A DNA stretch of 64,000 nt from contig NZ_JASHIK010000004.1 of the NCBI RefSeq assembly GCF_030733745.1, positions 1 through 64,000 of the forward strand, read 5' to 3'. The notes beneath the pieces were generated by a model. That model worked only from the letters and a program-made list of their open reading frames with translations, ran no database searches and was not told the DNA's origin. Positions 1 to 64,000 of the stretch are shown piece by piece (position 1 is the stretch's first letter; each line of letters starts with the position of its first letter). The position numbers and the translations under genes were made by a program. This DNA comes from Stappia sp. MMSF_3263 (GTDB lineage: Bacteria > Pseudomonadota > Alphaproteobacteria > Rhizobiales > Stappiaceae).

Positions 1-140
1 AGGCGTCCGTCGACGGGGAGGACTGTGGACAGGTCGGGGAGGGAACCTCGATGTCCGCGCAAGACAACTTCAAGAGAGCGTGGAGCGGGAGACGCCGCGA
101 CGGTGGCGACCACGTGCAAAAAGACGGTTTGGGAGGACAA

Positions 141-833
141 ATGGCCAATCATTCGGCAAAAGCGGAGATCGTCGACACCGGCAGCCTGATACGGCGCTGG
201 ATCGTCTATATTCTGGGTATCTATGTGCTCACCCTGGGCATCAGCCTGGCCATCCGGGCAGGAATCGGCGTCTCGCCGCAAAGCAGCCTGACCAGGACGA
301 TGACGTTGATCTACACCCCGCTCAGCCAGGGTGCCTACAGTTTCATCTTCGACCTCATCATGCTGTTCCTGGCCTATCTGGTGTTGCCCAGGAAGTTCAA
401 GATGATCAGTTTTCTGGGGTTGGTGCCGGCGGCGGTGCTGGGAATCTTCCTCGACCTGAACCTGTTCCTGACGGAGTTCGTGAGGCCGGGTGAGTACTAT
501 GCCAGGGTCGCATTGCTCGTCTTTGCCGACGCGGCCCTGGCTTTCGGATTGTTCCTGATGATCCGCGCCAATCTCATCCTGATGCCGACCGACCTGTTCG
601 TGAACACGGTCTTCGAGCGGACGGGCTGGAAGTGGGGCAACGTGAAGACCGGTTTCGATTGCGCGCTCCTGGTAACGTCGGTGGCCGTCGGTCTCAGCTT
701 TCTCGGGGATGTCCACTTCATTCGCGAAGGCACGATCATCAACGCGATCCTGGTAGGACAGTATATCAAGCTCTACTTCTTCCTGTTCAAGAAGCTCGAC
801 GGGCGAAAACGGGCGGCCGCGCCGGCCGCGTAG
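141..833 (+). CDS. YczE/YitT-like integral membrane protein
   Basis: A 230-residue protein with about five hydrophobic segments and a short basic C-terminal tail (KKLDGRKR). It resembles the YczE family of bacterial inner-membrane proteins (DUF6198 type), including the early loop RAGIGVSP between the first two segments. The family has no established biochemical role. I chose the ATG at 141 because GGGAGGAC lies just upstream; the frame is open back to an ATG at 51, but that stretch is hydrophilic and unlike the family N-terminus. The gene stands alone and is convergent with the acetyltransferase gene that follows. Family fairly sure, function unknown. Confidence 0.75.
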   Translation: MANHSAKAEIVDTGSLIRRWIVYILGIYVLTLGISLAIRAGIGVSPQSSLTRTMTLIYTPLSQGAYSFIFDLIMLFLAYLVLPRKFKMISFLGLVPAAVLGIFLDLNLFLTEFVRPGEYYARVALLVFADAALAFGLFLMIRANLILMPTDLFVNTVFERTGWKWGNVKTGFDCALLVTSVAVGLSFLGDVHFIREGTIINAILVGQYIKLYFFLFKKLDGRKRAAAPAA

Positions 834-845
834 TCGACGCTATCG

Positions 846-898
846 GGAATGCGCATGCCGCATTCCGCCACGGGATCCCGAAACACGGGATCCCGTTT
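846..898 (+). terminator. Tandem hairpins between convergent genes, likely terminator
   Basis: The first hairpin has arms GGAATGCG (846-853) and CGCATTCC (859-866). The second has arms ACGGGATCCCG (870-880) and CGGGATCCCGT (886-896), a perfect 11-bp stem with a 5-nt loop that runs into TTT. It lies just after the YczE-like gene and faces the end of the minus-strand operon, so it may work in both directions. Confidence 0.6.
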
Positions 899-962
899 GC
901 GTTTCCGGATCACGGGCACGGGCAGGGCAAACCAAGGGAAGGACGGAGCGCCGGAACCCGGT

Positions 963-1799
963 TCAGCCAAGCTCCAGCGTGGTGATGCCGAAGATCCCGC
1001 CGCTGTGAAGCAGGGGCGCCGGACCACGATACATGCGCGCGGTTTCAAAGCCCCTCGCCATGCCGTGTCGCAGGAGGGTGTCGGCGAAACTGCCGCTCGT
1101 CTCCGGAACGTCGATATGGATCTCGCAGTTGCACCGGCGGGAGAGTTCCTCCAGCAATGCCTCCGCGCTCTCCTGGTCGGCGGCGAAAAGCGGGCCGATC
1201 TTTGCGCCCTCGCGGCATCTGCGAGCAACGCCATAGCCAAGCACCGTTTCGCCGTCCATGTAGACGAGCGCAACGTGAGGCGCGGCCGACCACCCTTGCA
1301 GGAAGGCGCGTCTCGATGCCGGAAAGAAACGCCGGTCGAAAGCCTCCAGCGACGGCAGCATGTCGGGAGAGACCGGTTGAATATTCGCGGATCCGTTCGC
1401 CGGCGCCGCGATGGTTCCGCTGTAGCGGAACGTCCGGTAGGCGGGCACGAACCCCATGGCACGATAGTTGGCTTGCTGCTCGGGCACGCCGTCGAGACCA
1501 AGGGTCCGCCCCGCGAGCCGGGCCATGCCCGCATCCCAGACAGTCTTGCCGAAGCCCTTGCCGCGCATGTCGGGACGACAGATGTACAGACCGATGAAAC
1601 CGAATGCGCTTCCGTAGGAGACCGCCGAGATGCCGGCAACCATCTCGCCGTCGACGAAGGCACCGAGGAAGCCGTCGGGATCGGCAAGCCGAAAAGCGGT
1701 GGCATCCCGCTCTCCGGGATTCCAGCCTTCATCCGCGGCCCAGTCGATGAGCGTCTCGACCTCGGAGGGGGCGAGTGTCCGGATCCGGGCATTCGTCAT
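963..1799 (-). CDS. GNAT family N-acetyltransferase with C-terminal extension
   Basis: A 278-residue protein. The N-terminal half is a GNAT fold with the acetyl-CoA pyrophosphate-binding motif RGKGFGK at about residues 92-98, preceded by the beta-strand IGLYICRPD. The second half resembles the YitH/HolE-type extension found on some GNAT enzymes. Substrate unknown. It is the last gene of the minus-strand transporter operon: its ATG at 1799 overlaps the racemase stop codon by one base, so the two are probably translationally coupled. The context suggests acetylation of an amine or amino acid taken up or produced by the operon; that is inference. Confidence 0.8.
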   Translation of the reverse strand: MTNARIRTLAPSEVETLIDWAADEGWNPGERDATAFRLADPDGFLGAFVDGEMVAGISAVSYGSAFGFIGLYICRPDMRGKGFGKTVWDAGMARLAGRTLGLDGVPEQQANYRAMGFVPAYRTFRYSGTIAAPANGSANIQPVSPDMLPSLEAFDRRFFPASRRAFLQGWSAAPHVALVYMDGETVLGYGVARRCREGAKIGPLFAADQESAEALLEELSRRCNCEIHIDVPETSGSFADTLLRHGMARGFETARMYRGPAPLLHSGGIFGITTLELG

Positions 1800-2551
1800 C
1801 ACGCGGGAACCTGCGTCACGGGGGCGAAGCCGGCCAGAAGACCGGAATAGCCCTTGCCGGCGGGCAGGGCGTAGGCGCCCCGCTTGCTGGTGGAAAGGCC
1901 GAGGGAAACAAGCGCCTCGGCCTGCTTGACGGCCGCGCTTACGCCGTCGATGACAGGCACTCCAAACTCGGACTGGAGCCGGGCTGCAAGGTCTGCCAGG
2001 CCCGCGCATCCAAGGATGATCGCCTCCGCCCGATCGGCCTTGAGCGCGCGCGCGATTTCCTCGCGCAGCCTGCTGCCGGCGCCGGATTCGGGCTCCTCGA
2101 GGGACAGCACCGGAACACCGACGGCACGCACGCATGCGCGCGAACCCATGCCATAGCGACGCACCAGATCTTCAAGCGGCACGCGCGAGCGCTCCGACAG
2201 TGTCACCACGCAGAATCGCTGGGCGACGAAGGAGGCAAGCGCCAGCGCCGCCTCGCAGGGGCCGATGACCGGGATGCCGGCCTGGGCGCGCGCGGCGTCA
2301 AGGCCTGTATCGTCGAAACAGCCGATCACGGCAGCATCCGCGCCGTTCGCTTCGCCCTTCCGGATCTCGGCAAGCAACCCCGGGATTGCCAGCGCCTCGT
2401 CGTAATATCCTTCGATGGAGGCTGGCCCCATCGTCGAGGTGACGGCTTCGATCGACGTGCCGGGAGCCGCGGCGGCGCGCGCGGCGCCGGCAATCGTCTC
2501 CGTCATCGAGGCGGTGGTGTTCGGATTGACGACAAGAACGCGCATTCTCAT
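1799..2551 (-). CDS. Asp/Glu/hydantoin racemase family protein
   Basis: A 250-residue cofactor-independent racemase of the Asp/Glu/hydantoin family. It opens with VLVVNPNTTASMTE, typical of hydantoin racemases, and has the two expected cysteine sites: GCFDDTG near residue 76 and LGCAGLADL near residue 180. These enzymes use two cysteines as acid and base to invert a stereocentre, for example in 5-substituted hydantoins or allantoin. The start overlaps the upstream permease stop by 4 bases. No hydantoinase or carbamoylase is nearby, so the substrate is open; it may be a ligand delivered by the transporter of the same operon. Confidence 0.85.
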   Translation of the reverse strand: MRMRVLVVNPNTTASMTETIAGAARAAAAPGTSIEAVTSTMGPASIEGYYDEALAIPGLLAEIRKGEANGADAAVIGCFDDTGLDAARAQAGIPVIGPCEAALALASFVAQRFCVVTLSERSRVPLEDLVRRYGMGSRACVRAVGVPVLSLEEPESGAGSRLREEIARALKADRAEAIILGCAGLADLAARLQSEFGVPVIDGVSAAVKQAEALVSLGLSTSKRGAYALPAGKGYSGLLAGFAPVTQVPA

Positions 2552-3378
2552 GTCGTGCCCTGTCCGCGCAGCCGACGACGGCCGATCCAGACAATGGCGC
2601 CCAGTGTGAGCAGGATCACGAGAAACGAGAACAGCGTGGTCACGGTTCCCAGGGCGTAGAGCACGGGAGTGGTGACGTTCGTCGTCATGCCGTAGATCTC
2701 GAGCGGCAGCGTGTTGTAGGTGCCGGCCGTCATGAGTGTGCGGGCGAACTCGTCGTAGGAGAGCGTGAAGCCGAACAGGCCGACGCCGATCAGCATCGGC
2801 GCAATCATCGGCAGAACCACATGACGGAAAGTTTGCCAGGACGTTGCTCCGAGATCTCTGGCGGCTTCCTCGTAGGACGGGGAGAACCGGTTGAACACCG
2901 CGAACATGATCAGCACGCCGAAGGGCAATGTCCAGGTCAGATGTGCGCCGAAGGCGGACGTGTACCAGGATGGCCGCAGGCCGATCTGCTGAAACATGAC
3001 GCCAATCCCGAGCGAAATGATGATCGAGGGAACCACCAGACTGGCGATCGAAAGATAGAACAGCGGTGTTGCGCCGAGAAACTTGCGGCGGAAGGCCAGC
3101 CCGGCGAGCAGCGAGACAACGACGGTCACCAGCATCACCATGATGCCGAGCAGGAAAGAGCGACGGAAGGAACTGCCGAAGTCCCCGACCGCCTGTTGTT
3201 GCGTCAGATTGTGGAACCAGTGCAGCGAGACGCCGTTGAGCGGAAAGGTCAAACCGCCGCCAGGGCCCTGGAACGAGAGGATCAGGATGGCCGAGAGAGG
3301 GCCGTAGAGAAACAGCACGAACAGCGCGAAGAACAACGCCAGGATCCAGAACTCGGCAGTCCGCCTTTCACCGCTCAT
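2548..3378 (-). CDS. ABC transporter permease (PotC type)
   Basis: A 276-residue inner-membrane permease of the spermidine/putrescine transporter class, with about six membrane helices. The cytoplasmic EAA loop starts at EEAARDLGATSWQTF (about residues 171-185), which docks on the ATPase. It sits one base after the partner permease gene and overlaps the racemase start by 4 bases. With the genes at 3380, 4381 and 5704 it completes an ABC importer. The ligand is unknown; the family transports polyamines and other small cationic nitrogen compounds. Confidence 0.9.
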   Translation of the reverse strand: MSGERRTAEFWILALFFALFVLFLYGPLSAILILSFQGPGGGLTFPLNGVSLHWFHNLTQQQAVGDFGSSFRRSFLLGIMVMLVTVVVSLLAGLAFRRKFLGATPLFYLSIASLVVPSIIISLGIGVMFQQIGLRPSWYTSAFGAHLTWTLPFGVLIMFAVFNRFSPSYEEAARDLGATSWQTFRHVVLPMIAPMLIGVGLFGFTLSYDEFARTLMTAGTYNTLPLEIYGMTTNVTTPVLYALGTVTTLFSFLVILLTLGAIVWIGRRRLRGQGTT

Positions 3379-3379
3379 G

Positions 3380-4306
3380 TCAAAGCTCCTTGCGGATGTC
3401 GACGATGCGCAGGATGCCCGCCACCATCACGAGAACGAGAACAAGCAGCACCACCGCGTTGGCCGCCGCGGCCGGATATTGCAGCAGGGACATCTGGTTG
3501 CGCATCATCAGGGCGACCGAGGCGCTCTGGCCGCCGGACATGACCTGCACGGTGATGAAGTCGGCCATCACCAGCGTGACGACGAAGATGGTGCCGATTG
3601 CCATGCCCGGTTTCGCCAGGGGCAGGATGACATTCCACAGAACCTGTCGGCCATTGGCACCGGCGTCCCGCGCGGCCTCGATCAGGGACCGGTCGATCCG
3701 CATCAGCGTGTTGAAGATCGGCGTCACCATGAACAGCGTGTAGAGATGCACCATCGCCAGCACCACGGCGAAATCGGAATAGAGCAGCCATTCGATCGGT
3801 GCGGGTATCAGTCCCGCATCGATCAGTGCCGTGTTGACCAGACCGTTGCGGCCGAGAACCGGTATCCAGGAGATCATCCGGATGATGTTGGAGGTCAGGA
3901 ATGGCACCGTGCAAACAAGGAAGAGCACCATCTGCATCGTTGTGGTGCGGACGTGGAAGGCCAGGAAATAGGCGACCCAGAAGCCGATGAAGAGGGTCAG
4001 CGCCCAAACGATGGCGGCATAGCGCAGCGTGTTGAAATAGGTTCGCCAAGTTACCCGTGACCCCAGCGTCTCGGCGTAATTGGTCAGGACGAGGTCCGGG
4101 TAAAGCCGGGCAAAGTCATAGTCCCAGAAACTCACGACCGCGATCATCATGACGGGGGCGAGCAGGAACGCGCCGAGAATGACGGCCAGCGGAACGGCTT
4201 GCAGGTGAGCCGACAATCCGGTGACGAGATCGAGCGCGGCCCTTGCCGGCGACCTGCGGCGCCCGCTTGCGGTGATGGTGGCCCCGTCCTGGGCGGTGGC
4301 GGTCAT
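3380..4306 (-). CDS. ABC transporter permease (PotB type)
   Basis: A 308-residue permease with about six membrane helices after a roughly 35-residue cytoplasmic N-terminus. The EAA loop starts at IEAARDAGANGRQV (about residues 209-222). I placed the start at the ATG at 4306 because the longer open frame upstream runs through the hairpin and intergenic region and codes for low-complexity arginine-rich sequence. It is the first membrane component after the binding-protein gene, from which it is separated by a strong hairpin. Confidence 0.88.
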   Translation of the reverse strand: MTATAQDGATITASGRRRSPARAALDLVTGLSAHLQAVPLAVILGAFLLAPVMMIAVVSFWDYDFARLYPDLVLTNYAETLGSRVTWRTYFNTLRYAAIVWALTLFIGFWVAYFLAFHVRTTTMQMVLFLVCTVPFLTSNIIRMISWIPVLGRNGLVNTALIDAGLIPAPIEWLLYSDFAVVLAMVHLYTLFMVTPIFNTLMRIDRSLIEAARDAGANGRQVLWNVILPLAKPGMAIGTIFVVTLVMADFITVQVMSGGQSASVALMMRNQMSLLQYPAAAANAVVLLVLVLVMVAGILRIVDIRKEL

Positions 4307-4341
4307 CGAAGGCCTCGCTGGATCGTGGATGAAACTGCGGA

Positions 4342-4376
4342 AACGCCGCCCCGTCCTCTCGGGAAGGGGCGGCGTT
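4342..4376 (-). terminator. GC-rich hairpin between binding protein and permease genes
   Basis: Arms AACGCCGCCCC (4342-4352) and GGGGCGGCGTT (4366-4376) form a perfect 11-bp stem with a 13-nt loop, only 4 bases after the binding-protein stop codon. There is no proper T-run, so it is more likely an mRNA-protecting or attenuating element than a full terminator. Similar elements follow three other binding-protein genes in this window. Confidence 0.6.
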
Positions 4377-4380
4377 GGTG

Positions 4381-5670
4381 TCAGGCGGCGATGAATTCGT
4401 TCCAGCGCCGAACCATGTAGCGGTCCTCGTCCATCACGGAATTCCAGCAGGCGACCTTGCCCATGCGTTCCTCGAACGAGCCGCCGTCGCGCACCGCGCC
4501 CGCCTTCTCCATGACCGAGCCGTCCGGCGACAGGATGTCGCCCTGTGCCGGCTTGCCTTCGACCCAGAAGCCCCACTCGTCCTCGGACATGTACTCCTTC
4601 GCCGTTTCCATGGCGGCGGAGTAGTAGCCCTGACGGTTGAGATAGGCGCCCACCCAGCCGGACAGGTACCAGTCGATATACTCATAGGCCGCGTCGAGCT
4701 TCGCGCCCGACAGGTGCCTGGCCAGGCCGATGCCTCCGCCCCAGGAGCGATAGCCTTCCTTGAGCGGCTGATAGACGCAAGGGATCCCCCGCGCGCGCAC
4801 GGCGGCGACGGCCGGCGACCACATCGACTGAATGACCACTTCGCCGGAGGCCATCAGGTTGACGCTCTCGTCGAAGCTCTTCCAGAATGCCCGGAACTGA
4901 CCGTCCTGTTTGGCCTTGATAAGGAAGTCGATCGTCTTGTCGATCTCCTCCTTGGTCATGTTTCCCTTGTCGGCATACGTCACCTCGCCCATCGCCTCCA
5001 TGATCATGGCGGCATCCATGATGCCGATCGACGGGATGTTGAGGATGGATGCCTTGCCCTTGAAGGCGGGGTCCATGATATCGGCCCAACTGGAGATCTC
5101 TCGGCCGACCAGATCCGGGCGAATGCCCAGCGTGTCGGCGTTGTAGATCGTCGGCACCATCGTCATCCATTCGGTCGGCTCGCTGGCGAAGCTCGTGGCC
5201 TCCTGCGATTCCACGAAGCCGACCGTATGCGGCGCCGTGCCCTGGGCGATGACGCTGTCCGGGGTCAGCTTGCCGTTGATGAAGAGCGGGACGATCTTGT
5301 CGTAGTATTTCAGCCGGCCGGTTTGCATCGGCTGCATCACGCCGGCCGGATAGACCTTCTTGGCGATCCAGTACTCGATGTCGGCAATGTCGTAGGAATC
5401 AGGCTGCGTCACCGCGCGCTGGGCCGCGGCATCGGAGTCGGTTGCCGTCATCTCCAGGGTGATGCCGAGGTCTTCCTTGCACTTCTGGGCGATGGCATTG
5501 AGGTTCGAAACGCCCGTGCCGAACTGGCGCAGGGTGATCGGGTTCTGTGCCCAGATGGTGGGAAAGCCGGTGATGGCGCCGGCGCCGGCGGCAAGGCCCG
5601 CCGTGGCCGCGCCGCTCTTCAAGAGCGTGCGGCGTGAAATGCCGGCACCGGTTCCTGTCGGTTTTGTCAT
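4381..5670 (-). CDS. ABC transporter substrate-binding protein (PotD-like, Tat-exported)
   Basis: A 429-residue periplasmic solute-binding protein of the spermidine/putrescine-binding class. A twin-arginine signal is visible: SRRTLLKSG at residues 12-20, then an alanine/glycine-rich hydrophobic stretch ending near FPTIWAQ. It should therefore be exported folded by the Tat system, which is common for this class in Proteobacteria. It is the second gene of the minus-strand operon, 33 bases after the ATPase gene, and is followed by a strong hairpin, consistent with higher expression than the permeases. Ligand unknown; a polyamine-like amine is the default guess. Confidence 0.88.
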   Translation of the reverse strand: MTKPTGTGAGISRRTLLKSGAATAGLAAGAGAITGFPTIWAQNPITLRQFGTGVSNLNAIAQKCKEDLGITLEMTATDSDAAAQRAVTQPDSYDIADIEYWIAKKVYPAGVMQPMQTGRLKYYDKIVPLFINGKLTPDSVIAQGTAPHTVGFVESQEATSFASEPTEWMTMVPTIYNADTLGIRPDLVGREISSWADIMDPAFKGKASILNIPSIGIMDAAMIMEAMGEVTYADKGNMTKEEIDKTIDFLIKAKQDGQFRAFWKSFDESVNLMASGEVVIQSMWSPAVAAVRARGIPCVYQPLKEGYRSWGGGIGLARHLSGAKLDAAYEYIDWYLSGWVGAYLNRQGYYSAAMETAKEYMSEDEWGFWVEGKPAQGDILSPDGSVMEKAGAVRDGGSFEERMGKVACWNSVMDEDRYMVRRWNEFIAA

Positions 5671-5703
5671 GACGTGTTCCCCTGTCTTATTGATGTGGAT
5701 GGT

Positions 5704-6795
5704 TCATGAAGCAAGCCGGCCGAGGACGATGGCGTCCTCGGCTTTCCATGCCAGAGGCACGGCATCGCCAACCGAAAGCGGGTTGGTGAAGTAGGCGGCG
5801 TCGTCGATGATCGCCGAGAAGTCCTCGATCCCGGCGGCGTCGACCGACAATCTGACGGACGACCCCCGGTACTCGACATTGCCGACCGTGCCTTTGAAGC
5901 CGAGATCGGGATCGGGGCTTTCGACGATCCGCACGCGGTCCGTTCGGATGGCTATATCGACCTCCTCGCCCGGCCGGAAATTGCCGCCCGTGGCGGTGAA
6001 CGTGCCGCCGTTCCCGACCTGTACCGAGAGCGAACCGTCGTCGGTCTGGCCCACTACCCGGCCCGAGATGACGTTGTGATCCCCCATGAAGCGCGCAACG
6101 AAAGCGGTGGCAGGCCGCTCGAACACGGTTCGCGGGGAGGCGGCCTGTTCGATACGGCCGTCATTCATCACCACGATCATGTCGGCCAACGCCATCGCCT
6201 CTTCCTGGCTGTGGGTGACATGGACGAAGGTGATGCCGAGGGATGTCTGGAGCTTCTTCAACTCCGCCCGCATCCTGATCTTCAGGAACGGGTCGAGTGC
6301 CGACAGCGGCTCGTCGAGAAGCAGGGCTTCGGGGTCGGTGATCAGGGCCCGGGCAAGGGCCACGCGCTGTTGCTGGCCGCCGGAAAGCTGTGCGGGGCGG
6401 CGGCCCGCGTAGTCCTCCATCTGCACAAGCGCCAGAAGATCCAGCGCCCTCTTGTGCCGCTGCTCCCTGGAGACGCCCTTCATCTTGAGACTGAAGGCGA
6501 CATTGTCGAGCACGTCGAGGTGGGGAAACAGCGCGTAGGACTGGAACATCATCGCCGTGCCACGCCGGGCGGGCGGCAGGTCGGTGACGACCGTATTCCC
6601 GAGCCGGATGTCTCCGGAGGAGATGCTTTCGTGGCCGGCGATCATGCGCAGCGTCGATGTCTTGCCGCAACCGGACGGACCGAGCAGGCAGCAATAGCTG
6701 CCCGCCGGGATCTTCAGGCTGACGGCATGAACGGCCGTCGTCGCGCCGTAGACCTTTGAAACCGAGGCGATGTCGATCGCGGCAGCCTTGCTCAT
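5704..6795 (-). CDS. ABC transporter ATP-binding protein (PotA-like)
   Basis: A 363-residue ATPase. Walker A is GPSGCGKT at residues 39-46, the signature LSGGQ at 137-141, and Walker B LLLDEP at 158-163. A C-terminal TOBE-like regulatory domain follows (about residues 280-360). It energises the importer formed with the two permeases and the binding protein. It is the first gene of the operon. Its ATG is preceded by GGGGGAAG and, about 31 bases upstream, by a near-consensus sigma-54 promoter. Confidence 0.92.
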   Translation of the reverse strand: MSKAAAIDIASVSKVYGATTAVHAVSLKIPAGSYCCLLGPSGCGKTSTLRMIAGHESISSGDIRLGNTVVTDLPPARRGTAMMFQSYALFPHLDVLDNVAFSLKMKGVSREQRHKRALDLLALVQMEDYAGRRPAQLSGGQQQRVALARALITDPEALLLDEPLSALDPFLKIRMRAELKKLQTSLGITFVHVTHSQEEAMALADMIVVMNDGRIEQAASPRTVFERPATAFVARFMGDHNVISGRVVGQTDDGSLSVQVGNGGTFTATGGNFRPGEEVDIAIRTDRVRIVESPDPDLGFKGTVGNVEYRGSSVRLSVDAAGIEDFSAIIDDAAYFTNPLSVGDAVPLAWKAEDAIVLGRLAS

Positions 6796-6825
6796 TCAAC
6801 TTCCCCCAATGCTGAACTTGGGAAA

Positions 6826-6842
6826 AGCATCATGCGTGCCAG
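6826..6842 (-). promoter_or_regulatory. Sigma-54 (RpoN) promoter of the transporter operon
   Basis: Read on the minus strand the site is CTGGCACG-CATG-ATGCT. It matches the sigma-54 consensus YTGGCACG-N4-TTGCW at all but one position and keeps the invariant GG (-24) and GC (-12) at the right spacing. The predicted transcript would start near 6815, about 20 nt before the ATG at 6795. It implies control by an enhancer-binding protein such as NtrC, in line with nitrogen scavenging. Confidence 0.7.
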
Positions 6843-6863
6843 TTTTCGGTACTCCAGATAGAG

Positions 6864-6969
6864 GTTTGATATCAAACGTCTAAACGACCTGGATCGCTGG
6901 TTCTGCCGTGCGAGGGTGCATAAATGATGGGCGATTGCTTCCGATTTAACGCGATGATTGTATGCAATC
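6864..6969. promoter_or_regulatory. Two palindromes, candidate GntR/FCD operators
   Basis: GTTTGATATCAAAC at 6864-6877 is a perfect 14-bp palindrome. GATTG-TATG-CAATC at 6956-6969 is a second dyad. Both resemble the TTGTATACAA-like operators of FCD-type GntR regulators. They lie between the divergent transporter operon and the GntR gene at 7033, which is the likely binder. The 6864 site is about 22 bases upstream of the sigma-54 promoter. Confidence 0.5.
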
Positions 6970-7032
6970 TTCAGCGTGATTGCGTTTGAAAACCATCTTC
7001 CCTGTTGGCGATTTCGGGACTAAACGAACCAC

Positions 7033-7764
7033 ATGGAACCGGCTGGGATGAACATTGCACGCGTCGGAAACGACAGGATGGACGGCGCGGAGGATCGCGC
7101 GCAGGCGATACACGACCATCTGCGCGATGCCATCGTCGACCGTCGCCTCGCGCCGGGGGCCAAGCTCTCCGAGAGCGAGGTGGGGGCCCTGTTCGACGTC
7201 AGCCGCACGGTGGCTCGCTCGGCCCTGCAGATGCTGGCCTTCGAGGGGCTGGTGCGCAGCGAGCGCAATCGAGGCGCCTTTGTCGCCAATCCGTCCCCGG
7301 AAGAGGCGCGGCAGGTCTTCGCCTCGCGGCGCCTGATCGAGCCGGCCATCGCGACGGAAGCATGTGCAAGGGTCACGCAAGCCGACATCGAGGCGTTTGC
7401 CGAACACCTGCGCGAGGAGGCCCGCCTCCTGTCGGAACGCGGGCCGAATGCGCGCCGCGCCGAGATCAAGGCGTCGGGCGATTTCCATCTTCTGCTGGCC
7501 TCGGTCGGCGGCAACGCCATTCTCAAGCGCTTCATGGAAGAGCTGATTGCCCGCTCCTCACTGGTCATCGCGCTTTATGGAAAGTCCGGGGCTTCAAGCT
7601 GCGGCCACGGCGAGCACGAGGGCATTCTGGCGGCGTTGAGGGATCGGGATGTCCAACGCCTGAGTGGCCTCGTGCTGCACCATATCGATCATCTGGAGGC
7701 CGATCTCGACCTGCGGCCGAAGGACGGGCTGGCGCTCAGGGACGCGTTGCAGATGCCTGGCTGA
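7033..7764 (+). CDS. GntR family transcriptional regulator (FCD domain)
   Basis: A 243-residue repressor-type regulator. A winged helix-turn-helix lies at about residues 20-85, with SESEVGALFDVSRTVARSAL as its recognition part. An all-helical FCD ligand-binding domain follows, with its usual H/D residues (for example DFHLLLASVGG and EHEGILAALRDRD). The start is uncertain among ATG codons at 7033, 7048 and 7078; all leave the DNA-binding domain intact. It is divergent from the sigma-54-controlled transporter operon and probably regulates it through the palindromes in the shared 237-base gap. Confidence 0.87.
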   Translation: MEPAGMNIARVGNDRMDGAEDRAQAIHDHLRDAIVDRRLAPGAKLSESEVGALFDVSRTVARSALQMLAFEGLVRSERNRGAFVANPSPEEARQVFASRRLIEPAIATEACARVTQADIEAFAEHLREEARLLSERGPNARRAEIKASGDFHLLLASVGGNAILKRFMEELIARSSLVIALYGKSGASSCGHGEHEGILAALRDRDVQRLSGLVLHHIDHLEADLDLRPKDGLALRDALQMPG

Positions 7765-7805
7765 CTGCCGACAGGCAATCTTCAAGGACCGCCTTCGCGG
7801 CTTGA

Positions 7806-7831
7806 ACCCTGCCGACCGGGGTCGACAGGGT
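7806..7831. terminator. Hairpin between convergent gntR and M20 peptidase genes
   Basis: Arms ACCCTGCCGAC (7806-7816) and GTCGACAGGGT (7821-7831) pair with one mismatch around a CGGG loop. It lies in the 89-base gap between two convergent genes and could stop transcription from both sides. No clear T-run. Confidence 0.4.
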
Positions 7832-7853
7832 CCAGCGTTTCATTCCCCGGGAT

Positions 7854-9269
7854 TCAGGCGGTCGCTTCGGCCGTCTTGCCGGCGCGGGCCGCGTTCGCCT
7901 CGCCGATGTCCCAGAACAGGCCGGCCATCATCGCCAGCGCTTCGCGGGTCATGGAATGAAGCGCGTGCTCGTTCGGCGCGTGCTGGGAGCAGCCGGGGTA
8001 GGAATGCGGCACCCAGACGGTCGGCAGGCCGAGAATGTCGGCGAAGGTCTCGTTCGGCAGCGAGCCGGCGAGGTTCGGCAGGATCGCCGGCTTCTTGCCC
8101 GTGGTCGCCTCGATGGAGGTCTTGACGCGCGTGACCCAGGGATGGTCGGGGTCGAGTCGCGTTGCTTGGAAGAAACCCCGGTCGGCGGGAATGATCTCTA
8201 CCATCCCGAAGCCATGGGTATCGAGGTGACGGCGCAGCGCCGGCAGGATGTCGTCCGGATCGGTGCCGACCACATAGCGCAGCTGGCAATGGGCATGGGC
8301 GCGGCCCGAGATGGCGTTGACCGGAGCGGACGGCACGCCGCTGGTCTGGGCGAGAATGGCGAAGCTGTTCCAACCGAAGACGCGCTCGGACGGGGTCAGG
8401 CTCTCCTCGCCCCAGTCGGTGTCGACGGAAGGACCGTCGAACCCGCCCACCGGGCAGTCCTTCAGCGCCTCGCGCACGGCCGGCGTCAGGCTTGTCGGGC
8501 GCCATTCGGGCACCTGGATCTGGCCGCGGCGGTCGGTGATCGAGGCGAGCGCATGGGCCAGCACCATGGCCGGGTCGCGCAGCAGCCCACCCCAGTTGCC
8601 CGAGTGGTGGGCGCCCTCGCGCAGCTCGACGCGCAGGTCGAAATTGACCGCGCCGCGCGAGCCCATGAACAGGGTCGGCCGGTCGGGATGCAGGCGCGGG
8701 CCGTCGGAGGCGATCAGCACGTCGGCGGCGAAGGTCTCGCGGTTCTGCGAGAACAGCTCGGCAAGGCCGGGCGAGCCGCATTCCTCACCCATCTCGATGA
8801 TGATCTTGCAGTTGAAGCCGAGCGAGCCGCGCTCCTCAAGGATCGTCCGCAGCGCCGCGATGTTGATGCAGTGCTGGCCCTTGTTGTCGGCTGTGCCGCG
8901 CCCGTAGAGCTTGTCGCCCTCGCGCACCAGGCGGAAGGGATGCAGCCCCTCGCGCCACTGGTCGGTCTGGGCGCGGATGACATCGCCATGGCCGTAGGTG
9001 AGCACGGTCTCGAAGGCCGGGTCCTCGATGCGCTCGGCAAAGAGGAAGGGCACGGACGGGTCGACCGGGTTGGTCATGATGCGGCAGGTGAAGCCGAGCC
9101 CGGTGAGCTTGGGCTCCATCTCCTCGACGAGGTAGCGCATCAACTCCGCCCGGCGGGACGGGTCCTGGCTCTCGGTCTCAAAGGCGAGCATGCGGGCCAG
9201 CTCGGTCTCGTAGCCGCCGTTCGAAAGGAAATTGTCGATGCGCGCGATGGCGCTCTCACGGTTTGCCAA
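7854..9269 (-). CDS. M20 family metallopeptidase
   Basis: A 471-residue cytoplasmic peptidase of the M20 (ArgE/DapE/CPG2) family. Metal-site motifs are present: YGHGDV (about residue 90), [10 protein letters not shown] (about 125) and MGEECGSPG (about 160). No ATG lies near the family N-terminus. The best start is a TTG at 9269, one base after the transferase stop codon and preceded by GAGGGAG, giving [13 protein letters not shown]. Last gene of the peptide-uptake operon; with the gamma-glutamyltransferase it could finish hydrolysis of imported peptides such as Cys-Gly released from glutathione. Substrate inferred from context only. Confidence 0.85.
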
Positions 9270-9270
9270 G

Positions 9271-10854
9271 TCAGGCTCCCTCGGTTTCGGGCACGGCGTC
9301 GCCCCATGGCGACATGATCTCCGTGCACCCCATGTTGATGCCGTCCTGCCGCAGGACGCCGGCCGGGCAGGCGAAGGCATACGGGAAGACAGTGCGGCGG
9401 GTGGCCGTCACCGGATGGACGGCTGAAAGCGCGGACACGACGGACGGCGGCAGCGTCTCGTCGGCGAGGATCGCCCCGCCGCCGCTGTTGTCGATGCGCG
9501 GCTGGTGGAAGGCCCCTTCCAGGGACATGTCGAAGTCCATCAGGAAGGAGGTGAGGTTGAGCACGGCCGGAAGGATCTTGCGGCCGCCGGACGCGCCGAT
9601 GGCGAAGCGCCGGCCGTCCTTCTCGCCGATGGCCGGGCACACGTTCATCAGACAGGCCTTGTCGGGCGCCAGCGAGTTCGGCTTGCCGGGCTCGGGGTCG
9701 AACCACATGATGCCGTTGTTCATCAAGAGGCCGGTCGACGGCGAGACGACGCGCGAGCCGAACACCGCCAGCAGCGTCTGGGTGACGGCGCACATGTTGC
9801 CGTGCCGGTCGACGACGCTGAAATGGGTGGTGCAGGACGGCGTGCCGGAGCCTTCCGCCTCGCCCGTGTCGCCCATTTCGCGCAGGCGCCGCTCGTAGCT
9901 CGCCGTCAGCGCGCGGGCCATCTCGGAATAGCTGGCGCCGTCCGGCGCGGAGGTCGGCGTGAAGGCGGCCTCCATCATCGCCAGGCATTCGACGAGATTG
10001 GCGCCCGCCGTCAACCCGCGCGCCGCATGCACCGTGCCGCCGCGATAGGAAGTCTCCAGTGCCGGGGCGAGCGCCGCCCGGTAGGCGGCAAGGTCGCCCT
10101 GCGACAGCGAACCGCCCTTGGCCTGGACATCGGCGGCCATCGCCGCAGCGATGTCGCCCTCGTAGAAGTCGCGCGCGCCGGCCTCGGCGATGCGCCGCAG
10201 CGTGCCGGCAAGCCGGCCCTGGTCGAGGCGGATGTTGGGAACCGCGGTCCAGCCGGCGGATTTCGGCCAGATCCCGTCGTCGAGGAACATGGCCGCCGCA
10301 TCCGGATCCTTGGCGAGCTCGCGCGCCACCGAGGAGATGATCAGCGAGGCGTACCAGTCGACCAGCATGCCTTCGGCCGCAAGGTCGGCCGCCGGCATGA
10401 CGAGGTCCTTCCACCCCATCCGGCCCCAGGTCGCGTGCGCCAGTTCCATGCCGGCAACGGTGCCGGGAACGGCAATCGCCGTGGCGCCCTGGACGTTGCG
10501 GTCCTCGACCACGGACGGCCAGGGGAAGAGGTCGTTCGACTTGCCTTCGCCCGACAGCGGGTAGTCGGCCGGATCGAGGGCGGCGGGCGACCGCATGCCG
10601 AAATTGATGCTGTGCGCCTTCTGCTCGTCCTCGCGCCACAGGACCATGGCGCCGCCGCCGGCCGGGCCACTCATCCACGGTTCCAGAACGCCGACGGCGA
10701 AGGAGACGGCAACCGCCGCATCCACCGCATCGCCTCCGGCGGCCAAAACGGCCGCGCCGGTCTCTGCGGCCACCCGGTGCTGCGAGGCGACGACGCCGCC
10801 GCGGGTCTCGATGACGTGTTTGCGCACGGACTGGGTGCGCGAAAGATTGCTCAT
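9271..10854 (-). CDS. ggt: Gamma-glutamyltransferase (Ntn hydrolase family)
   Basis: A 527-residue gamma-glutamyltransferase-like enzyme, transferring or hydrolysing gamma-glutamyl groups of glutathione and related peptides. The autocatalytic cleavage site is recognisable: [13 protein letters not shown], with the nucleophilic threonine at about residue 342. It divides a large N-terminal and a small C-terminal subunit; GGRKILPAV matches the conserved glycine-rich C-terminal region. There is no signal peptide ([14 protein letters not shown]), so it should act in the cytoplasm, unlike the periplasmic enzyme of E. coli. Its position after an oligopeptide transporter fits import of intact gamma-glutamyl peptides. 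Confidence 0.88.
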
Positions 10855-10896
10855 GAACGGTTCCTCACCACAGGCGGGACGGCGGGGCGGCGATGG

Positions 10897-11874
10897 TCAG
10901 CGGGCGGGTGCCGCGTGGAGATGGCAGTCGACATGGCCCTGCGGCCCGGCGACATGCGGAGGCGGGGTGGTCTTGCAGATATCCCGGACCTGCGCGCAAC
11001 GGGGATGGAAATGGCATCCCGGCGGCGGAGCGATCGGGTTGGGATAGCTGGCTCCCAGATGCGTGTCGGGCACCGAAAGGTTCGGGTCGGGCGTGAGCAC
11101 GGATTCCAGCAGGGCTTGCGTGTAGGGATGGCGGGGTCCGGCGAACAGCTCGGCCGCCGGCGCCTCCTCGACGACGCGGCCCAGATACATGACCGCCACA
11201 CGCGTTGCCAGGTGCTCGACCACCGCCAGGTTGTGGCTGATGAAGAGATAGGTCAGTCCGAGCTCCTCGCGCAGGTCGCCCAGAAGGTTGAGGATCTGCG
11301 ATTGCACGGAGACGTCGAGCGCCGATGTCGGTTCGTCGCAGATGACGATCTCCGGGTTCATGACCAGCGCGCGGGCGATGGCCACCCGCTGGCGCTGTCC
11401 GCCGGAAAGCTGGTTGGGATAGCCCTTCAGCACCCGTTGCGGCAGGCCGACAAGATCGAGCATGCGCCGCACCGAACCGGCGCGGGACGCGGCATCCCCG
11501 ATCCGGTGTGCAACGAGCGGCAGGGCGATGATGTCCTCGATGCTTTTGCGCGGGTTGAGGGAGGAATACGGGTCCTGGAAGATGGGCTGGATGCGCCGCG
11601 CCTGAAGCTTGCGCTCCCGGGGCGTGATTTCCTTGCCGTCGACCAGAACCTTCCCGGACGTGGGGACCTCGAGGCCGAGTAGGACTTTCGCCAGCGTGGA
11701 CTTGCCGCAACCGGATTCGCCCACCAGGCCGAGCACATCCTTCTTGTGGATGCGCAGGCTGACACCGCCGAGGGCATGAAGCGGCCGGGGCGCGGAAAAG
11801 AGCCCCTGCTTCACCTGATAAGTCTTGGTGACGTTGGCGAGTTCTAGGACGGGGGGAGTTGTCTTGTCGCTCAT
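10897..11874 (-). CDS. Peptide ABC transporter ATP-binding protein (OppF/DppF-like)
   Basis: A 325-residue ATPase of the oligopeptide/dipeptide class. Walker A is GESGCGKS at residues 52-59, followed by the signature LSGGQRQRVAIARAL and Walker B VICDEPTSALD. The C-terminal extension carries the cysteine-containing segment of OppF/DppF (GCHFHPRCAQVRDIC), where a 4Fe-4S cluster has been reported in some members. The start at 11874 overlaps the oppD-like gene by 4 bases. It pairs with that protein to drive the OppBC-like channel. Confidence 0.9.
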   Translation of the reverse strand: MSDKTTPPVLELANVTKTYQVKQGLFSAPRPLHALGGVSLRIHKKDVLGLVGESGCGKSTLAKVLLGLEVPTSGKVLVDGKEITPRERKLQARRIQPIFQDPYSSLNPRKSIEDIIALPLVAHRIGDAASRAGSVRRMLDLVGLPQRVLKGYPNQLSGGQRQRVAIARALVMNPEIVICDEPTSALDVSVQSQILNLLGDLREELGLTYLFISHNLAVVEHLATRVAVMYLGRVVEEAPAAELFAGPRHPYTQALLESVLTPDPNLSVPDTHLGASYPNPIAPPPGCHFHPRCAQVRDICKTTPPPHVAGPQGHVDCHLHAAPAR

Positions 11875-12866
11875 GCCGATGCGCCCTCCGGGATGTCGTG
11901 TATGCATCGATAGGCATGATCCGTTCCCGGACGTCGGACGGGCACGGGAGAGGAACAGGCGTCCTCCGCCACTTCGCAGCGCGAGCGGAAGGCGCAGCCC
12001 TCGACCTTGCCGATCAGGGACGGCACGATGCCGGGAATGGACCCCAGATGCTCGCCGGGTTTCGTCTTTCCGGGCACCGGAATGCATCGGAGCAGGCCCC
12101 TGGTATAGGGATGGCGCGGGTTCTCGAAGATCTCCCGCGCGCTGCCGTTCTCGACGACCTCGCCCGCATACATGACGACGACCTTGTCGGCGATCCGTGC
12201 GACGACGCCCAGATCATGGGTGACCAGGATCATCGCCATGTTCATCTCGCGCTGAAGGTCGGCGAGCAGGCGCAGGATCTGCGCCTGGATCGTCACGTCG
12301 AGCGCCGTGGTCGGCTCGTCGGCGATGATCAGTTCGGGTTCGCACATCAGCGCCATGGCGATCATGACGCGCTGGCGCAGGCCTCCCGAAAGCTGATGCG
12401 GGTATTGCCCGAGCCGGCTTTCGGCCGCCGTGATGCCGACCTTGCCAAGCAGCTCGATGGCCCGCGCGCGCGCTTCCGCCTTGCTGACGGGCCGGTGCAG
12501 CAGGAGCGCCTCCATCAGCTGGTCGCCGATCGTGTAGGCCGGGTTCAGGGACGTCATCGGCTCCTGGAAGATCATCGCCATGCGGTCGCCGCGCAGGGCG
12601 CGCATCGCCTTCGGCGTCTGGCGTTGCAGGTCGATGCCGGAGAAGTCGAGCCCGGCCGCCTTGCAGCGCATCTTCTTGGGCAGGAGCCCCATCAGGGCGA
12701 GAGAGGTGAGCGATTTGCCGCTGCCGCTCTCGCCGACGATGCAGAGCGTTTCTCCGCGCCGCAGCTCGAAATCGATGCCGCGCACGGCATGCAGCGTGCC
12801 CTGCGCCATGGGGACGTCTATGGTCAGGTTCTCGACCTTGAGGATCGGTTCCGTGGTCATGGTCAT
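11871..12866 (-). CDS. Peptide ABC transporter ATP-binding protein (OppD/DppD-like)
   Basis: A 331-residue ATPase. Walker A is GESGSGKS at residues 45-52, the signature [15 protein letters not shown], and Walker [15 protein letters not shown]-terminal cysteine-bearing oligopeptide-transporter segment is present ([18 protein letters not shown]). It overlaps its neighbours by 4 bases on both sides, showing tight translational coupling across oppB-C-D-F. It supplies energy for peptide import. Confidence 0.9.
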
Positions 12867-13762
12867 CCCCTGTTTTCCGGTGCGGTCACGTCGCGCAGGC
12901 CGTCGCCGAGAAGGTTGATGGCAAGCACCAGGACGAAGAGCGCGACGCCGGGAATGGCGATCAGCCAGGGCTCGAAGAGCATCATCTGCTTGCCTTCCGA
13001 GATCATCAGGCCCCAGGACGGCGTCGGAGGCTGGACGCCAAGTCCCAGGAAGGAGAGGGCGGCCTCCAGAAGGATCGCGTGCGCCATTTCGAGGGTCACC
13101 ACGACGATCAGGTTGTTGACCACGTTGGGCATGATCTCAAGCAGGATGATGCGCCGTGTCGAACACCCGATCGCCTTGGCGGCATTGACGTATTCCAGGT
13201 CGCGCACCTGCAGGACGGAGGAGCGCATGACCACCGCGAAACGGTCCCACAAGAGCAGGCCGAGCACGCAGACGACCACCTGCAGCGAGCCGCCGAGAAT
13301 CGCAACGACCGCCAGCGCCACCAGCACCACCGGCATGGCCAACCGCACATTGATGAGAAAGGTGACGACCAGGTCGACGCGTCCGCCGAAATAGCCGGCG
13401 GCAACCCCCATCGCCGTGCCGATGAGGCCGGAGATCAGGGCCGCGAACAGGCCGATCGACAGCGAGATGCGGGCGCCGTAGAGAAGCCGGGCCAGATAGT
13501 CGCGGCCCAGGTGATCGGTGCCCAGCAGGTGTTCGGGATCGCTGCCCTCCATCCAGAAGGGCGGTTTCATTCGCGCCACCAAGTCCTGGGCATAGGGGTC
13601 GTGACCGGCGAGCAGCGGTGCGAGAAGCGCGATCAGCACGATCACCGCCAGCACGGCGATGCCGAAGACCAGGCCGTAATGGCCGAAGACGCGCTTGCGC
13701 AGGATGGCGGCCGGGCTCGGCGCGCGCAGCTCCTCGGCAACCGTTTCGATTGTACGTGCCAT
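12863..13762 (-). CDS. Peptide ABC transporter permease (OppC/DppC-like)
   Basis: A 299-residue inner-membrane permease. It has the N-terminal segment seen in DppC/OppC proteins before helix 1, and the GTDHLGRDYLARLLYGARISL motif region, which is diagnostic of this family. The EAA-type loop starts at VNAAKAIGCSTRRII. The start is the ATG at 13762, one base after the oppB-like stop codon. It forms the channel together with the OppB-like permease. Confidence 0.9.
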   Translation of the reverse strand: MARTIETVAEELRAPSPAAILRKRVFGHYGLVFGIAVLAVIVLIALLAPLLAGHDPYAQDLVARMKPPFWMEGSDPEHLLGTDHLGRDYLARLLYGARISLSIGLFAALISGLIGTAMGVAAGYFGGRVDLVVTFLINVRLAMPVVLVALAVVAILGGSLQVVVCVLGLLLWDRFAVVMRSSVLQVRDLEYVNAAKAIGCSTRRIILLEIMPNVVNNLIVVVTLEMAHAILLEAALSFLGLGVQPPTPSWGLMISEGKQMMLFEPWLIAIPGVALFVLVLAINLLGDGLRDVTAPENRG

Positions 13763-13763
13763 G

Positions 13764-14681
13764 TCAGCCCACCCGGATGCGCGGATCGAGCCAGGCATTG
13801 GCGAGATCCGACAGGAACGTGAACACGATGTAGAAGCAGGAGAAGATCAGGATCAGCGCCTGGACGGTCGGCAGGTCGTTGCGGGAGATGGACTCCCAGG
13901 CAAGATATCCCGCGCCGTGCAGGGCGAAGATCGACTCCACGACAATGGAACCGCCGAGCATGAACCCCATCTGCACCGCGGCAAGGCTGACCACCGGCAC
14001 GACCGCGTTGCGCAGCGCGTGCTTGAACATCACCCGCGTCTCGCTGGCGCCCTTGGCGCGGGCTGTGCGGATATAGTCCGCGTTGAGCACTTCCAGCATG
14101 CCGGCGCGCGTCAGGCGCATGATGGCCGGCATGGCGTAATAGCCAAGCACGATCGTCGGCATGATGAAATGTTTCCAGCTGCTGGAACCGGACGGCGGCA
14201 GCCAGCCGAGCTGGATCGAGAAGATGACGATCAGCACCAGGCCGAACCAGAAGCTCGGCATCGCCTGCCCCATCACGGACAGGAACAGCGCGCCCCGGTC
14301 GATCAGCGAATTGGGACGCATGGCGGCCAGAACGCCGAGCGGGATGGCGGTCACAAGGGCGAAGGAAATGCCGCAAACGCCCAGCAGCATGGTCGTCGAC
14401 AACCGGTCGGCGATCAGCGTGGAGACCGGCAGCTTGAAATAGTAGCTCTGGCCGAAGTCTCCGGCCAGGGCACCTGTCAGCCAGTCGACATACTGGACCA
14501 TGAAGGGACGGTCGAACCCGTAGAGCACGCGAATGGCCTCGATGTCGGTGGCGTTCGCGTTTTCGCCCGCGATAGCGGAGGCGGGGTCGCCGGACATGAA
14601 CAGCAGGCTGAAGCTGAGCAGTGACACCGTCAGCGTCACCAGGACGGCAAGTCCCAGCCGTTTCAAAGTGAAGATAAGCAT
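13764..14681 (-). CDS. Peptide ABC transporter permease (OppB/DppB-like)
   Basis: A 305-residue permease with six predicted helices. It shows the typical OppB/DppB start (LKRLGLAVLVTLTVSLLSF) and the periplasmic region with GFDRPFMVQYVDWL. The EAA loop includes YIRTARAKGASETRV. It is the first channel gene after the binding-protein gene, separated by 153 bases that contain a perfect 12-bp hairpin. Confidence 0.9.
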   Translation of the reverse strand: MLIFTLKRLGLAVLVTLTVSLLSFSLLFMSGDPASAIAGENANATDIEAIRVLYGFDRPFMVQYVDWLTGALAGDFGQSYYFKLPVSTLIADRLSTTMLLGVCGISFALVTAIPLGVLAAMRPNSLIDRGALFLSVMGQAMPSFWFGLVLIVIFSIQLGWLPPSGSSSWKHFIMPTIVLGYYAMPAIMRLTRAGMLEVLNADYIRTARAKGASETRVMFKHALRNAVVPVVSLAAVQMGFMLGGSIVVESIFALHGAGYLAWESISRNDLPTVQALILIFSCFYIVFTFLSDLANAWLDPRIRVG

Positions 14682-14794
14682 GTGTGGTTCCGATCGTCAG
14701 GCTGCCGGCTTCCTCGTGAAGGAAGGCGCGGCCATCCCCTGGCTGCCTGCCGCGCCCGTGTTTCGGGAGCGGTTAAGCGGTGGCGGACCGGAGA

Positions 14795-14822
14795 CATCCC
14801 GCGCCGGTAGCGGCGCGGGATG
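14795..14822 (-). terminator. Perfect hairpin between oppA-like and oppB-like genes
   Basis: Arms CATCCCGCGCCG (14795-14806) and CGGCGCGGGATG (14811-14822) form a 12-bp stem closed by the tetraloop GTAG, 12 bases after the binding-protein stop codon. No T-run follows. It probably stabilises the upstream message or partly stops transcription, giving more binding protein than permease. Confidence 0.6.
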
Positions 14823-14834
14823 CTCGCAAGCGGG

Positions 14835-16349
14835 CTAGTTCCAGCGCACGTGGAAGAAGCGCACCACCTCGTCGGGCGTCGGCGTGTAGGCCGCGTCCTT
14901 GGTGAAGACGTAGTTCGCATTGTAGGAGAACAGCGGCACCCAGTAGGCCTCGTCGGCGATCTTCTTGAGCGCCTTCGAGTAGTTCTCCTTGCGCACCGCC
15001 GGATCGACGGCGGTGTCGGCGACATCGAGCCAGGCCTTCACCTCGTCATCGCGCGCGAAATCCTCCTTGCCATGCTTGAAGAACTGGCTGGTGATCGCGG
15101 ACGCGTCATTCACCGAGTAGGAGCCCCAGGTCTGGAAGCTCATGCTGGTCTCGCCCTTGTGGCGCAGGTCGCGCAGGGCCGAGTACTGGAGGTACTTGAG
15201 GTTGGCGGTGATGCCGACTTCCGCAAGATAGGCCAGCATCGCCTCGGCATAGCCCCGGTCGCGATAGGCGTAGAGGTCGATGGAGAACCCGTCCGGGTAG
15301 CCGGCCTCGGCCAGAAGTGCTTTCGCCTTCTCCGGGTCGTACTCGTAGGTGGTGACGTCCTGCTCGCAGCCGAACTGGCTCGGGAAGCAGGCCGAGTGGA
15401 CGACCTTCGACTTGCCCTTGAGCAGATTGTCGACGATGGCCTTGCGGTCGATCGCGTGCATGAGGGCCTGGCGAACGGCGCGTTTGGTGATCGGATGGTC
15501 GGCGCCGCTGCGGCCGGCGGCGTCCAGTTCGAGATAGCCGATGCGCATCGTGCTTTCGTTGACGACATTCAGCCGGCCCATCGCGGCGAGCTTTTCGGCC
15601 TGATCGGCCGGCACGCCCCAGATGAAGTCGAGGCCGCCGCTGAACATCTCGGCCAGCTGCGTGTTGACGTCGGGAATGGTGCGGATGTCGACCGTGCCGA
15701 TCGTCGCCTTGCCCTTCGGGCCGCCGTGGTAGCCCTCGTATTTCTTCAGGACGAAATGCTTGCCGGGATCGACGCTCTCGACCATGTAGGGGCCGGTGCC
15801 CACGGGCTTCAGCGCCATGCCGGCGGGGCCCGCCTCGGCGTAATACTCGTTCGGATAGATCGACACCGGACCGGCGAGGAACTCCAGGGCGGCGGGGAAC
15901 GGACCGTTCGTCGTGATGCGGACGGTGTACTTGTCGACCTTCTCCGCGTCTTTCATCCAGTTGACGTTGCGCTGGACGACAACGCCGTTCTCCGGGTTTG
16001 CAACGAATTTCACCGTGTAGACGACGTCGTCGGCGTCGAATTCCTCGCCATTGTGAAACTTGACGCCTTCGCGGAGCTTCATCTCCAGCGTCGTGTCGTC
16101 CACCCATTGCCACGACGTGGCGAGGTTGCCTTCGTACTCGCCGGTTTCCTGGTTGAGATAGAGCAGGCCATCCCAGATCGAACGCTGCAGGATGACGCCC
16201 TCGCGGGCCGAGTTGAAGTAGCTGTCGACCGATTCCAGTTCCTTGGTGAAAGCGGCATTGAGCGTGTCACTTGCCTTGTCGGCCAGGGCACTGCTGCCAA
16301 CCATGGCCAAGGTCAATGCGACGGAACTCATCAGGAGACGTGGGTTCAT
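14835..16349 (-). CDS. Peptide ABC transporter substrate-binding protein (family 5)
   Basis: A 504-residue periplasmic binding protein of the DppA/OppA (SBP_bac_5) family. It has an N-terminal signal peptide (MNPRLLMSSVALTLAMVG, cleavage near ALA-DK) and the family motif LREGVKFHNGEEFDADDVVYT. The frame is open to 16415, but the ATG at 16349 gives a normal signal peptide and the upstream residues do not. It is the first gene of the operon that ends with gamma-glutamyltransferase and M20 peptidase, so gamma-glutamyl peptides such as glutathione are plausible ligands; that is inference. Confidence 0.88.
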   Translation of the reverse strand: MNPRLLMSSVALTLAMVGSSALADKASDTLNAAFTKELESVDSYFNSAREGVILQRSIWDGLLYLNQETGEYEGNLATSWQWVDDTTLEMKLREGVKFHNGEEFDADDVVYTVKFVANPENGVVVQRNVNWMKDAEKVDKYTVRITTNGPFPAALEFLAGPVSIYPNEYYAEAGPAGMALKPVGTGPYMVESVDPGKHFVLKKYEGYHGGPKGKATIGTVDIRTIPDVNTQLAEMFSGGLDFIWGVPADQAEKLAAMGRLNVVNESTMRIGYLELDAAGRSGADHPITKRAVRQALMHAIDRKAIVDNLLKGKSKVVHSACFPSQFGCEQDVTTYEYDPEKAKALLAEAGYPDGFSIDLYAYRDRGYAEAMLAYLAEVGITANLKYLQYSALRDLRHKGETSMSFQTWGSYSVNDASAITSQFFKHGKEDFARDDEVKAWLDVADTAVDPAVRKENYSKALKKIADEAYWVPLFSYNANYVFTKDAAYTPTPDEVVRFFHVRWN

Positions 16350-16393
16350 CTGCTTTTTCAACCGGCGCGGGGACCGGTCCCTCTGGTTGGGTT

Positions 16394-16425
16394 TTATTAT
16401 ATAATAATACGTCAAACCGTATTAT
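16394..16425. promoter_or_regulatory. AT-rich double palindrome in the oppA/iclR divergent promoter
   Basis: TTATTATATAATAA at 16394-16407 is a perfect 14-bp palindrome. It overlaps a second dyad, ATAATACG (16404-16411) and CGTATTAT (16418-16425), with a 6-base spacer. They stand out in otherwise GC-rich DNA, between the peptide operon and the divergent IclR gene. The IclR protein is the obvious candidate binder. Good -10-like hexamers occur on both strands here, but I cannot assign -35 boxes with confidence. Confidence 0.5.
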
Positions 16426-16527
16426 AGTTGAGCGTATGAAGCGCTTTTGCGCGTGTCAAGAATCCAGAATGCCCGTTCGATGGCGCCCTTGCGCAAATCT
16501 TCGGCGGAACCGACAGGGAGAGCTCGG

Positions 16528-17310
16528 GTGGGGAAGGACAAGCAGGACACGTTGTTCGTCGGGTCCCTGGAGAAGGGCATGCGCGTTCTCAATGCGTTCG
16601 GCGAGCGCTACACCGTTCTGGGGCTTACCGAAATTGCGGAGTTGACCGGCCTCGACAAGAGCGCTGCCCAGCGGCTGACGAACACGCTCCACAAGATCGG
16701 CTACCTGCACAAGGATCCGGATTCGCGCCGCTACAGTCCTTCGGTGAAATTGCTTGAACTCGGCAATGCCTATCAGTGGGCGGACCCTCTGGTTCAGCTG
16801 GCCATGCCCAAGATGATCGAACTCGGCAAGCAGCTCGGAGAGCGCGTTAATGTCGCCCGGCTTGCCGGGACCGAGATCGTCTATGTGATCCGCATTCCCA
16901 CGCAGCTGACGGCATTCGGCGCGATGATCGCGGGTCGGCGCTTGTCCGCTCTCACCACCTCGAGCGGCCGGGCCATGATCGCCCGGCTTGGCGAGGCCGA
17001 GCGCAAGGAGGCGATCGCGACCTGGCCGATCACCGCGCTGACGCCGAAGACCACGCTCGATCGGGCGAAGATCGCCGAGGAAATCGAGAAGGCGGTTGCT
17101 TGCGGCTACGGCCTGACCCAGAGCGAGAACATCATGAACGAAATCGGCATCGCGGCGCCGATCACGACCGCTGACGGGCGCCCGGTGGCAACGGTCCAAT
17201 GCTCGATCTCGAGCCTGAAATGGTCGCTGGAAAGAGTGCGCGAGGAAATCGCGCCGCACCTGATCGAAGTGGCGAACTCCATCCATCTTCCGGCACAGGG
17301 CAAGGCCTGA
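16528..17310 (+). CDS. IclR family transcriptional regulator
   Basis: A 260-residue regulator. The N-terminal winged helix has LTEIAELTGLDKSAAQRLTN (about residues 29-48) as its recognition part. The C-terminal IclR effector domain includes TSSGRAMIARL and the closing SENIMNEIGIAAPI segment. The preferred start is the GTG at 16528, with GGGAGAG a few bases upstream and a length typical of the family; the frame is open further to 16447. It is divergent from the gamma-glutamyl peptide operon and likely controls it. Confidence 0.87.
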   Translation: MGKDKQDTLFVGSLEKGMRVLNAFGERYTVLGLTEIAELTGLDKSAAQRLTNTLHKIGYLHKDPDSRRYSPSVKLLELGNAYQWADPLVQLAMPKMIELGKQLGERVNVARLAGTEIVYVIRIPTQLTAFGAMIAGRRLSALTTSSGRAMIARLGEAERKEAIATWPITALTPKTTLDRAKIAEEIEKAVACGYGLTQSENIMNEIGIAAPITTADGRPVATVQCSISSLKWSLERVREEIAPHLIEVANSIHLPAQGKA

Positions 17311-17335
17311 CATCGCGCCGCTGGCCGCTCGGCCG

Positions 17336-18115
17336 TCAGGCCGGTTCGATGCCGTAGAGGTTGCGCGCCGCGAGCGTGTCGGAGAATTCTGGCCATGTGC
17401 CGCGTTCGGCCACGGTCCGGTCGTAGTCGATGCGGTCTTCATGCTGGGTATGCGGCCAGTCGCTGCCCCAAACCACATGATCGGCGGGCAGCACGTCAAG
17501 CAGGGCCTTGGCGTGAGGCGCGATCTCGACGAGACTGCGATAGGCGCCTGAAAACTTGACATAGAGCCGATCGACTGCGGTCGCGGCAGAGCGCGTGCGC
17601 AGCCAGGAAGGCGGGGCGGGCTCCTGCTTGTCCGGCAGGCCGAAGTGGTCGACCACGACCGTCAGTCCGCGATCGAGCAGCGGGGCGACGACCAGGGGCA
17701 GCCTGGGGCTTTCCAGCTGGATCTCGACATGCAGCCCGCGCCTGCGCAGATGCTCCAGATGCCGGTCGACAATTGTCGCCCCGAAGTCGGGAAGGGCCGC
17801 GCCTCGTACGAGGTTCCAGCGAATGCCGCGCACGCCCAGGGCGGCGAGCCGGTCCAATTCCGCCTCCGATACGTCGAAGGGCACGACGGCAACGCCGGCG
17901 AACCGGCGCCTGTCCAGTTTCGAAAGCGCGGCACACAGCTCGGCATTGTCGAAACCCAGAAAGCTGACCTGGACAAGCACCCCGCCCTCAATGCCGTGGC
18001 GGGCCCCGTGCGCCAGCCAGTCCGAAAGCGGCGCCGTACCGGCGGGAGCGTAACGCGCGCCACTGGCCGCGGTCAGCGTCTCATAGACATGGGCATGGCA
18101 GTCGAATCGGATCAT
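17336..18115 (-). CDS. Amidohydrolase family 2 protein, probable lactonase
   Basis: A 259-residue TIM-barrel metal-dependent hydrolase of the amidohydrolase-2 superfamily. The N-terminal metal motif is FDCHAHVYE; further sites are HVEIQLE, VVVDHFGLP and the late aspartate in WGSDWPHTQ. The closest named relatives by appearance are lactonases such as 2-pyrone-4,6-dicarboxylate lactonase. It is divergent from the GntR/UTRA regulator and next to the acid-sugar transporter, so hydrolysis of a sugar lactone (for example an apiono-lactone) is a reasonable hypothesis, not something the sequence proves. Confidence 0.78.
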   Translation of the reverse strand: MIRFDCHAHVYETLTAASGARYAPAGTAPLSDWLAHGARHGIEGGVLVQVSFLGFDNAELCAALSKLDRRRFAGVAVVPFDVSEAELDRLAALGVRGIRWNLVRGAALPDFGATIVDRHLEHLRRRGLHVEIQLESPRLPLVVAPLLDRGLTVVVDHFGLPDKQEPAPPSWLRTRSAATAVDRLYVKFSGAYRSLVEIAPHAKALLDVLPADHVVWGSDWPHTQHEDRIDYDRTVAERGTWPEFSDTLAARNLYGIEPA

Positions 18116-18134
18116 GTGATGTCCTCGTGATAAT

Positions 18135-18179
18135 TCATATATATGACTGGTTGACTGAATGGGTCAATATCGCTAATGA
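18135..18179. promoter_or_regulatory. Overlapping divergent promoters with palindromic operators
   Basis: Plus-strand promoter: TTGACT (18151-18156), 17-bp spacer, TAATGA (18174-18179), serving the GntR/UTRA gene. Minus-strand promoter: TTGACC (18167-18162), then 17-18 bp to a TATATA-type -10, serving the amidohydrolase. The two -35 boxes form a dyad TTGAC-N7-GTCAA (18151-18167). The perfect 12-bp palindrome TCATATATATGA (18135-18146) covers the minus-strand -10 region and is a natural operator for the GntR protein. Confidence 0.6.
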
Positions 18180-18201
18180 AGAATGCAGGGAGGATGAAAC
18201 G

Positions 18202-18933
18202 ATGACTGCCAGAATTCCGAGCGCGGACGAGCGGCTGCCGGCCTATGCAAGGCTGCGCGACGCGCTTGCCTCGCGCATTGCCAGCGGAGAGTGGGGTGGC
18301 AGTGATCCCATCCCGTCCGAGGCGCGGCTGGCGCACGAATACGGCATTTCTGTCGGCACGGTACGCAAGGCGGTCGACGGGTTGGTGGCGGAAGGCCTGC
18401 TTGAACGGCGCCAGGGATCGGGCACTTATCTGCGCCGGCCTTCCTTCGACGCGACGCTCTTTCGCTTCTTCCAGGTCCGAGGTGCCGACGGGGCGCCGGC
18501 CTCCATCCCGACCAGCGAGTTGATCCTGCGCGCCCGCACCGAGGCGCCGAAGGAAGCGGCGCTGGCGTTGGGCACGAGCGATGTCATCGGCATCATTCGT
18601 CTGCGCAGCCTGTCGGACCAGCCGGTTCTTTTCGAGGAACTTTATATCCGCGCCGACCGCTTTTCCGGCTTCGAAAGCCTGCCGGACAGCGTCTTCGGAC
18701 CGTTGCTTTATCCGCTCTATTTCGAGCGCTTCGGCGTGCTGGTGAAGCGAGCGACCGATGACCTTTCCTTCGGGCGTGCCGACGTGCAGGTCGCCGCCCG
18801 CCTGAAGCTGAAACCCGGCGACCCGCTGGCGATCATCAAGCGCACTGCCTTCGACGTCGACGGCACGCCGGTCGAGTGGCGTGTCGCCCGTGGCAGTGCC
18901 GCGCAATTCCACTACCGCAGCGAAATCGGCTGA
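18202..18933 (+). CDS. GntR family regulator, HutC subfamily (UTRA domain)
   Basis: A 243-residue regulator. The winged helix has the motif PSEARLAHEYGISVGTVRKA (about residues 36-55), followed by a C-terminal UTRA effector domain with the usual LTDDLSFGRADV-like and LAIIKRTAFDVDG segments. I chose the ATG at 18202, 8 bases after GGGAGG, over an open frame reaching back to 18127 through the promoter. It precedes tctCBA by 27 bases on the same strand and is divergent from the lactonase-like gene, so it probably controls both. Its ligand is likely an acid sugar or lactone. Confidence 0.86.
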   Translation: MTARIPSADERLPAYARLRDALASRIASGEWGGSDPIPSEARLAHEYGISVGTVRKAVDGLVAEGLLERRQGSGTYLRRPSFDATLFRFFQVRGADGAPASIPTSELILRARTEAPKEAALALGTSDVIGIIRLRSLSDQPVLFEELYIRADRFSGFESLPDSVFGPLLYPLYFERFGVLVKRATDDLSFGRADVQVAARLKLKPGDPLAIIKRTAFDVDGTPVEWRVARGSAAQFHYRSEIG

Positions 18934-18960
18934 CGAAAAACTGCCCAGGGAGAGAAGCAG

Positions 18961-19917
18961 ATGAAAATCACGAAGATCATTGTCGCAACCGCCATGCTTG
19001 CAGGCGTCGCCATGCCGGCGCTGGCCGACTACCCCGAACGTCCCATCGAGCTGACCATCCCGGCCGGCGCGGGCGGGGGAACCGACACCAGTGCCCGCAA
19101 GCTGGCGCTGCTGCTGGAGGAAAAGCTCGGCACCTCCATCGCCGTCCTGAATGTCGGCGGCGGCGGCGGGTCGGTCGGCGCCTCGCAGTTCATGCAGGTC
19201 AGGCCCGACGGTTATTCGTTGTTCGCCACGTGGAACAGCCCGCTGACCACAGTTCCCCAAGTGCAGGACGTCGCCTATGGGCTGGACAGTTTCACCCCGA
19301 TCGCCTCGACCTCCGAGACGGCCTACACGCTCTGCGTCCACCCGGACTTCCCGGCGGCAACGGGCGAGGAGTTTCTGGCCGAACTGGCGGCCAATCCCGA
19401 CAAGTACACCTACGGCAATGACGGCATCGGCGGCACCATGCAGCTGGCGGCCGAGCGCATCTTCCAGGCGCGCGGCATCAAGGCCATTGCGATTCCATTC
19501 GGCGGCGCCGGTGAGACCTTGCAGAACTTCCTCGGCAAGCATGTCGATATCTATGGCGGTTCGATTTCTCCGGTCCTGCCATATGTCGAGGCGAAGGAGG
19601 CAAAATGCCTTCTGGTAACGTCTGCCGCCGCCGTGCCGGCGCTGCCGCAGGCCGCGGGGCTGGAAAGCCTCGGCCTGGGAGACAAGGAAACCCTCCTGTG
19701 GCGCGCCATCCTCGGCCCGAAGGGGCTCGACCAGGCGATTGTCGACAAGCTGGCCGACGTGATCGAGGAAGCCGTCAACGATCCTTCCTATGTGGAGTTC
19801 CTCGCCTCCAAGGGAGAGGTGCCCAATGTTGTGAAGGGATCGGATCTGGGTGCGCGCCTCCAGGCTGAATTCGATGCGCTCGCCATCGTCTCCAGGAATC
19901 TGGGCCTGGGCAAATAG
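18961..19917 (+). CDS. tctC: Tripartite tricarboxylate transporter substrate-binding protein
   Basis: A 318-residue periplasmic binding protein of the TctC/Bug family. The signal peptide is MKITKIIVATAMLAGVAMPA with cleavage near ALA-DY. The mature start YPERPIELTIPAGAGGGTD is the family hallmark for the phosphate-like carboxylate-binding loop. GAGAGAAGC upstream is a good ribosome binding site. With tctB and tctA, one base or less apart, it makes a complete secondary transporter for an organic acid. The neighbouring RuBisCO-like protein and DUF1537 kinase suggest apionate or a related branched acid. Confidence 0.9.
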   Translation: MKITKIIVATAMLAGVAMPALADYPERPIELTIPAGAGGGTDTSARKLALLLEEKLGTSIAVLNVGGGGGSVGASQFMQVRPDGYSLFATWNSPLTTVPQVQDVAYGLDSFTPIASTSETAYTLCVHPDFPAATGEEFLAELAANPDKYTYGNDGIGGTMQLAAERIFQARGIKAIAIPFGGAGETLQNFLGKHVDIYGGSISPVLPYVEAKEAKCLLVTSAAAVPALPQAAGLESLGLGDKETLLWRAILGPKGLDQAIVDKLADVIEEAVNDPSYVEFLASKGEVPNVVKGSDLGARLQAEFDALAIVSRNLGLGK

Positions 19918-19918
19918 G

Positions 19919-20368
19919 ATGGAGCGGGGTCAGGACATGGCCCTTGGCCTGCTGTTTGCCGTCCTTGGGCTGGGAGCCGCCTGGCAGGCGGCTTCCTACT
20001 CCGGCGCCGGGGGGCACTACCCCATGGTATTGGGGCTGTTCCTGACCCTGTGCGGCTCCCTCGTCATCTTGCGGGCGGCACGCGCACCGGTGGGCGCCGC
20101 CCGTCGCCTCGTCGATGCGCCGGCAAACATGGCGAGGGCACTTGCGGCGAGTATCGCCTATGTCGGCCTCATCGTGCCGCTCGGCTTCTACACGGCATCC
20201 GCCCTGCTTATGCTGTGTCTGCCGCTTCTGCTCGGCTTCCGGCGACCGCTTTACACGCTGGTCGTCGGCGCGAGCTTCATTGTCCTTGTCTGGCTGGTCT
20301 TCTCGGTGGTGCTTGAAAAACCGCTGCCTGCGGAGCTGTGGTCGGCGTCGCGGTTTGGGGGAGACTGA
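19919..20368 (+). CDS. tctB: Tripartite tricarboxylate transporter small permease
   Basis: A 149-residue protein with four predicted membrane helices, the small membrane subunit of the TctABC system. The ATG at 19919 follows the tctC stop codon by one base; an ATG at 19937 with a GGGGTCAGG upstream is also possible. Its stop overlaps the tctA start (TGATG). Sequence conservation in this family is low, so identification rests on size, helix pattern and position. Confidence 0.85.
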   Translation: MERGQDMALGLLFAVLGLGAAWQAASYSGAGGHYPMVLGLFLTLCGSLVILRAARAPVGAARRLVDAPANMARALAASIAYVGLIVPLGFYTASALLMLCLPLLLGFRRPLYTLVVGASFIVLVWLVFSVVLEKPLPAELWSASRFGGD

Positions 20369-21852
20369 TGGATTTCTTCACCAACGCGGTGCTGGCCGTG
20401 ATGACTGCCGGTCCGCTCGCGGCAATGCTTGGCTCGACCCTGCTCGGCGTGTTGATCGGCGCCCTGCCCGGGCTCAATCCGGTCATGGCCATCGCGCTGC
20501 TGCTGCCGCTCACCTACTCCATGGATCCACTGGTGGCGTTGGCGATGGTCGCCGGCATCTACAACGGGTCGATGTATGGCGGCGCGATTCCGGCGATCCT
20601 GCTGCGCATTCCCGGCACGCCCGCCTCCATCGCGACCACGTTCGACGGCTTTCCCATGGCCGACAGGGGCGAGGCGTCCAAGGCGCTGAAGATCGCCTGC
20701 TGGTCGTCGGCCATAGGTGGCATCGCGAGTGCCCTGGCGCTTATGACCATCGGTCCCGTACTGGCGCGCGTCACCCTGTTCTTCGGCCCGGCCGAGTATT
20801 TCTGGATCGCGATGTTCGGCATGGCCTCCGTCGGCGTCATGGTCGGCAGCGATCCGGTCAAGGGTGTCATGGCGGCCGCTCTCGGTCTCCTGATAGGCAC
20901 CATGGGCATCGATTCGCTGTCCGGCCAGGCCCGTTTCACCTTCGGCCAGACCTGGCTGCTTGGCGGACTGGACCTGATTGTTGTTCTGGTCGGGCTCTAC
21001 GCCTTGCCGCCGGTGCTGCAGCTTGCCGAGAAATGCGACCTGAAGGGTCTGTCGGCATCCGAGCTGAAGCTTGCCGGCGTTCCGTTTGCCCCGGGTGAGA
21101 TCAGGCGGCTTGTCCCGACCTGGCTTCGCTCGTCGCTGGTCGGAATTGCCGTCGGCATCCTGCCGGGGGCGGGCGGCAACATCGCCGCGTTCCTCAGCTA
21201 CAACGCCGCGAAGAACGCTTCGGACGATCCGGACAGTTTCGGCAAGGGCAACCCGCAAGGAGTCGCCGCCGCCGAATGCGGAAACAATGCGGACAACGCC
21301 GCCTCCATGATACCGGCGCTGACGCTGGGCATCCCGGGCAATGTCGTGGCCGCTCTGGTCTTGAGTGCGCTGATGATCCACGGGCTGCAGCCCGGGCCGC
21401 AGCTCTTCCATCAGAACCCGGTGCTGGTTGGCGGCTTCATGATCGAGATGCTGCTGACGTCGGTGTTGATCTTCCTGGTCGGCGGCGCGGCGGCAACCCG
21501 CGTCTTCGCCCAGATCCAGCGGCTTCCCGGCGTGCTTCTGGTGCCCGCGATCCTGGTCCTGATGTGCGTCGGCGTCTATGTCATCAACGGCCGGCCGGTC
21601 GATCTGTGGGTGATGCTGGCGGCGGGAACGGCCGGTTACTTCCTCGAAAAGCTCAATGTGCCGCTGGCGCCGATCATTCTCGGGATGATCCTCGGCCCGA
21701 TGGCCGAGCAAAGCGTTCGCCGCGCCCTTCTGCTCAGCCGCGGAGATCCCCTGGAGCTCCTGACACGCCCGATCTCGGCGACCCTCGCCATCGCGACGCT
21801 CGGCATGATCCTCTGGCCGCTGGTCAAGGCGTTCCGGCGACGGCGCGGCTGA
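20368..21852 (+). CDS. tctA: Tripartite tricarboxylate transporter large permease
   Basis: A 494-residue inner-membrane protein with about twelve helices. TctA hallmarks are visible: GALPGLNPVMAIALLLPLTY near residue 31, the GGAIPAILLRIPGTPASIAT segment near residue 72, and the second-half repeat GILPGAGGNIAAFLSYN. It is the main transport subunit. The start overlaps the tctB stop codon by one base. Confidence 0.93.
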   Translation: MDFFTNAVLAVMTAGPLAAMLGSTLLGVLIGALPGLNPVMAIALLLPLTYSMDPLVALAMVAGIYNGSMYGGAIPAILLRIPGTPASIATTFDGFPMADRGEASKALKIACWSSAIGGIASALALMTIGPVLARVTLFFGPAEYFWIAMFGMASVGVMVGSDPVKGVMAAALGLLIGTMGIDSLSGQARFTFGQTWLLGGLDLIVVLVGLYALPPVLQLAEKCDLKGLSASELKLAGVPFAPGEIRRLVPTWLRSSLVGIAVGILPGAGGNIAAFLSYNAAKNASDDPDSFGKGNPQGVAAAECGNNADNAASMIPALTLGIPGNVVAALVLSALMIHGLQPGPQLFHQNPVLVGGFMIEMLLTSVLIFLVGGAAATRVFAQIQRLPGVLLVPAILVLMCVGVYVINGRPVDLWVMLAAGTAGYFLEKLNVPLAPIILGMILGPMAEQSVRRALLLSRGDPLELLTRPISATLAIATLGMILWPLVKAFRRRRG

Positions 21853-21891
21853 AGCCCGTCGCGACTGGCCGCACGATGTTCACAAGGCGGT

Positions 21892-23220
21892 TCAGTCGCC
21901 CGTCAGCCTGCCGTCTCGCAGGCGCGGAAAATAGTCGTCCTTGCCGATCTGCCCGCCTTTCAGGATGAGCTCGACAGGTGCGGCGTCCGGCGCCGTGCCA
22001 TGACCAAGGCAGACCGGTGAGCCGGGGCTGTCCGGGATCGGGTGGCGCAGTGTCAGGGCCTGGATGTCGAGCGCGGCGAGCGCGTGGCTCGACGTGTCTC
22101 CGCCGGCGATCGCGATGCGCCCGAGCCGGTGGCGCGACATCAGTTCCCCGAGCATTGCGCCGAGCGCATGCCCCGCCGCGTCGTCATTGCCGGTCCCGCC
22201 CGGGTCTCCTTCGCCGGGCATCCGCTCGGGCGGGCCGAGCGCGGTATGGATGATGGGGCTCAGTCCGGCCTCAAGCACATGCGATGCCTCCTCTACAGCC
22301 GTGTCGCAGGCGGCTTCGCGACCCTGACCCGTGACCAGCGCGGCATGATCGACGGGGATGCTGCGAAACCCGTTGGCGCAGGCGGTCTCGATCTGCCTTG
22401 CGGTGGTGGGAGAGCAACTCCCCGAGACGACGGCCATGCGCCCGCACGGGGTGAGCGGATCGAAGGTCCGCCGGCCGACATCCAGTCCCTCTGCGCGCCA
22501 TGCCTCGACAAGCGCGTATTCAACACCCGAAGAGCCGAAAACCAGTGGGCCGCTTTCCGGTTGCCGGCGTGTCAGCGCGGCGCCCGCGCGGCGCTGGCTG
22601 GCCTCGTCGTGGACATCGATCAGCACGATGTGCGCTTCCTCGCCTTCCTTCGGCGAAAGGACCGGGCCGACCGGGCTGTCGAGACGCGAGGACAAACCCG
22701 TCTGCGCGGCGAGGTGAACCAGCAGGTCGGCTTCCAGCATCGGCGTTGCTGGATGGCATGACATGACCGGATGGCGGTCGATGCGATGGACCTCGTCGCG
22801 GTAGCCGGCGAAAAGCTGGCCGAGGAATGTGTAGCGGCGCAGCTGGGGGGCGCCGACGACGAGGGGAACCTGCGCTTGTGCGAACGTCCGCAGTCCGATC
22901 TCGATCGCCCGGCCGATGGATCCGCGTTGCGGCGCGCTGTCGAAGGTTGAGCAGACCTTGTAGTGGCAAACGCGGGCGCCGAGCGACTTCAGCCAGGCGA
23001 ATGCGGCGGGCAGTTCTCTGTCCATCCAGTCCGGCGAGCGGCTGCGGCTGGTGCCGGCAAGGCCGACGGCCCGGCAGTGGGCGAAGCGCGCCAGCAGTTC
23101 CGCGTCGGGCAGGCGGGTGAAAAGAACCGTCTCGATGCCGTGCGAGGACAGGGCTTCCATGACGTCCGTCGAGCCGGTGAAATCGTCGCCATAGTAGGAG
23201 AGGAGCGGTGCGGCCGGCAT
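21892..23220 (-). CDS. oiaK: DUF1537 acid-sugar kinase, probable 3-oxo-isoapionate kinase
   Basis: A 442-residue kinase of the four-carbon acid sugar kinase family (DUF1537). The N-terminal substrate domain has YYGDDFTGSTDVMEAL (residues 9-24) and KVCSTFDSAPQRGSIG; the C-terminal nucleotide domain has IAIAGGDTSSHALAAL. Family members phosphorylate oxidised acid sugars before C-C cleavage. Its 4-base overlap with the RuBisCO-like gene and the apionate oxidoisomerase-like gene beyond it match the published D-apionate route, where OiaK makes 3-oxo-isoapionate 4-phosphate. Family certain, specificity inferred from the gene set; it differs clearly from the OtnK-type kinase at 34540. Confidence 0.8.
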   Translation of the reverse strand: MPAAPLLSYYGDDFTGSTDVMEALSSHGIETVLFTRLPDAELLARFAHCRAVGLAGTSRSRSPDWMDRELPAAFAWLKSLGARVCHYKVCSTFDSAPQRGSIGRAIEIGLRTFAQAQVPLVVGAPQLRRYTFLGQLFAGYRDEVHRIDRHPVMSCHPATPMLEADLLVHLAAQTGLSSRLDSPVGPVLSPKEGEEAHIVLIDVHDEASQRRAGAALTRRQPESGPLVFGSSGVEYALVEAWRAEGLDVGRRTFDPLTPCGRMAVVSGSCSPTTARQIETACANGFRSIPVDHAALVTGQGREAACDTAVEEASHVLEAGLSPIIHTALGPPERMPGEGDPGGTGNDDAAGHALGAMLGELMSRHRLGRIAIAGGDTSSHALAALDIQALTLRHPIPDSPGSPVCLGHGTAPDAAPVELILKGGQIGKDDYFPRLRDGRLTGD

Positions 23221-24518
23221 CAGCGCTTGTCCTTGAAAAGGGCGAGCGCCGCGGCGAGTTCCGGATGGCTCCTGGCATGCTCGTCGATGGCGATGCCGGC
23301 CATGGCGGCCTCGGCCGCCTGTCGCAGGCTGGCGACGCCGCCCGCAACGCCGAGCGGATGGCCCATGATGCCGCCGCCGGCGCAATAGAGAAAATCGGGG
23401 GTCCCGAGGGTCCGGTAGGTCGGCTCCACCTGCGCGGCCGTCTGGCCGGAGGAAAAGACGGGGAGGCAGGAAAACGGGGCCTGCGGTCCGAACAGTGGCG
23501 CGCCCACGGAACGGGCCGAGGCCATGACCGAGGCATCGCTTTCGGAGAACTTGTTGGCCAGCCCGTTCACATGCAGGTGGTCGGCGCCCGCAATGCGCCA
23601 GAACTTCTGCCAGGCCTCATAGGAGATGCCGATGTCGGGGGAGCGGGAGAACAGTCCCCAGCCATTGCGATGGCAATGCAGCGGCAGGCTGGCGTGCCGC
23701 CGGATCGCGCCCAGTCCCGCAAGGCCGACCGAATGCAGGCTCACCATGACGCATGTACCGCCCGCGGCGACGACATGATCGGCGCGGCGTTTCATCTCGT
23801 CGATCTCGCCGGTGATGTTGAAGGCGACCATGGCCTTGCGTCCGGTGCGCTGGGCATGGCCGTTGACCACGCGCATCACCGCATCGACCCTGGCCTCGAA
23901 CGGGCAGTTGGGTCCGTCGGCCTGCAACTCGTCATCCTTGATGAAGTCGATGCCGTCTGCCACCAGTTCGTCGACGACCGCGGCCGTCTCGTTCGGCGAC
24001 AGTCCGACGCTCGGCTTGATGATGGTGCCGATCATCGGCCGGTCATGGACGCCGGCGAGGCGCCGTGTGCCCGCGACGCCGAAGGCCGGGCCGGCATAGG
24101 CGCGGGCGAAGCTTTCGGGAAAGGTCACGTCCAGCAGCCGGAGGGCGGAAACCTCCGCCAGTTCGAAGAGGTTTCCGGCAACGGTGGCGAGCGCGTTGGT
24201 CAGCGAGGTTCCGAAATTGTCGACCGGCCAGGACAGCAGCAGCTCGCCGCGCCGGAAGACGGAGCCGGGGATGCGGCAGGGTAGGGAAGGCGCCGGCGAA
24301 CTGCCGGTCTCCACGATCTCCTCGACCCGTGCGCCGGCGCGTTCGCGCAAGGTATCGGTCTCTCCGGGAAGACGCATGAACGTCCCGCAGGACTGCTCGC
24401 CGGCGATTGTCTCGGCCACCTGGGCAAGCGGCACGGGACTTTCGACATCGTAGCGGGCGTAAAGGCGTTCCATCGGGGTCTCGCTTTGCAGGCGGGTGTC
24501 GGTCATCCGCAGGCGCAT
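23220..24518 (-). CDS. RuBisCO-like protein (form IV) of acid-sugar catabolism
   Basis: A 432-residue RuBisCO large-subunit homologue. Many catalytic elements remain: IIKPSVGL with K168, the metal-binding loop FIKDDE with K194/D195/E197 (the carbamylated lysine of RuBisCO), HCHR at 281-284, the loop-6 lysine K323 in LANKFSE, and the glycine run at 381-383. Next to an oiaK-like kinase and apnO-like gene it most likely acts on 3-oxo-isoapionate 4-phosphate, as decarboxylase (OiaX) or transcarboxylase/hydrolase (OiaT). I cannot decide between these from sequence. No small subunit or phosphoribulokinase is present, so carbon fixation is unlikely. First gene of the minus-strand pair. Confidence 0.82.
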   Translation of the reverse strand: MRLRMTDTRLQSETPMERLYARYDVESPVPLAQVAETIAGEQSCGTFMRLPGETDTLRERAGARVEEIVETGSSPAPSLPCRIPGSVFRRGELLLSWPVDNFGTSLTNALATVAGNLFELAEVSALRLLDVTFPESFARAYAGPAFGVAGTRRLAGVHDRPMIGTIIKPSVGLSPNETAAVVDELVADGIDFIKDDELQADGPNCPFEARVDAVMRVVNGHAQRTGRKAMVAFNITGEIDEMKRRADHVVAAGGTCVMVSLHSVGLAGLGAIRRHASLPLHCHRNGWGLFSRSPDIGISYEAWQKFWRIAGADHLHVNGLANKFSESDASVMASARSVGAPLFGPQAPFSCLPVFSSGQTAAQVEPTYRTLGTPDFLYCAGGGIMGHPLGVAGGVASLRQAAEAAMAGIAIDEHARSHPELAAALALFKDKR

Positions 24519-24566
24519 CCTTGCGCGCGGCGGCGGATGCTTCCAGTGCGGATAGTGTTATCATCT

Positions 24567-24606
24567 CATCATACCAGTTGACAACATGACGGTGGACCGG
24601 TTTGAT
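24567..24606. promoter_or_regulatory. Divergent promoter with operator motif shared with the TRAP operon
   Basis: CATCATACCAGTT at 24567-24579 recurs base for base at 28801-28813. Here it touches the plus-strand promoter TTGACA (24578-24583), 17-bp spacer, TTTGAT (24601-24606), in front of the oxidoisomerase gene. Read on the minus strand, TTGTCA followed by AACTGGTATGATG falls in the promoter region of the RuBisCO-like gene. A bound FCD GntR protein (the NanR type binds GGTATA-like repeats) could therefore control both directions. Confidence 0.55.
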
Positions 24607-24628
24607 CGCCCCGAACAGGAGAGCGACA

Positions 24629-25453
24629 ATGAAGATTGCACTGCTTGGAGCCGGTGGGAAAATGGGCGTCCGCCTTGCCACCAACCTGAAGGGGTCCCCC
24701 TACGAGGTTGCGCATGTGGAGATTGGCGAGGTCGGCCGCGCGCGCCTGCACGCGGCGCTCGGGGTGGAGTGTGTGGAGACCGACGAGGCGCTTGCCGGCG
24801 CGGGCGCCGTGATCCTTGCCGTGCCCGACACGGCGATCCAGGTGGTCGCGGCCTCGGTGGTGCCGAAGCTTGCTCCCGGCACCATCGTCATGGCGCTCGA
24901 CGCGGCCGCGCCCTTTGCCGGTCATTTCCCCGAGCGCGCGGATGTCACCTATTTCGTTTCCCATCCCTGCCACCCGCCGATCTTCAACGACGAGACCGAG
25001 CTTGCCGGCCGCCGCGACCATTTCGGCGGCGTCGCGGCGCGGCAGTCCATCGTCAGCGCCCTGATGCAGGGGCCGGAAGAGCATTTCGGGATCGGCGAGG
25101 CGATTGCCCGCACGATCTACGGACCGATCCTGCGCTCGCACCGCGTCACGGTCGAGCAGATGGCCCTGCTTGAGCCCGGCCTGTCGGAAACGGTCTGCGC
25201 GACCCTGCTCGTCGTCATGAAGGACGCGATGGACGAGGTCGTGCGCCGCGGCGTCGATCCGGTCGCCGCCCGGGATTTCCTGCTCGGCCATCTCAACATT
25301 CTGGGCGCGGTGGTGATGGGCGAGATCGACGGGGCCTTCTCGGATGCCTGCAACAAGGCGATCGTCAACGGCAAACCCCGTTTGATGCGCGACGACTGGC
25401 TCGGCGTGTTCGAGCCGCAGGAGATCGCCGAAAGCATCCGGGCCATCACCTGA
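24629..25453 (+). CDS. apnO: D-apionate oxidoisomerase-like NAD(P)-dependent dehydrogenase
   Basis: A 274-residue dehydrogenase with an N-terminal Rossmann motif LLGAGGKMGVRLA (residues 5-17) and a C-terminal 6-phosphogluconate-dehydrogenase-like helical domain. The middle segment VSHPCHPPIFNDE resembles the apionate oxidoisomerase group as I know it, in which ApnO converts D-apionate to 3-oxo-isoapionate. Its placement opposite the kinase/RuBisCO-like pair supports this. The ATG at 24629 follows AGGAGAGCGACA, a good ribosome binding site. Dehydrogenase family sure, exact reaction probable. Confidence 0.75.
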   Translation: MKIALLGAGGKMGVRLATNLKGSPYEVAHVEIGEVGRARLHAALGVECVETDEALAGAGAVILAVPDTAIQVVAASVVPKLAPGTIVMALDAAAPFAGHFPERADVTYFVSHPCHPPIFNDETELAGRRDHFGGVAARQSIVSALMQGPEEHFGIGEAIARTIYGPILRSHRVTVEQMALLEPGLSETVCATLLVVMKDAMDEVVRRGVDPVAARDFLLGHLNILGAVVMGEIDGAFSDACNKAIVNGKPRLMRDDWLGVFEPQEIAESIRAIT

Positions 25454-25541
25454 GGCGCCGGGTTCCGCATGCCGCGTGGATATGGCAGGGGCTTGATGCC
25501 GTTGCTATAGGTGGTGCGGGATCCGGGCAAAGGAAGGCGCC

Positions 25542-26270
25542 ATGCGCAAGCTGAACACAATCGACGGCGAGGGAGACAGGATCGTCCGGCGCAAGCTCTC
25601 GGAGCAGGTCCTGGAGCGGTTGCTCGACATGATCACGCGCCGCGAGATCGCACCTGGCGAACTGATGCCTTCCGAACGGGACCTGATGGATCGTTTCGGC
25701 GTTGGCCGCCCGGCGGTGCGCGAGGCGCTGCAGTCTCTCGACACGATGGGCTTGATCAGCATTTCCCATGGCGAGCGGGCCCGCGTCAGCGCGCTCACGG
25801 CCGATACGGTGATCCGCCAGATTGACGGCGTTGCCCAGTTGCTGCTTTCCGCCTCGCCAGACAACCTGGAGCACCTGAAACAGGCGCGGCGGTTCTTCGA
25901 GACGGGCATGGTGCGGCTCGCCGCCGCCAATGCGACGTCCGGCGACATCGCGGAACTGCGCGCTCTGGTCGACCGTCAGCGCGAAAGCCTGGGCGACGCC
26001 GACGCGTTCATCGCCGCCGACATCGCCTTCCATCGGCGCATCGCCGCGCTTTCGGGAAATCCGATCTTTGCCGCCATCAGCGGCGCGATGCTGAACTGGC
26101 TGTTCAACTATCACGCGGAGATGCTGCTGTGGTCGGGCGCCGAGCACAAGACGCTGGCCGAACACGCCACCATCGTCGACCGGCTTGCGACGGGCGATGG
26201 CTTGGGGGCGGCGGCCGCGATGGAGGACCATCTGGACCGGACCGACACGCTCTATCGGCACAGGGACTGA
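25542..26270 (+). CDS. GntR/FCD regulator, NanR-like
   Basis: A 242-residue FadR-subfamily regulator. The winged helix (about residues 17-85) has PSERDLMDRFGVGRPAVREA as its recognition region, and an FCD effector domain follows with DIAFHRRIAALSGNPIF. The N-terminal arm and the first helix (RRKLSEQVLERLLDMI) look like those of NanR. It lies 88 bases after apnO on the same strand and before the aldehyde dehydrogenase. It is one of two candidates for binding the AACTGGTATGATG motif found at 24567 and 28801. Confidence 0.87.
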   Translation: MRKLNTIDGEGDRIVRRKLSEQVLERLLDMITRREIAPGELMPSERDLMDRFGVGRPAVREALQSLDTMGLISISHGERARVSALTADTVIRQIDGVAQLLLSASPDNLEHLKQARRFFETGMVRLAAANATSGDIAELRALVDRQRESLGDADAFIAADIAFHRRIAALSGNPIFAAISGAMLNWLFNYHAEMLLWSGAEHKTLAEHATIVDRLATGDGLGAAAAMEDHLDRTDTLYRHRD

Positions 26271-26286
26271 TACGCGGCGCGCAAAA

Positions 26287-26328
26287 CTTGTAAACAGAAT
26301 TGACTCATTCAGGCGCGTCGCACATTCT
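26287..26328 (+). promoter_or_regulatory. Promoter of the aldehyde dehydrogenase gene
   Basis: TTGACT (26300-26305), a 17-bp spacer and CATTCT (26323-26328) form a sigma-70-like promoter about 60 bases before the ATG. The block CTTGTAAAC just upstream, read as TTGTAAA-N4-ATTGACT, also occurs in front of the TRAP operon at 28823-28840, suggesting co-regulation. Confidence 0.45.
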
Positions 26329-26388
26329 CTCGCCATATGGCGGTGCCTGTCGGCATCGCCCCAGGCTCCCCATACGAGAGTATCCGCC

Positions 26389-27846
26389 ATGCTTGACAGG
26401 ACTTCCGTCACCGCCTTCGGTCATGTGATCGACGGCCAGGTCACCGATCGCGCCACGACGGAGGGGATCGATGTTCTCGATCCTTCCACCGGTCGCGTCT
26501 TCGCCCGTCTGCCGCGCGGCCGCGCGGCCGATGTCGACAGGGCTGTCGCCGCCGCGCGTGCGGCCTTCGAGGGGGCCTGGGGCGCCATGTCGGCGCTGGA
26601 GCGCGGCCGCATCCTGATGCGCCTGTCGGCCCTGATCCTCGAACATGCGGCCGAACTTGCCGAACTTGAGTGCCTCGACACCGGCAAGCCGATGACCCAG
26701 GCGCGCAACGACATCGCCGCCACGGCCCGCTATTTCGAATATTACGGCTCCGCCGCCGACAAGCATCACGGCGAGACGATCCCTTACACCAAGGGCATGA
26801 CGGTGATGGCGCTGCGGGTGCCCCATGGTGTCACCGGCCACATCATCCCGTGGAACTACCCAGCTCAGATCTTCGGCCGCTCGGTCGGCGGCGCACTGGC
26901 GGCCGGGAATGCCTGCGTGGTCAAGCCGGCGGAGGATGCCTGCCTGACACCGCTGCGGATGGCCGAACTGGCGCTTGAGGCAGGCCTTCCCGCCGGTGCG
27001 CTCAACGTCGTCTGCGGCTTCGGCATGGAGGCGGGCGCCGCGCTCGCCGGGCACACGGGCATCAACCACATCTCCTTCACCGGCTCGCCGCAGACCGGCA
27101 CGGCCGTGGCGCAGGCGGCCGCCGGCAACCATGTTCCCGTGACGCTGGAGCTCGGCGGAAAATCGCCGCAGATCCTCTTTGCCGATGCCGATCTGGACGA
27201 GGCGCTGCCGGTCGTCGTCAATGCCATCGTCCAGAATGCCGGCCAGACCTGTGCTGCTGGCAGCCGCGTCCTGATCGAGCGATCGATCTATGGCGAGGTG
27301 ATGAAACGCCTTGCCGAACGCTTCGCCGCGCTGAAGGTCGGCCCGGGCATCGACGATCCGGACTGCGGTCCCATCGTCAGCGCCCGCCAGCTGCGCCGGG
27401 TCACCGAGCTGGTCGATGCGGCTCTTGCCGATGGTGCGAAGGTGGTGGCGCGCGCCCGGATGGATGCGGCCGCCCCCGAAGGCGGTTTCTACTACCCGCC
27501 AATGCTGCTCGACGGCGCCGCGCCGGAGAGCAGGCTGGCGCAGGACGAGATCTTCGGTCCCGTCCTTGCCGCTTTCCCGTTCGAGGACGAGGCCGAGGCG
27601 GTCCGTCTTGCCAATGCAACGCCTTACGGACTGACGGCGTCGGTCTGGACACGGGACGGCGGCCGGCAGATGCGCTGCGCGAACGCGATCGAGGCCGGTC
27701 AGGTCTTCATCAACAATTACGGCGCGGGCGGGGGGATCGAACTGCCCTTCGGCGGCATGAAGCGCTCTGGCTACGGGCGCGAAAAGGCCTTCGAGGGCAT
27801 GGTCAGCTTCACCACCATCAAGACGGTTGTGCTGAAGCACGGCTGA
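26389..27846 (+). CDS. NAD(P)-dependent aldehyde dehydrogenase
   Basis: A 485-residue aldehyde dehydrogenase. Catalytic residues are in place: E254 in VTLELGGKSP and C288 in NAGQTCAAG, with the Rossmann segment FTGSPQTGTAVAQA. It oxidises an aldehyde to the acid. The frame is open far upstream, but the ATG at 26389 begins the family-like sequence and lies after a promoter. In this acid-sugar island it could feed sugar aldehydes or glycolaldehyde-type products into central metabolism; the substrate is not readable from the sequence. Confidence 0.88.
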   Translation: MLDRTSVTAFGHVIDGQVTDRATTEGIDVLDPSTGRVFARLPRGRAADVDRAVAAARAAFEGAWGAMSALERGRILMRLSALILEHAAELAELECLDTGKPMTQARNDIAATARYFEYYGSAADKHHGETIPYTKGMTVMALRVPHGVTGHIIPWNYPAQIFGRSVGGALAAGNACVVKPAEDACLTPLRMAELALEAGLPAGALNVVCGFGMEAGAALAGHTGINHISFTGSPQTGTAVAQAAAGNHVPVTLELGGKSPQILFADADLDEALPVVVNAIVQNAGQTCAAGSRVLIERSIYGEVMKRLAERFAALKVGPGIDDPDCGPIVSARQLRRVTELVDAALADGAKVVARARMDAAAPEGGFYYPPMLLDGAAPESRLAQDEIFGPVLAAFPFEDEAEAVRLANATPYGLTASVWTRDGGRQMRCANAIEAGQVFINNYGAGGGIELPFGGMKRSGYGREKAFEGMVSFTTIKTVVLKHG

Positions 27847-27862
27847 CGGTGCCGGACGACCT

Positions 27863-27889
27863 GGGGGGCGGCCGTCAGGGCCGTCTTCC
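27863..27889. terminator. Imperfect GC hairpin between convergent genes
   Basis: 27863-27873 pairs with 27879-27889 around GTCAG, with three G-T pairs. It lies between the aldehyde dehydrogenase stop and the end of the convergent gntR gene. Weak evidence. Confidence 0.25.
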
Positions 27890-27912
27890 CCGGGGGCGGC
27901 AAGGCCCGGGTG

Positions 27913-28683
27913 TCAGAAGTCCGGCTGGCTGGTCAGCATGCGCGTGCGGGCATGCTCGATATGGTTGCGCATCGCCCGTTTTGCCTTGTTGGCGGCGCCG
28001 GCCTCGATGTGGCGGAAGATCTCTTCATGCTCCGCCTGCACCGCCTCGGCCCGCACGAGCGGCTGGAACTTCACCAGGAAGCGCATCAGGGTCACCGAGC
28101 GGGTGACGTCGTATTCCAGCGATTTCAGGGTGCTGACGATGCGCGGGTTGCAGGTGGCGATCGCCACCGCCTCATGAAACGCATAGTCGTGATAGTGCAT
28201 GATGGCGTTCTTGTGCAGCGCCTCGGAGAACCGGTCGAGAGCTCCGCGCAGGCGCTCGATATCGGCCGGCCCGCGCCGCCTGGCGGCGAGATAGGCGGCT
28301 TCCGGCTCGATCAGCAGCCGCAGTTCGATGCCGTTGAGCAGGTCGCCGATGCGTTGCAGCGCCTCGCGGTCGCTGTCTCCCGCGACATCCGCTCCCTGGG
28401 CGCCCATGGCGTTCTGGACGAAGTTTCCCGACCCGCGCACGGAGGTGATCAGCCCGTCCTCGCGCAGTTTGTCGAGCGCCTCGCGCAGCACCGGGCGTGA
28501 TACGTCGAACTCGCCCGCGAGCGTGTTTTCCGACGGCAGCTTGGTGCCGGCGGTGATCATCCCCGTCACGATCGCATGAAACAGGTTCTCGTAGACCCGG
28601 TCGGCGAGCCGCTCGGCCTTGCTCTGCTGGAGGTCGGCGAAGGCGAAGTCCGTCGACCGCGGTGATGGCGCGATCTTGTCCAT
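27913..28683 (-). CDS. GntR/FCD family transcriptional regulator
   Basis: A 256-residue regulator with a winged helix carrying PSENTLAGEFDVSRPVLREA (about residues 49-68) and a C-terminal FCD domain (DYAFHEAVAIATCNPRI). It is divergent from the TRAP transporter operon across 218 bases and probably controls it. I chose the ATG at 28683. A promoter TTGACC-N17-AATAAA ends only 7 bases before it, so the mRNA may have almost no leader. An in-frame upstream start near 28728 would lie before this promoter. Confidence 0.86.
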   Translation of the reverse strand: MDKIAPSPRSTDFAFADLQQSKAERLADRVYENLFHAIVTGMITAGTKLPSENTLAGEFDVSRPVLREALDKLREDGLITSVRGSGNFVQNAMGAQGADVAGDSDREALQRIGDLLNGIELRLLIEPEAAYLAARRRGPADIERLRGALDRFSEALHKNAIMHYHDYAFHEAVAIATCNPRIVSTLKSLEYDVTRSVTLMRFLVKFQPLVRAEAVQAEHEEIFRHIEAGAANKAKRAMRNHIEHARTRMLTSQPDF

Positions 28684-28690
28684 GCCTCGT

Positions 28691-28719
28691 TTTATTGGCG
28701 AAAGCTCTCGCTGGGTCAA
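28691..28719 (-). promoter_or_regulatory. Promoter of the gntR gene, near-leaderless
   Basis: On the minus strand: TTGACC (28719-28714), 17-bp spacer, AATAAA (28696-28691). The predicted transcription start is about 28684, next to the ATG at 28683. Confidence 0.45.
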
Positions 28720-28800
28720 TATCGCCACCTGCCTTGCGGTTCGCCGGGGTGCCGCCGCGCCTGTCCGGGCGAGCGGTCATCGGGAGGATTATATTATAAT

Positions 28801-28840
28801 CATCATACCAGTTAGGTAGAAGTTGTAAAACGTATTGACT
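28801..28840 (+). promoter_or_regulatory. TRAP operon control region with shared operator
   Basis: CATCATACCAGTT (28801-28813) is identical to the motif at 24567-24579. It follows an AT-rich run at 28789-28800. Downstream, TTGTAAA-N4-ATTGACT (28823-28840) matches the block before the aldehyde dehydrogenase and includes a -35-like TTGACT (28835-28840). A convincing -10 is not clear. The dctP start codon is at 28902, preceded by GGGAGGAT. Confidence 0.5.
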
Positions 28841-28901
28841 GGATGGCCGTTCGCATACACACTCCGCGGCCGGTGCAGGAGACACCAGGGAGGATATCGC
28901 T

Positions 28902-29882
28902 ATGTTTCGTTTCCGCAGTTTTGCAGCCGTCTCGGCCGTCGCCGCCTCGTTCGCGCTCGGTGGCGCCGCCTCGGCCCAGACCGTTTTGAACTTCGCGCAT
29001 TCCACTGCGCAGAACTCCCACTACAGCATGGGCGTGCAGGCCTTCGCCAAGACGCTCTCCGAGCTCAGCAATGGCAAGTTCGAGATCCGCGAGCAGGCCG
29101 CCGGCGCGCTTGGCGGCGAGCGTGACGTGATCGAGGGACTGCAGATCGGCTCCGTCGAGCTCACCATTTCCTCGACCGGTCCGCTCGGCAACTTCGTCCC
29201 CGAGGCTCTGGTTCTCGACCTGCCGTTCCTGTTCAAGGACTATGACGCGGCCCGCTCGATCCTTGATGGCGAGATCGGCCAGGAGCTTCTCGCCAAGGTC
29301 AGCGAGAACAATCTCGTCGCCCTTGCGTGGTCCGAGAACGGCTTCCGCCATGTCACCAACTCCAGGGGGCCGATCAACACGCCCGCCGATCTCGAGGGCC
29401 TGAAGATCCGCACGATGGAAAACCAGGTGCACATGGAAGCCTTCCGCGCGGCCGGCGCCTCGCCGACGCCGATGGCGTTCCCGGAGGTCTTCGCGGCCCT
29501 CCAGCAGCACGTGATCGACGGCCAGGAAAACCCCATCCCGGTCATCACCGCGTCGAAGTTCTGGGAAGTGCAGGACAACCTGACGCTGACCGGCCATGTC
29601 TACTCGCCGGCGATCATCCTTGCCGCGCCGAGCCTCTGGGATGGTCTCTCCGACGAGGAGAAGGGCTGGTTCCGTGAGGCCGCCACCGCCGCCGTCGCTG
29701 CCACCCGCGCCAAGGTCGAGGCGGACGAGGCCAATGGTGTCGCGCTCCTGCGCGAGAACGGCATGAAGGTGATCGAGAAGGTCGACCAGGCCGCGTTTCA
29801 GAAGGCGGTCAGCCCGGCCTACGAGACGTTTGTCTCCAAGTATGGCGACGAGATGCTGAAGCGCATTCAGGCCGCCCAGTAA
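28902..29882 (+). CDS. dctP: TRAP transporter substrate-binding protein (DctP family)
   Basis: A 326-residue periplasmic binding protein of the TRAP family. The signal peptide is at about residues 1-26, with cleavage near ASA-QT. The mature protein has the DctP features ALAWSENGFRHVTNSRGPI and LEGLKIRTMENQVHM, the latter carrying the arginine that binds the ligand carboxylate. It is first in an operon with dctQM and the tetronate genes, so L-threonate or D-erythronate are the likely ligands (inference). Confidence 0.9.
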   Translation: MFRFRSFAAVSAVAASFALGGAASAQTVLNFAHSTAQNSHYSMGVQAFAKTLSELSNGKFEIREQAAGALGGERDVIEGLQIGSVELTISSTGPLGNFVPEALVLDLPFLFKDYDAARSILDGEIGQELLAKVSENNLVALAWSENGFRHVTNSRGPINTPADLEGLKIRTMENQVHMEAFRAAGASPTPMAFPEVFAALQQHVIDGQENPIPVITASKFWEVQDNLTLTGHVYSPAIILAAPSLWDGLSDEEKGWFREAATAAVAATRAKVEADEANGVALLRENGMKVIEKVDQAAFQKAVSPAYETFVSKYGDEMLKRIQAAQ

Positions 29883-29903
29883 CGAGGCCGCCTCACGGCA
29901 TCC

Positions 29904-29931
29904 CCGGGGTGGCCGCGTGCGGCCGCCCCGG
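29904..29931 (+). terminator. Hairpin between dctP and dctQ
   Basis: Arms CCGGGGTGGCC (29904-29914) and GGCCGCCCCGG (29921-29931) form an 11-bp stem with one G-T pair and a 6-nt loop, 21 bases after the dctP stop codon. No T-run. Same placement as the hairpins after the other binding-protein genes. Confidence 0.55.
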
Positions 29932-29945
29932 CAGGAGTTCGATCA

Positions 29946-30464
29946 ATGCAGTGGTTCCTTGCCCTCGAGCGCCGGGTCACCCGTGTCGCTCTCGAATTGT
30001 CCATTGTCGCGCTGGCGGCGATCGTCGTCCTCACCTTCTACCAGGTCGTGACCCGTTTCGTTTTCGGGCATCCCAGCGCCTGGTCCGAGGTCGCCGCCCG
30101 GTCGGTGATGATGTGGATGGTGTTCATGGGGCTCGCGGCCGCCTTCCGGCAAGGCGCGATGATCGCCGTCGACTTCCTGATCGATGTCGGGCCGAAACCG
30201 CTGCGGCGTGTCCTTCTGGTCGTCATCGCCATTGCCTCGCTCGCCTTCCTCGCCCTGCTCGTCTGGTACGGCACCGCCATGGCCATGCGCGTGCAGCGGC
30301 AGAACCTTGCAGGCCTCGAGATCAGCATCGCCTGGGTCTACGCGGCCCTGCCCGTGGGCGCGGCCTTCGCCGTTCCCGGCGTGATCGCGCGGTTGTTCGC
30401 CAGTCTTGCCGAGGAGGCGAATGCCCGGCCCGGCGAGATCAAGGATGTGGAGGGCCAGGTATGA
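29946..30464 (+). CDS. dctQ: TRAP transporter small permease (DctQ family)
   Basis: A 172-residue membrane protein with four predicted helices. The conserved DctQ stretch is visible as EVAARSVMMWMVFMGLAAAFRQGAMIAV in part (about residues 39-66). It links the binding protein to the DctM channel. The start codon follows GGCAGGAG by 9 bases, and the stop overlaps the dctM start by 4 bases. Confidence 0.88.
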   Translation: MQWFLALERRVTRVALELSIVALAAIVVLTFYQVVTRFVFGHPSAWSEVAARSVMMWMVFMGLAAAFRQGAMIAVDFLIDVGPKPLRRVLLVVIAIASLAFLALLVWYGTAMAMRVQRQNLAGLEISIAWVYAALPVGAAFAVPGVIARLFASLAEEANARPGEIKDVEGQV

Positions 30465-31738
30465 ACGCGGCCCTTGCCTTTTCGCTCCTGATCCTGTTTG
30501 CGGCGGCGATCCCGATCGGCGTTTCGCTGGTGCTCGCCAGTGCCTTCGGCATCAGCATGTTTTCCACCGTCCCGCTGTTGCTTGCCGTGCAGCGCATTTT
30601 CGCGAGCATCGATTCCTTTCCCCTGCTTGCCGTTCCGCTCTTCATCCTGTCCGGCAACCTGATGGCGGCGGCCGGCATCTCCGAGCGCCTGGTGGAACTC
30701 GCCAAGTCGCTCGTCGGCGGCATCCAGGGCGGGCTTGCCTGCACCTGCGTCGTCACCTGCATGATCTTTGCTTCGGTCTCCGGTTCCTCGGTCGCGACCA
30801 CATTCGCCATCGGCGTCATCCTCATTCCGGCGATGGTCCGCCACGGCTATCCCGTCGGCACGGCGGCGGCGATCCAGGCCTCCTCGGCCGAGCTCGGCGT
30901 GCTCATTCCGCCCTCGATCCCGCTGATCCTCTATGGTGTGGCGACGGAGACCTCCATCGGGCAGCTGTTCCTCGCCGGCATCGGGCCGGGCATCCTGGTT
31001 GCCGCGGCGCTCTTCCTCTACCTGCTCATCCTGTGCCGGGTGAAGGGCTACGGAACCATGGACGGCGATGAGCGCAAGCCGTTTGTCGAAGCGCTGGTCC
31101 ATTCCTTCTGGGCGCTGCTCATGCCGGTTGTCGTGCTTGGCGGCATCTATGGCGGCGTCTTCACCCCCACCGAGGCCTCGTCCATCGCCGTGGTCTACGC
31201 GCTGTTTGTCGGCGTGTTCGTCTACCGCTCGCTGACGCTGGAGAAAATCTACGCCTCGCTGCGCACCTCGGCGGTCTCCAGCACGGTGATCATGATCATC
31301 ATCGCCGGCGCCGGGCTGTTCTCGTTCCTCGTGACCCGTTCCGGCCTGCCGGCGATCATCGCGGAATGGGTGCAGCAGGTCTTCACCGACAAGTACAGCT
31401 TCCTGATCGCGGTGAATGTCTTCCTGTTCATCGTCGGCATGTTCGTCGAGACATCGGCCGCGATTCTGGTTCTGGCGCCGCTGCTCGCCCCGATCGCCAT
31501 CGCCTATGGCGTCGATCCGGTGCATTTCGGCCTGATCATCGTCGTCAACCTGGCGCTTGGCATGTTCACGCCGCCGGTCGGGGTCAATCTCTTCGCCGCC
31601 TGCGCGGTGGCGAAGATATCCATCCAGAAGATCATCCCGGCTCTGGTTCCGATGGTCCTGGTGGTGATGGGCTGCGTGCTTCTGGTCACCTATGTGCCGT
31701 TCATCTCGCTCGGTCTGGTCGAGCTTTTCTACAGGTAG
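30461..31738 (+). CDS. dctM: TRAP transporter large permease (DctM family)
   Basis: A 425-residue protein with about twelve helices, the cation-coupled transport subunit. Hallmarks include IDSFPLLAVPLFILSGNLM (about residues 47-65), ASSAELGVLIPPSIPLILYG, and FTPPVGVNLFAAC near the C-terminus. Translation is coupled to dctQ by a 4-base overlap. It is followed after 31 bases by the SDR gene, so transport and catabolism share a transcript. Confidence 0.93.
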   Translation: MNAALAFSLLILFAAAIPIGVSLVLASAFGISMFSTVPLLLAVQRIFASIDSFPLLAVPLFILSGNLMAAAGISERLVELAKSLVGGIQGGLACTCVVTCMIFASVSGSSVATTFAIGVILIPAMVRHGYPVGTAAAIQASSAELGVLIPPSIPLILYGVATETSIGQLFLAGIGPGILVAAALFLYLLILCRVKGYGTMDGDERKPFVEALVHSFWALLMPVVVLGGIYGGVFTPTEASSIAVVYALFVGVFVYRSLTLEKIYASLRTSAVSSTVIMIIIAGAGLFSFLVTRSGLPAIIAEWVQQVFTDKYSFLIAVNVFLFIVGMFVETSAAILVLAPLLAPIAIAYGVDPVHFGLIIVVNLALGMFTPPVGVNLFAACAVAKISIQKIIPALVPMVLVVMGCVLLVTYVPFISLGLVELFYR

Positions 31739-31769
31739 CGGCCCCGCCGCTCCGGTTCTGGAGACACAC

Positions 31770-32519
31770 ATGAAACTGAAGGACAAGGTCGCCATCGTCA
31801 CGGGCGCGGGCGGGGGCTATGGCGAGGGCATCGCCCGCTACTTCGCCGAGGAGGGGGCCAGGGTCGTTGTTGCCGACATTCGCGGCGATGCGGCGCAAAA
31901 GGTTGCCGGCGACATCGGCGCTGCCGCCGTGGCCTGCACGGCCGACGTCACCAGCGGCGAGTCCACCAAGGCGATGGTGCAGACCGCGCTCGACGCCTTC
32001 GGCAGGCTCGACATCCTCGTCAACAATGCCGGCACCACCCACAAGAACCAGTCGATGCTGACCGTCGACGAGGCGACCTTCGACAAGGTCTATGCGGTCA
32101 ACGTCAAATCCCTCTATCACGCGGCCGTCCACGGTGTGCCGGCACTGGAAAAGGCCGGCGGCGGTGTCATCATCAACATCGCCTCGACCGCCGGTGTCAG
32201 GCCGCGTCCGGGCCTGACCTGGTACAACGGGTCGAAAGGCGCGGCGATCGCCATCACCCGCTCCATGGCGGTGGAGCTGGCGGATCGCGGGATCCGTGTC
32301 TGCGGCATCAACCCGGTGATGGGCGAAACCGGTCTTACCGACCAGTTCCTGCCCGGCGACGACACGCCGGAGACGCGGGCGAAGGTCATTGCGGGTATTC
32401 CGCTCGGACGCCTGTCGCGCCCGCTCGACATTGCCAAGGCCTGCGGTTTCCTGGCCTCCGACGAGGCGGAGTTCATCACCGGCGTGCTGCTTGAGGTCGA
32501 CGGCGGGCGCTGCATCTGA
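31770..32519 (+). CDS. Short-chain dehydrogenase/reductase (glucose 1-dehydrogenase-like)
   Basis: A 249-residue SDR oxidoreductase. The cofactor motif is TGAGGGYGEG (residues 11-20), NNAG follows near residue 87, the catalytic serine lies in NIASTAG, and the YNGSK pair gives Tyr and Lys. D36 in VVADIRG suggests NAD rather than NADP. The C-terminal LEVDGGRCI is typical. It lies between the TRAP transporter and denD, so it probably oxidises an acid sugar or its aldehyde; no substrate can be read from the sequence. Confidence 0.85.
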   Translation: MKLKDKVAIVTGAGGGYGEGIARYFAEEGARVVVADIRGDAAQKVAGDIGAAAVACTADVTSGESTKAMVQTALDAFGRLDILVNNAGTTHKNQSMLTVDEATFDKVYAVNVKSLYHAAVHGVPALEKAGGGVIINIASTAGVRPRPGLTWYNGSKGAAIAITRSMAVELADRGIRVCGINPVMGETGLTDQFLPGDDTPETRAKVIAGIPLGRLSRPLDIAKACGFLASDEAEFITGVLLEVDGGRCI

Positions 32520-32621
32520 CGACCTGCCCGCAAGGGTTGACGCGGCTGCGTCGTCGCCTGCGACATCCGGCCGTGGCTCGATCGCAAGACAGACAGGGCC
32601 GGCGTGCCCGGGAGTTCGAGA

Positions 32622-33605
32622 ATGACGACATGCCTGATCATTGGCGGAGCCGGCATGCTGGGCCAGGGCCTGGCGCGGTCGCTGGCGAAGGGCGGCAGGC
32701 TCAAGGGCGCGCCGCTTTCCCGCCTCGCGCTGTACGACGTGGTGCCGGCCGCCCCGCCGCAGGGCGGGGCCCCCGCCGAGATCTCGACCGGTGACCTGGG
32801 TGCGCCCGGCGAGGCCGAGCGGCTGGTCGCCGCGCGCCCCGACGTCATCTATCACCTGGCGGCGATCGTCTCCGGCGAGGCCGAGCGGGACTTCGACAAG
32901 GGTTACCGGATCAATCTGGACGGTACCCGGCTGTTGTTCGAGGCGATCCGGGCCGAGCACCAGCGCTCCGGCTATTGCCCGCGTGTCGTGTTCACCTCCT
33001 CTCTGGCCGTTTTCGGCACCCCGCTTCCCGAGGTCATCGGCGACGACCATGTGGTCACGCCCCTGTCGAGCTACGGCACCCAGAAGGCCATCGGCGAACT
33101 GCTGCTTGCCGACTACTCGCGCCGCGGTTTCTTCGACGGCATCGGCCTGCGCCTGCCGACCATCGTCATCCGCCCGGGCAAGCCGAACGCCGCCGCCTCC
33201 AGCTTCTTCTCCTCCATCCTGCGCGAGCCGCTGGCGGGCAAGGAGGCGGTGCTGCCGGTCGGCACCGAGGTATGCCACTGGCTGGCGAGCCCGCGCGCGG
33301 CGGTGGGCTATCTCGTCCATGCCGGCGATATCGACACCGCCGCCATGGGCGGCCGTCGCAACATCACCCTGCCCGGCGTCTCGGTGACCGTCGGCGAGCA
33401 GATCGAGGCGCTGCGCAAGGTGGCGGGCGAGGAGGCGGTCGCCCTGATCCGCCACCAGCCCGATCCGGCGATCGAGGCGATCATCTCCACCTGGCCGAAG
33501 GCCTTCGACACGCGCCGCGCGCTCGATCTCGGCTTTGCCGGCGATGCCTCCATCGAGGCGATTATTACCGCCTATCTTGAGGATCAGGCGGAGGCCCGGG
33601 CATGA
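32622..33605 (+). CDS. denD: D-erythronate dehydrogenase
   Basis: A 327-residue extended-SDR (NAD-dependent epimerase/dehydratase fold) protein. It has the GGAGMLGQGLA cofactor loop (residues 8-18), the YHLAAIVSGEAE segment typical of the DenD group, and the catalytic SYGTQK motif. DenD oxidises D-erythronate to 2-oxo-tetronate. All downstream genes of the tetronate route (ltnD, otnK, otnC, otnI) follow directly, which makes the assignment strong. It overlaps ltnD by 4 bases. Confidence 0.85.
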   Translation: MTTCLIIGGAGMLGQGLARSLAKGGRLKGAPLSRLALYDVVPAAPPQGGAPAEISTGDLGAPGEAERLVAARPDVIYHLAAIVSGEAERDFDKGYRINLDGTRLLFEAIRAEHQRSGYCPRVVFTSSLAVFGTPLPEVIGDDHVVTPLSSYGTQKAIGELLLADYSRRGFFDGIGLRLPTIVIRPGKPNAAASSFFSSILREPLAGKEAVLPVGTEVCHWLASPRAAVGYLVHAGDIDTAAMGGRRNITLPGVSVTVGEQIEALRKVAGEEAVALIRHQPDPAIEAIISTWPKAFDTRRALDLGFAGDASIEAIITAYLEDQAEARA

Positions 33606-34537
33606 CCGGCGCGCCGGTTGCCCTGATCGGCCTCGGTGCCATGGGCTTCGGCATGGGCGAGTCCCTGCTGCGCGCGGGTCTCGACGTCTGCGGCATCGAC
33701 CGCGATCCAGACCGCATGGCGGCTTTCGCGGAAAAGGGCGGGCGCATCGCCACCGACGGGGCCGCGATCCGCGCAGCGCTTTCCAGCGCAAGTGCCGCGA
33801 TCCTTGTCGTGGTCAACGCCGCCCAGACGGAAGAGGTCCTGTTCGGTCCGGAAGGTATTGCCGGGCAGCTCCCGGAAGGCGCGGTCGTGGTTTCCTGCGC
33901 CACTTTCGCGCCCGAGCACGCGATTGATTTCGAGGCGCGCCTCGCCGAGCGGGGATTGCTCTACCTCGATGCGCCGATTTCCGGCGGAGCGGCGAAGGCG
34001 GCGGCGGGCCGACTGTCGATCATGGCCTCCGGCACGGCGGATGCCTTCGCCGCTGCCCGGCCCGCGCTCGATGCGATGGCCGAGACGGTCTTCGAGCTCG
34101 GCGACCGCGCCGGTCCCGGCTCGGCCATGAAGATCGTCAACCAGCTGCTCGCCGGCGTGCATATTGCCGCGACGGCCGAGGCCCTGACCTTCGGCGTCGG
34201 CCAGGGGATCGAGGTCGCCCGCATGGTCGATGTTATCTCGCGCTGCGCCGGCACCTCCTGGATGTTTGAGAACCGCGGTCCCTTCATCGCGGCGGGAGAC
34301 TACCGTCCGCATTCGGCGGTCGAGATTTTCGTCAAGGATCTTGGCATCGTCGCCGAGGCGGCGGAAAAGGGGGTCCTGTCCGTGCCCATGGCGCAGGCCG
34401 CGCTGGCCCGCTTCAACGCCGCGCGCGATGCGGGCCTGGGACGCGAGGGAGATGTTGCCGTCGCCAAGATCTATGCGCGCGAAGGCAGGCTCGCGCTGCC
34501 AGGCGTGCCGGAGAACGATGAGGGAAGCGGAGGCTGA
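33602..34537 (+). CDS. ltnD: L-threonate dehydrogenase
   Basis: A 311-residue beta-hydroxyacid dehydrogenase. The cofactor loop is GLGAMGFGM (residues 10-18), the substrate loop DAPISGGAAKA (123-133), and the catalytic lysine K177 lies in AMKIVNQLL. The family oxidises 2- or 3-hydroxyacids; next to otnK-C-I it is the L-threonate dehydrogenase giving 2-oxo-tetronate. The start overlaps denD and otnK begins 2 bases after its stop. Confidence 0.86.
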   Translation: MTGAPVALIGLGAMGFGMGESLLRAGLDVCGIDRDPDRMAAFAEKGGRIATDGAAIRAALSSASAAILVVVNAAQTEEVLFGPEGIAGQLPEGAVVVSCATFAPEHAIDFEARLAERGLLYLDAPISGGAAKAAAGRLSIMASGTADAFAAARPALDAMAETVFELGDRAGPGSAMKIVNQLLAGVHIAATAEALTFGVGQGIEVARMVDVISRCAGTSWMFENRGPFIAAGDYRPHSAVEIFVKDLGIVAEAAEKGVLSVPMAQAALARFNAARDAGLGREGDVAVAKIYAREGRLALPGVPENDEGSGG

Positions 34538-34539
34538 CC

Positions 34540-35808
34540 ATGCTGCTTGGATGCATCGGCGACGATCTGACGGGTTCGTCGGACCTTGCCAACACCCTGG
34601 TCAAGGGCGGCATGACCGTCACGCAATATTGCGGCCTGCCGCAACGGCCGGCGGCTTCCGATGTCGAGGCGGGCGTTGTCGCGCTGAAGACCCGCAGTCT
34701 GCCGGCGGACGAGGCGGTCGCCCAGTCGCTGGCCGCGTTCGAGTGGCTGCGCGCGCAAGGATGCCGGCAGTTCCTCTTCAAGTACTGCTCGACCTTCGAT
34801 TCCACTCCGGAAGGCAATATCGGTCCGGTCATCGATGCGTTGATGGACCGGTTGGAAACGGATCTGGCAATTGTCTGCCCCGTCTTCCCGGCCACCGGCC
34901 GGACCCTTTACCAGGGACATCTTTTCGTCGGGGATCGCCTGCTCAGTGAATCCGGCATGGAAGATCACCCGCTGACGCCGATGACCGATCCGGACATCCG
35001 CCGCTGGCTCGGCCATCAGACGCGGCGCCGGGTCGGCCATGTGGCGCATGCGACGGTTGCCGCCGGTGCCGAGGCGATCTCCGCCGCATTGGCGGCGGAA
35101 GCCGGCAAGGGCGCCGCGCCCCTGGTCGTCGACGCGATATCCGACAGCGATCTCGTCGCCATCGGAACGGCTGCGAGCGACCTTCCCCTGATCACCGGCG
35201 GATCCGGCATCGCGCTGGGGCTTCCCGGCAATTTTCGCCGTGCCGGCCTGCTGCGCGAGGGGGCAACCGCGTTCGAGGGGGTCGATGGTCCGGGCGCAAT
35301 CCTGTCCGGCTCCTGTTCGCGCGCGACCCGTGCCCAGGTCGAGCATCATCGCCGCAATCACCCCTCGCTGGAACTGCGCGCCGATGACGTGATGGAAGGG
35401 CGGGTCGTGGCCGCCGATATCGTCGATTTCGTGCTGTCCGCTTCGGAAAATACGCCGATGGTCTATTCGACGGCGGATCCTGAAGAAGTCCGCCGCGCCC
35501 AGGGCGTCTATGGCGGCATGGTGCTGGCCGAGGCGATCGAGGAGTTCTTCGCCGAGCTTACCGGTGCCCTCGTGGCTGGCGGGATCCGGCGTCTGGTTTC
35601 CGCTGGCGGAGAGACCTCCGGCGCGGTCATTCGCGGCATCGGGTGCGAGGCCTTGCGCATCGGTCCGGAGATCGACCCGGGCGTTCCGGCCTTGCGTGTC
35701 GAGGGCGCCGAACTGGCGCTGGCGCTCAAGTCGGGCAATTTCGGCGCCTTCGATTTCTTCGAACGCGCAATGGCGGCGCTCGCCGACAAGGAAGTGTCGC
35801 CGGCATGA
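34540..35808 (+). CDS. otnK: 3-oxo-tetronate kinase (DUF1537 family)
   Basis: A 422-residue kinase. It starts MLLGCIGDDLTGSSDLANTL, the standard substrate-domain motif, then has FKYCSTFDSTPEGNIGPV (about residues 78-95) and the C-terminal nucleotide motif SAGGETSGAVIRGI. It phosphorylates 3-oxo-tetronate at O4. It is the second DUF1537 kinase in this window and belongs clearly to the OtnK group by its length and its otnC/otnI neighbours. Its stop overlaps otnC by 4 bases. Confidence 0.9.
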   Translation: MLLGCIGDDLTGSSDLANTLVKGGMTVTQYCGLPQRPAASDVEAGVVALKTRSLPADEAVAQSLAAFEWLRAQGCRQFLFKYCSTFDSTPEGNIGPVIDALMDRLETDLAIVCPVFPATGRTLYQGHLFVGDRLLSESGMEDHPLTPMTDPDIRRWLGHQTRRRVGHVAHATVAAGAEAISAALAAEAGKGAAPLVVDAISDSDLVAIGTAASDLPLITGGSGIALGLPGNFRRAGLLREGATAFEGVDGPGAILSGSCSRATRAQVEHHRRNHPSLELRADDVMEGRVVAADIVDFVLSASENTPMVYSTADPEEVRRAQGVYGGMVLAEAIEEFFAELTGALVAGGIRRLVSAGGETSGAVIRGIGCEALRIGPEIDPGVPALRVEGAELALALKSGNFGAFDFFERAMAALADKEVSPA

Positions 35809-36455
35809 GCGAGGAAACGCGCCTGCGCGAACTCGTCTGCGATCTGTCACGCTCGATCTTCGATCGCGGCCTGACCGGCGGTGCCTCGGGCAATGTCTCG
35901 GTGCGGCTTCCCGATGGCGGCCTTTTGGTCAGTCCGACCGGGGTCTCGCTTGGCCGGCTGGATCCCGCCCGGCTGTCGCATTTCGATGCGAGCGGACAGC
36001 ATATGGGCGGGGACAAGCCCACCAAGGAAATGCCGTTGCACGCGGCTTTCTACGAGACGCGCGGGGCGAAGGCCGGCGCCGTCGTCCATCTCCATTCGAC
36101 CCATTCCGTGGCGCTCTCCATGCTGCCGGAGACCGACCCGGACAATGTGTTGCCGCCGCTGACGCCTTACTCGATCATGCGGCTGGGAAAGGTCAAGCTG
36201 CTGCCCTTCTTCCGCCCCGGCGATGCGGCGATGGGCGAGGCGATCCGCGGACTTGCCGGCCGGCGCAGCGCCGTGCTGCTCGCCAATCACGGCCCGGTCG
36301 TTGCGGCGAAGGATCTCGAGGCCGCCGTCTACGCGATGGAGGAGCTCGAGGAGACGGCGCGCCTGGCATTGCTGACGCGCGGGCTCAATCCGAAAATGCT
36401 CACGGATGCGCAGGTGCGCGGTATTGTCGATCACTTCGACGTGGAATGGGACTGA
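35805..36455 (+). CDS. otnC: 3-oxo-tetronate 4-phosphate decarboxylase (class II aldolase fold)
   Basis: A 216-residue zinc-dependent class II aldolase/adducin-family protein. GGASGNVSVRL (residues 26-36) forms the phosphate-binding region; VHLHSTHS and ANHGPVV supply the metal-binding histidines. OtnC decarboxylates 3-oxo-tetronate 4-phosphate to dihydroxyacetone phosphate and CO2, linking the route to glycolysis. Placed between otnK and otnI in one transcript. Confidence 0.88.
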   Translation: MSEETRLRELVCDLSRSIFDRGLTGGASGNVSVRLPDGGLLVSPTGVSLGRLDPARLSHFDASGQHMGGDKPTKEMPLHAAFYETRGAKAGAVVHLHSTHSVALSMLPETDPDNVLPPLTPYSIMRLGKVKLLPFFRPGDAAMGEAIRGLAGRRSAVLLANHGPVVAAKDLEAAVYAMEELEETARLALLTRGLNPKMLTDAQVRGIVDHFDVEWD

Positions 36456-36460
36456 CCGAC

Positions 36461-37261
36461 ATGACCGCCAGAACATCGCCATCCGCGCAATTGCTGCTCT
36501 CCGCCAATCTCGGGTTCCTCTGGACGGAGCTGCCGCTGCCGGATGCGGTGCGCGCCGCCGCCCGCGCCGGCTTCGATGCCGTCGAGCTGCACTGGCCGTA
36601 TTCCGTTCCTGCCCCGGAGTTGCGCGCGGCGGTCGAGGAGACCGGCCTTCCCGTGCTCGGTCTCAACATGTCGCGCGGCGATCCTGACAAAGGCGAGTTC
36701 GGTCTTGCCGCGCTGCCGGGCCGCGAGGCGGATGCGCTCGCCGCCTTCGAGCAGGCGCTCGGCTATGCCCGCCGCATCGATGCCGGCAACATACATGTCA
36801 TGGCCGGGCTTGCCGAAGGCGATGCGGCGCGCCGGACGTTCGTTGCCAACCTGCGCCGGTTCCGCGATCTTGCCGCTCCATACGGGGTGACGCTCTTGCT
36901 CGAACCGATCAACAGCCGCGACGTGCCCGGCTATTTCCTCAGCGATTGCGAGGCGGCGGCGGCGATCATTTCCGACTGCGGCGGTGACGGCATCCGCATC
37001 ATGTATGACTGCTACCACATGCAGATCATGCGCGGGGACCTGCTCAGGCAGGCTGCCCGGATGATGGACCTGATCGGCCATATCCAGTTCGCCGCCGTGC
37101 CCGACCGGGCCGAGCCGGACCATGGCGAGGTCGATTATGGCTGGCTGCTGCCGGCCTTGCGCGATGCGGGCTATAGCGGCTGCTTCGGCGCTGAGTACAA
37201 GCCGCGCGCCACGACCGACGACGGGCTTGGATGGATCGGGCGCATCGCGCCGCGCGGCTGA
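36461..37261 (+). CDS. otnI: 2-oxo-tetronate isomerase (hydroxypyruvate isomerase family)
   Basis: A 266-residue TIM-barrel sugar isomerase. It shows the family features ANLGFLWTELPL, FDAVELHWPY, LLLEPINSRDVPGYFL (metal-binding Glu) and MYDCYHMQIMRGDL. OtnI interconverts 2-oxo- and 3-oxo-tetronate, so products of both LtnD and DenD can enter the kinase step. Last gene of the plus-strand operon, convergent with the RpiR gene. Confidence 0.88.
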   Translation: MTARTSPSAQLLLSANLGFLWTELPLPDAVRAAARAGFDAVELHWPYSVPAPELRAAVEETGLPVLGLNMSRGDPDKGEFGLAALPGREADALAAFEQALGYARRIDAGNIHVMAGLAEGDAARRTFVANLRRFRDLAAPYGVTLLLEPINSRDVPGYFLSDCEAAAAIISDCGGDGIRIMYDCYHMQIMRGDLLRQAARMMDLIGHIQFAAVPDRAEPDHGEVDYGWLLPALRDAGYSGCFGAEYKPRATTDDGLGWIGRIAPRG

Positions 37262-37286
37262 TCCGGCGTCAGCTTCAAACCTGACC

Positions 37287-38177
37287 CTAGAACAGGCGAA
37301 CGTCCCGGGCCATGAGTTTCCACTGGTCGATGCGCTGTCGCCCGCCGTCGTCTTGCAGGCCGGCCACGCCGTCGACGACGAGATTGAGCGCGGAGACGAT
37401 GCCGACGGTCGATTCCAGGAACAGCCCGCTGCGCGACGGCGCGTGCAGAACCGCATCGGCGACGTCCTTTGCCCAGTGGCAGTACTCGTCGGTGACGACC
37501 ACGCAGCGCCGGCCCTGGTCCCGGGCAATCCGCGCCAGATCCTGAGATTCCCTTGCATAGGGGACGACATCGATCAGCAGGAGACAGGTGTCCTCGGGGC
37601 GGTCTCCGCCTTCCCCGGACGGTAGTAGCCATTCCGCCAGCATGCTGTCATGGGCTGAAAGATAGCGCACGTTCGGGCGGGCGATCGCCAGGCGGCGGGC
37701 GCAGTCCTCGGCGATGCCGCGCACCGACTGGAACCCGGTGACATAGACGCCTTGCGCCTCCGCCAGGCGCTTGGCCAATTCGCGGAACGCGTTGCTGCCG
37801 GCCTGCTGGAAGATGCTGTGCAACGCGTCGATTTCCGCGCCCAGAACCCGTTCCAGCCGGTCGTTCATGGCCGGAGCCTCGCCGCCCGCCATTGGCCGCG
37901 CACCGGCCGACAGCGAATACTGTTCGCGCATCATCGCCTTGAGCCCGCGCATGCCGTCGCAGCCGAGCCGGCGCAGCAGCCGCCCGACGGTCACTTCGCT
38001 GACACCGACCTTGGCGGCGAGCGTCCGGCCTGTTTCCAGCGCTAGTTTGTCGATGTTGAGCAGCATGAACTGCGCCAGGCGCGCCTCCTGCGTCGGCAGG
38101 CCTGGCAGGGCGGCATCTATCTTCTCCGCAAGTTCCGAGAAACTCACGGTCGGATAGGAGGCGAAACCTTCGCTCAT
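37287..38177 (-). CDS. RpiR/MurR family transcriptional regulator
   Basis: A 296-residue regulator with an N-terminal RpiR helix-turn-helix domain (about residues 12-88, including AKVGVSEVTVGRLLRRLG) and a C-terminal SIS domain (about 135-270). SIS domains bind phosphosugars, though in amino-acid and amine loci these regulators respond to other ligands. It is divergent from the potD-A-B-C operon across 134 bases and most likely controls it. The AT-rich stretch at 38200-38230 contains ATTTAAAT but no clear operator. Confidence 0.85.
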   Translation of the reverse strand: MSEGFASYPTVSFSELAEKIDAALPGLPTQEARLAQFMLLNIDKLALETGRTLAAKVGVSEVTVGRLLRRLGCDGMRGLKAMMREQYSLSAGARPMAGGEAPAMNDRLERVLGAEIDALHSIFQQAGSNAFRELAKRLAEAQGVYVTGFQSVRGIAEDCARRLAIARPNVRYLSAHDSMLAEWLLPSGEGGDRPEDTCLLLIDVVPYARESQDLARIARDQGRRCVVVTDEYCHWAKDVADAVLHAPSRSGLFLESTVGIVSALNLVVDGVAGLQDDGGRQRIDQWKLMARDVRLF

Positions 38178-38311
38178 GACGGCGCTCCGTGACAGAAAAA
38201 TAACATTTGCAGAATTTGTAATTTAAATGGCACCATCTATTCGTCAAATAAAAAATAATGGAGCCCAAGGAAAACCGGGCACTCCACCGCCATCCAGAGA
38301 GGAGCTTAAGA

Positions 38312-39382
38312 ATGAAGCTCGCATCAATCGTAGAAATGAAGCCGTCGATCCGGTCGATCGGTACCGTCGTCGCAATGTCCGGCGTCATCGTGGCGCTTGC
38401 AACGGGCGCCGCTACAGCTGAGGGAAAGCTCAGTCTTTACAACTGGGGAGATTACATCAACCCCAAGGTGCTCGAGAAATTCAGCGAGGAGTTCGACGTC
38501 GACGTCAGTCTCGACACATACGGAACGAACGAGGAGATGCTGGCCAAGATCCAGGCCGGCGCCAGCGGCTACGACGTCGTTTTTCCTTCGGTCCACATGC
38601 ATGACATCATGCAGCAACTGGGACTTCTGGCGAAGACGGGTATCGGCTCTCATCCGGACTTCAAGAATATCGATCCGCAGTTCGTTCGTTCGCAGAAGGA
38701 CCCGAACGCCGAATACTGTCTGCCCTATGCCTGGGGCTCCGTCGGCATCGTCTACAACCGCAAGAAGGCGGAAGGCATCGAGAGCTGGGCGGACTTCTTC
38801 GCCCTTGCCGAGAAGGGCGAGAAGATCATCATGCTCGACGACCTGCGCGAAACGCTGGGCGTCGGCCTGATCATGAACGGCCATTCGGTCAATTCTCGCG
38901 ATGAGGCGGAGGTCAGCCAGGCGGCCGACTATATCGTCGAGCGTCTCGGCAATATCAGCGCCTTCACCTATGACAGCATCCCGCTGGTGCAGTCGGGCGA
39001 CGTCGCGGCCGCGCATTGGTATGTCGGCGCCAACATCTTCGCCCAGGAGATGCCGGACGTCCTGAAATACATCATCCCCAAGGAAGGTGCGACCATGTAC
39101 CAGGAGGACATGTGCGTGCTCGCCTCGGCGCCCAACAAGGAAAACGCGATCCGGTTCATGGAGTTCTACCTGCGTCCGGAAATCGCGGCGCTCAACGTCT
39201 CGCAGCAGTTGAACGGCACGCCGAACCGGCCTGCACTCGATCTCATCCCGAAGGGGATCCGCGAGAACGAGAGCATCTACCCACCGCAGGACGTGATGGA
39301 CAAGCTCGAGATCTTCGAGGACTTGGGACAGGATCTGAAGCTCTACAATCGCGAATGGACGCGGGTGAAAACCGCCCGGTAG
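38312..39382 (+). CDS. potD: Polyamine ABC transporter substrate-binding protein (PotD/PotF-like)
   Basis: A 356-residue periplasmic binding protein. The mature part begins GKLSLYNWGDYINPKVLEKF, the diagnostic start of PotD/PotF proteins, after a signal peptide ending near ATAEG. LPYAWGSVGIVYN and the conserved aspartates and aromatic residues of the polyamine pocket are present. I chose the ATG at 38312 after GAGGAGCTTAAGA over an open frame beginning at 38258. First gene of a potD-A-B-C operon. A polyamine such as putrescine or spermidine is the likely ligand. Confidence 0.87.
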   Translation: MKLASIVEMKPSIRSIGTVVAMSGVIVALATGAATAEGKLSLYNWGDYINPKVLEKFSEEFDVDVSLDTYGTNEEMLAKIQAGASGYDVVFPSVHMHDIMQQLGLLAKTGIGSHPDFKNIDPQFVRSQKDPNAEYCLPYAWGSVGIVYNRKKAEGIESWADFFALAEKGEKIIMLDDLRETLGVGLIMNGHSVNSRDEAEVSQAADYIVERLGNISAFTYDSIPLVQSGDVAAAHWYVGANIFAQEMPDVLKYIIPKEGATMYQEDMCVLASAPNKENAIRFMEFYLRPEIAALNVSQQLNGTPNRPALDLIPKGIRENESIYPPQDVMDKLEIFEDLGQDLKLYNREWTRVKTAR

Positions 39383-39396
39383 CCCCGCGTTCCGTG

Positions 39397-39434
39397 CGGC
39401 CCGGCGGCAGTCCACTTTGGATGCCGCCGGGCCG
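39397..39434 (+). terminator. Perfect 13-bp hairpin between potD and potA
   Basis: Arms CGGCCCGGCGGCA (39397-39409) and TGCCGCCGGGCCG (39422-39434) enclose a 12-nt loop, 14 bases after the potD stop codon. No T-run. The strongest of the four hairpins that follow binding-protein genes in this window. Confidence 0.6.
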
Positions 39435-39462
39435 GTCCACCTGGCTTCATTCCGGATTTCCC

Positions 39463-40587
39463 ATGGCCCCGCTTCTCGAGATCAGAAACGCCACGCGCCA
39501 CTTCGCCACGCAGGGCGGCGCGCCCGTGACGGCCCTTGACGGTCTTTCGCTCACCGTCGCCGACAACGAGTTCGTCACCCTTCTGGGTCCCTCCGGTTGC
39601 GGCAAGACCACCTTGCTGCGCGCCATCAGCGGTTTCGAGGATCTCGATTCCGGCGACATCCTGATCGAGGGAACCTCCATCCTCGACCGCCCCGCGCACG
39701 CGCGTCCGGTCAACACCGTCTTCCAGAACTACGCCCTGTTTCCGCACATGAACGTCGCCCGCAATGTCGGCTACTCCCTCGAGGTCGCCGGTGTCTCGGG
39801 AGCTGAGCGCGCAAGGCGCGTTGCCGAGGCGCTGGAACTGGTCGGTCTCGGTGGTTACGGCGAACGTTCGGTGCGGCAATTGTCGGGCGGCCAGCAGCAG
39901 CGCGTTGCGCTCGCCCGCGCCATCGTCGCCCGCCCGCGCCTCCTGCTGCTTGACGAGCCGCTCTCCGCGCTCGACCGGAACCTCCGGCAGAGGATGCAGG
40001 AGGAGCTGAAGCAGCTCCAGCACGGGCTTGGCATCTCCTTCGTCTTCGTCACCCATGACCAGGAAGAGGCGCTGACCATGTCGGACCGGATCGTCGTGCT
40101 CGACGGCGGCCGGATCCAGCAGCTCGGCCCGCCCGAGGACATCTACTTCCGTCCGGAAAACGCCTTCGTCGCCCGCTTCGTCGGCGAGAGCAATCTGGTG
40201 ACGGCCCATGTCCTGTCCCGTTCGGGCGAGGAGGGCTTGCTGGAAGTTGCCGGCGGCGCCCGGCTGGTGCTGTCCGGGGACCGGGTCGTGCCCGGGATCG
40301 ACGCAACGCTTCTGTTTCGTCCTGAAAGCGTCTCCGTTGCATCCGGCCCGGAAGCGGCCGCGTCCGAACCCGGTGCCGCCGGCCTGTCGCTTGCCGGAAG
40401 GCTCACGCAGTCCTCCTTCACCGGGTCGGACTACCGCCTGGAAATCGATGTGCCGGGCGTCGGCCCGCTCAAGGCGACCGTACGCCATCTGGCGCAATCC
40501 TCCTCCGGCGGTCTTGCCCCGGGCGAGCCCGTGGCGCTGCATGTGCCCTCGGCCGCGATCCATGTTCTCGCCGGACCGCCGGCATGA
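39463..40587 (+). CDS. potA: Polyamine ABC transporter ATP-binding protein
   Basis: A 374-residue ATPase. Walker A GPSGCGKT is at residues 42-49, signature LSGGQ at 140-144 and Walker B LLLDEP at 161-166, followed by a TOBE domain. The start ATG at 39463 lies 80 bases after potD, beyond the hairpin. It overlaps potB by 4 bases. It is paralogous to the ATPase at 5704 but belongs to a different operon. Confidence 0.92.
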   Translation: MAPLLEIRNATRHFATQGGAPVTALDGLSLTVADNEFVTLLGPSGCGKTTLLRAISGFEDLDSGDILIEGTSILDRPAHARPVNTVFQNYALFPHMNVARNVGYSLEVAGVSGAERARRVAEALELVGLGGYGERSVRQLSGGQQQRVALARAIVARPRLLLLDEPLSALDRNLRQRMQEELKQLQHGLGISFVFVTHDQEEALTMSDRIVVLDGGRIQQLGPPEDIYFRPENAFVARFVGESNLVTAHVLSRSGEEGLLEVAGGARLVLSGDRVVPGIDATLLFRPESVSVASGPEAAASEPGAAGLSLAGRLTQSSFTGSDYRLEIDVPGVGPLKATVRHLAQSSSGGLAPGEPVALHVPSAAIHVLAGPPA

Positions 40588-41510
40588 GCGCGCGCAAGCC
40601 GATAGAACTGCGCCAGAAGAGCGTCCTTGCCGGCCTGCTGGCGGCGCCGACGCTGTTCCTGGCCGTCTTTTTCGCCGGCCCGCTCGGCCTCATGTTCATC
40701 TACAGCTGGCTCGAGCCGGGCCTTTACGGCGGCGTCGAGTGGACCTTCTATGACCTCAGCTATGGCCGGATCTTCGGCTGGGCCGACACCCGCTACGAGA
40801 AATTCGACCCGGTCTATCTGGAAATCTTCCTGCGCTCCGTGGTGCTTGCCCTGCAGACCTCGTTCTTCTGCCTGCTCATCTGCTATCCGGCCGCCTTCTG
40901 GGTCAGCCGGCTCGGGGAGCGGGCCAAGAGCCTCTGCCTGTTCCTGATCACGTTGCCCTTTTTCGTCAGCCTCGTGGTCAGGCTTTTCGCCTGGGTGCTG
41001 CTGCTCAGGCCGACCGGGCTGATCAACCAGTTCCTGATCGGGCTCGGGCTCATCGACACGCCGCTGGAAATCATCTTCACCGAGACTGCGGTCGTGATCG
41101 GCATGGTCTATGTGTTCATCCCCTTTATGTTCCTGCCGCTCTATGCCAGCGTCGAGAAGCTCGACGCCAGCCTGATCGAGGCATCCGGCGATCTCGGCGC
41201 GACCCGGCTGCAGACCTTCCGCAAGGTGGTCCTGCCGCTCACCCTGCCGGGCATCATCGGCGGCTCGATCATCGTCTTCATTCCAAGCCTTGGAAACTTC
41301 ATCGTCCCCTCGCTGCTCGGCGGGGCAAAGGTGGTGATGACCGGAAACCTGATCGAGCAGCAGTTCCTGTCGGCCCGCAACTGGCCCTTCGGCGCGGCGC
41401 TGGGCATGACGGTGATGGCCTCGGTGCTGTTGCTGCTCGTGGTCTATGTGCGCCTTCTGGGGCGCGACGAGATGCCGGCCGCCCGCATCCGGTCAAGCGA
41501 AGGAGGGTGA
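40584..41510 (+). CDS. potB: Polyamine ABC transporter permease PotB-like
   Basis: A 308-residue inner-membrane permease with six helices and an extended periplasmic region after helix 1 (YDLSYGRIFGWADTRY). The EAA loop starts at LIEASGDLGATRLQTF. Translation is coupled to potA by a 4-base overlap. It forms the transport channel with the next gene. Confidence 0.9.
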   Translation: MSARKPIELRQKSVLAGLLAAPTLFLAVFFAGPLGLMFIYSWLEPGLYGGVEWTFYDLSYGRIFGWADTRYEKFDPVYLEIFLRSVVLALQTSFFCLLICYPAAFWVSRLGERAKSLCLFLITLPFFVSLVVRLFAWVLLLRPTGLINQFLIGLGLIDTPLEIIFTETAVVIGMVYVFIPFMFLPLYASVEKLDASLIEASGDLGATRLQTFRKVVLPLTLPGIIGGSIIVFIPSLGNFIVPSLLGGAKVVMTGNLIEQQFLSARNWPFGAALGMTVMASVLLLLVVYVRLLGRDEMPAARIRSSEGG

Positions 41511-41512
41511 GA

Positions 41513-42334
41513 ATGTTCAGGAAAAGGATCGGGCTTCTCGCCGTTTACGGCATTGCCTTCTTCGCCTTCATCTACGCGCCGATTTTCCTCGTCGTCGTCT
41601 ATTCATTCAATGCCAATCCGGTCAACATGATGATCTGGAGCGGGTTCACCCTTGACTGGTACCGCACCATCTTCGGCTTCTCCGCGGCCACGACCGAACT
41701 GTCTCTTTATGTGGAATCGACCGACCAGCTCCTGCGCGCGGTCCGCAACAGCCTGATCGTCGCCCTGACGACGACGCTGGTCTCCACCGTTCTGGGCACG
41801 TCGGTGGCCCTGGCGGTGGCGCGGTTCCGTTTCCGGCTGAAGGCCTTCTACCGGGCGCTGATGTTCCTGCCGATGATCATGCCGGACATCGTGCTCGGCA
41901 TCGCGTTGCTGATCTTCTTCGTCAGCTTCGGCATGAGCCTTGGTCTCGTCAGCATCATCATCGGCCATTGCACCTTCCTGACAAGCTATGTCTTCATCGT
42001 GGTCAGCGCGCGTCTGGCCGGCATGGACATGTCGCTGGAGGAAGCCTCGGCCGACCTTGGCGCCAATGGCTGGGTCACGTTTCGGAAGGTGACGTTGCCG
42101 CTGATCCTGCCCGGTGTGATCGGCGGCGCGCTGCTCGCCTTCATCATCTCGATGGACGACCTCGTCATCACCTACTTCATCTCCGGCGTCGATTCGACCA
42201 CGCTGCCCGTCTTCATCTACGGCATGCTGCGGCGGGGAATTAAGCCGGAAATCAATGCGATCGCGACCGTGATGCTGCTCTTCTCCTTCCTGGTCGCCTC
42301 GCTCGGCCTCTATTTCAGAGCGCGAGGAAGATAA
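41513..42334 (+). CDS. potC: Polyamine ABC transporter permease PotC-like
   Basis: A 273-residue permease with six helices (GIAFFAFIYAPIFLVVVYSF as helix 1) and an EAA loop starting at LEEASADLGANGWVTF. The ATG at 41513 is chosen because a perfect AGGAGG lies at 41501-41506; a GTG at 41507 would sit on that site. It ends 4 bases before the aminopeptidase gene, so that gene is probably co-transcribed. Confidence 0.9.
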   Translation: MFRKRIGLLAVYGIAFFAFIYAPIFLVVVYSFNANPVNMMIWSGFTLDWYRTIFGFSAATTELSLYVESTDQLLRAVRNSLIVALTTTLVSTVLGTSVALAVARFRFRLKAFYRALMFLPMIMPDIVLGIALLIFFVSFGMSLGLVSIIIGHCTFLTSYVFIVVSARLAGMDMSLEEASADLGANGWVTFRKVTLPLILPGVIGGALLAFIISMDDLVITYFISGVDSTTLPVFIYGMLRRGIKPEINAIATVMLLFSFLVASLGLYFRARGR

Positions 42335-42338
42335 CTCC

Positions 42339-43457
42339 ATGACGGTCCCTCCCGTTCGCTCGAAGCCGCGCGCGCGCGGCCTCGGCCTCGACGTTCCAGG
42401 CATCTGCGGCCCGGCCAACGCGATCACCGACGTGCCCGGCGTTCTCGTCGGCTACGAGACGCTGGTGCGCGATGCGGCGCTCGGCGGCAGGCCGGTGCGC
42501 ACCGGCGTCACCGCCATCCTGCCGCGCGGCTTCGACCCGCATCCGAGCCCGGTCTGGGCCGGCCAGTTCACGCTCAACGGCAATGGCGAGATGACCGGCA
42601 GCCACTGGATACGCGACGGCGGTCATTTTCTCGGGCCCGTCCTCGTCACCAACACCCATTCGGTCGGCATCGCCCACCATGCGGCGACGCGCTGGATCCT
42701 GTCCCAGTATGCCGAGGCGTTCGAGGAGCATCACCTCTGGGCGATGCCGGTCGTCGCCGAGACCTATGACGGGGCGCTGAACGACATCAACGGCCAGCAT
42801 CTTGGCGAGGCCGAGGTGCTGGCCGCCATTCGCGCCGCCCGGCCGGGCCCGATCGCCGAGGGCAATGTCGGCGGCGGCGCCGGCATGGTCTGCTACGAAT
42901 TCAAGGGCGGCACCGGCACCGCCTCGCGGGTGATCGAGGTCGACGGCGAGCGCTTTACTCTTGGCGTTCTCGTCCAGGCCAATCACGGGCTCAGGCCCTG
43001 GCTCAACGTGCTCGGGGTGCCGGTCGGGCGGCATCTCGACCGGGACCGGATGAAGGATATGCCGGCCGAGCGCGGCTCGATCATCGCCGTCATCGCGACC
43101 GATCTGCCTTTGTCGCCCTCGCAGCTTGAGCGCCTCGCGCGGCGAGCTGGCCTTGGCATCGGACGCGGCGGCACGCCGGGGGGCAACAATTCCGGCGATA
43201 TCTTCCTTGCCTTCAGCACGGCCAACCGGATGGACCTGCCGCAGCTCTCGGGCGCCTGGCGCGACATGCGCACGCTCAACGACGAAAGGCTCGATCCGGT
43301 CTACATGGCCGTCGTCGAGGGGGTCGACGAGGCGGTGCTGAACGCCTTGCTGGCGGCCGAGGACGCACCGACGGCCAAGCCCGCCGGCCATGTCTGCCGC
43401 GCGCTGCGCGCCGACGAACTGCTCGAGGTGATGGCCCGCTACGGCCGCGCCGGCTGA
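42339..43457 (+). CDS. P1 (DmpA) family aminopeptidase
   Basis: A 372-residue Ntn-like hydrolase of family S58, which includes DmpA (L-aminopeptidase/D-Ala-esterase) and bacterial beta-peptidyl aminopeptidases. These proteins cleave themselves at a glycine-serine or asparagine-serine bond; the site is visible as GGNNSGDIF with the nucleophile at S285. Family segments include RTGVTAILPRG and GNVGGGAGMVCYEFKGG. It is the last gene of the polyamine transporter operon. With the nearby omega-aminotransferase it may release beta-alanine-like amino acids from small amides; that is inference. Confidence 0.86.
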   Translation: MTVPPVRSKPRARGLGLDVPGICGPANAITDVPGVLVGYETLVRDAALGGRPVRTGVTAILPRGFDPHPSPVWAGQFTLNGNGEMTGSHWIRDGGHFLGPVLVTNTHSVGIAHHAATRWILSQYAEAFEEHHLWAMPVVAETYDGALNDINGQHLGEAEVLAAIRAARPGPIAEGNVGGGAGMVCYEFKGGTGTASRVIEVDGERFTLGVLVQANHGLRPWLNVLGVPVGRHLDRDRMKDMPAERGSIIAVIATDLPLSPSQLERLARRAGLGIGRGGTPGGNNSGDIFLAFSTANRMDLPQLSGAWRDMRTLNDERLDPVYMAVVEGVDEAVLNALLAAEDAPTAKPAGHVCRALRADELLEVMARYGRAG

Positions 43458-43481
43458 TCCTTCGCGCCGCCGCGTGCCCGG

Positions 43482-44048
43482 TCAGAAGCTTGGCGGCGTG
43501 CAGGCGCTGACGACGATGCAGTCCTGCGGCCCGACGGCGCGGAACCGGTGCGGCGTCGCGCTGTCGAAGGCATAGGCATCGCCCGGGCCGAGGATCTTGC
43601 GCTCGTCGCCGACGGTGACCTCCAGCCGGCCGGAGATGACGATCCCGCCTTCCTCCCCGTCATGCGATAGCGGTGCCCGGCCCGTGTCGGCGCCCGGCGC
43701 GTAGCGTTCATGCAGGATCTGCAGCCTGCGGCCGAAGAGATTGCCGCCCACCTGCCGGTAGGAAATCCGCCCCTTGCCGATTTCCGTCAGCTCCTCGGCG
43801 GCGAAGAACACCTGCCGCTCCGGCTTCGGCTCGAAGGCGAAGAAATCCGACAGGCTGACCGGCACGCCGTCGAGCACCCGCTTCAACGCGCCGACAGAAG
43901 GGTTCATGCGTCCCGCCTCGATCAGTGAGATCGTCGCGTTGGTGACGCCGGCCTGTTTCGCCAGCGCCCGCTGCGACAATCCGTGGGCGAGGCGCAGGGC
44001 GCGCAGGCGCCTGCCGAGGTCGAGACCCGTGTCGGTGTCGTTTGACAT
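43482..44048 (-). CDS. XRE family regulator with cupin domain (PuuR-like)
   Basis: A 188-residue regulator. An N-terminal helix-turn-helix (about residues 12-65) contains HGLSQRALAKQAGVTNATIS. The C-terminal cupin_2 domain (about 115-185) has LSHDGEEGGIVISGRLEV and DAYAFDSATPHRF. PuuR-type proteins repress putrescine utilisation genes. The start ATG at 44048 sits opposite the aminotransferase gene across a 122-base AT-rich promoter region, which it probably controls along with the neighbouring transporter. Confidence 0.83.
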   Translation of the reverse strand: MSNDTDTGLDLGRRLRALRLAHGLSQRALAKQAGVTNATISLIEAGRMNPSVGALKRVLDGVPVSLSDFFAFEPKPERQVFFAAEELTEIGKGRISYRQVGGNLFGRRLQILHERYAPGADTGRAPLSHDGEEGGIVISGRLEVTVGDERKILGPGDAYAFDSATPHRFRAVGPQDCIVVSACTPPSF

Positions 44049-44059
44049 GTTCACGATCC

Positions 44060-44088
44060 TTAACGAGGCGAGATTGCACATATATAAA
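44060..44088 (+). promoter_or_regulatory. Promoter of the aminotransferase gene
   Basis: TTAACG (44060-44065), a 17-bp spacer and TATAAA (44083-44088). TTGCA-type half sites (TTGCAC near 44075 and TTGCAA near 44097) flank the -10 and could be bound by the divergent PuuR-like protein. Confidence 0.45.
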
Positions 44089-44170
44089 TCAATATCTTGC
44101 AAAACGTAAGAAACAGACTTTTGAAGGATGCAAAATCGGAGCACTCTGTCGGGAGCAAGGGAGAGCCGAC

Positions 44171-45511
44171 ATGGACGCACTCGACACTGAAATTCCGGCG
44201 CGCAGCAACCGCAGCCTCGATGCCTACTGGATGCCGTTTACCGCCAACCGCCAGTTCAAGTCCGAGCCGCGCATGCTCGCCGGCGCGCAGGGCCTCTACT
44301 ACACCAGCGACGACGGCCGCGAGATCCTCGACGGCACTGCCGGCCTGTGGTGCTGCAACGCCGGCCACGGTCATCGCGAGATCGCCGACGCGGTGCATCG
44401 CCAGCTGCTGGAGATGGATTATGCGCCGTCCTTCCAGATGGGTCATCCGCTGGCCTTCGACTTCGCCGAACGGCTCAAGGAACTGGCGCCCGACGGCTTC
44501 AACCATGTCTTCTTCACCGGCTCCGGTTCCGAATCGGTCGACACCGCGCTGAAGATCGCGCTGGCCTGGCACCGGGCCCGCGGCGAGGGCACCCGCACCC
44601 GCCTGATCGGCCGCGAGCGCGGCTATCATGGTGTCGGCTTCGGTGGCATCTCGGTCGGCGGCCTGGTCAACAACCGCCGTCATTTCGGTACGCTGCTGAC
44701 AGGTGTCGACCATCTGCCGCACACCCATGCGCCGGAGCACAACGCCTTCTCGCGCGGCGAACCGGAATGGGGCGCGCATCTTGCCGACGAACTCGAGCGG
44801 ATCGTCGCCCTGCATGGCGCGGAGACCATCGCGGCGGTCATCGTCGAGCCGGTGGCCGGCTCCACCGGCGTGCTCATCCCGCCGAAGGGCTATCTGAAGC
44901 GCCTGCGCGAGATCTGCGACCGGCACGGCATCCTGCTGATCTTCGACGAGGTCATCACCGGCTTCGGCCGTCTCGGCACGCCCTTCGCCTCGCAGTTCTT
45001 CGACGTCATGCCGGACCTGTTCACCACGGCCAAGGGGCTGACCAACGGCGTCGTGCCGATGGGCGCGGTCTTTGCCACGGATCGCATCCACGATGCCTTC
45101 ATGCAGGGACCGGAAGCGACGATCGAGCTGTTCCACGGCTACACTTATTCCGGCCATCCGATCGCCTGCGCCGCCGGCCTTGCCGTGCTCGACATCTATG
45201 CCCGCGACGGGCTGCTGACGCGGGCCGCGGAGATTGCTCCGGTGTGGGAAGAGGCGGTGCACAGCCTGAAGGGCGAGCCGCATGTGACCGACATCCGCAA
45301 TCTCGGCCTGATCGGCGGCATCGAGCTTGCGCCGCGCGCTGACGCGCCGGGTGCCCGCGGCTATGACGTGTTCAAGGCCTGTTTCGAGGCCGGCTGCATG
45401 GTCCGCGTCACCGGCGACATCATCGCCATGTCGCCGCCGCTCACCGTCGGCGAGGCGGAGATCACCCGTCTCATCGACACGCTGCGCAAGGTCCTGCGCC
45501 AGACCGCCTGA
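44171..45511 (+). CDS. Class III aminotransferase (beta-alanine/omega-amino acid type)
   Basis: A 446-residue PLP-dependent aminotransferase. Key residues: the PLP lysine K288 in FTTAKGLTNG, the aspartate D259 in LIFDEVITGFGR, and GSGSESVDTALK (about residues 117-128) for phosphate binding. WMPFTANRQFK at residues 20-30 is typical of the beta-alanine-pyruvate aminotransferase group. Likely substrates are omega-amino acids or diamines, fitting the polyamine transporter and aminopeptidase nearby. Confidence 0.88.
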   Translation: MDALDTEIPARSNRSLDAYWMPFTANRQFKSEPRMLAGAQGLYYTSDDGREILDGTAGLWCCNAGHGHREIADAVHRQLLEMDYAPSFQMGHPLAFDFAERLKELAPDGFNHVFFTGSGSESVDTALKIALAWHRARGEGTRTRLIGRERGYHGVGFGGISVGGLVNNRRHFGTLLTGVDHLPHTHAPEHNAFSRGEPEWGAHLADELERIVALHGAETIAAVIVEPVAGSTGVLIPPKGYLKRLREICDRHGILLIFDEVITGFGRLGTPFASQFFDVMPDLFTTAKGLTNGVVPMGAVFATDRIHDAFMQGPEATIELFHGYTYSGHPIACAAGLAVLDIYARDGLLTRAAEIAPVWEEAVHSLKGEPHVTDIRNLGLIGGIELAPRADAPGARGYDVFKACFEAGCMVRVTGDIIAMSPPLTVGEAEITRLIDTLRKVLRQTA

Positions 45512-45534
45512 GACCGGACAGTTTGAGTGAAGTG

Positions 45535-45566
45535 CCGCCCCGGCCGCTCAGGCGGGTCCGGGGCGG
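45535..45566 (+). terminator. GC hairpin after the aminotransferase gene
   Basis: Arms CCGCCCCGG (45535-45543) and CCGGGGCGG (45558-45566) form a perfect 9-bp stem with a 14-nt loop, 23 bases after the stop codon. Followed only by TTC, so termination is plausible but not certain. The rest of the 220-base gap to 45732 shows nothing clear. Confidence 0.45.
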
Positions 45567-45731
45567 TTCGCGGCGTGCCTCCCGGTTCCGGCAAGGCGTT
45601 CCCGTTCGAGCGCATTTCTTGATGTTCGCCCGGATTGCCCCGATAACGGGGCGCCTGCCCGCTCGTCGCCACTGTCCTTGCCTCCCGGCAAGCCGGCGCC
45701 GTTGCCGGCCATCCGAGGAGCCTTGCGCCGC

Positions 45732-46466
45732 ATGTCAGCGTTTTTCGAGGAACTGGACTATCGCCCGACGCCGATCGGCGCGCTCTCCCTGCGCCGGCGC
45801 CGGGAGCTGTCGCTGGGGCAGGACGTGTTCGAGATCAAGCTCGGCGAGGAATTCCTCATGTCGAGCCTGTTCACCGCGTCCGAAATCGCGCTGGCCCGGC
45901 TTGGCGTCGCGGCGGCTGAAGGCGAGGCGCTCGATGTCGTGGTTGGCGGTCTCGGCCTTGGCTACACCGCCCGCGCCGTGCTGGACAGCGACACGGTGGC
46001 GACGCTGACGGTGGTCGAATTCCTGCAGGCGGTGATCGACTGGCACGAGGAAGGCCTGCTGCCGCTCGGGCCGGAGCTGGTCGCCGATCCGCGCTGCCGC
46101 TTCCTGCAGGGCGATTTCTTCGCCCTTGCCGCCGGCGACGAGGGGCTGGACCCTGGAGCACCGGGCCGCCGGTTCGATGCGATCCTTGTCGATATCGACC
46201 ATTCCCCGGACTGGCTTCTCGATGACCGCAGCACCGGTTTCTACCGGCCCGAAGGCCTGCAGGCGATGGCCCGCTGGCTGAAACCCGGTGGTGTCTTCGG
46301 CCTTTGGTCCGATGCGCAGCCGGATGCCGGCTTCACGCAGCGGCTGGCATCGGTCTTCGCCAGCGCCTGGGCCGAACCGGTCACGTTCCACAATCCGCTG
46401 CAGGACCGACCCTTCACCCAGACGGTCTATCTGGCGCGAACCGCCGCGGAAGGGGACGCCGTCTGA
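45732..46466 (+). CDS. Spermidine synthase-like protein (Rossmann methyltransferase fold)
   Basis: A 244-residue protein with a class I SAM-dependent fold: VVGGLGLGYTARAVL (about residues 59-73) is the nucleotide-binding glycine loop, and VVEFLQAVIDWH contains the acidic residue after strand 2. It is annotated-style as spermidine synthase-like. The catalytic segment is VDIDHSPDWLL rather than the usual DSSDP-type motif, so aminopropyl transfer is not assured and it could be a methyltransferase relative. Start at 45732 after GAGGAGCC. It lies beside polyamine genes. Confidence 0.7.
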   Translation: MSAFFEELDYRPTPIGALSLRRRRELSLGQDVFEIKLGEEFLMSSLFTASEIALARLGVAAAEGEALDVVVGGLGLGYTARAVLDSDTVATLTVVEFLQAVIDWHEEGLLPLGPELVADPRCRFLQGDFFALAAGDEGLDPGAPGRRFDAILVDIDHSPDWLLDDRSTGFYRPEGLQAMARWLKPGGVFGLWSDAQPDAGFTQRLASVFASAWAEPVTFHNPLQDRPFTQTVYLARTAAEGDAV

Positions 46467-46522
46467 CACGGCCCGGGGCGGGAGAGCCAATCTCCTGTCG
46501 CGACATCCCGTGGGTGTCTGAA

Positions 46523-46540
46523 GATTCATGTTTGTGAATC
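46523..46540. repeat. Short inverted repeat upstream of the SOS operon
   Basis: GATTCA (46523-46528) and TGAATC (46535-46540) with a TGTTTG loop, 57 bases after the spermidine synthase-like stop codon and about 40 bases before the SOS promoter. May be a weak terminator or an additional operator. Confidence 0.3.
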
Positions 46541-46580
46541 AATGGCCTGCGGAGCGCAGTGGTCGGCGGGAAGACTCTGA

Positions 46581-46609
46581 TTGCATTTGTTCCCTTTTTG
46601 TTCTTTCAT
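46581..46609 (+). promoter_or_regulatory. LexA (SOS) box inside the promoter of the mutasome operon
   Basis: GTTC-CCTTTTT-GTTC at 46589-46603 is a perfect alphaproteobacterial SOS box (GTTC-N7-GTTC). It lies inside the 17-bp spacer between TTGCAT (46581-46586) and TTTCAT (46604-46609). The predicted transcription start is about 46616, which is also the A of the chosen ATG, so the mRNA may be leaderless. LexA binding here would block RNA polymerase directly. Confidence 0.8.
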
Positions 46610-46615
46610 TTGGGC

Positions 46616-47326
46616 ATGCAATACACCCTGCCTTTTGCAGCCGAGAACCCGCTCTTGCGGATCCACGGACTGCTGCTTGACCGCTTCGGTCCGGTGCCCG
46701 CGTGCCACCGGCTCGATCCTGTCGACATGCTTGTCTTCGCGATGCTGAGCGGCAGGACGCGGGACGAGATCGCGATGCGCACCTTTGTCGACCTGAAGGC
46801 GTGGCTGGAGAACTGGGAGCAGCTTGCCGGGATGAACCCGGCCGCCGTCGAACCGTTGATCGCGGATGTGACCTTCGCCGAGAGGAAGGCCTGCCATCTC
46901 CCGGCCGCGCTGCAAGAGATCATCCGGCGGCGGGGGGCTCTCGATCTCGGATTTCTTGCCGCCTGGCCGGTGGATGAGGCGCGCCACTGGCTGGAACGGC
47001 TGACCGGCGTCGGCGCGAAGACCAGCATGGCGGTTCTCAACCTGAGCAGCCTGCACCTGCGCGTGCTGATGGTCGACACGGCGCATAACCGGGTTGCCCG
47101 GCGTCTCGGTCTCGTTCCGCAAAAGGCGGACATCGCCCGCACCGCGCGGCTGCTCAACCGGTGTCTTCCCTTCTGCTGGACCGCCGATGACACGGAAGAT
47201 CACCATGTCCTGATGCAGCGGCTCGGGCGGGTTCTTTGCGTTCATGCCCGGCCATGCTGTGCCGACTGTCCGTTGCTGGCGACATGCCGGACCGCTGCGG
47301 CATCGGCTCCGCGGAGGCTGTCATGA
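46616..47326 (+). CDS. Endonuclease III-like DNA glycosylase/AP lyase, first gene of SOS operon
   Basis: A 236-residue HhH-GPD protein. The helix-hairpin-helix LTGVGAKT (residues 129-136) includes K135, the position of the Schiff-base lysine of endonuclease III. D154 in MVDTAHNRV matches the catalytic aspartate. The 4Fe-4S cluster cysteines C208, C215, C218 and C224 keep the C-x6-C-x2-C-x5-C spacing. It should excise damaged bases or nick abasic sites. The in-frame GTG at 46559 is rejected because the SOS box and promoter lie after it. Its stop overlaps the imuA start by 4 bases, tying it to the error-prone polymerase genes. Confidence 0.85.
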   Translation: MQYTLPFAAENPLLRIHGLLLDRFGPVPACHRLDPVDMLVFAMLSGRTRDEIAMRTFVDLKAWLENWEQLAGMNPAAVEPLIADVTFAERKACHLPAALQEIIRRRGALDLGFLAAWPVDEARHWLERLTGVGAKTSMAVLNLSSLHLRVLMVDTAHNRVARRLGLVPQKADIARTARLLNRCLPFCWTADDTEDHHVLMQRLGRVLCVHARPCCADCPLLATCRTAAASAPRRLS

Positions 47327-48132
47327 GTCGAAACGAGGCGGTCACGGCCCTGCGTGCCCGCGTCGCCGGCTGGCAGCGGCGCGAGGCGTCGCCCTGGCCT
47401 GTCGTCGGGCTCGGCCTGGAAGAGGCCGGGGACCGTCCGGCCGCCGGAGGGCTTGCGAGCGGTGCCCTGCATGAGGTGCTGCCGGAAGCGCCTGCGGACT
47501 TTGCCGCTGCGGCGGGCTTTGCCCTCGCCATCTCCTCGCGCATCCTGCGGGTGCGGGAGGGGCATGTCCTGTGGGTATGTCCGGGCGTGCGGGGCAGGCA
47601 GGCCGCAAGCCTTTACCCTGTGGGCCTTGCCGGGTTCGGCATCGATCCGGGTCGTGTCGTCCGTGTCGAGGCGTCAAGGCCGCGCGATCTCCTGTGGAGC
47701 CTGGAGGAGGCCTTGTCCCACGCTTCGCTGGCGGCCGTCATCGGCATCCTGGCGGATGGTGACCGGTCCTATGACTTCACGGCAAGTCGGCGCCTGTCCA
47801 TGCGTGCCGCGCAAAGCGGTGCGACGGCGCTGCTGCTGGGCAGTCGCAGCGGTCTCGACATGGCGACGGCGTCGCAGACACGCTGGTCGGTCGCCTCCGG
47901 GCCAAGTGCTCCGGCGCAGTACACCGGTCAGGCGGTGCCCGGGCTCGGTCCGCCGCGCTGGCAGGTTCGCCTGGTAAAGTCCCGGGCGGATTCCCTTGGT
48001 CTTTGGGAACTCGAGTGGAACCATGAAACGCTATCTTTCCGTCTGGCTTCCCCGCTGGCCGGTCGAGCGCCGCTTCGCCATGCGCCCGGCCTTGTTCGCG
48101 AACCGGCAGGAGGACACTGGACCGCGGCCTGA
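47323..48132 (+). CDS. imuA: ImuA family protein of the SOS mutasome
   Basis: A 269-residue RecA/SulA-like protein of the ImuA family. Recognisable parts are SGALHEVLPEAPADFAAAAGF (in part, residues 45-62) and the RecA-like core strand VLWVCPG with the later ARLVKSR-like segment WQVRLVKSRAD. ImuA proteins help ImuB and DnaE2 carry out translesion synthesis. It overlaps the upstream endonuclease III-like gene by 4 bases, and imuB begins 110 bases before its stop in another frame. Confidence 0.85.
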   Translation: MSRNEAVTALRARVAGWQRREASPWPVVGLGLEEAGDRPAAGGLASGALHEVLPEAPADFAAAAGFALAISSRILRVREGHVLWVCPGVRGRQAASLYPVGLAGFGIDPGRVVRVEASRPRDLLWSLEEALSHASLAAVIGILADGDRSYDFTASRRLSMRAAQSGATALLLGSRSGLDMATASQTRWSVASGPSAPAQYTGQAVPGLGPPRWQVRLVKSRADSLGLWELEWNHETLSFRLASPLAGRAPLRHAPGLVREPAGGHWTAA

Positions 48133-49612
48133 GGTTCGCGGCCCCCTGGCACTGTCGATGACGGTGCAGGGGGCAGTCCGCGTCACTGCGGTCAATGACG
48201 CCGCGGCGGAACTGGGACTGGCGGCGGGCATGTCGCTTGCCGATGCCCGGGCCATTCATCCCGCCCTTGCGGTCGCGCAGGCGGACGAGGCGGGCGATGC
48301 CGCGGCCTTGCGCGCCCTTGCCCTGTGGTGCCAGCGCTACAGCCCGCTGACCCGTGTCGATCCGCCGGACGGTCTTTGCATCGACATCACCGGCTGCGCT
48401 CACCTCTTCGGCGGTGAAGAGGCCCTGATGGAGGATCTCGCCCGCCGGCTGCGGGCCTTCGGGCTTTCCGCGCGCCTCGCCATCGCCCCGACCATCGGCG
48501 CCGCCTGGGCGATGGCGCGCCATGGCGAGACGGTGGCGGAGAGCGTGGAGCCCGGACAGACCGGCGCGCGTCTTGCCGCGCTTCCCGTTGCCGGGTTGCG
48601 GATCGAGGCGGCGACCGTTCAGGCGCTGGGGCGGCTTGGCCTCGACCGCATCGGCCTTGTCGCGGGCAAGCCGCGCGCGCCTCTTGCAGGCCGCTTCGGC
48701 GCGATGCTTGTCCGGCGCCTCGATCAGGCGCTGGGCCGCGAGACGGAGCGCTTTGATCCTCTTTCGCCGCCGCCCGTCCATCTCGCGACGCTCCGCTTTG
48801 CCGAGCCGGTCATCACCCTTGAGGCGATAGCGCAGGTGGCGGAGCGGCTGGTCGAGGAACTCGCCGCGACCCTGGGCGCGGCCGGAAAGGCGGCCCGGCG
48901 CCTGGAATTGGCGCTGTTCCGGGTCGACGGCTGGCGGGAGGCGCTTGAACTGCGCATCAGCCGGCCGAGCAATGATCCGCGCCATCTGACAAGGCTCCTG
49001 GGGGAGCGGCTCGACAGGATCCGCGATCATGCGGGCTTCGGCTTCGAGGTCGCCGTCCTTGCCGCCTTCGACGTGGAAAATGCCGAAGCGGTCCAGTCCG
49101 CGCTGGTCGCCGGCGGCGGTGTCGAGGCGGATCCGGACGGGTTTGCCCGGTTGCTCGACCGCTTCGTCAACCGCCTCGGCCCAGCCAGCGTCACCCGGTT
49201 CGCGCCGAACGAAAGCTATATGCCCGAACGCGCGGTCCGTCCGGTCTCGGTGCTTGCCCGGTTGCCGGCGCATGACTGGCACGCGCATTGTCGTGCCCTG
49301 CAAGGCGCGGCCGGGTCGGCGAGGCCGTCGCTGTTGCTGGAGCGGCCCGAGCCGGTCGAGGTGCTTGTCGAGATGCCCGACAAGCCGCCGGCCCGCTTCG
49401 AGTGGCGACGCGTCTCGCATCGTGTCGCCCGCGCCGACGGGCCGGAACGGATCGCGCCCGAATGGTGGAAGGGAGGCAAGGAAAACCGGTCCACCCGGGA
49501 TTACTACCGGATCGAGGATGTGGAGGGGCGGCGCTTCTGGCTGTTCCGCGAAGGTCTCTACGACCGGGACGGGGACAGTCCGCGCTGGTTCATGCACGGG
49601 CTGTTCGCATGA
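48023..49612 (+). CDS. imuB: ImuB, catalytically dead Y-family polymerase homologue
   Basis: A 529-residue Y-family-like protein that starts MKRYLSVWLPRWPVERR. The N-terminal aspartate of active Y-family polymerases is replaced in this start, and the acidic pair of the SxDE motif is replaced in LCIDITGCAHLFGG, as expected for ImuB, which acts as an adaptor between the beta clamp and DnaE2. The C-terminal GPERIAPEWW and TRDYYRIED segments are typical. The ATG at 48023 lies inside imuA, giving a 110-base out-of-frame overlap. Confidence 0.9.
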   Translation: MKRYLSVWLPRWPVERRFAMRPALFANRQEDTGPRPEVRGPLALSMTVQGAVRVTAVNDAAAELGLAAGMSLADARAIHPALAVAQADEAGDAAALRALALWCQRYSPLTRVDPPDGLCIDITGCAHLFGGEEALMEDLARRLRAFGLSARLAIAPTIGAAWAMARHGETVAESVEPGQTGARLAALPVAGLRIEAATVQALGRLGLDRIGLVAGKPRAPLAGRFGAMLVRRLDQALGRETERFDPLSPPPVHLATLRFAEPVITLEAIAQVAERLVEELAATLGAAGKAARRLELALFRVDGWREALELRISRPSNDPRHLTRLLGERLDRIRDHAGFGFEVAVLAAFDVENAEAVQSALVAGGGVEADPDGFARLLDRFVNRLGPASVTRFAPNESYMPERAVRPVSVLARLPAHDWHAHCRALQGAAGSARPSLLLERPEPVEVLVEMPDKPPARFEWRRVSHRVARADGPERIAPEWWKGGKENRSTRDYYRIEDVEGRRFWLFREGLYDRDGDSPRWFMHGLFA

Positions 49613-52600
49613 TGCCGTCTTCCCATCCGCACGCCTCTCCCGCCTATGCTGAACTGGCGGTGACCAGCAATTTCAGCTTCCTGCGCGGCGCCTCCCATGC
49701 GGCCGAACTGGTCGAGACGGCGGCCCGGCTCGGGCTTGCCGCCATCGGCATTGCCGACCGCAACACCCTTGCCGGTGTCGTGCGCGCCCATGTGGCGGCC
49801 CGGGAGCATCCCGTCCGCCTGCTGGTGGGCGCGCGGCTGGTGCTGCGCGACGGGTTCGAGGTGATTGTCTACCCGAGCGACCGCGCCGCCTATGGCCGGC
49901 TCGGCAAGCTGCTGACGACAGGCAACCGGCGCGCACCCAAGGGAGAGTGTTATCTCGACTTCGACGACCTTGCCCTGCTTGGCGGCGGGCAGCATCTGCT
50001 TGCCATGCCCCCCGACATGCCAGGCGCGGCGTTCGAGCAACGGCTGACGCAGCTCGCCGAGGCGTTTCCCGGCATGGTCTCGCTTGCGCTCTCGCCGCGT
50101 TACCGCGGCTTGGATCGCGCCGGTTTCGAGCATCTCGCATGGCTTGCGGAAAGATGCGGCGCGCCTCTTCTGGCCACCAATGACGTGCTCTACCACACGC
50201 CCGGCCGCCGCCCCTTGCAGGACGTGCTCACCTGCATTCGCGAACACGTGACCATTGACGCGGCCGGCTTCCGCCTGGAGCGCAATGCCGAACGCCATCT
50301 GAAGACACCTGCCGAGATGGTCCGCCTTCTGTCCGGTTACGAGAAGGCAATTGCCCGCAGCGTCGAGATCGCGGAGGCCTGCCGTTTCAGCCTCGACGAA
50401 CTGTCGCCCTGTTATCCCGACGAGCCGTCGGGCGAAAGCGCCACGCCGCAGGAGGAACTCGAGCGGCTCACCTGGCGCGGTGCGGCGGAACGGTTTCCAG
50501 GTGGTGTCGGCGACACGGTCAGGGCAACGATCGAGCGTGAGCTTCGCCTGATCGGCGAACTCGGTTACGCCTCCTATTTCCTCACCGTCCAGGACATCGT
50601 CCGCTTCGCCCGTGCCCAGCAACCGCCGATCCTCTGCCAAGGGCGGGGCTCGTCGGCCAATTCCGTCGTCTGCTTCTGCCTCGGCATCACCTCGGTCGAT
50701 CCGACCGAGATCGATCTTCTGTTCGAGCGTTTCATCTCCGCCGCTCGCGGCGAACCGCCAGACATCGATGTGGATTTCGAGCATGAACGGCGCGAGGAGG
50801 TGATCCAGTACATCTACGCCAAATACGGGCGTGACCGGGCCGGGCTCGCGGCGACCGTCATCCGCTACCGGGCGCGCAGCGCGGTCAATGACGTGGGCAA
50901 GGTGATGGGCCTGTCGGCGGATGTCGTGATGGCGATGTCGGGGTTGATCTGGGGCTGGTCCGGCAAGGTTCCCGATGCGAACGAGATCCGCCAGGCCGGC
51001 CTCGATCCGTGCGATCCCCGGCTGGTGCAGACGTTCCGCCTCGTCCGGCAGCTGATCGACTTTCCGCGTCATCTCTCCCAGCATGTCGGCGGTTTCGTCA
51101 TCACCCGCGAGCCGCTCGATGAGGTGGTGCCGGTCGCCAATGCGGCGATGCAGGACCGCACCGTGGTCGAGTGGGACAAGGACGATCTCGACGCGCTCGG
51201 CATCCTCAAGGTCGACGTGCTGGCGCTCGGCATGCTGACCTGCCTGCGCAAGAGCTTCGACCTTCTGCGCGGCGGCTATGGCGTCGACTTGGGTCTCGCC
51301 ACCGTGCCGCGCGAGGACCCGGCCACCTACAAGATGATCCGGAAGGCCGACACGGTCGGCATCTTCCAGATCGAGAGTCGCGCCCAGATGTCGATGCTGC
51401 CGCGCCTCAGGCCGGAAAATTTCTACGACCTCGTCATCCAGATCGCCATCGTCCGCCCCGGCCCGATCCAGGGCGACATGGTCAATCCCTATCTGCGCCG
51501 CCGTAGCGGGCTGGAGAAGGTCGATTATCCTTCGCCTGAACTGCGGGCGGTACTGGAAAAGACCATGGGCGTGCCGCTTTTTCAGGAACAGGCGATGAAG
51601 ATCGCCATTGTCGCGGCGGGCTTTTCCCATGACAAGGCCGACCGGCTGCGCCGGGCCATGGCCTCCTTCCGCAACATCGGCACGATCGAGCAGTTCCGCG
51701 AAGAATTCGTCGCCGGCATGATCGCCAACAGATACGAGCCGGACTTCGCCGCCCGCTGCTTCGAGCAGATCAGGGGATTCAGCGACTACGGCTTTCCCGA
51801 AAGCCACTCCGCCAGTTTCGCATTGCTCGCCTATGCCTCCTCCTGGCTCAAGTGCCACTATCCGGACGTCTTCGCCTGTGCGCTGCTCAACGCCCAGCCG
51901 ATGGGCTTTTACTCCGTCTCCTCCATCGTGCGCGATTTCCGCGCCCATGGCGGCACGGTGCTTCCGGTGGACGTCAATCACAGCGGCTGGGACCATGCAC
52001 TGGAGCCGCTGGACGCTCCGTCGGCCCCGACCGCATCGGGCGGCAATGCTTTCGCGCTGCGGTTGGGCCTGCGCCAGGTCGATGGTCTTGGGGAGGAAGC
52101 GGGCCGCCGGCTGGAGGCGGCCTGCAACCGCCCGTTCGCCGATATCGGCGATCTCTATGCACGGGCCCGGCTCGACAACCGCGCCCTCACCGCCCTTGCC
52201 AATGCGGATGCGTTCCGATCGCTCGGCCTGGACCGGCGCCAGGCCCTTTGGGAGGCGAAGGGGCTTGCCGGGCGGGTCGGTCGGGGGGCGGGGCAGGAGC
52301 AACTGCCGCTTTTCGCCGATCCTTCCGGTATCTCTTCCCTGATGCGGGACGAGGCGAAGGTCGATCTGCCTCGGATGCGCCCGGGCGAGCATGTGGTGGA
52401 GGACTACGCGACGCTGCACCTGTCCCTGAAGGCGCACCCCTTCTCGTTCCTGCGCGGGGATCTCGCCAAAAGCCGGACGCTGAAGGCTGTGGAGCTGGAC
52501 AAGGCGGGCAACGGCCGGTGGGTGCGGGTGGCCGGCCTCGTGCTGGTGCGCCAGCGTCCCGCGACGGCAAAGAATGTCACCTTCCTGACGCTTGAGGACG

Positions 52601-52890
52601 AGACCGGCATTGCCAATGTCGTGATCTGGAGCCGGATTTTCGAGCAGAGCCGGCGCATCGTCATGGGTGCGCGCGCGATCGCCGTCGAAGGCCCGGTCCA
52701 GCAGGAAAGCGGGGTCATCCACGTGGTGGCGCGGCGGCTTCACGACCTGACGCCGGCATTGATGGACGCCATGTCGGCGGGGAGCGGGGGCGAAGACAAG
52801 GCGCCCGCAACGGGTGTGTCAGGCCAGCCGAGCCTCTGGCGCCATCCGCGCGACACCCGCGTGCTGCCCAAGGGGCGGAACTTTCAGTGA
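49609..52890 (+). CDS. dnaE2: Error-prone DNA polymerase DnaE2
   Basis: A 1093-residue C-family polymerase, the catalytic subunit of the SOS mutasome. An N-terminal PHP domain starts AELAVTSNFSFLRGASHA (residues 14-31). The polymerase active-site aspartates are D385 and D387 in PDIDVDFEH. GRGSSANSVVCF and SQHVGGFVITREPL are conserved polymerase segments; an OB-fold lies near residue 970. It performs translesion synthesis and damage-induced mutagenesis. It overlaps imuB by 4 bases. Length is normal for DnaE2 and shorter than replicative DnaE1. Confidence 0.95.
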   Translation: MMPSSHPHASPAYAELAVTSNFSFLRGASHAAELVETAARLGLAAIGIADRNTLAGVVRAHVAAREHPVRLLVGARLVLRDGFEVIVYPSDRAAYGRLGKLLTTGNRRAPKGECYLDFDDLALLGGGQHLLAMPPDMPGAAFEQRLTQLAEAFPGMVSLALSPRYRGLDRAGFEHLAWLAERCGAPLLATNDVLYHTPGRRPLQDVLTCIREHVTIDAAGFRLERNAERHLKTPAEMVRLLSGYEKAIARSVEIAEACRFSLDELSPCYPDEPSGESATPQEELERLTWRGAAERFPGGVGDTVRATIERELRLIGELGYASYFLTVQDIVRFARAQQPPILCQGRGSSANSVVCFCLGITSVDPTEIDLLFERFISAARGEPPDIDVDFEHERREEVIQYIYAKYGRDRAGLAATVIRYRARSAVNDVGKVMGLSADVVMAMSGLIWGWSGKVPDANEIRQAGLDPCDPRLVQTFRLVRQLIDFPRHLSQHVGGFVITREPLDEVVPVANAAMQDRTVVEWDKDDLDALGILKVDVLALGMLTCLRKSFDLLRGGYGVDLGLATVPREDPATYKMIRKADTVGIFQIESRAQMSMLPRLRPENFYDLVIQIAIVRPGPIQGDMVNPYLRRRSGLEKVDYPSPELRAVLEKTMGVPLFQEQAMKIAIVAAGFSHDKADRLRRAMASFRNIGTIEQFREEFVAGMIANRYEPDFAARCFEQIRGFSDYGFPESHSASFALLAYASSWLKCHYPDVFACALLNAQPMGFYSVSSIVRDFRAHGGTVLPVDVNHSGWDHALEPLDAPSAPTASGGNAFALRLGLRQVDGLGEEAGRRLEAACNRPFADIGDLYARARLDNRALTALANADAFRSLGLDRRQALWEAKGLAGRVGRGAGQEQLPLFADPSGISSLMRDEAKVDLPRMRPGEHVVEDYATLHLSLKAHPFSFLRGDLAKSRTLKAVELDKAGNGRWVRVAGLVLVRQRPATAKNVTFLTLEDETGIANVVIWSRIFEQSRRIVMGARAIAVEGPVQQESGVIHVVARRLHDLTPALMDAMSAGSGGEDKAPATGVSGQPSLWRHPRDTRVLPKGRNFQ

Positions 52891-52982
52891 GCTTCCGCCG
52901 GGCAGGCATCCGTTCCGGCCCTTGCCCTTGCCGCCGGGGAGCGGCACGGTGTGGCATCGGCCGCCAGGAGAGGAGCACGGAC

Positions 52983-53468
52983 ATGACAGGCGTGATCATT
53001 CATCTGTTGCTGTGGATCTGCGCGCTTGGCTGCGCGCTGATCGCGGGGCTCTACTTCGCCTTTTCCACCTTCATCATGACGGCGCTGGGGCGCATCCCGG
53101 CGCCGGCCGGCATCGCCGCGATGCAGGCGATCAACGCCGTCATCCAGCGTTCGCTCTTCATGCCGTTGTTCTTCGGGACGACGCTCGCCGCCCTTGCCCT
53201 TGCGGCTCTCGCCTTGTGGCGCTGGGCGGACGCCGGCAGCGCGATGATGCTTGCCGGGGGGCTTGTCTATTTCGCCGGCATGTTCGTGTGCACCATCGTC
53301 TTCAACGTGCCGCTCAACAACCGGCTCGACGCGGCCGATCCGCAAAGCGAGGCCGCGCAGGAGACATGGACCCGCTACCTGCGTGACTGGACCAGGTGGA
53401 ACCATGTGCGCACCCTCGCATCGACCCTGGCCGCGGGCCTCTTCGTTCTTGCCCTTGTGCCGCGCTAG
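52983..53468 (+). CDS. DUF1772 membrane protein (anthrone oxygenase-like)
   Basis: A 161-residue protein with four predicted helices, including MTGVIIHLLLWICALGCALI and GLVYFAGMFVCTIVFN. The late motif NVPLNNRLDAADP followed by WTRYLRDWTRWNHVRTLAS is the DUF1772 signature. Related fungal proteins act as anthrone oxygenases; the bacterial role is not established. It lies 92 bases after dnaE2 and just before the ECF41 promoter. DUF1772 genes often accompany CMD and ECF sigma genes, so it may belong to that module. Confidence 0.8.
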   Translation: MTGVIIHLLLWICALGCALIAGLYFAFSTFIMTALGRIPAPAGIAAMQAINAVIQRSLFMPLFFGTTLAALALAALALWRWADAGSAMMLAGGLVYFAGMFVCTIVFNVPLNNRLDAADPQSEAAQETWTRYLRDWTRWNHVRTLASTLAAGLFVLALVPR

Positions 53469-53487
53469 CAGGATTTTTTCGCGTGCA

Positions 53488-53514
53488 TGTCACATCCGGC
53501 GACCTTGTCTCGTC
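53488..53514 (+). promoter_or_regulatory. ECF41 sigma factor promoter
   Basis: TGTCACA (53488-53494), exactly 16 bases, then CGTC (53511-53514). This is the consensus described for ECF41 promoters. It lies 33 bases before the AhpD-like gene that is co-transcribed with an ECF41 sigma factor, so autoregulation is expected. Confidence 0.8.
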
Positions 53515-53546
53515 ATGATGTCGGAACCCAAAAAGGAGACGGTACC

Positions 53547-54002
53547 ATGACTGCACAACTTGATCCCTTCGCCGCTGCCCCGACCTTGATGAAGAAGTGG
53601 TTCGGCTTTTCGCAGGACGCCGCCGGCAGCCTTGAGCCGAGCCTGATCGAACTCGTGAAGATCCGTGCCTCGCTGATCAACGGCTGCGCCAACTGCATCA
53701 ACATGCACACCGCCGAGGCGCGCGCCCAGGGCGAGAGCGAGCAGCGCATCTACCTGCTTGCGGCCTGGCGCGAGGCGCCGTGCTATACCGAGCGCGAACG
53801 CGCGGCGCTGGCCTGGACCGACGCGCTGACGAAGCTTTCGCAAGGCCATACGCAGGAGGCGGCCCGTGCCGATCTCACGGCCCATTTCACCCAGGAGGAA
53901 CAGGTGAAACTCACGCTGATGATCAACGTCATCAACGGCTGGAACCGGTTGGCGGTCGGCTTCGACCTGTGGGTCGAAACTCCGGCGCAGGCTGTCGCCT
54001 GA
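53547..54002 (+). CDS. Carboxymuconolactone decarboxylase/AhpD-like protein
   Basis: A 151-residue protein of the CMD/AhpD family. The redox motif C-x2-C-x3-H is present in INGCANCINMHTAEA (about residues 47-61), and the last part LMINVINGWNRLAVGF is typical of the group. Such proteins are peroxide-related reductases. AAAAGGAG precedes the ATG at 53547. It is the conserved partner (COE-type oxidoreductase) of ECF41 sigma factors and overlaps the sigma gene by one base (TGATG). Confidence 0.88.
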   Translation: MTAQLDPFAAAPTLMKKWFGFSQDAAGSLEPSLIELVKIRASLINGCANCINMHTAEARAQGESEQRIYLLAAWREAPCYTERERAALAWTDALTKLSQGHTQEAARADLTAHFTQEEQVKLTLMINVINGWNRLAVGFDLWVETPAQAVA

Positions 54003-54883
54003 TGACGACGGCAGGATCGGATGACGCGGCGGCGAGTTTCGCGCCGCTGCGTCCCCGGCTCGTGCGCGTCGCCTACCGCATGCTCGGTTCGGTGACCGAC
54101 GCCGAGGATGCCGTGCAGGAGGCCTTCATCCGCTGGATGAAGACCGAACGGGGTGAAATACGCGAGCCCGAGGCATTCCTGCGCCGGGTTGTGACGCGGC
54201 TCTGCCTCGACCAGCTCAAGTCCGCAAGGCGTCAGCGCGAGACCTATATCGGCCCCTGGCTTCCCGATCCCGTCCTTGACGAGGAAGAGGAAGACGATGT
54301 CACCCTGCCCCTGATGCTGGCGCTGGAGCGGCTGTCGCCGCTCGAGCGCGCCGCCTTCCTGCTGCATGACGTGTTCGGGCTCGATTTCGACGAGGTCGCC
54401 GCCACGATCAAGCGCGAGCCGGCGGCCTGCCGGCAACTCGCGGCCCGGGCTCGCGGCCATGTCCGGCAGGAACGCCCCCGGTTCAAGCTCGAGAAAGAGC
54501 GGGGCCTGGAGCTTGCCGAGGCCTTCTTCGCCGCCTCGCGCAGCGGCGACATGACCGCTCTCGGCGCGATGCTGGCGGCGGATGTCAGCATCCATTCGGA
54601 TGGCGGTGGCAAGCGTCCGGCGGCGCTTCGCCCGATCATTGGCCTGGAAGGCGTCCTGAAGCTGCACGCCTATCTGGCAACGCTCTTCATCGAGAACGGT
54701 TCGCGGCTGGTGCGCGCCGGCTTCATCAACGGACTGCCGGGCTTTGTCACGCTCGAGGCGGACGGGGAGTTCCAGACGACCGCGCTCGACATCGAGGACG
54801 GCAAGGTCGCGGCCATCTATGTGATGCGCAATCCGGGCAAGCTCCGGCACCTGCGACAGACCCTCGACCCGGTGGCCAATTGA
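54002..54883 (+). CDS. ECF41 family RNA polymerase sigma factor
   Basis: A 293-residue ECF sigma factor with a SnoaL-like C-terminal extension. Sigma region 2 (AYRMLGSVTDAEDAVQEAF, residues 24-42) and region 4 (ERAAFLLHDVFGLDFDEVA, about 115-133) are clear. All three ECF41 hallmark motifs are present in variant form: WLPDP (86-90), DGGGK (200-204) and NPGK (277-280). In this group the extension controls activity in place of an anti-sigma factor. No anti-sigma gene is seen here. It shares a transcript with the CMD gene. Confidence 0.92.
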   Translation: MTTAGSDDAAASFAPLRPRLVRVAYRMLGSVTDAEDAVQEAFIRWMKTERGEIREPEAFLRRVVTRLCLDQLKSARRQRETYIGPWLPDPVLDEEEEDDVTLPLMLALERLSPLERAAFLLHDVFGLDFDEVAATIKREPAACRQLAARARGHVRQERPRFKLEKERGLELAEAFFAASRSGDMTALGAMLAADVSIHSDGGGKRPAALRPIIGLEGVLKLHAYLATLFIENGSRLVRAGFINGLPGFVTLEADGEFQTTALDIEDGKVAAIYVMRNPGKLRHLRQTLDPVAN

Positions 54884-54946
54884 TCGTGAGTTGATCGCCG
54901 ACGGGCGGCGGGGCGCCTCAACCGGCCGCATCCAGTGCGGGCGGAG

Positions 54947-55002
54947 TTGACATGTCCGCCCGGCCATGGCTAGAAGCGCGGCAGGTACCGGGTACCTGCC
55001 GC
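54947..55002 (+). promoter_or_regulatory. Promoter and perfect palindromic operator of the MATE gene
   Basis: TTGACA (54947-54952), 18-bp spacer, TAGAAG (54971-54976). Immediately downstream lies a palindrome with 12-base arms, GCGGCAGGTACC (54978-54989) and GGTACCTGCCGC (54991-55002), around one G. It covers the expected transcription start, the classic place for a repressor. No matching regulator gene is adjacent. Confidence 0.6.
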
Positions 55003-55121
55003 CTGCGGACACATGTCACGGTGAAACCCGGCAATGCGACGTCTCTCGCCCTCGAAGCATTTCGTTGGTGGGCAATGCGGGCTCCCATCTCTTGCGAAAT
55101 GCCTCTTTCGAGGAGTGAGCG

Positions 55122-56519
55122 ATGCCTGCCGGATCCCCTCTGGAAAACCGATTCCTGACCGCACCTACGGGCCGTCTCTTCATCGCAAACGCGGTGCCGA
55201 TGGTCTTCGTCATGGCGATGAGCGGTCTTTTGAATGTGGTCGACGCGGTCTTTCTCGGCCATTTCGTCGGGGCCGATGCGGTCGCCGCCGTCAGTGTGGT
55301 CTTTCCCCCGATCATGGTGACGATCGCGCTCTCGGCGCTCGTCGGCGGTGGCATGTCGAGCCTGTTTGCCCGCCACCTTGGCGCAGGCGCCCTTTGCGAG
55401 GCCGGCGCGGTCTTCGCGCAGGCACACGGGTTGGCGATTGCCGCCGCCCTGGGACTGATCGGGCTTTTCCTCCTGGGCGGCGACGCGCTCGTGCGCCAGC
55501 TTGCCGGATCCGACGGGACGGTGGCCGGGATGGCGCATGCCTACCTGCTGATCATGATCTGTGCGACGCCGGTCCAGTTTCTGCTCGGCCTGCATGCCGA
55601 TGCCTGGCGCAATGAAGGGCGGGCATCGCTGGTGGCGCTGATGTCGGTGGGCGTGACGCTCGCCAATGCTGCCTTCAACTACGGCCTCATCGTCAAGGCG
55701 GGGCTCGGCGTTGCCGGGTCTGCCTGGGGCACCGTCCTGGCGCAGTTGCTTGCGCTTGCGTTGCTGGTGGGATTGCGCCTGCACGGGCAGGGCCGCGTTC
55801 CCCTGTCGGCGTTGTGGCGCCACCGCTGGGTCGCGGGATGGACCGGCATTGCGACGCTCGGCGCGCCACTGAGCCTTGGCTTTATCGGTATTGCGCTCGT
55901 TTCGGCGACGGTCATTGCCACCCTGCCGCATGTGGCGGGCGAGGCGCATCTTCAACTCGCAGCCGCCTATGGCATCGTGACGCGGATCCTCAGTTTCGCC
56001 TTCATGCCGCTGATGGCCATCGCACTCGCGATGCAGGGCATTGTCGGCAACAATGTCGGGGCGGGCCTGTACCGGCGCTCGGACACGGTCCTGAAGCTGG
56101 CGGTGCTGACGGCCTTTGGCTGGTGCGGTCTTGTTGAGTTTGCATGTCTGGCGGGCGCGCAGCTTGTTGGATACGGTTTCGTCAGCGACGCCGTGATCGC
56201 CGCTCAGGTGGCTGCGATCCTGCGCCCGATGGCGGCCTTGTACCTGTTTACCGGCCCGGTCCTGGTTCTTGCACTCTACTTCCAGGCCATAGGCCGGCCG
56301 GGGCAGGCGGCGGTTCTCACCCTGGTCAAGCCGTTCATCCTGTGCCCGGTTCTGGTTGTCGGGCTTGCGGCCGTCAGCGGCGCAGAGGCCTTGTGGTTGG
56401 CCTTTCCTATTGCGGAGGGGTTGGTGGCCGTCATGGCGGCGGCGATCCTCTTCGCCGCGTTGAAAGTCCGCGCGGAAACGGGCGGACTGGGGCTCGGGCC
56501 GGCGGGGACAATGGCATGA
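55122..56519 (+). CDS. MATE family efflux transporter
   Basis: A 465-residue inner-membrane protein with about twelve helices in two related halves, as in multidrug and toxin extrusion proteins. Family-like parts are FVMAMSGLLNVVDAVFLGHF (helix 1), GGGMSSLFARHLGAG, and YGIVTRILSFAFMPLMAIA in the second half. It exports drugs or toxic metabolites in exchange for cations. CGAGGAGTGAGCG precedes the ATG. The promoter has a strong palindromic operator, so expression is probably inducible. Confidence 0.9.
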   Translation: MPAGSPLENRFLTAPTGRLFIANAVPMVFVMAMSGLLNVVDAVFLGHFVGADAVAAVSVVFPPIMVTIALSALVGGGMSSLFARHLGAGALCEAGAVFAQAHGLAIAAALGLIGLFLLGGDALVRQLAGSDGTVAGMAHAYLLIMICATPVQFLLGLHADAWRNEGRASLVALMSVGVTLANAAFNYGLIVKAGLGVAGSAWGTVLAQLLALALLVGLRLHGQGRVPLSALWRHRWVAGWTGIATLGAPLSLGFIGIALVSATVIATLPHVAGEAHLQLAAAYGIVTRILSFAFMPLMAIALAMQGIVGNNVGAGLYRRSDTVLKLAVLTAFGWCGLVEFACLAGAQLVGYGFVSDAVIAAQVAAILRPMAALYLFTGPVLVLALYFQAIGRPGQAAVLTLVKPFILCPVLVVGLAAVSGAEALWLAFPIAEGLVAVMAAAILFAALKVRAETGGLGLGPAGTMA

Positions 56520-56959
56520 CCGTGAGGACGCTGGCGGAAGCCAAGGCTGCGGCGCGCGCCCTGCGCACCGCTTTGAACGCGCTCGGACATGGCATCTGCC
56601 ATGGTCAGGCGCTCGATCTGGTCGCCCGGCAGAATGGCGAGCGAAACTGGAATGCCCTGCATGCCCGGCTTTGCGGGGAGGAGGTTTCGGCCGGGGCCGC
56701 CGGCTCCGCGCCTTTTCACCTGCACCAGCGCGTGCGAGGGACCTACCTGAAGCAGCCCTTCACCGGCGAGATCGTCACGCTCTCTTGTGACGACGACACG
56801 CGCTACACGTTGACCATCCGCCTCGATGCACCCGTCGACACTGTCGCCTTCGGCAGCTTTTCGAACTGGCGACGGCGCATCCGCGGAACCGTCGGGCGCG
56901 ATGGCCGTTCGTGGCGCAAGACGAGTGATGGCTCTCCGCACCTGGTCGTCGGGCCGTAA
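56516..56959 (+). CDS. Glyoxalase superfamily-type small protein
   Basis: A 147-residue soluble protein. The N-terminal helical motif LRTALNALGHGICHGQALDL followed by QNGERNWNALHARL is common to proteins named glyoxalase superfamily protein, where it often precedes a VOC-like domain. The C-terminal half (about residues 60-147) looks like a small beta-rich domain. No catalytic residues can be named. It overlaps the MATE gene by 4 bases and is probably expressed with it. Confidence 0.6.
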   Translation: MTVRTLAEAKAAARALRTALNALGHGICHGQALDLVARQNGERNWNALHARLCGEEVSAGAAGSAPFHLHQRVRGTYLKQPFTGEIVTLSCDDDTRYTLTIRLDAPVDTVAFGSFSNWRRRIRGTVGRDGRSWRKTSDGSPHLVVGP

Positions 56960-57014
56960 GGACGCCTTCGGCGGCCGCGTCAGGCATCTGCAAGAGCCCG
57001 ACGCGGCCTCCGGT

Positions 57015-57458
57015 TCACTCGACCGGATGCTGCATTCGCGAGCCGACGGCGATCCGGTTCAGCAGGTTGATCGTGCCGATGGCGACGGTGAGCTGGGCGA
57101 TCTCGGTATCCGTGAACTGCGCGCGCATGACGTCGTATGCCGCGTCGGGGATGCCGCTGTCCGCCAGCAGGGTGACGCTCTCGGTCCATTCCAGGGCCGC
57201 GCGCTCGCGCTCGGTGAAATAGGCGGACTCCCGCCAGGCGGGGACCAGATGCAGCTTCTGGTGGGTGAAGCCGTCGGCGAGCGCCTCCTTCACATGCATG
57301 TCGACACAAAAGGCGCAGCCGTTGATCTGCGAGGCGCGCAGCTTGACCAGATGCAGAAGCTGCGCGTCGACGCCGCAGTTCCGGATCGCGCCGTCGAGCT
57401 CCCGGATGGCCCGGTAGAGGTCGGGCGCGAGTTTGCTGATATTCAGTCTCTGTTGCAT
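57015..57458 (-). CDS. Carboxymuconolactone decarboxylase/AhpD-like protein
   Basis: A 147-residue alkylhydroperoxidase-like protein with the redox motif INGCAFCVDMHVKEA (about residues 47-61). It is the second such protein in the window; the first belongs to the ECF41 module. It is divergent from an Rrf2 regulator, with a palindromic operator between them, a pairing that suggests oxidative- or electrophile-stress control. AAAGGA precedes its ATG at 57458. Confidence 0.88.
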   Translation of the reverse strand: MQQRLNISKLAPDLYRAIRELDGAIRNCGVDAQLLHLVKLRASQINGCAFCVDMHVKEALADGFTHQKLHLVPAWRESAYFTERERAALEWTESVTLLADSGIPDAAYDVMRAQFTDTEIAQLTVAIGTINLLNRIAVGSRMQHPVE

Positions 57459-57492
57459 GAACGAGATCCTTTCGGAACTTGAGTACGATTCG

Positions 57493-57509
57493 TGGATAAA
57501 ATATATCCA
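57493..57509. promoter_or_regulatory. Palindromic operator between ahpD-like and rrf2 genes
   Basis: TGGATA (57493-57498), AAATA, TATCCA (57504-57509) is a perfect 6+6 inverted repeat; an outer ATTCG/TGATT extends it with mismatches. It is AT-rich in GC-rich DNA and centred in the 79-base divergent gap. The Rrf2 protein at 57538 is the probable binder. Confidence 0.55.
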
Positions 57510-57537
57510 TGATTATGGAAGCGCAAGGGAGTGTGGA

Positions 57538-58032
57538 ATGAGACGGCTGAGCGATGGTGTCGAGGCGGCCCTTCACTGCGCCTTGGTGCTTGCCGGGCTG
57601 GCGCCGGGCAGGGTGCTTCCGGGAAAGAGCCTTGCGGAGCTGCACGGCGTTTCCGAAACCTATCTCCTGAAACACCTGCGGGCGCTGGCCGCTGCCGGCA
57701 TTGTCGATGCCTTGCCCGGCCCACGCGGTGGTTACCGCCTGTCGCGGGCAGTCGAGGCGATCACCATGCTGGATGTCGTCGAGGCCATCGACGGCCCGGG
57801 GCCGGCGTTCGTTTGCCGGGAAATCCGGCGCCGGGGACCGGGCAAGACGAGCGATCCGTGCGCCTACAAGGCCGACTGCTTCATCAAGAGGCGAATGATG
57901 GCGGCCGAAACCGTCTGGCGGGATGCCTTGCGGGCGCAGACGCTTGCCGACCTCCTGCGCGACGGCGAAACCCAGATCGACCCCCGCAACAAGCAGGCCG
58001 TCGCCGAGGTCGTCGACAAGGCGCAGCGCTGA
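57538..58032 (+). CDS. Rrf2 family transcriptional regulator
   Basis: A 164-residue regulator. The winged helix contains LAELHGVSETYLLKHLRALA (about residues 33-52) and the wing GPRGGYRLSRAVEAIT. Cysteines lie at CREI (about 87), CAYKADC (about 102-108), which could bind a metal or cluster or act as a thiol switch, although the spacing differs from the classical IscR/NsrR triad. It probably represses the divergent AhpD-like gene. ATG at 57538 follows AAGGGAG. Confidence 0.85.
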   Translation: MRRLSDGVEAALHCALVLAGLAPGRVLPGKSLAELHGVSETYLLKHLRALAAAGIVDALPGPRGGYRLSRAVEAITMLDVVEAIDGPGPAFVCREIRRRGPGKTSDPCAYKADCFIKRRMMAAETVWRDALRAQTLADLLRDGETQIDPRNKQAVAEVVDKAQR

Positions 58033-58114
58033 CGAAGGTTGCCCGGACAGGGTGACACCGGCGGCATCGCAGCCGGCGTTCATGCGCGGGGGCCGCCTGC
58101 TCTCGTGCCTCCCC

Positions 58115-58169
58115 TTGACACATATATAACTCACTGGCTATTGGTGCGAATGCATAGCCATGGAGTTAT
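58115..58169 (+). promoter_or_regulatory. Promoter and inverted-repeat operator of the first arsR cassette
   Basis: TTGACA is at 58115-58120, with CTATTG or TATTGG as -10 after 17-18 bases. An inverted repeat, ATAACTCACTGGCTAT (58126-58141) and ATAGCCATGGAGTTAT (58154-58169), pairs at 14 of 16 positions around a 12-base centre and covers the -10 and start region. Likely binding site of the ArsR protein at 58178. Confidence 0.55.
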
Positions 58170-58177
58170 GAATTGTC

Positions 58178-58501
58178 ATGACACAGCCGCACGACGTCCT
58201 GTTCAAGGCCCTGTCCGACCCGACCCGGCGGGCGATCTTCGAACGGTTGTGCCGTGAGGGGGAGCAGACGGTGGCGGTTCTCACGAACGCCGCAGCGATC
58301 TCGCAGCCGGCCGTCTCCAAGCATCTCGGCATTTTGCGGCAGGCCGGCCTGGTGCGCGACCGCCAGGACGGTCGCCGGACGCATTACAGCGCGCAGGTGG
58401 CGGCTCTCGCACCGCTCTCCGACTGGACAAGCCGGATGACCGGCTTCTGGGAGAACCGGTTCGACGCCCTCGAGAACCTTCTGGAAAGGATGGATCAGTG
58501 A
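58178..58501 (+). CDS. ArsR family transcriptional regulator (SdpR-like)
   Basis: A 107-residue winged-helix repressor: LFKALSDPTRRAIFERL at the start and AISQPAVSKHLGILRQAGLV as the recognition region. The metal-binding ELCVCDL motif of ArsR/SmtB sensors is absent, so it does not look like an arsenic or metal sensor. It overlaps an SRPBCC gene by 4 bases, a pairing common for this subgroup. The upstream inverted repeat implies autoregulation. Confidence 0.88.
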   Translation: MTQPHDVLFKALSDPTRRAIFERLCREGEQTVAVLTNAAAISQPAVSKHLGILRQAGLVRDRQDGRRTHYSAQVAALAPLSDWTSRMTGFWENRFDALENLLERMDQ

Positions 58502-58908
58502 ACGACGCCGCATCCCAAACCCGTACCGTCGTGGTCGAGCGGGAGATCGCCCATCCGCCGGAAAGGATCTGGCGCGCACTGACCCAGCCGCACCTTGTCG
58601 GGGAATGGCTCATGAAGGGCGATTTCCGTCCCGAGGTCGGCCACAAGTTCGACTTCCGCTTCGAATGGGGTGCCATCGACTGCGAGATCCTGGATGTCGA
58701 GGCGGAGAGGGCGATCGCCTACAGCTGGGGCGACCATGAGCTCAAGACGGTGGTCACCTGGACGCTGACGCCGACGGCGGGCGGCACCCGGCTGCGGATG
58801 GAACAGACCGGCTTCCGGACCGACCAGCCGCGCTATTTTGGCGGTGCAAGGGCCGGCTGGCCGCGCTTCTTCGACAATCTCGAAAAATTGCTGGAGCGGC
58901 TGGACTGA
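58498..58908 (+). CDS. SRPBCC (AHSA1-like) domain protein
   Basis: A 136-residue START/Bet v1-like domain protein. It starts with a GTG at 58498 overlapping the arsR stop codon. EIAHPPERIWRALTQPHLVGEWL and the last helix region RFFDNLEKLLERLD match the AHSA1-like family. These domains bind hydrophobic ligands; in this genomic pairing the ligand and role are unknown. A paralogous pair lies 2 kb downstream. Confidence 0.85.
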   Translation: MNDAASQTRTVVVEREIAHPPERIWRALTQPHLVGEWLMKGDFRPEVGHKFDFRFEWGAIDCEILDVEAERAIAYSWGDHELKTVVTWTLTPTAGGTRLRMEQTGFRTDQPRYFGGARAGWPRFFDNLEKLLERLD

Positions 58909-58965
58909 CAGTTGCCGCCTGGCGGCACCGCGTCGGCCTTGCGCCGCGAACACAGGGAGACATCC

Positions 58966-59193
58966 ATGAAACCGACCGGCTGGACACGACAGATACACCG
59001 ATGGCTCTCCATCGTCTTCACCGTTGCGGTCCTCATCAACATTGCCGCCATGGCGCTCGGGGTGGAGGCCGTCTGGGTGGGCGTCCTGGCGCTTGTCCCC
59101 CTGATCCTGCTGATGCTGACGGGGCTCTATCTTTTCGCGCTGCCCTATGCCGCAAGATGGCGCGGTCGCCGGCAGGCCTCCTGGCAGGAGTAG
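58966..59193 (+). CDS. Small two-helix membrane protein
   Basis: A 75-residue protein with two hydrophobic segments (WLSIVFTVAVLINIAAMAL and VWVGVLALVPLILLMLTGLY), basic at both ends. The ATG at 58966 follows GGGAGACATCC. Nothing in it identifies a function. It lies between the SRPBCC gene and the first DUF1801 gene and is probably part of that operon. Confidence 0.65.
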   Translation: MKPTGWTRQIHRWLSIVFTVAVLINIAAMALGVEAVWVGVLALVPLILLMLTGLYLFALPYAARWRGRRQASWQE

Positions 59194-59198
59194 GCGCA

Positions 59199-59609
59199 AT
59201 GGCTGGCAAGACGCCCCTGCTCAGCGGCGGCAATCCGCAGATCGCGAAAGGCGACGGCGATGCGCCCGTCCAGGCCTATATCGCCGCCATGCCGGACTGG
59301 AAAAGCGAGGCCGGCAGGCGTCTCGACGCGCTTGTCGAGTGCACGGTTCCCGGTGTGGCGAAAGCGGTCAAGTGGAACTCGCCGCTCTACGGCATTGCCG
59401 GGCAGGGCTGGTTTCTTGGCGTTCACTGCTTCGCGAAATACATCAAGGTCGCCTTCTTTCGCGGCGCGCAGCTGGACCCCATGCCGCCCGTCAACTCGAA
59501 GGACGAAAACACGCGCTACGTCCATATCCACGAGGGCGAGCAGATCGACGATGAACTGATGACGAGCTGGATCCGGCAGGCGGCGGCGCTGCCGGGCTGG
59601 ACACCCTGA
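59199..59609 (+). CDS. DUF1801 domain protein
   Basis: A 136-residue protein with the DUF1801 pattern: IAAMPDWKSEAGRRLDALVE, then AVKWNSPLYGIAGQGWF and a final helix. DUF1801 proteins share an iron-chaperone-like fold but have no settled role. It starts 5 bases after the membrane protein gene and shares a base with the next gene (TGATG). It is one of two adjacent related proteins. Confidence 0.8.
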   Translation: MAGKTPLLSGGNPQIAKGDGDAPVQAYIAAMPDWKSEAGRRLDALVECTVPGVAKAVKWNSPLYGIAGQGWFLGVHCFAKYIKVAFFRGAQLDPMPPVNSKDENTRYVHIHEGEQIDDELMTSWIRQAAALPGWTP

Positions 59610-60046
59610 TGCGCAAGGAAGAAACGAACACGATGGCCGAAACCGCAAAAGCCGACGGCAGGTCGCCGTCTGAGCTGATCGATGCCCGCATCCGCGAACT
59701 TGGCGACTGGCGCGGCGAGATGCTTGCTCGCCTGCGTGCCGTCATCCTGCAGGCCGAGCCGGAGGCGGTCGAGGAGTGGAAATGGCGCGGCGTGCCGGTC
59801 TGGTACCGGGACGGCATGATCTGCACGGGCGAGACCTACAAGGACAAGGTCAAGCTCACCTTCGCCAAGGGGGCGGCGCTGGACGATCCTTCAAGCCTCT
59901 TCAACGCAAGCCTTGAGGGCAACGCGCGGCGCGCCATCGATTTTCATGAAGGCGCGGAGATCGACGGGAAGGCGCTGACGGCGCTTGTTCGCGCGGCCGC
60001 GACCCTCAACGCGTCCACCAAAAAGCGATCGCCACGCAAGCGATAG
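59609..60046 (+). CDS. DUF1801 domain protein, adjacent relative
   Basis: A 145-residue protein with the same pattern as its neighbour: RIRELGDWRGEMLARLRAVI, then EEWKWRGVPVWYRDGMICTG. The two share the core W-x-x-P-V/L-Y arrangement but differ widely, so any duplication is old. The start may be the ATG at 59609, coupled to the previous stop, or the ATG at 59633. A basic tail (KKRSPRKR) ends the protein. Confidence 0.78.
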   Translation: MRKEETNTMAETAKADGRSPSELIDARIRELGDWRGEMLARLRAVILQAEPEAVEEWKWRGVPVWYRDGMICTGETYKDKVKLTFAKGAALDDPSSLFNASLEGNARRAIDFHEGAEIDGKALTALVRAAATLNASTKKRSPRKR

Positions 60047-60067
60047 GCGAGGGAGACGCGCTTCCCC

Positions 60068-60128
60068 TTGACGCAAACCGGCATGACCTGTATTTAGCTG
60101 ATACGCTAATTAGCGAGGAAGCTAAATA
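60068..60128 (+). promoter_or_regulatory. Promoter with nested palindromic operator of the second arsR cassette
   Basis: TTGACG (60068-60073), 17-bp spacer, TATTTA (60091-60096). The -10 begins an outer inverted repeat, TATTTAGCT (60091-60099) and AGCTAAATA (60120-60128), which encloses a perfect 10-bp palindrome GCTAATTAGC (60105-60114). The repeat ends in the start codon and flanks the ribosome binding site GAGG, so the structure could act on DNA (ArsR operator) and on RNA. Confidence 0.65.
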
Positions 60129-60481
60129 TGAAACACATGCAGGACCCTCTCAGCGCGACCCTGTCGGCGCTCGCCGATCCGACGCGGCGGGCGATTCTCG
60201 CCCGTCTCAGCCAGGGCGCGGCCACGGTCAACGAGCTCGCCGAGCCCTTCGACATCTCGCTGCCGTCCGTCTCCCGGCACCTCAAGGTGCTGGAAGGCGC
60301 CGGCCTCATCTCGCGCGGGCGCGAGGCGCAGTGGCGCCCGTGCCGGCTCGAGGCGGCCCCGCTCAGGGAGGTCGATGGCTGGCTGGGTCGCTACAGGAAA
60401 TTCTGGGAGGGAAGTTTCGACAGGATGGATGCCTATCTGGACGAACTCACCCGGGGAAAATCGGGAGACAAGGACCAATGA
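60128..60481 (+). CDS. ArsR family transcriptional regulator
   Basis: A 117-residue winged-helix regulator: LSALADPTRRAILARLSQG and LPSVSRHLKVLEGAGLI. Like its paralogue at 58178 it lacks the metal-sensing ELCVCDL motif. It overlaps the following SRPBCC gene by 4 bases. The nested palindrome that reaches into its start codon is the likely autoregulatory site. Confidence 0.88.
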   Translation: MKHMQDPLSATLSALADPTRRAILARLSQGAATVNELAEPFDISLPSVSRHLKVLEGAGLISRGREAQWRPCRLEAAPLREVDGWLGRYRKFWEGSFDRMDAYLDELTRGKSGDKDQ

Positions 60482-60954
60482 ACGTATTGCGCGACGAGGA
60501 ATTGCTGATCGAACGGGAGTTCGACGCACCGCTCGCCCTGGTGTTCCGGCTCTGGGAGAGCCGGGACCACATGCTGCGCTGGTGGGGGCCGGAAAAGTTC
60601 ACGACCGTCGAGCTTGACTGGCAACTGACGCCCGGCCGGCTATGGAGCGGGGCGATGGTTTCCAAACAGTTCGGACTATCGCGCTTCGGCGGCGTCATTC
60701 GCGACGTGGAGCGGCTCCGGCGCATCGTCTTCACCTTCCAGTGGGACGAGGGTTCGGGCCGGGATCTCGACACGCTGGTGACCGTCGGTTTCGCCGAGAA
60801 GGACGGCAGGACGCTCCAGAGCTTCCACCAGGCGCCCTTCTCCAGCATCGCCATCCGCGACAGCCATGTCGGCGGCTGGAATTCGGCCCTGAACCGGCAG
60901 CAGGCCTATGTCGAGAACATCGCCGTCGCCGAAGAGAAAGGACTGCGCACATGA
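60478..60954 (+). CDS. SRPBCC (AHSA1-like) domain protein
   Basis: A 158-residue START-like ligand-binding domain: LLIEREFDAPLALVFRLW, HMLRWWGPEKFTTVELDW and the final QQAYVENIA helix. It is similar in order and partner to the protein at 58498, but longer. It overlaps both neighbours by 4 bases, so arsR, this gene and the glutathione transferase form one translationally coupled unit. Confidence 0.85.
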   Translation: MNVLRDEELLIEREFDAPLALVFRLWESRDHMLRWWGPEKFTTVELDWQLTPGRLWSGAMVSKQFGLSRFGGVIRDVERLRRIVFTFQWDEGSGRDLDTLVTVGFAEKDGRTLQSFHQAPFSSIAIRDSHVGGWNSALNRQQAYVENIAVAEEKGLRT

Positions 60955-61595
60955 TCACCCTGACCACCTACGAATGGGTTCCCGACTTCGCTGCACCTCT
61001 CATGCGGGCGCTGCGCGTGCGCTGGGCGCTGGAAGAGGCGGGCCTGCCCTACAAGGTCCGCACCCTGGCGCTCGGGCCGGAGCAGAGGTCGCCCGAACAT
61101 CTCGCCCGCCAGCCTTTCGCTCAGGCGCCGGCGATCGAGGAGGACGGGCTGACGCTGTTCGAGAGCGGCGCGATCGTGCTTCACATCGCGGAACGGAGCG
61201 AAGTCCTCCTGCCGAAGGATCCGGCCGGGCGCGCGCGTTCGCTTGCCTGGCTGTTCGCGGCGCTGAACTCGGTCGAGACCTCATTGCAGGAATTGACGGT
61301 GATCGACCTGTTTCACGCAAAGGAAGCCTGGACGGCGGAGCGCCGGCCGCAGGTCGAGGCGTTCGTGCGAGACCGGCTTGCGATGCTGGAAGCGGCCCTT
61401 GGCGAAAAGGACTACCTCGAGGGCCGCTTTTCCGTCGGCGACCTGATGATGGCCGATGTGTTGCGCATCCCGGGGCATACCGACATCCTGGACGCATACC
61501 CCCGTCTCAAGGGCTACAAGGAGCGCTGTGAGGCCCGGCCGGCGTTCCGGCGGGCGCTGGCGGCGCAGCTGGAAGGCTTCGGGGTCGCGGCATAG
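60951..61595 (+). CDS. Glutathione S-transferase family protein
   Basis: A 214-residue protein with an N-terminal thioredoxin-like domain, in which QAPAIEEDGLTLFESGAIVLH (in part) carries the cis-proline and the E-S pair that binds the gamma-glutamyl group of glutathione, and a C-terminal helical domain with the FSVGDLMMADV N-capping motif. It conjugates or reduces electrophilic substrates with glutathione. Its coupling to an ArsR-SRPBCC pair suggests induction by a small hydrophobic compound. Confidence 0.88.
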   Translation: MITLTTYEWVPDFAAPLMRALRVRWALEEAGLPYKVRTLALGPEQRSPEHLARQPFAQAPAIEEDGLTLFESGAIVLHIAERSEVLLPKDPAGRARSLAWLFAALNSVETSLQELTVIDLFHAKEAWTAERRPQVEAFVRDRLAMLEAALGEKDYLEGRFSVGDLMMADVLRIPGHTDILDAYPRLKGYKERCEARPAFRRALAAQLEGFGVAA

Positions 61596-61613
61596 CATGG
61601 CGGTCCCCGCCGG

Positions 61614-61661
61614 TTGACGGGCCGATTTTCATGTACCATAAAAAGTTACATGAAAATCGGC
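61614..61661 (+). promoter_or_regulatory. Promoter overlapped by a perfect 15-bp inverted repeat
   Basis: Arms GCCGATTTTCATGTA (61621-61635) and TACATGAAAATCGGC (61647-61661) with an 11-base centre. A promoter TTGACG (61614-61619), 17-bp spacer, CATAAA (61637-61642) runs through it, so the repeat covers the spacer and -10. No T-run follows, so an operator for a dimeric regulator is more likely than a terminator. It lies between the GST and methyltransferase genes. Confidence 0.55.
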
Positions 61662-61710
61662 TATCGCCCCGCCTGCCTTGGGCGGGGTGGCCGCGGCGAG
61701 GACGCGCAGG

Positions 61711-62379
61711 ATGCAACCCTTTACCGATCCGGCGGCGGTCGCCCGCTATGGGGATGAAACGCCTCGCAAGGTGCCCGGCTTTGCCGACCTGCAGCGGATG
61801 GCGATGTTGCTGCTCGCCGAGCACGCGCCCGGCGCGGCGGACATTCTCGTCCTTGGCGCCGGCGGGGGGCTGGAGCTGAAGGTTTTCGCGCAGGCACAAC
61901 CGCGCTGGCGTCTGCTCGGCGTGGATCCTTCCGCGCAAATGCTTGATCTTGCGCGCGACGTGCTGGGTCCGCTCGGATCGCGTGTCGACCTGCTGGAAGG
62001 CTATGTTGACGATGTTCCCGCCGGCCCGTTCGACGGCGCGGCTTGTCTTTTGACACTGCATTTCCTGGCAAGGCCGGAGCGGCTGCGCACGCTCGGGCAG
62101 TTGCGCGCGCGCCTCCGGCCCGGAGCGCCGCTTGTCGTTGCCCATCACAGCTGCCCGCAGGAGGGCAGGCTTGCCCGCTGGCTGGCAAGGTCCGTCGCCT
62201 TTGCCGGCGACGGGCGCGCGGATCCCGCGAAGGTCTCGGCCTCCGCCGCGCTCATGGCCGACAGGTTGCCGGTCCTGTCGGTTGCCGAGGACGAAACCCT
62301 CTTGGCCGAGGCTGGCTTCTCCGACATCGCCCTGTTCTATGCCGGCTTCACCTTCCGCGGCTGGGTCGCGCTCGCCTAG
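61711..62379 (+). CDS. Class I SAM-dependent methyltransferase
   Basis: A 222-residue methyltransferase. Motif I is ILVLGAGGGLELKVFA (about residues 45-60), followed by LLGVDPSAQMLDLARDVL with the acidic residue that binds SAM ribose, and PFDGAACLLTLHFL (motif IV region). The substrate is unknown; small-molecule methylation or a regulator-linked role are both possible. The ATG at 61711 is preceded by GAGGACGCGCAGG. The inverted repeat upstream suggests regulated expression. Confidence 0.85.
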   Translation: MQPFTDPAAVARYGDETPRKVPGFADLQRMAMLLLAEHAPGAADILVLGAGGGLELKVFAQAQPRWRLLGVDPSAQMLDLARDVLGPLGSRVDLLEGYVDDVPAGPFDGAACLLTLHFLARPERLRTLGQLRARLRPGAPLVVAHHSCPQEGRLARWLARSVAFAGDGRADPAKVSASAALMADRLPVLSVAEDETLLAEAGFSDIALFYAGFTFRGWVALA

Positions 62380-62558
62380 GAATGCGTGCGGCCAGAGCGG
62401 CGACTTGCAGGAAATCACGGCTCGCGCGGTGACAGGCGCGGCAGTACTCTTGCCCTGTCGCGCCGGGACCGGCATGGCCGGCACCGGGGTGCAAAGCGGC
62501 GTTTGCGGAAAAAGGCGCTGTGAGGAAAAAGCGCTGAGAGGAAAGAGGGGCGGGAAAC

Positions 62559-62951
62559 ATGTTCAATCACGTGATGGTCGGATCGAACGACATCGAGCGC
62601 GCCAAGCGCTTCTACGACGCGGTGCTGGGGCTGCTGGGCGCCGGCGAACCCTTGCGCAACCAGAACGCCTCGGGCCAGACCCGCCTGTTCTACCGCCACG
62701 ACGGCAGCACATTCGCCGTCACCGAGCCGGTCGACGGCCGGGAGGCGGTGCCCGCCAATGGCGGCACCATCGGCTTCAAGTGCAACTCGCCGGAGCAGGT
62801 GCAGGAGTTCCACGACGTGGCCATCGCCCATGGCGGCAGCTCGGTCGAAGGCGCGCCCGGCCCGCGCAACGGCCCCACGGGCACGCTCCATCTCGGCTAT
62901 GTGCGCGATCCCGACGGCAACAAGCTCTGCGCCATCCACCGGCCTGCATAG
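62559..62951 (+). CDS. VOC family protein (glyoxalase/dioxygenase fold)
   Basis: A 130-residue vicinal-oxygen-chelate protein. FNHVMVGSNDIERAKRFYDAVL (in part, residues 2-20) is the usual first beta-alpha unit, with H4 as the first metal ligand; the last unit is HLGYVRDPDGNKLCAIH. These fit the glyoxalase/fosfomycin-resistance/dioxygenase superfamily. No specific reaction can be assigned. GAAAGAGGGGCGGG gives a good ribosome binding site. The 179-base gap before it shows no other feature. Confidence 0.85.
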   Translation: MFNHVMVGSNDIERAKRFYDAVLGLLGAGEPLRNQNASGQTRLFYRHDGSTFAVTEPVDGREAVPANGGTIGFKCNSPEQVQEFHDVAIAHGGSSVEGAPGPRNGPTGTLHLGYVRDPDGNKLCAIHRPA

Positions 62952-63081
62952 GCGCGCGGGGGCACGAGCCACGAGGACAGGACAGCGAGCGGGTGCGCGG
63001 TTGAAGGCAGACGGGGAGGGGGCGGGGAGGTCCCTCTCGCCTGCCAGCCAGGCCTGGAAACCGGTCCCGGCTTGAGCATGG

Positions 63082-64000
63082 CTATTCCTCGGGCAGCGTC
63101 GGCGCGTCGCCCACGTAATGCATGATCAGGGGCGGGGGCACTTCGCTTCCGTCATAAAGGAAGGGCAAAACGCCTTTCATCCCGGCTTTGCCCCGCATTT
63201 CTATGATCTCGGCATCGGATTTCGTTACCCGCTGGGACATGCGTCGGCCCCATTGCGCAAGGTATCGGTAGAGACGTGTGATCTCCTCGGCATGCGCATC
63301 GGTCTTGCCCAGGTCGATGAACTCGTCCGGGTCGGTCTCCAGATCGAACAGCATAGGGCGGAAGCCGCCTTCGGCATGCATCATCTTCCAGCGCCCGTCG
63401 AAGACCATGAACAGGCGGCAGTCGCGCGGCTCGAGATCGAACTCGTTGGCGACAGTGCTCCCGGAATAGTCGAACTCGCTGACCAGAAACGCGCGCCAGT
63501 CGGGCACCTCCCCGTGCAGCCACGGCACGAGCGAGCGCCCCTCCAGGATATGCGCGGGAACCTCGCCGCCGGCCGCCTCGACAAAGGTCGCGGCCAGATC
63601 GATGCTCTCCACCAGCGCATCGCAGGTGGTGCCCCGGGTTCCGTCTGCCTGCGCGCGCGGGTCGTGGATGATCATTGGAACCTTGGCGGATTGATCGTGG
63701 AACAACGACTTTTCGCCCATCCAGTGATCGCCCAGGTAATCACCGTGATCCGAGGTCAGCACGATCATCGTGTCGTGTATCGCGCCGGTCTCCTCCATAT
63801 GGTCCAGAATGCGCCCCAGATGGTCGTCGCATTGCTTGATGAGCCCCATATAGGCCGGGATGACCTTCTGGCGTACCTCTTCGCGCTGGAACGCCTGGCC
63901 GACGCGATTGTTCATGTAGGCCGCAAAGACGGGGTGCGTGTCGTCGAGCTCGATGTCGTGGCGGCGCGCGGGCGGAACCTGGCCGGGGCCGAACATGTCA
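63082..64000 (-). CDS. Sulfatase/phosphonate monoester hydrolase family protein (partial)
   Basis: The C-terminal 300 or so residues of an alkaline-phosphatase-superfamily hydrolase. The 5' end, including the N-terminal metal site and formylglycine region, lies beyond the window. LTSDHGDYLGDHWMGEKSLF carries the second metal site (Asp-His) and its downstream lysine. The long C-terminus after LFDLETDPDEFIDLG resembles phosphonate monoester hydrolases and aryl sulfatases of rhizobia. It acts on sulfate or phosphonate esters. No signal peptide can be judged. Convergent with the VOC gene across 130 bases without clear structure. Confidence 0.83.
   Translation of the reverse strand, partial: DMFGPGQVPPARRHDIELDDTHPVFAAYMNNRVGQAFQREEVRQKVIPAYMGLIKQCDDHLGRILDHMEETGAIHDTMIVLTSDHGDYLGDHWMGEKSLFHDQSAKVPMIIHDPRAQADGTRGTTCDALVESIDLAATFVEAAGGEVPAHILEGRSLVPWLHGEVPDWRAFLVSEFDYSGSTVANEFDLEPRDCRLFMVFDGRWKMMHAEGGFRPMLFDLETDPDEFIDLGKTDAHAEEITRLYRYLAQWGRRMSQRVTKSDAEIIEMRGKAGMKGVLPFLYDGSEVPPPLIMHYVGDAPTLPEE

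Follow-up and report, generated by a model that had tools for sequence, protein, structure and literature searches.

A predicted LexA-controlled HhH-GPD DNA glycosylase as a probable partner of the ImuA-ImuB-DnaE2 mutasome

The ImuA-ImuB-DnaE2 mutasome is a driver of induced mutation in many bacteria. In the 64-kb stretch of Stappia sp. MMSF_3263 DNA analysed here (the window), a gene for an endonuclease III-like DNA glycosylase stands between a LexA-type box and imuA, which raises the question of whether a base-excision enzyme works with the mutasome or simply shares its SOS control. The order of features in the window is LexA box, glycosylase, imuA, imuB and dnaE2:

46589..46603, + strand: LexA-type box GTTC-N7-GTTC, GTTCCCTTTTTGTTC, by pattern match; same place in 14/14 cassettes headed by the glycosylase gene
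46616..47326, + strand: HhH-GPD / endonuclease III-like DNA glycosylase gene, 236 aa, ATG start
46619..46636, + strand: hexapeptide QYTLPF, putative sliding-clamp-binding motif, from motif counts and N-terminal disorder in the model
47323..48132, + strand: imuA, 269 aa; NF033429 (ImuA) 3e-08, below the NF033429 cut-off; order conserved in related genomes
48023..49612, + strand: imuB, 529 aa; PF00817 and PF11799 over cut-off; orthologues
49609..52890, + strand: dnaE2 error-prone polymerase, 1093 aa; NF004225 1382 bits against a cut-off of 939

The sequence-only reading of this locus had claimed a 4-base overlap between the glycosylase gene and imuA, and the stop codon of the former and the ATG of the latter do share an ATGA at 47323-47326; imuA and imuB overlap by 110 nt, and imuB and dnaE2 by 4 nt. 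It had also placed a perfect GTTC-N7-GTTC box directly before the glycosylase gene, and such a box is present at 46589-46603, with 12 nt between its end and the ATG. As a bare pattern the box was rejected as significant, as the window holds three matches against 1.41 expected and three or more occurred in 14 of 100 shuffles. The box is considered real because its position is kept: a perfect box starts at -26 to -28 in all 14 head cassettes with the gene start on the contig, a spacing held over four families, and background boxes number 17 in 431,014 bp (25 loci), or 0.004 per 100 bp. Further, in tail cassettes, where the glycosylase gene follows dnaE2, the box lies before imuA (6/6), and eight glycosylase genes outside the operon are each preceded by a box no more than 50 nt from the start. 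Based on the conserved box, LexA control of the whole glycosylase-imuA-imuB-dnaE2 operon is predicted. The claim that the box fills a promoter spacer was not confirmed, as a sigma-70 scan of 46400-47000 found no promoter. TTGCAT and TTTCAT hexamers were noticed by eye only.

The encoded protein is very probably an active DNA glycosylase. It passes the HhH-GPD model PF00730 (30.4 bits, cut-off 26.2), and the four 4Fe-4S cysteines and the catalytic K135 and D154 ascribed to it from sequence are all in place. The cluster site reads Cys208-X6-Cys215-X2-Cys218-X5-Cys224, its four cysteines being invariant in 34 aligned proteins, and K135 and D154 are each kept in 33 of the 34, the exceptions having Glu (G431, a LexA-boxed member, for K135; G613 for D154). 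Purifying selection is evident among five close Stappia (dN/dS 0.06-0.22). The AlphaFold2 model has a mean pLDDT of 91.2, and the closest solved structure both by sequence (phmmer best match, E 2.7e-18) and by Foldseek E-value (first match, E 3e-11, TM 0.77, about 29% identity) is Deinococcus EndoIII-1. Orthology with the housekeeping Nth was rejected, as the protein scores 54.2 bits on the Nth equivalog TIGR01083, which has a cut-off of 211.7, and the same genome has a separate canonical-looking Nth gene (contig C9). As it has a MutY-like gene besides, the glycosylase at 46616-47326 is an extra enzyme. K135 and D154 do not settle AP-lyase activity, because the nearest characterised relative, DrEndoIII1, keeps the aligned Lys and Asp, yet the available part of its report describes it as mostly monofunctional and as capable of processing single-stranded DNA (PMC10523315).

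The linkage to imuA anticipated for related genomes recurs, although patchily. Among 44 sampled genomes with the family, nine of them examined with 1.5-kb flanks only and four borderline (G414, G918, G921 and G1004; E 1e-31 to 1e-33), 21 have the glycosylase gene within the imuA-imuB-dnaE2 operon, spanning six genera and five families of one order; 15 of these cassettes have it at the head and six directly after dnaE2. The 23 unlinked carriers comprise eight in which the gene stands apart with a perfect LexA box of its own and 15 with neither linkage nor box. Match thresholds varied among searches (E 1e-10 for protein, 1e-25 or 1e-30 for the others). In one family of 69 genomes all nine carriers are linked (seven head, two tail), and simple arithmetic would put a random gene at most 6 kb from imuB in about 0.2% of genomes of 5 Mb. 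The sequence-only interpretation is partly supported, in its genomic half: the homologue search it proposed came out in favour of mutasome linkage, with 15 heads, a LexA box before 14/14 and two in-frame fusions. A frameshift disrupts the gene in one of those 15, G767. Elsewhere, a plasmid search gave four records with the family, none linked, and a genome-contig scan gave seven loci, four of them linked; its three MAG contigs (two Acidobacteriales, one Anaerolineales) showed no linkage. One of these, locus L046, has a GTTC-N7-GTTC of GC-rich sequence 58 nt ahead of the match, which was taken as chance.

The gene itself is sparsely distributed. Only six of 14 genomes of the window's own genus carry it, and it occurs in 11 of the 385 class-sample genomes and 16 of the 297 order-sample genomes; absences in the order, class and phylum samples are soft because only the best seven to nine first-look candidates per genome were scored. 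As imuB is found in 243 of the 297 order-sample genomes, the mutasome can do without the glycosylase. A rival reading is plain co-regulation, whereby the protein would be one more SOS-controlled base-excision enzyme, sharing LexA control as a convenience, and the operon a regulatory neighbourhood, with no complex and no action on the mutasome. Such a reading draws on the eight unlinked carriers that retain the LexA box alone, on the extra status of the enzyme beside the separate Nth and MutY-like genes, and on the majority of order-sample genomes having ImuAB-DnaE2 without it. However, two independent operon positions, 9/9 linkage in one family and a fusion to ImuA exceed what shared control needs, and the N-terminal motif described below indicates the clamp, so that co-regulation by itself appears unlikely.

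The fusions and the lineage history bear on whether the association is functional. In two genomes, G752 and G765, the glycosylase and ImuA form a single open frame of 465 residues; as the pair are sister draft genomes, this is possibly one event or an assembly fault. Apparent long frames across dnaE2 and the glycosylase at the G171 and G797 loci proved out of frame by hand check and are not fusions. In a quick tree of the highest-scoring imuB loci, taken with no random draw, linked cassettes are scattered over several distinct ImuB lineages, and the starred branches force at least five changes. Within the own genus, carriers and non-carriers have different ImuB lineages (identity to the window's ImuB 69-70% versus 42-45%), which suggests that the cassette was replaced as a whole. 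The same contrast could be read as hitch-hiking, with the gene acquired by chance in mobile cassettes and no joint function. This is very improbable given the linkage at either operon end and in several ImuB lineages, the box spacing of -26 to -28 over four families, the low dN/dS and the persistence of LexA boxes in unlinked relatives. The SOS association does not extend to the whole subfamily, an idea that was rejected: in a glycosylase tree of 41 rows (leaving out the broken G767, G616 in two pieces, G758 cut by a contig end, and the phylum rows), a HesB-like clade of Methylobacterium- and Azospirillum-type sequences (nine rows, support 99/99) has no box, linkage or motif. The sphingomonad-type rows G613 and G515 adjoin guaA and have no LexA box.

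The N-terminus offers a further clue. Residues 1-8 are disordered in the AlphaFold2 model, and a loose pattern for a clamp-motif-like N-terminal hexapeptide fits 22/22 SOS-associated proteins (QLSLPL and QLSLF are examples in other members) versus 0/7 of the HesB-like sister group, although the patterns were formulated post hoc from these same, mutually related sequences. In 2000 shuffles the mean was 4.2 and the maximum 12 of 22, and a stricter pattern fits 15/22. Two of the seven HesB-like rows had started at the match and not at the start codon; reread from their start codons (one a doubtful TTG), they show no motif either. Three proteins outside the set of 22 (G616, G1092 and G1001) have the motif as judged by eye, and of five further rows (two Acidobacteriales, three sphingomonad-type) the loose pattern fits one. 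Neither ImuB nor ImuA of the window showed a clear QxxL[F/L] motif with simple patterns, and a motif scan of its DnaE2 gave QLPLF (residue 898) and QPSLW (residue 1073). The beta sliding clamp is a known platform for mutasome assembly in mycobacteria. According to the accessible part of one study, clamp binding by Hda needs its N-terminal QLSLPL (PMC3836487). Judged from the motif, putative clamp binding by the glycosylase N-terminus is reasonably likely.

Collectively, we regard the glycosylase with high confidence as a partner of the mutasome or of the SOS regulon, and by genome comparison its partnership with the mutasome is well supported. In the favoured reading, which we consider probable, the DNA glycosylase would be under LexA control, probably tethered to the clamp, and would work with ImuAB-DnaE2. 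DNA damage would take LexA off the box, and the four genes would be co-transcribed, as implied by the conserved box and gene overlaps. The disordered Q-x-x-[L/F]-x-[F/L] hexapeptide would then dock the enzyme on the beta clamp, placing it on clamp-loaded DNA at the gap under DnaE2 filling, where it may excise damaged pyrimidines, probably oxidised ones, near the translesion patch or after it and so clear tolerated lesions. Whether clean-up prevails over the creation of abasic sites is evenly balanced in our judgement.

In the opposite direction, a mutasome-recruited enzyme could make abasic sites from blocking lesions in the single-stranded template for DnaE2 to copy, thereby promoting mutation. 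The mostly monofunctional, single-strand-processing DrEndoIII1 (PMC10523315, seen in part), whose R61 aligns with R47 of the window protein, lends this some credence, since a monofunctional enzyme would leave abasic sites intact and the ImuA fusion would position it at the gap. K135 and D154 are, however, residues of a bifunctional enzyme, and both abasic-site copying by DnaE2 of this group and action on single-stranded DNA are assumptions, which makes such lesion conversion rather improbable. A bolder version of the favoured partnership, offered tentatively and as doubtful, is a four-part mutasome in which the glycosylase would be a physical subunit: its N-terminus would hold it on the clamp, and it would also be joined directly to ImuA, a link suggested by the natural fusions. 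Lesions would be converted or cleared in the single-stranded gap during DnaE2 copying, base excision and translesion synthesis would be one coupled reaction, and the enzyme would set SOS mutagenicity.

The predicted shared SOS switch, the usual operon membership and the two fusions suggest that a partner in damage-induced mutation has been overlooked. Mycobacterial work, in the part available, treats as unsettled both what the mutasome is composed of and what ImuA-type proteins do (PMC10421592). A glycosylase linked at either end of the operon, sharing its predicted LexA control even when elsewhere and fused to ImuA in two genomes could give a handle on what ImuA contributes at the gap, and on whether base excision couples to translesion synthesis. 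Further, its presence in 6/14 genomes of one genus may be a simple reason for SOS mutation-rate differences among close relatives.

Among known systems, the lexA-imuA-imuB-dnaE2 cassette, reportedly described by Abella 2004, Erill 2006 and Galhardo 2005, shares the imuA-imuB-dnaE2 order and the LexA box at the head, but here a glycosylase gene separates the box from imuA, and in other genomes it follows dnaE2. E. coli-type Nth shares the superfamily, the catalytic Lys and Asp and the C-X6-C-X2-C-X5-C arrangement; it differs in the TIGR01083 score given above and has Gln41 at what we take to be the position of Arg47. Deinococcus radiodurans EndoIII-1 (DR2438; PDB 4unf, 8a5f, 8a5c) is alike in its HhH-GPD fold and 4Fe-4S cluster and in the Arg that the published R61Q variant replaces (R47 in the window), but identity is about 29% and the window protein reaches 87.6 on the DR2438-type monofunctional glycosylase model (NF053634), whose cut-off is 400. 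We know of no mutasome or LexA link for DR2438. SRAP and ImuB-C are likewise accessory SOS genes found through the imuA, imuB and dnaE2 neighbourhood, but their domains are unrelated to the HhH-GPD glycosylase; the part of that report available names uracil DNA glycosylases with SplB/DUF4130 operons and no HhH-GPD enzyme with imuA (PMC3765255). Mycobacterial Nei2 and XthA bind the beta clamp and thus provide a precedent for clamp-based base-excision enzymes, although they belong to other enzyme families and, in the portion of the source available, have no mutasome-operon tie (PMC9690074). The word glycosylase occurs 0 times in the available portions of a 2026 survey of DNA polymerase modules (PMC12926913) and of the mycobacterial mutasome paper (PMC10421592).

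The HhH-GPD glycosylase gene opens an operon with imuA, imuB and dnaE2, whose products form the mutasome, the error-prone translesion machinery under LexA (SOS) control:

46589-46603, LexA-type box GTTCCCTTTTTGTTC, ending 12 nt before the glycosylase ATG
46616-47326, + strand, HhH-GPD glycosylase, 236 residues; PF00730 is its sole Pfam domain (30.4 bits, cut-off 26.2)
47323-47326, ATGA overlap of the glycosylase stop and the imuA start
48023-49612, imuB, overlapping imuA by 110 nt
49609-52890, dnaE2, overlapping imuB by 4 nt

The sequence-only reading had placed a LexA box directly before the glycosylase gene, a 4-base overlap between this gene and imuA, and intact 4Fe-4S cysteines with K135 and D154 in its product; all three hold, the residues being C208, C215, C218, C224, K135 and D154. 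NCBIfam matches for the protein are DR2438-type glycosylase at 8.4e-25 and endonuclease III at 1.4e-14, each under its curated cut-off. The bare GTTC-N7-GTTC pattern is not rare within the 64-kb window, the number of matches not being above chance. Two further perfect matches lie at 16585-16599 (+) and 48007-48021 (-), the latter inside imuA just upstream of the imuB start. Downstream of dnaE2 (52887-54883) are an anthrone-oxygenase-like membrane gene, a carboxymuconolactone-decarboxylase-family gene and a sigma-70-family factor. The genome holds three other HhH-GPD matches, one each on contigs C11, C9 and C47; by reading of the sequences, the first resembles MutY and the second canonical Nth.

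A search for homologues beside imuA revealed recurrent linkage. Counted once each, 44 sampled genomes carry the glycosylase, and 21 of them, spanning 6 genera and 5 families, have it in the mutasome operon, either before imuA (head, 15) or directly after dnaE2 (tail, 6). Within the window's genus it occurs in 6/14 genomes (6/87 of the family), and all six carriers show the order glycosylase-imuA-imuB-dnaE2 with a LexA box; among named genomes, the closest to carry an orthologue are Stappia indica, Stappia sp. TSB10P1A and Stappia sp. WLB 29. The order sample gave 16 carriers among 297 genomes, of which 11 are linked, with heads in four Stappia, G209, Filomicrobium insigne (G299, locus L047) and G307, and tails in G171, G204, G232 and G278; G200, G276, G297, G348 and G359 are unlinked. 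The family of G307 has 9 carriers in 69 genomes, all linked (seven heads; tails in G797 and G798). In the class sample (11/385 carriers), the nine outside the window's order are all unlinked, and in the nine new carriers of the phylum sample (16/398) no mutasome gene lies within 1.5 kb. Eight unlinked carriers of the 44 have a perfect LexA box no more than 50 nt from the start (G359, G703, G461, G686, G431, G616, G1092, G1001), and 15 have neither linkage nor box.

Several unlinked relatives have settings of their own. Sphingomonad-type genes (L041 8001-8705; L098, L099) directly follow guaA and lack a LexA box; some of the proteins begin with a similar MQLxLGP-like sequence. Azospirillum relatives (L039; L040 7998-8717) lie after nosP and a hybrid histidine kinase and carry the label 'Fe-S cluster assembly protein HesB', apparently a misannotation of an HhH-GPD glycosylase. 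In Acidobacteriales MAG contigs (L046 7917-8675; L048), mutasome-unlinked relatives are 38-42% identical to the window protein.

A perfect box starts 26 to 28 nt before the start codon in 14/14 head genes, from four families, whose start lies on the contig, against a background of 0.004 boxes per 100 bp over 25 loci, and one precedes imuA in 6/6 tail cassettes. Among unlinked imuB loci with enough sequence, 41/47 show a perfect box at the place where imuA begins, 600-1500 nt ahead of imuB. The box therefore normally precedes imuA, and the glycosylase gene of the head cassettes lies between box and imuA. In the window's genome, perfect GTTC-N7-GTTC matches also precede recA (183 nt) and lexA (255 nt), measured to the start of the domain match. 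One of the two main rival explanations is mere co-regulation of the glycosylase with the mutasome.

Two related draft genomes carry a single 465-residue open frame joining glycosylase and ImuA with no stop between:

L118 3194-1797, - strand, fused frame of G752
L120 from 8706, + strand, fused frame of G765, with a GTG start

As these genomes are sisters in the glycosylase tree (support 100/99) and both are drafts, the two fusions may be one event. In their sister G767, a frameshift breaks the glycosylase, and what follows the break shares its reading frame with imuA.

At the N-terminus, Q-x-x-[L/F/M] plus a hydrophobic residue is found in 22/22 head, tail or LexA-boxed proteins of the alignment (a stricter pattern in 15/22) and in 0/7 HesB-like proteins, a Methylobacterium- and Azospirillum-type sister group without SOS association. 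Shuffles of the same residues gave a mean of 4.2 (highest 12) for the loose and 0.8 (highest 5) for the strict pattern; the patterns were composed after the alignment was seen, and its rows are related to one another. Examples are MQLSLPL (G431), MQLSLF (G798) and MQYTLPF (window). Outside the 22, boxed MQLGLGF (G616), MQLSLSL (G1092) and MQSSFGF (G1001) fit by eye; the broken G767 protein (MQVISPF) does not. Clamp binding by Hda needs its N-terminal QLSLPL (PMC3836487), the bacterial clamp-motif consensus is QL(S/D)LF (PMC9690074) and the mycobacterial mutasome requires QLPLWG of ImuB (PMC10421592). Simple patterns detected no clamp-type motif in the window ImuB; the window DnaE2 contains QLPLF and QPSLW. 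The glycosylase N-terminus is possibly a clamp tag.

The glycosylase tree (41 rows; several long branches, some joins flagged unsure) separates a HesB-like clade of 9 unlinked, boxless rows (99/99) from a 29-row clade (80/93) that takes in every head (13), tail (6) and LexA-boxed solo (5) row as well as five with neither linkage nor box (two Acidobacteriales, three sphingomonad-type). On a quick ImuB tree (70 rows), the 21 linked cassettes fall on separate lineages, which takes 6 changes, 5 of them required by starred branches; counts of this kind cannot separate gain from loss. The 8/8 genus members lacking the glycosylase do have imuB, but from other ImuB lineages (42-45% identity to the window's ImuB vs 69-70% in carriers; loci L132, L133, L134, L135, L137, L138, L140, L142 and L147), which suggests that mutasome cassettes have been swapped as a whole within the genus. 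In G078, imuB occurs twice. Glycosylase dN/dS is 0.06-0.22 among five close Stappia orthologues and 0.32-0.37 against the window gene; these low values place the gene under purifying selection.

The AlphaFold2 model, built from 8 sequences, has a mean pLDDT of 91.2 and pTM of 0.86, with residues 1-8 and 234-236 under pLDDT 50. Foldseek ranks Deinococcus EndoIII-1 first (8a5f, 4unf; TM 0.77, 29% identity); EndoIII-3 has a higher TM-score (0.83, E 8e-11), and Nth and MutY come next. In the alignment, window R47 occupies the position of the Arg mutated in the EndoIII-1 R61Q entry. Of 34 aligned relatives, 33 retain K135 and 33 retain D154, the exception at K135 being Glu in LexA-boxed G431. EndoIII-1 is described as a mostly monofunctional glycosylase of lower activity that also processes ssDNA (PMC10523315). 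In the second main rival, the enzyme would turn lesions into abasic sites, feeding DnaE2. Most likely, the protein is instead a LexA-controlled, clamp-tethered glycosylase active where the mutasome acts: LexA control would induce it, the clamp would tether it, and at the mutasome's place of work it would remove base lesions around the translesion patch. Established here are the order of the genes, the boxes, the recurrence of the linkage, the fusion, the fold, the active-site residues and the N-terminal motif; we infer induction, clamp binding, substrate and timing.

The searchable open literature yielded no description of an HhH-GPD gene within an imuA operon; the available portions of PMC1839093, PMC3765255, PMC3919608, PMC10883770, PMC9426580, PMC12926913, PMC10421592 and PMC12700426 mention none. 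Novelty here means absence within the literature searched: the cassette is known, and what is new is a partner that recurs with it, drawn from an enzyme superfamily that is likewise known.
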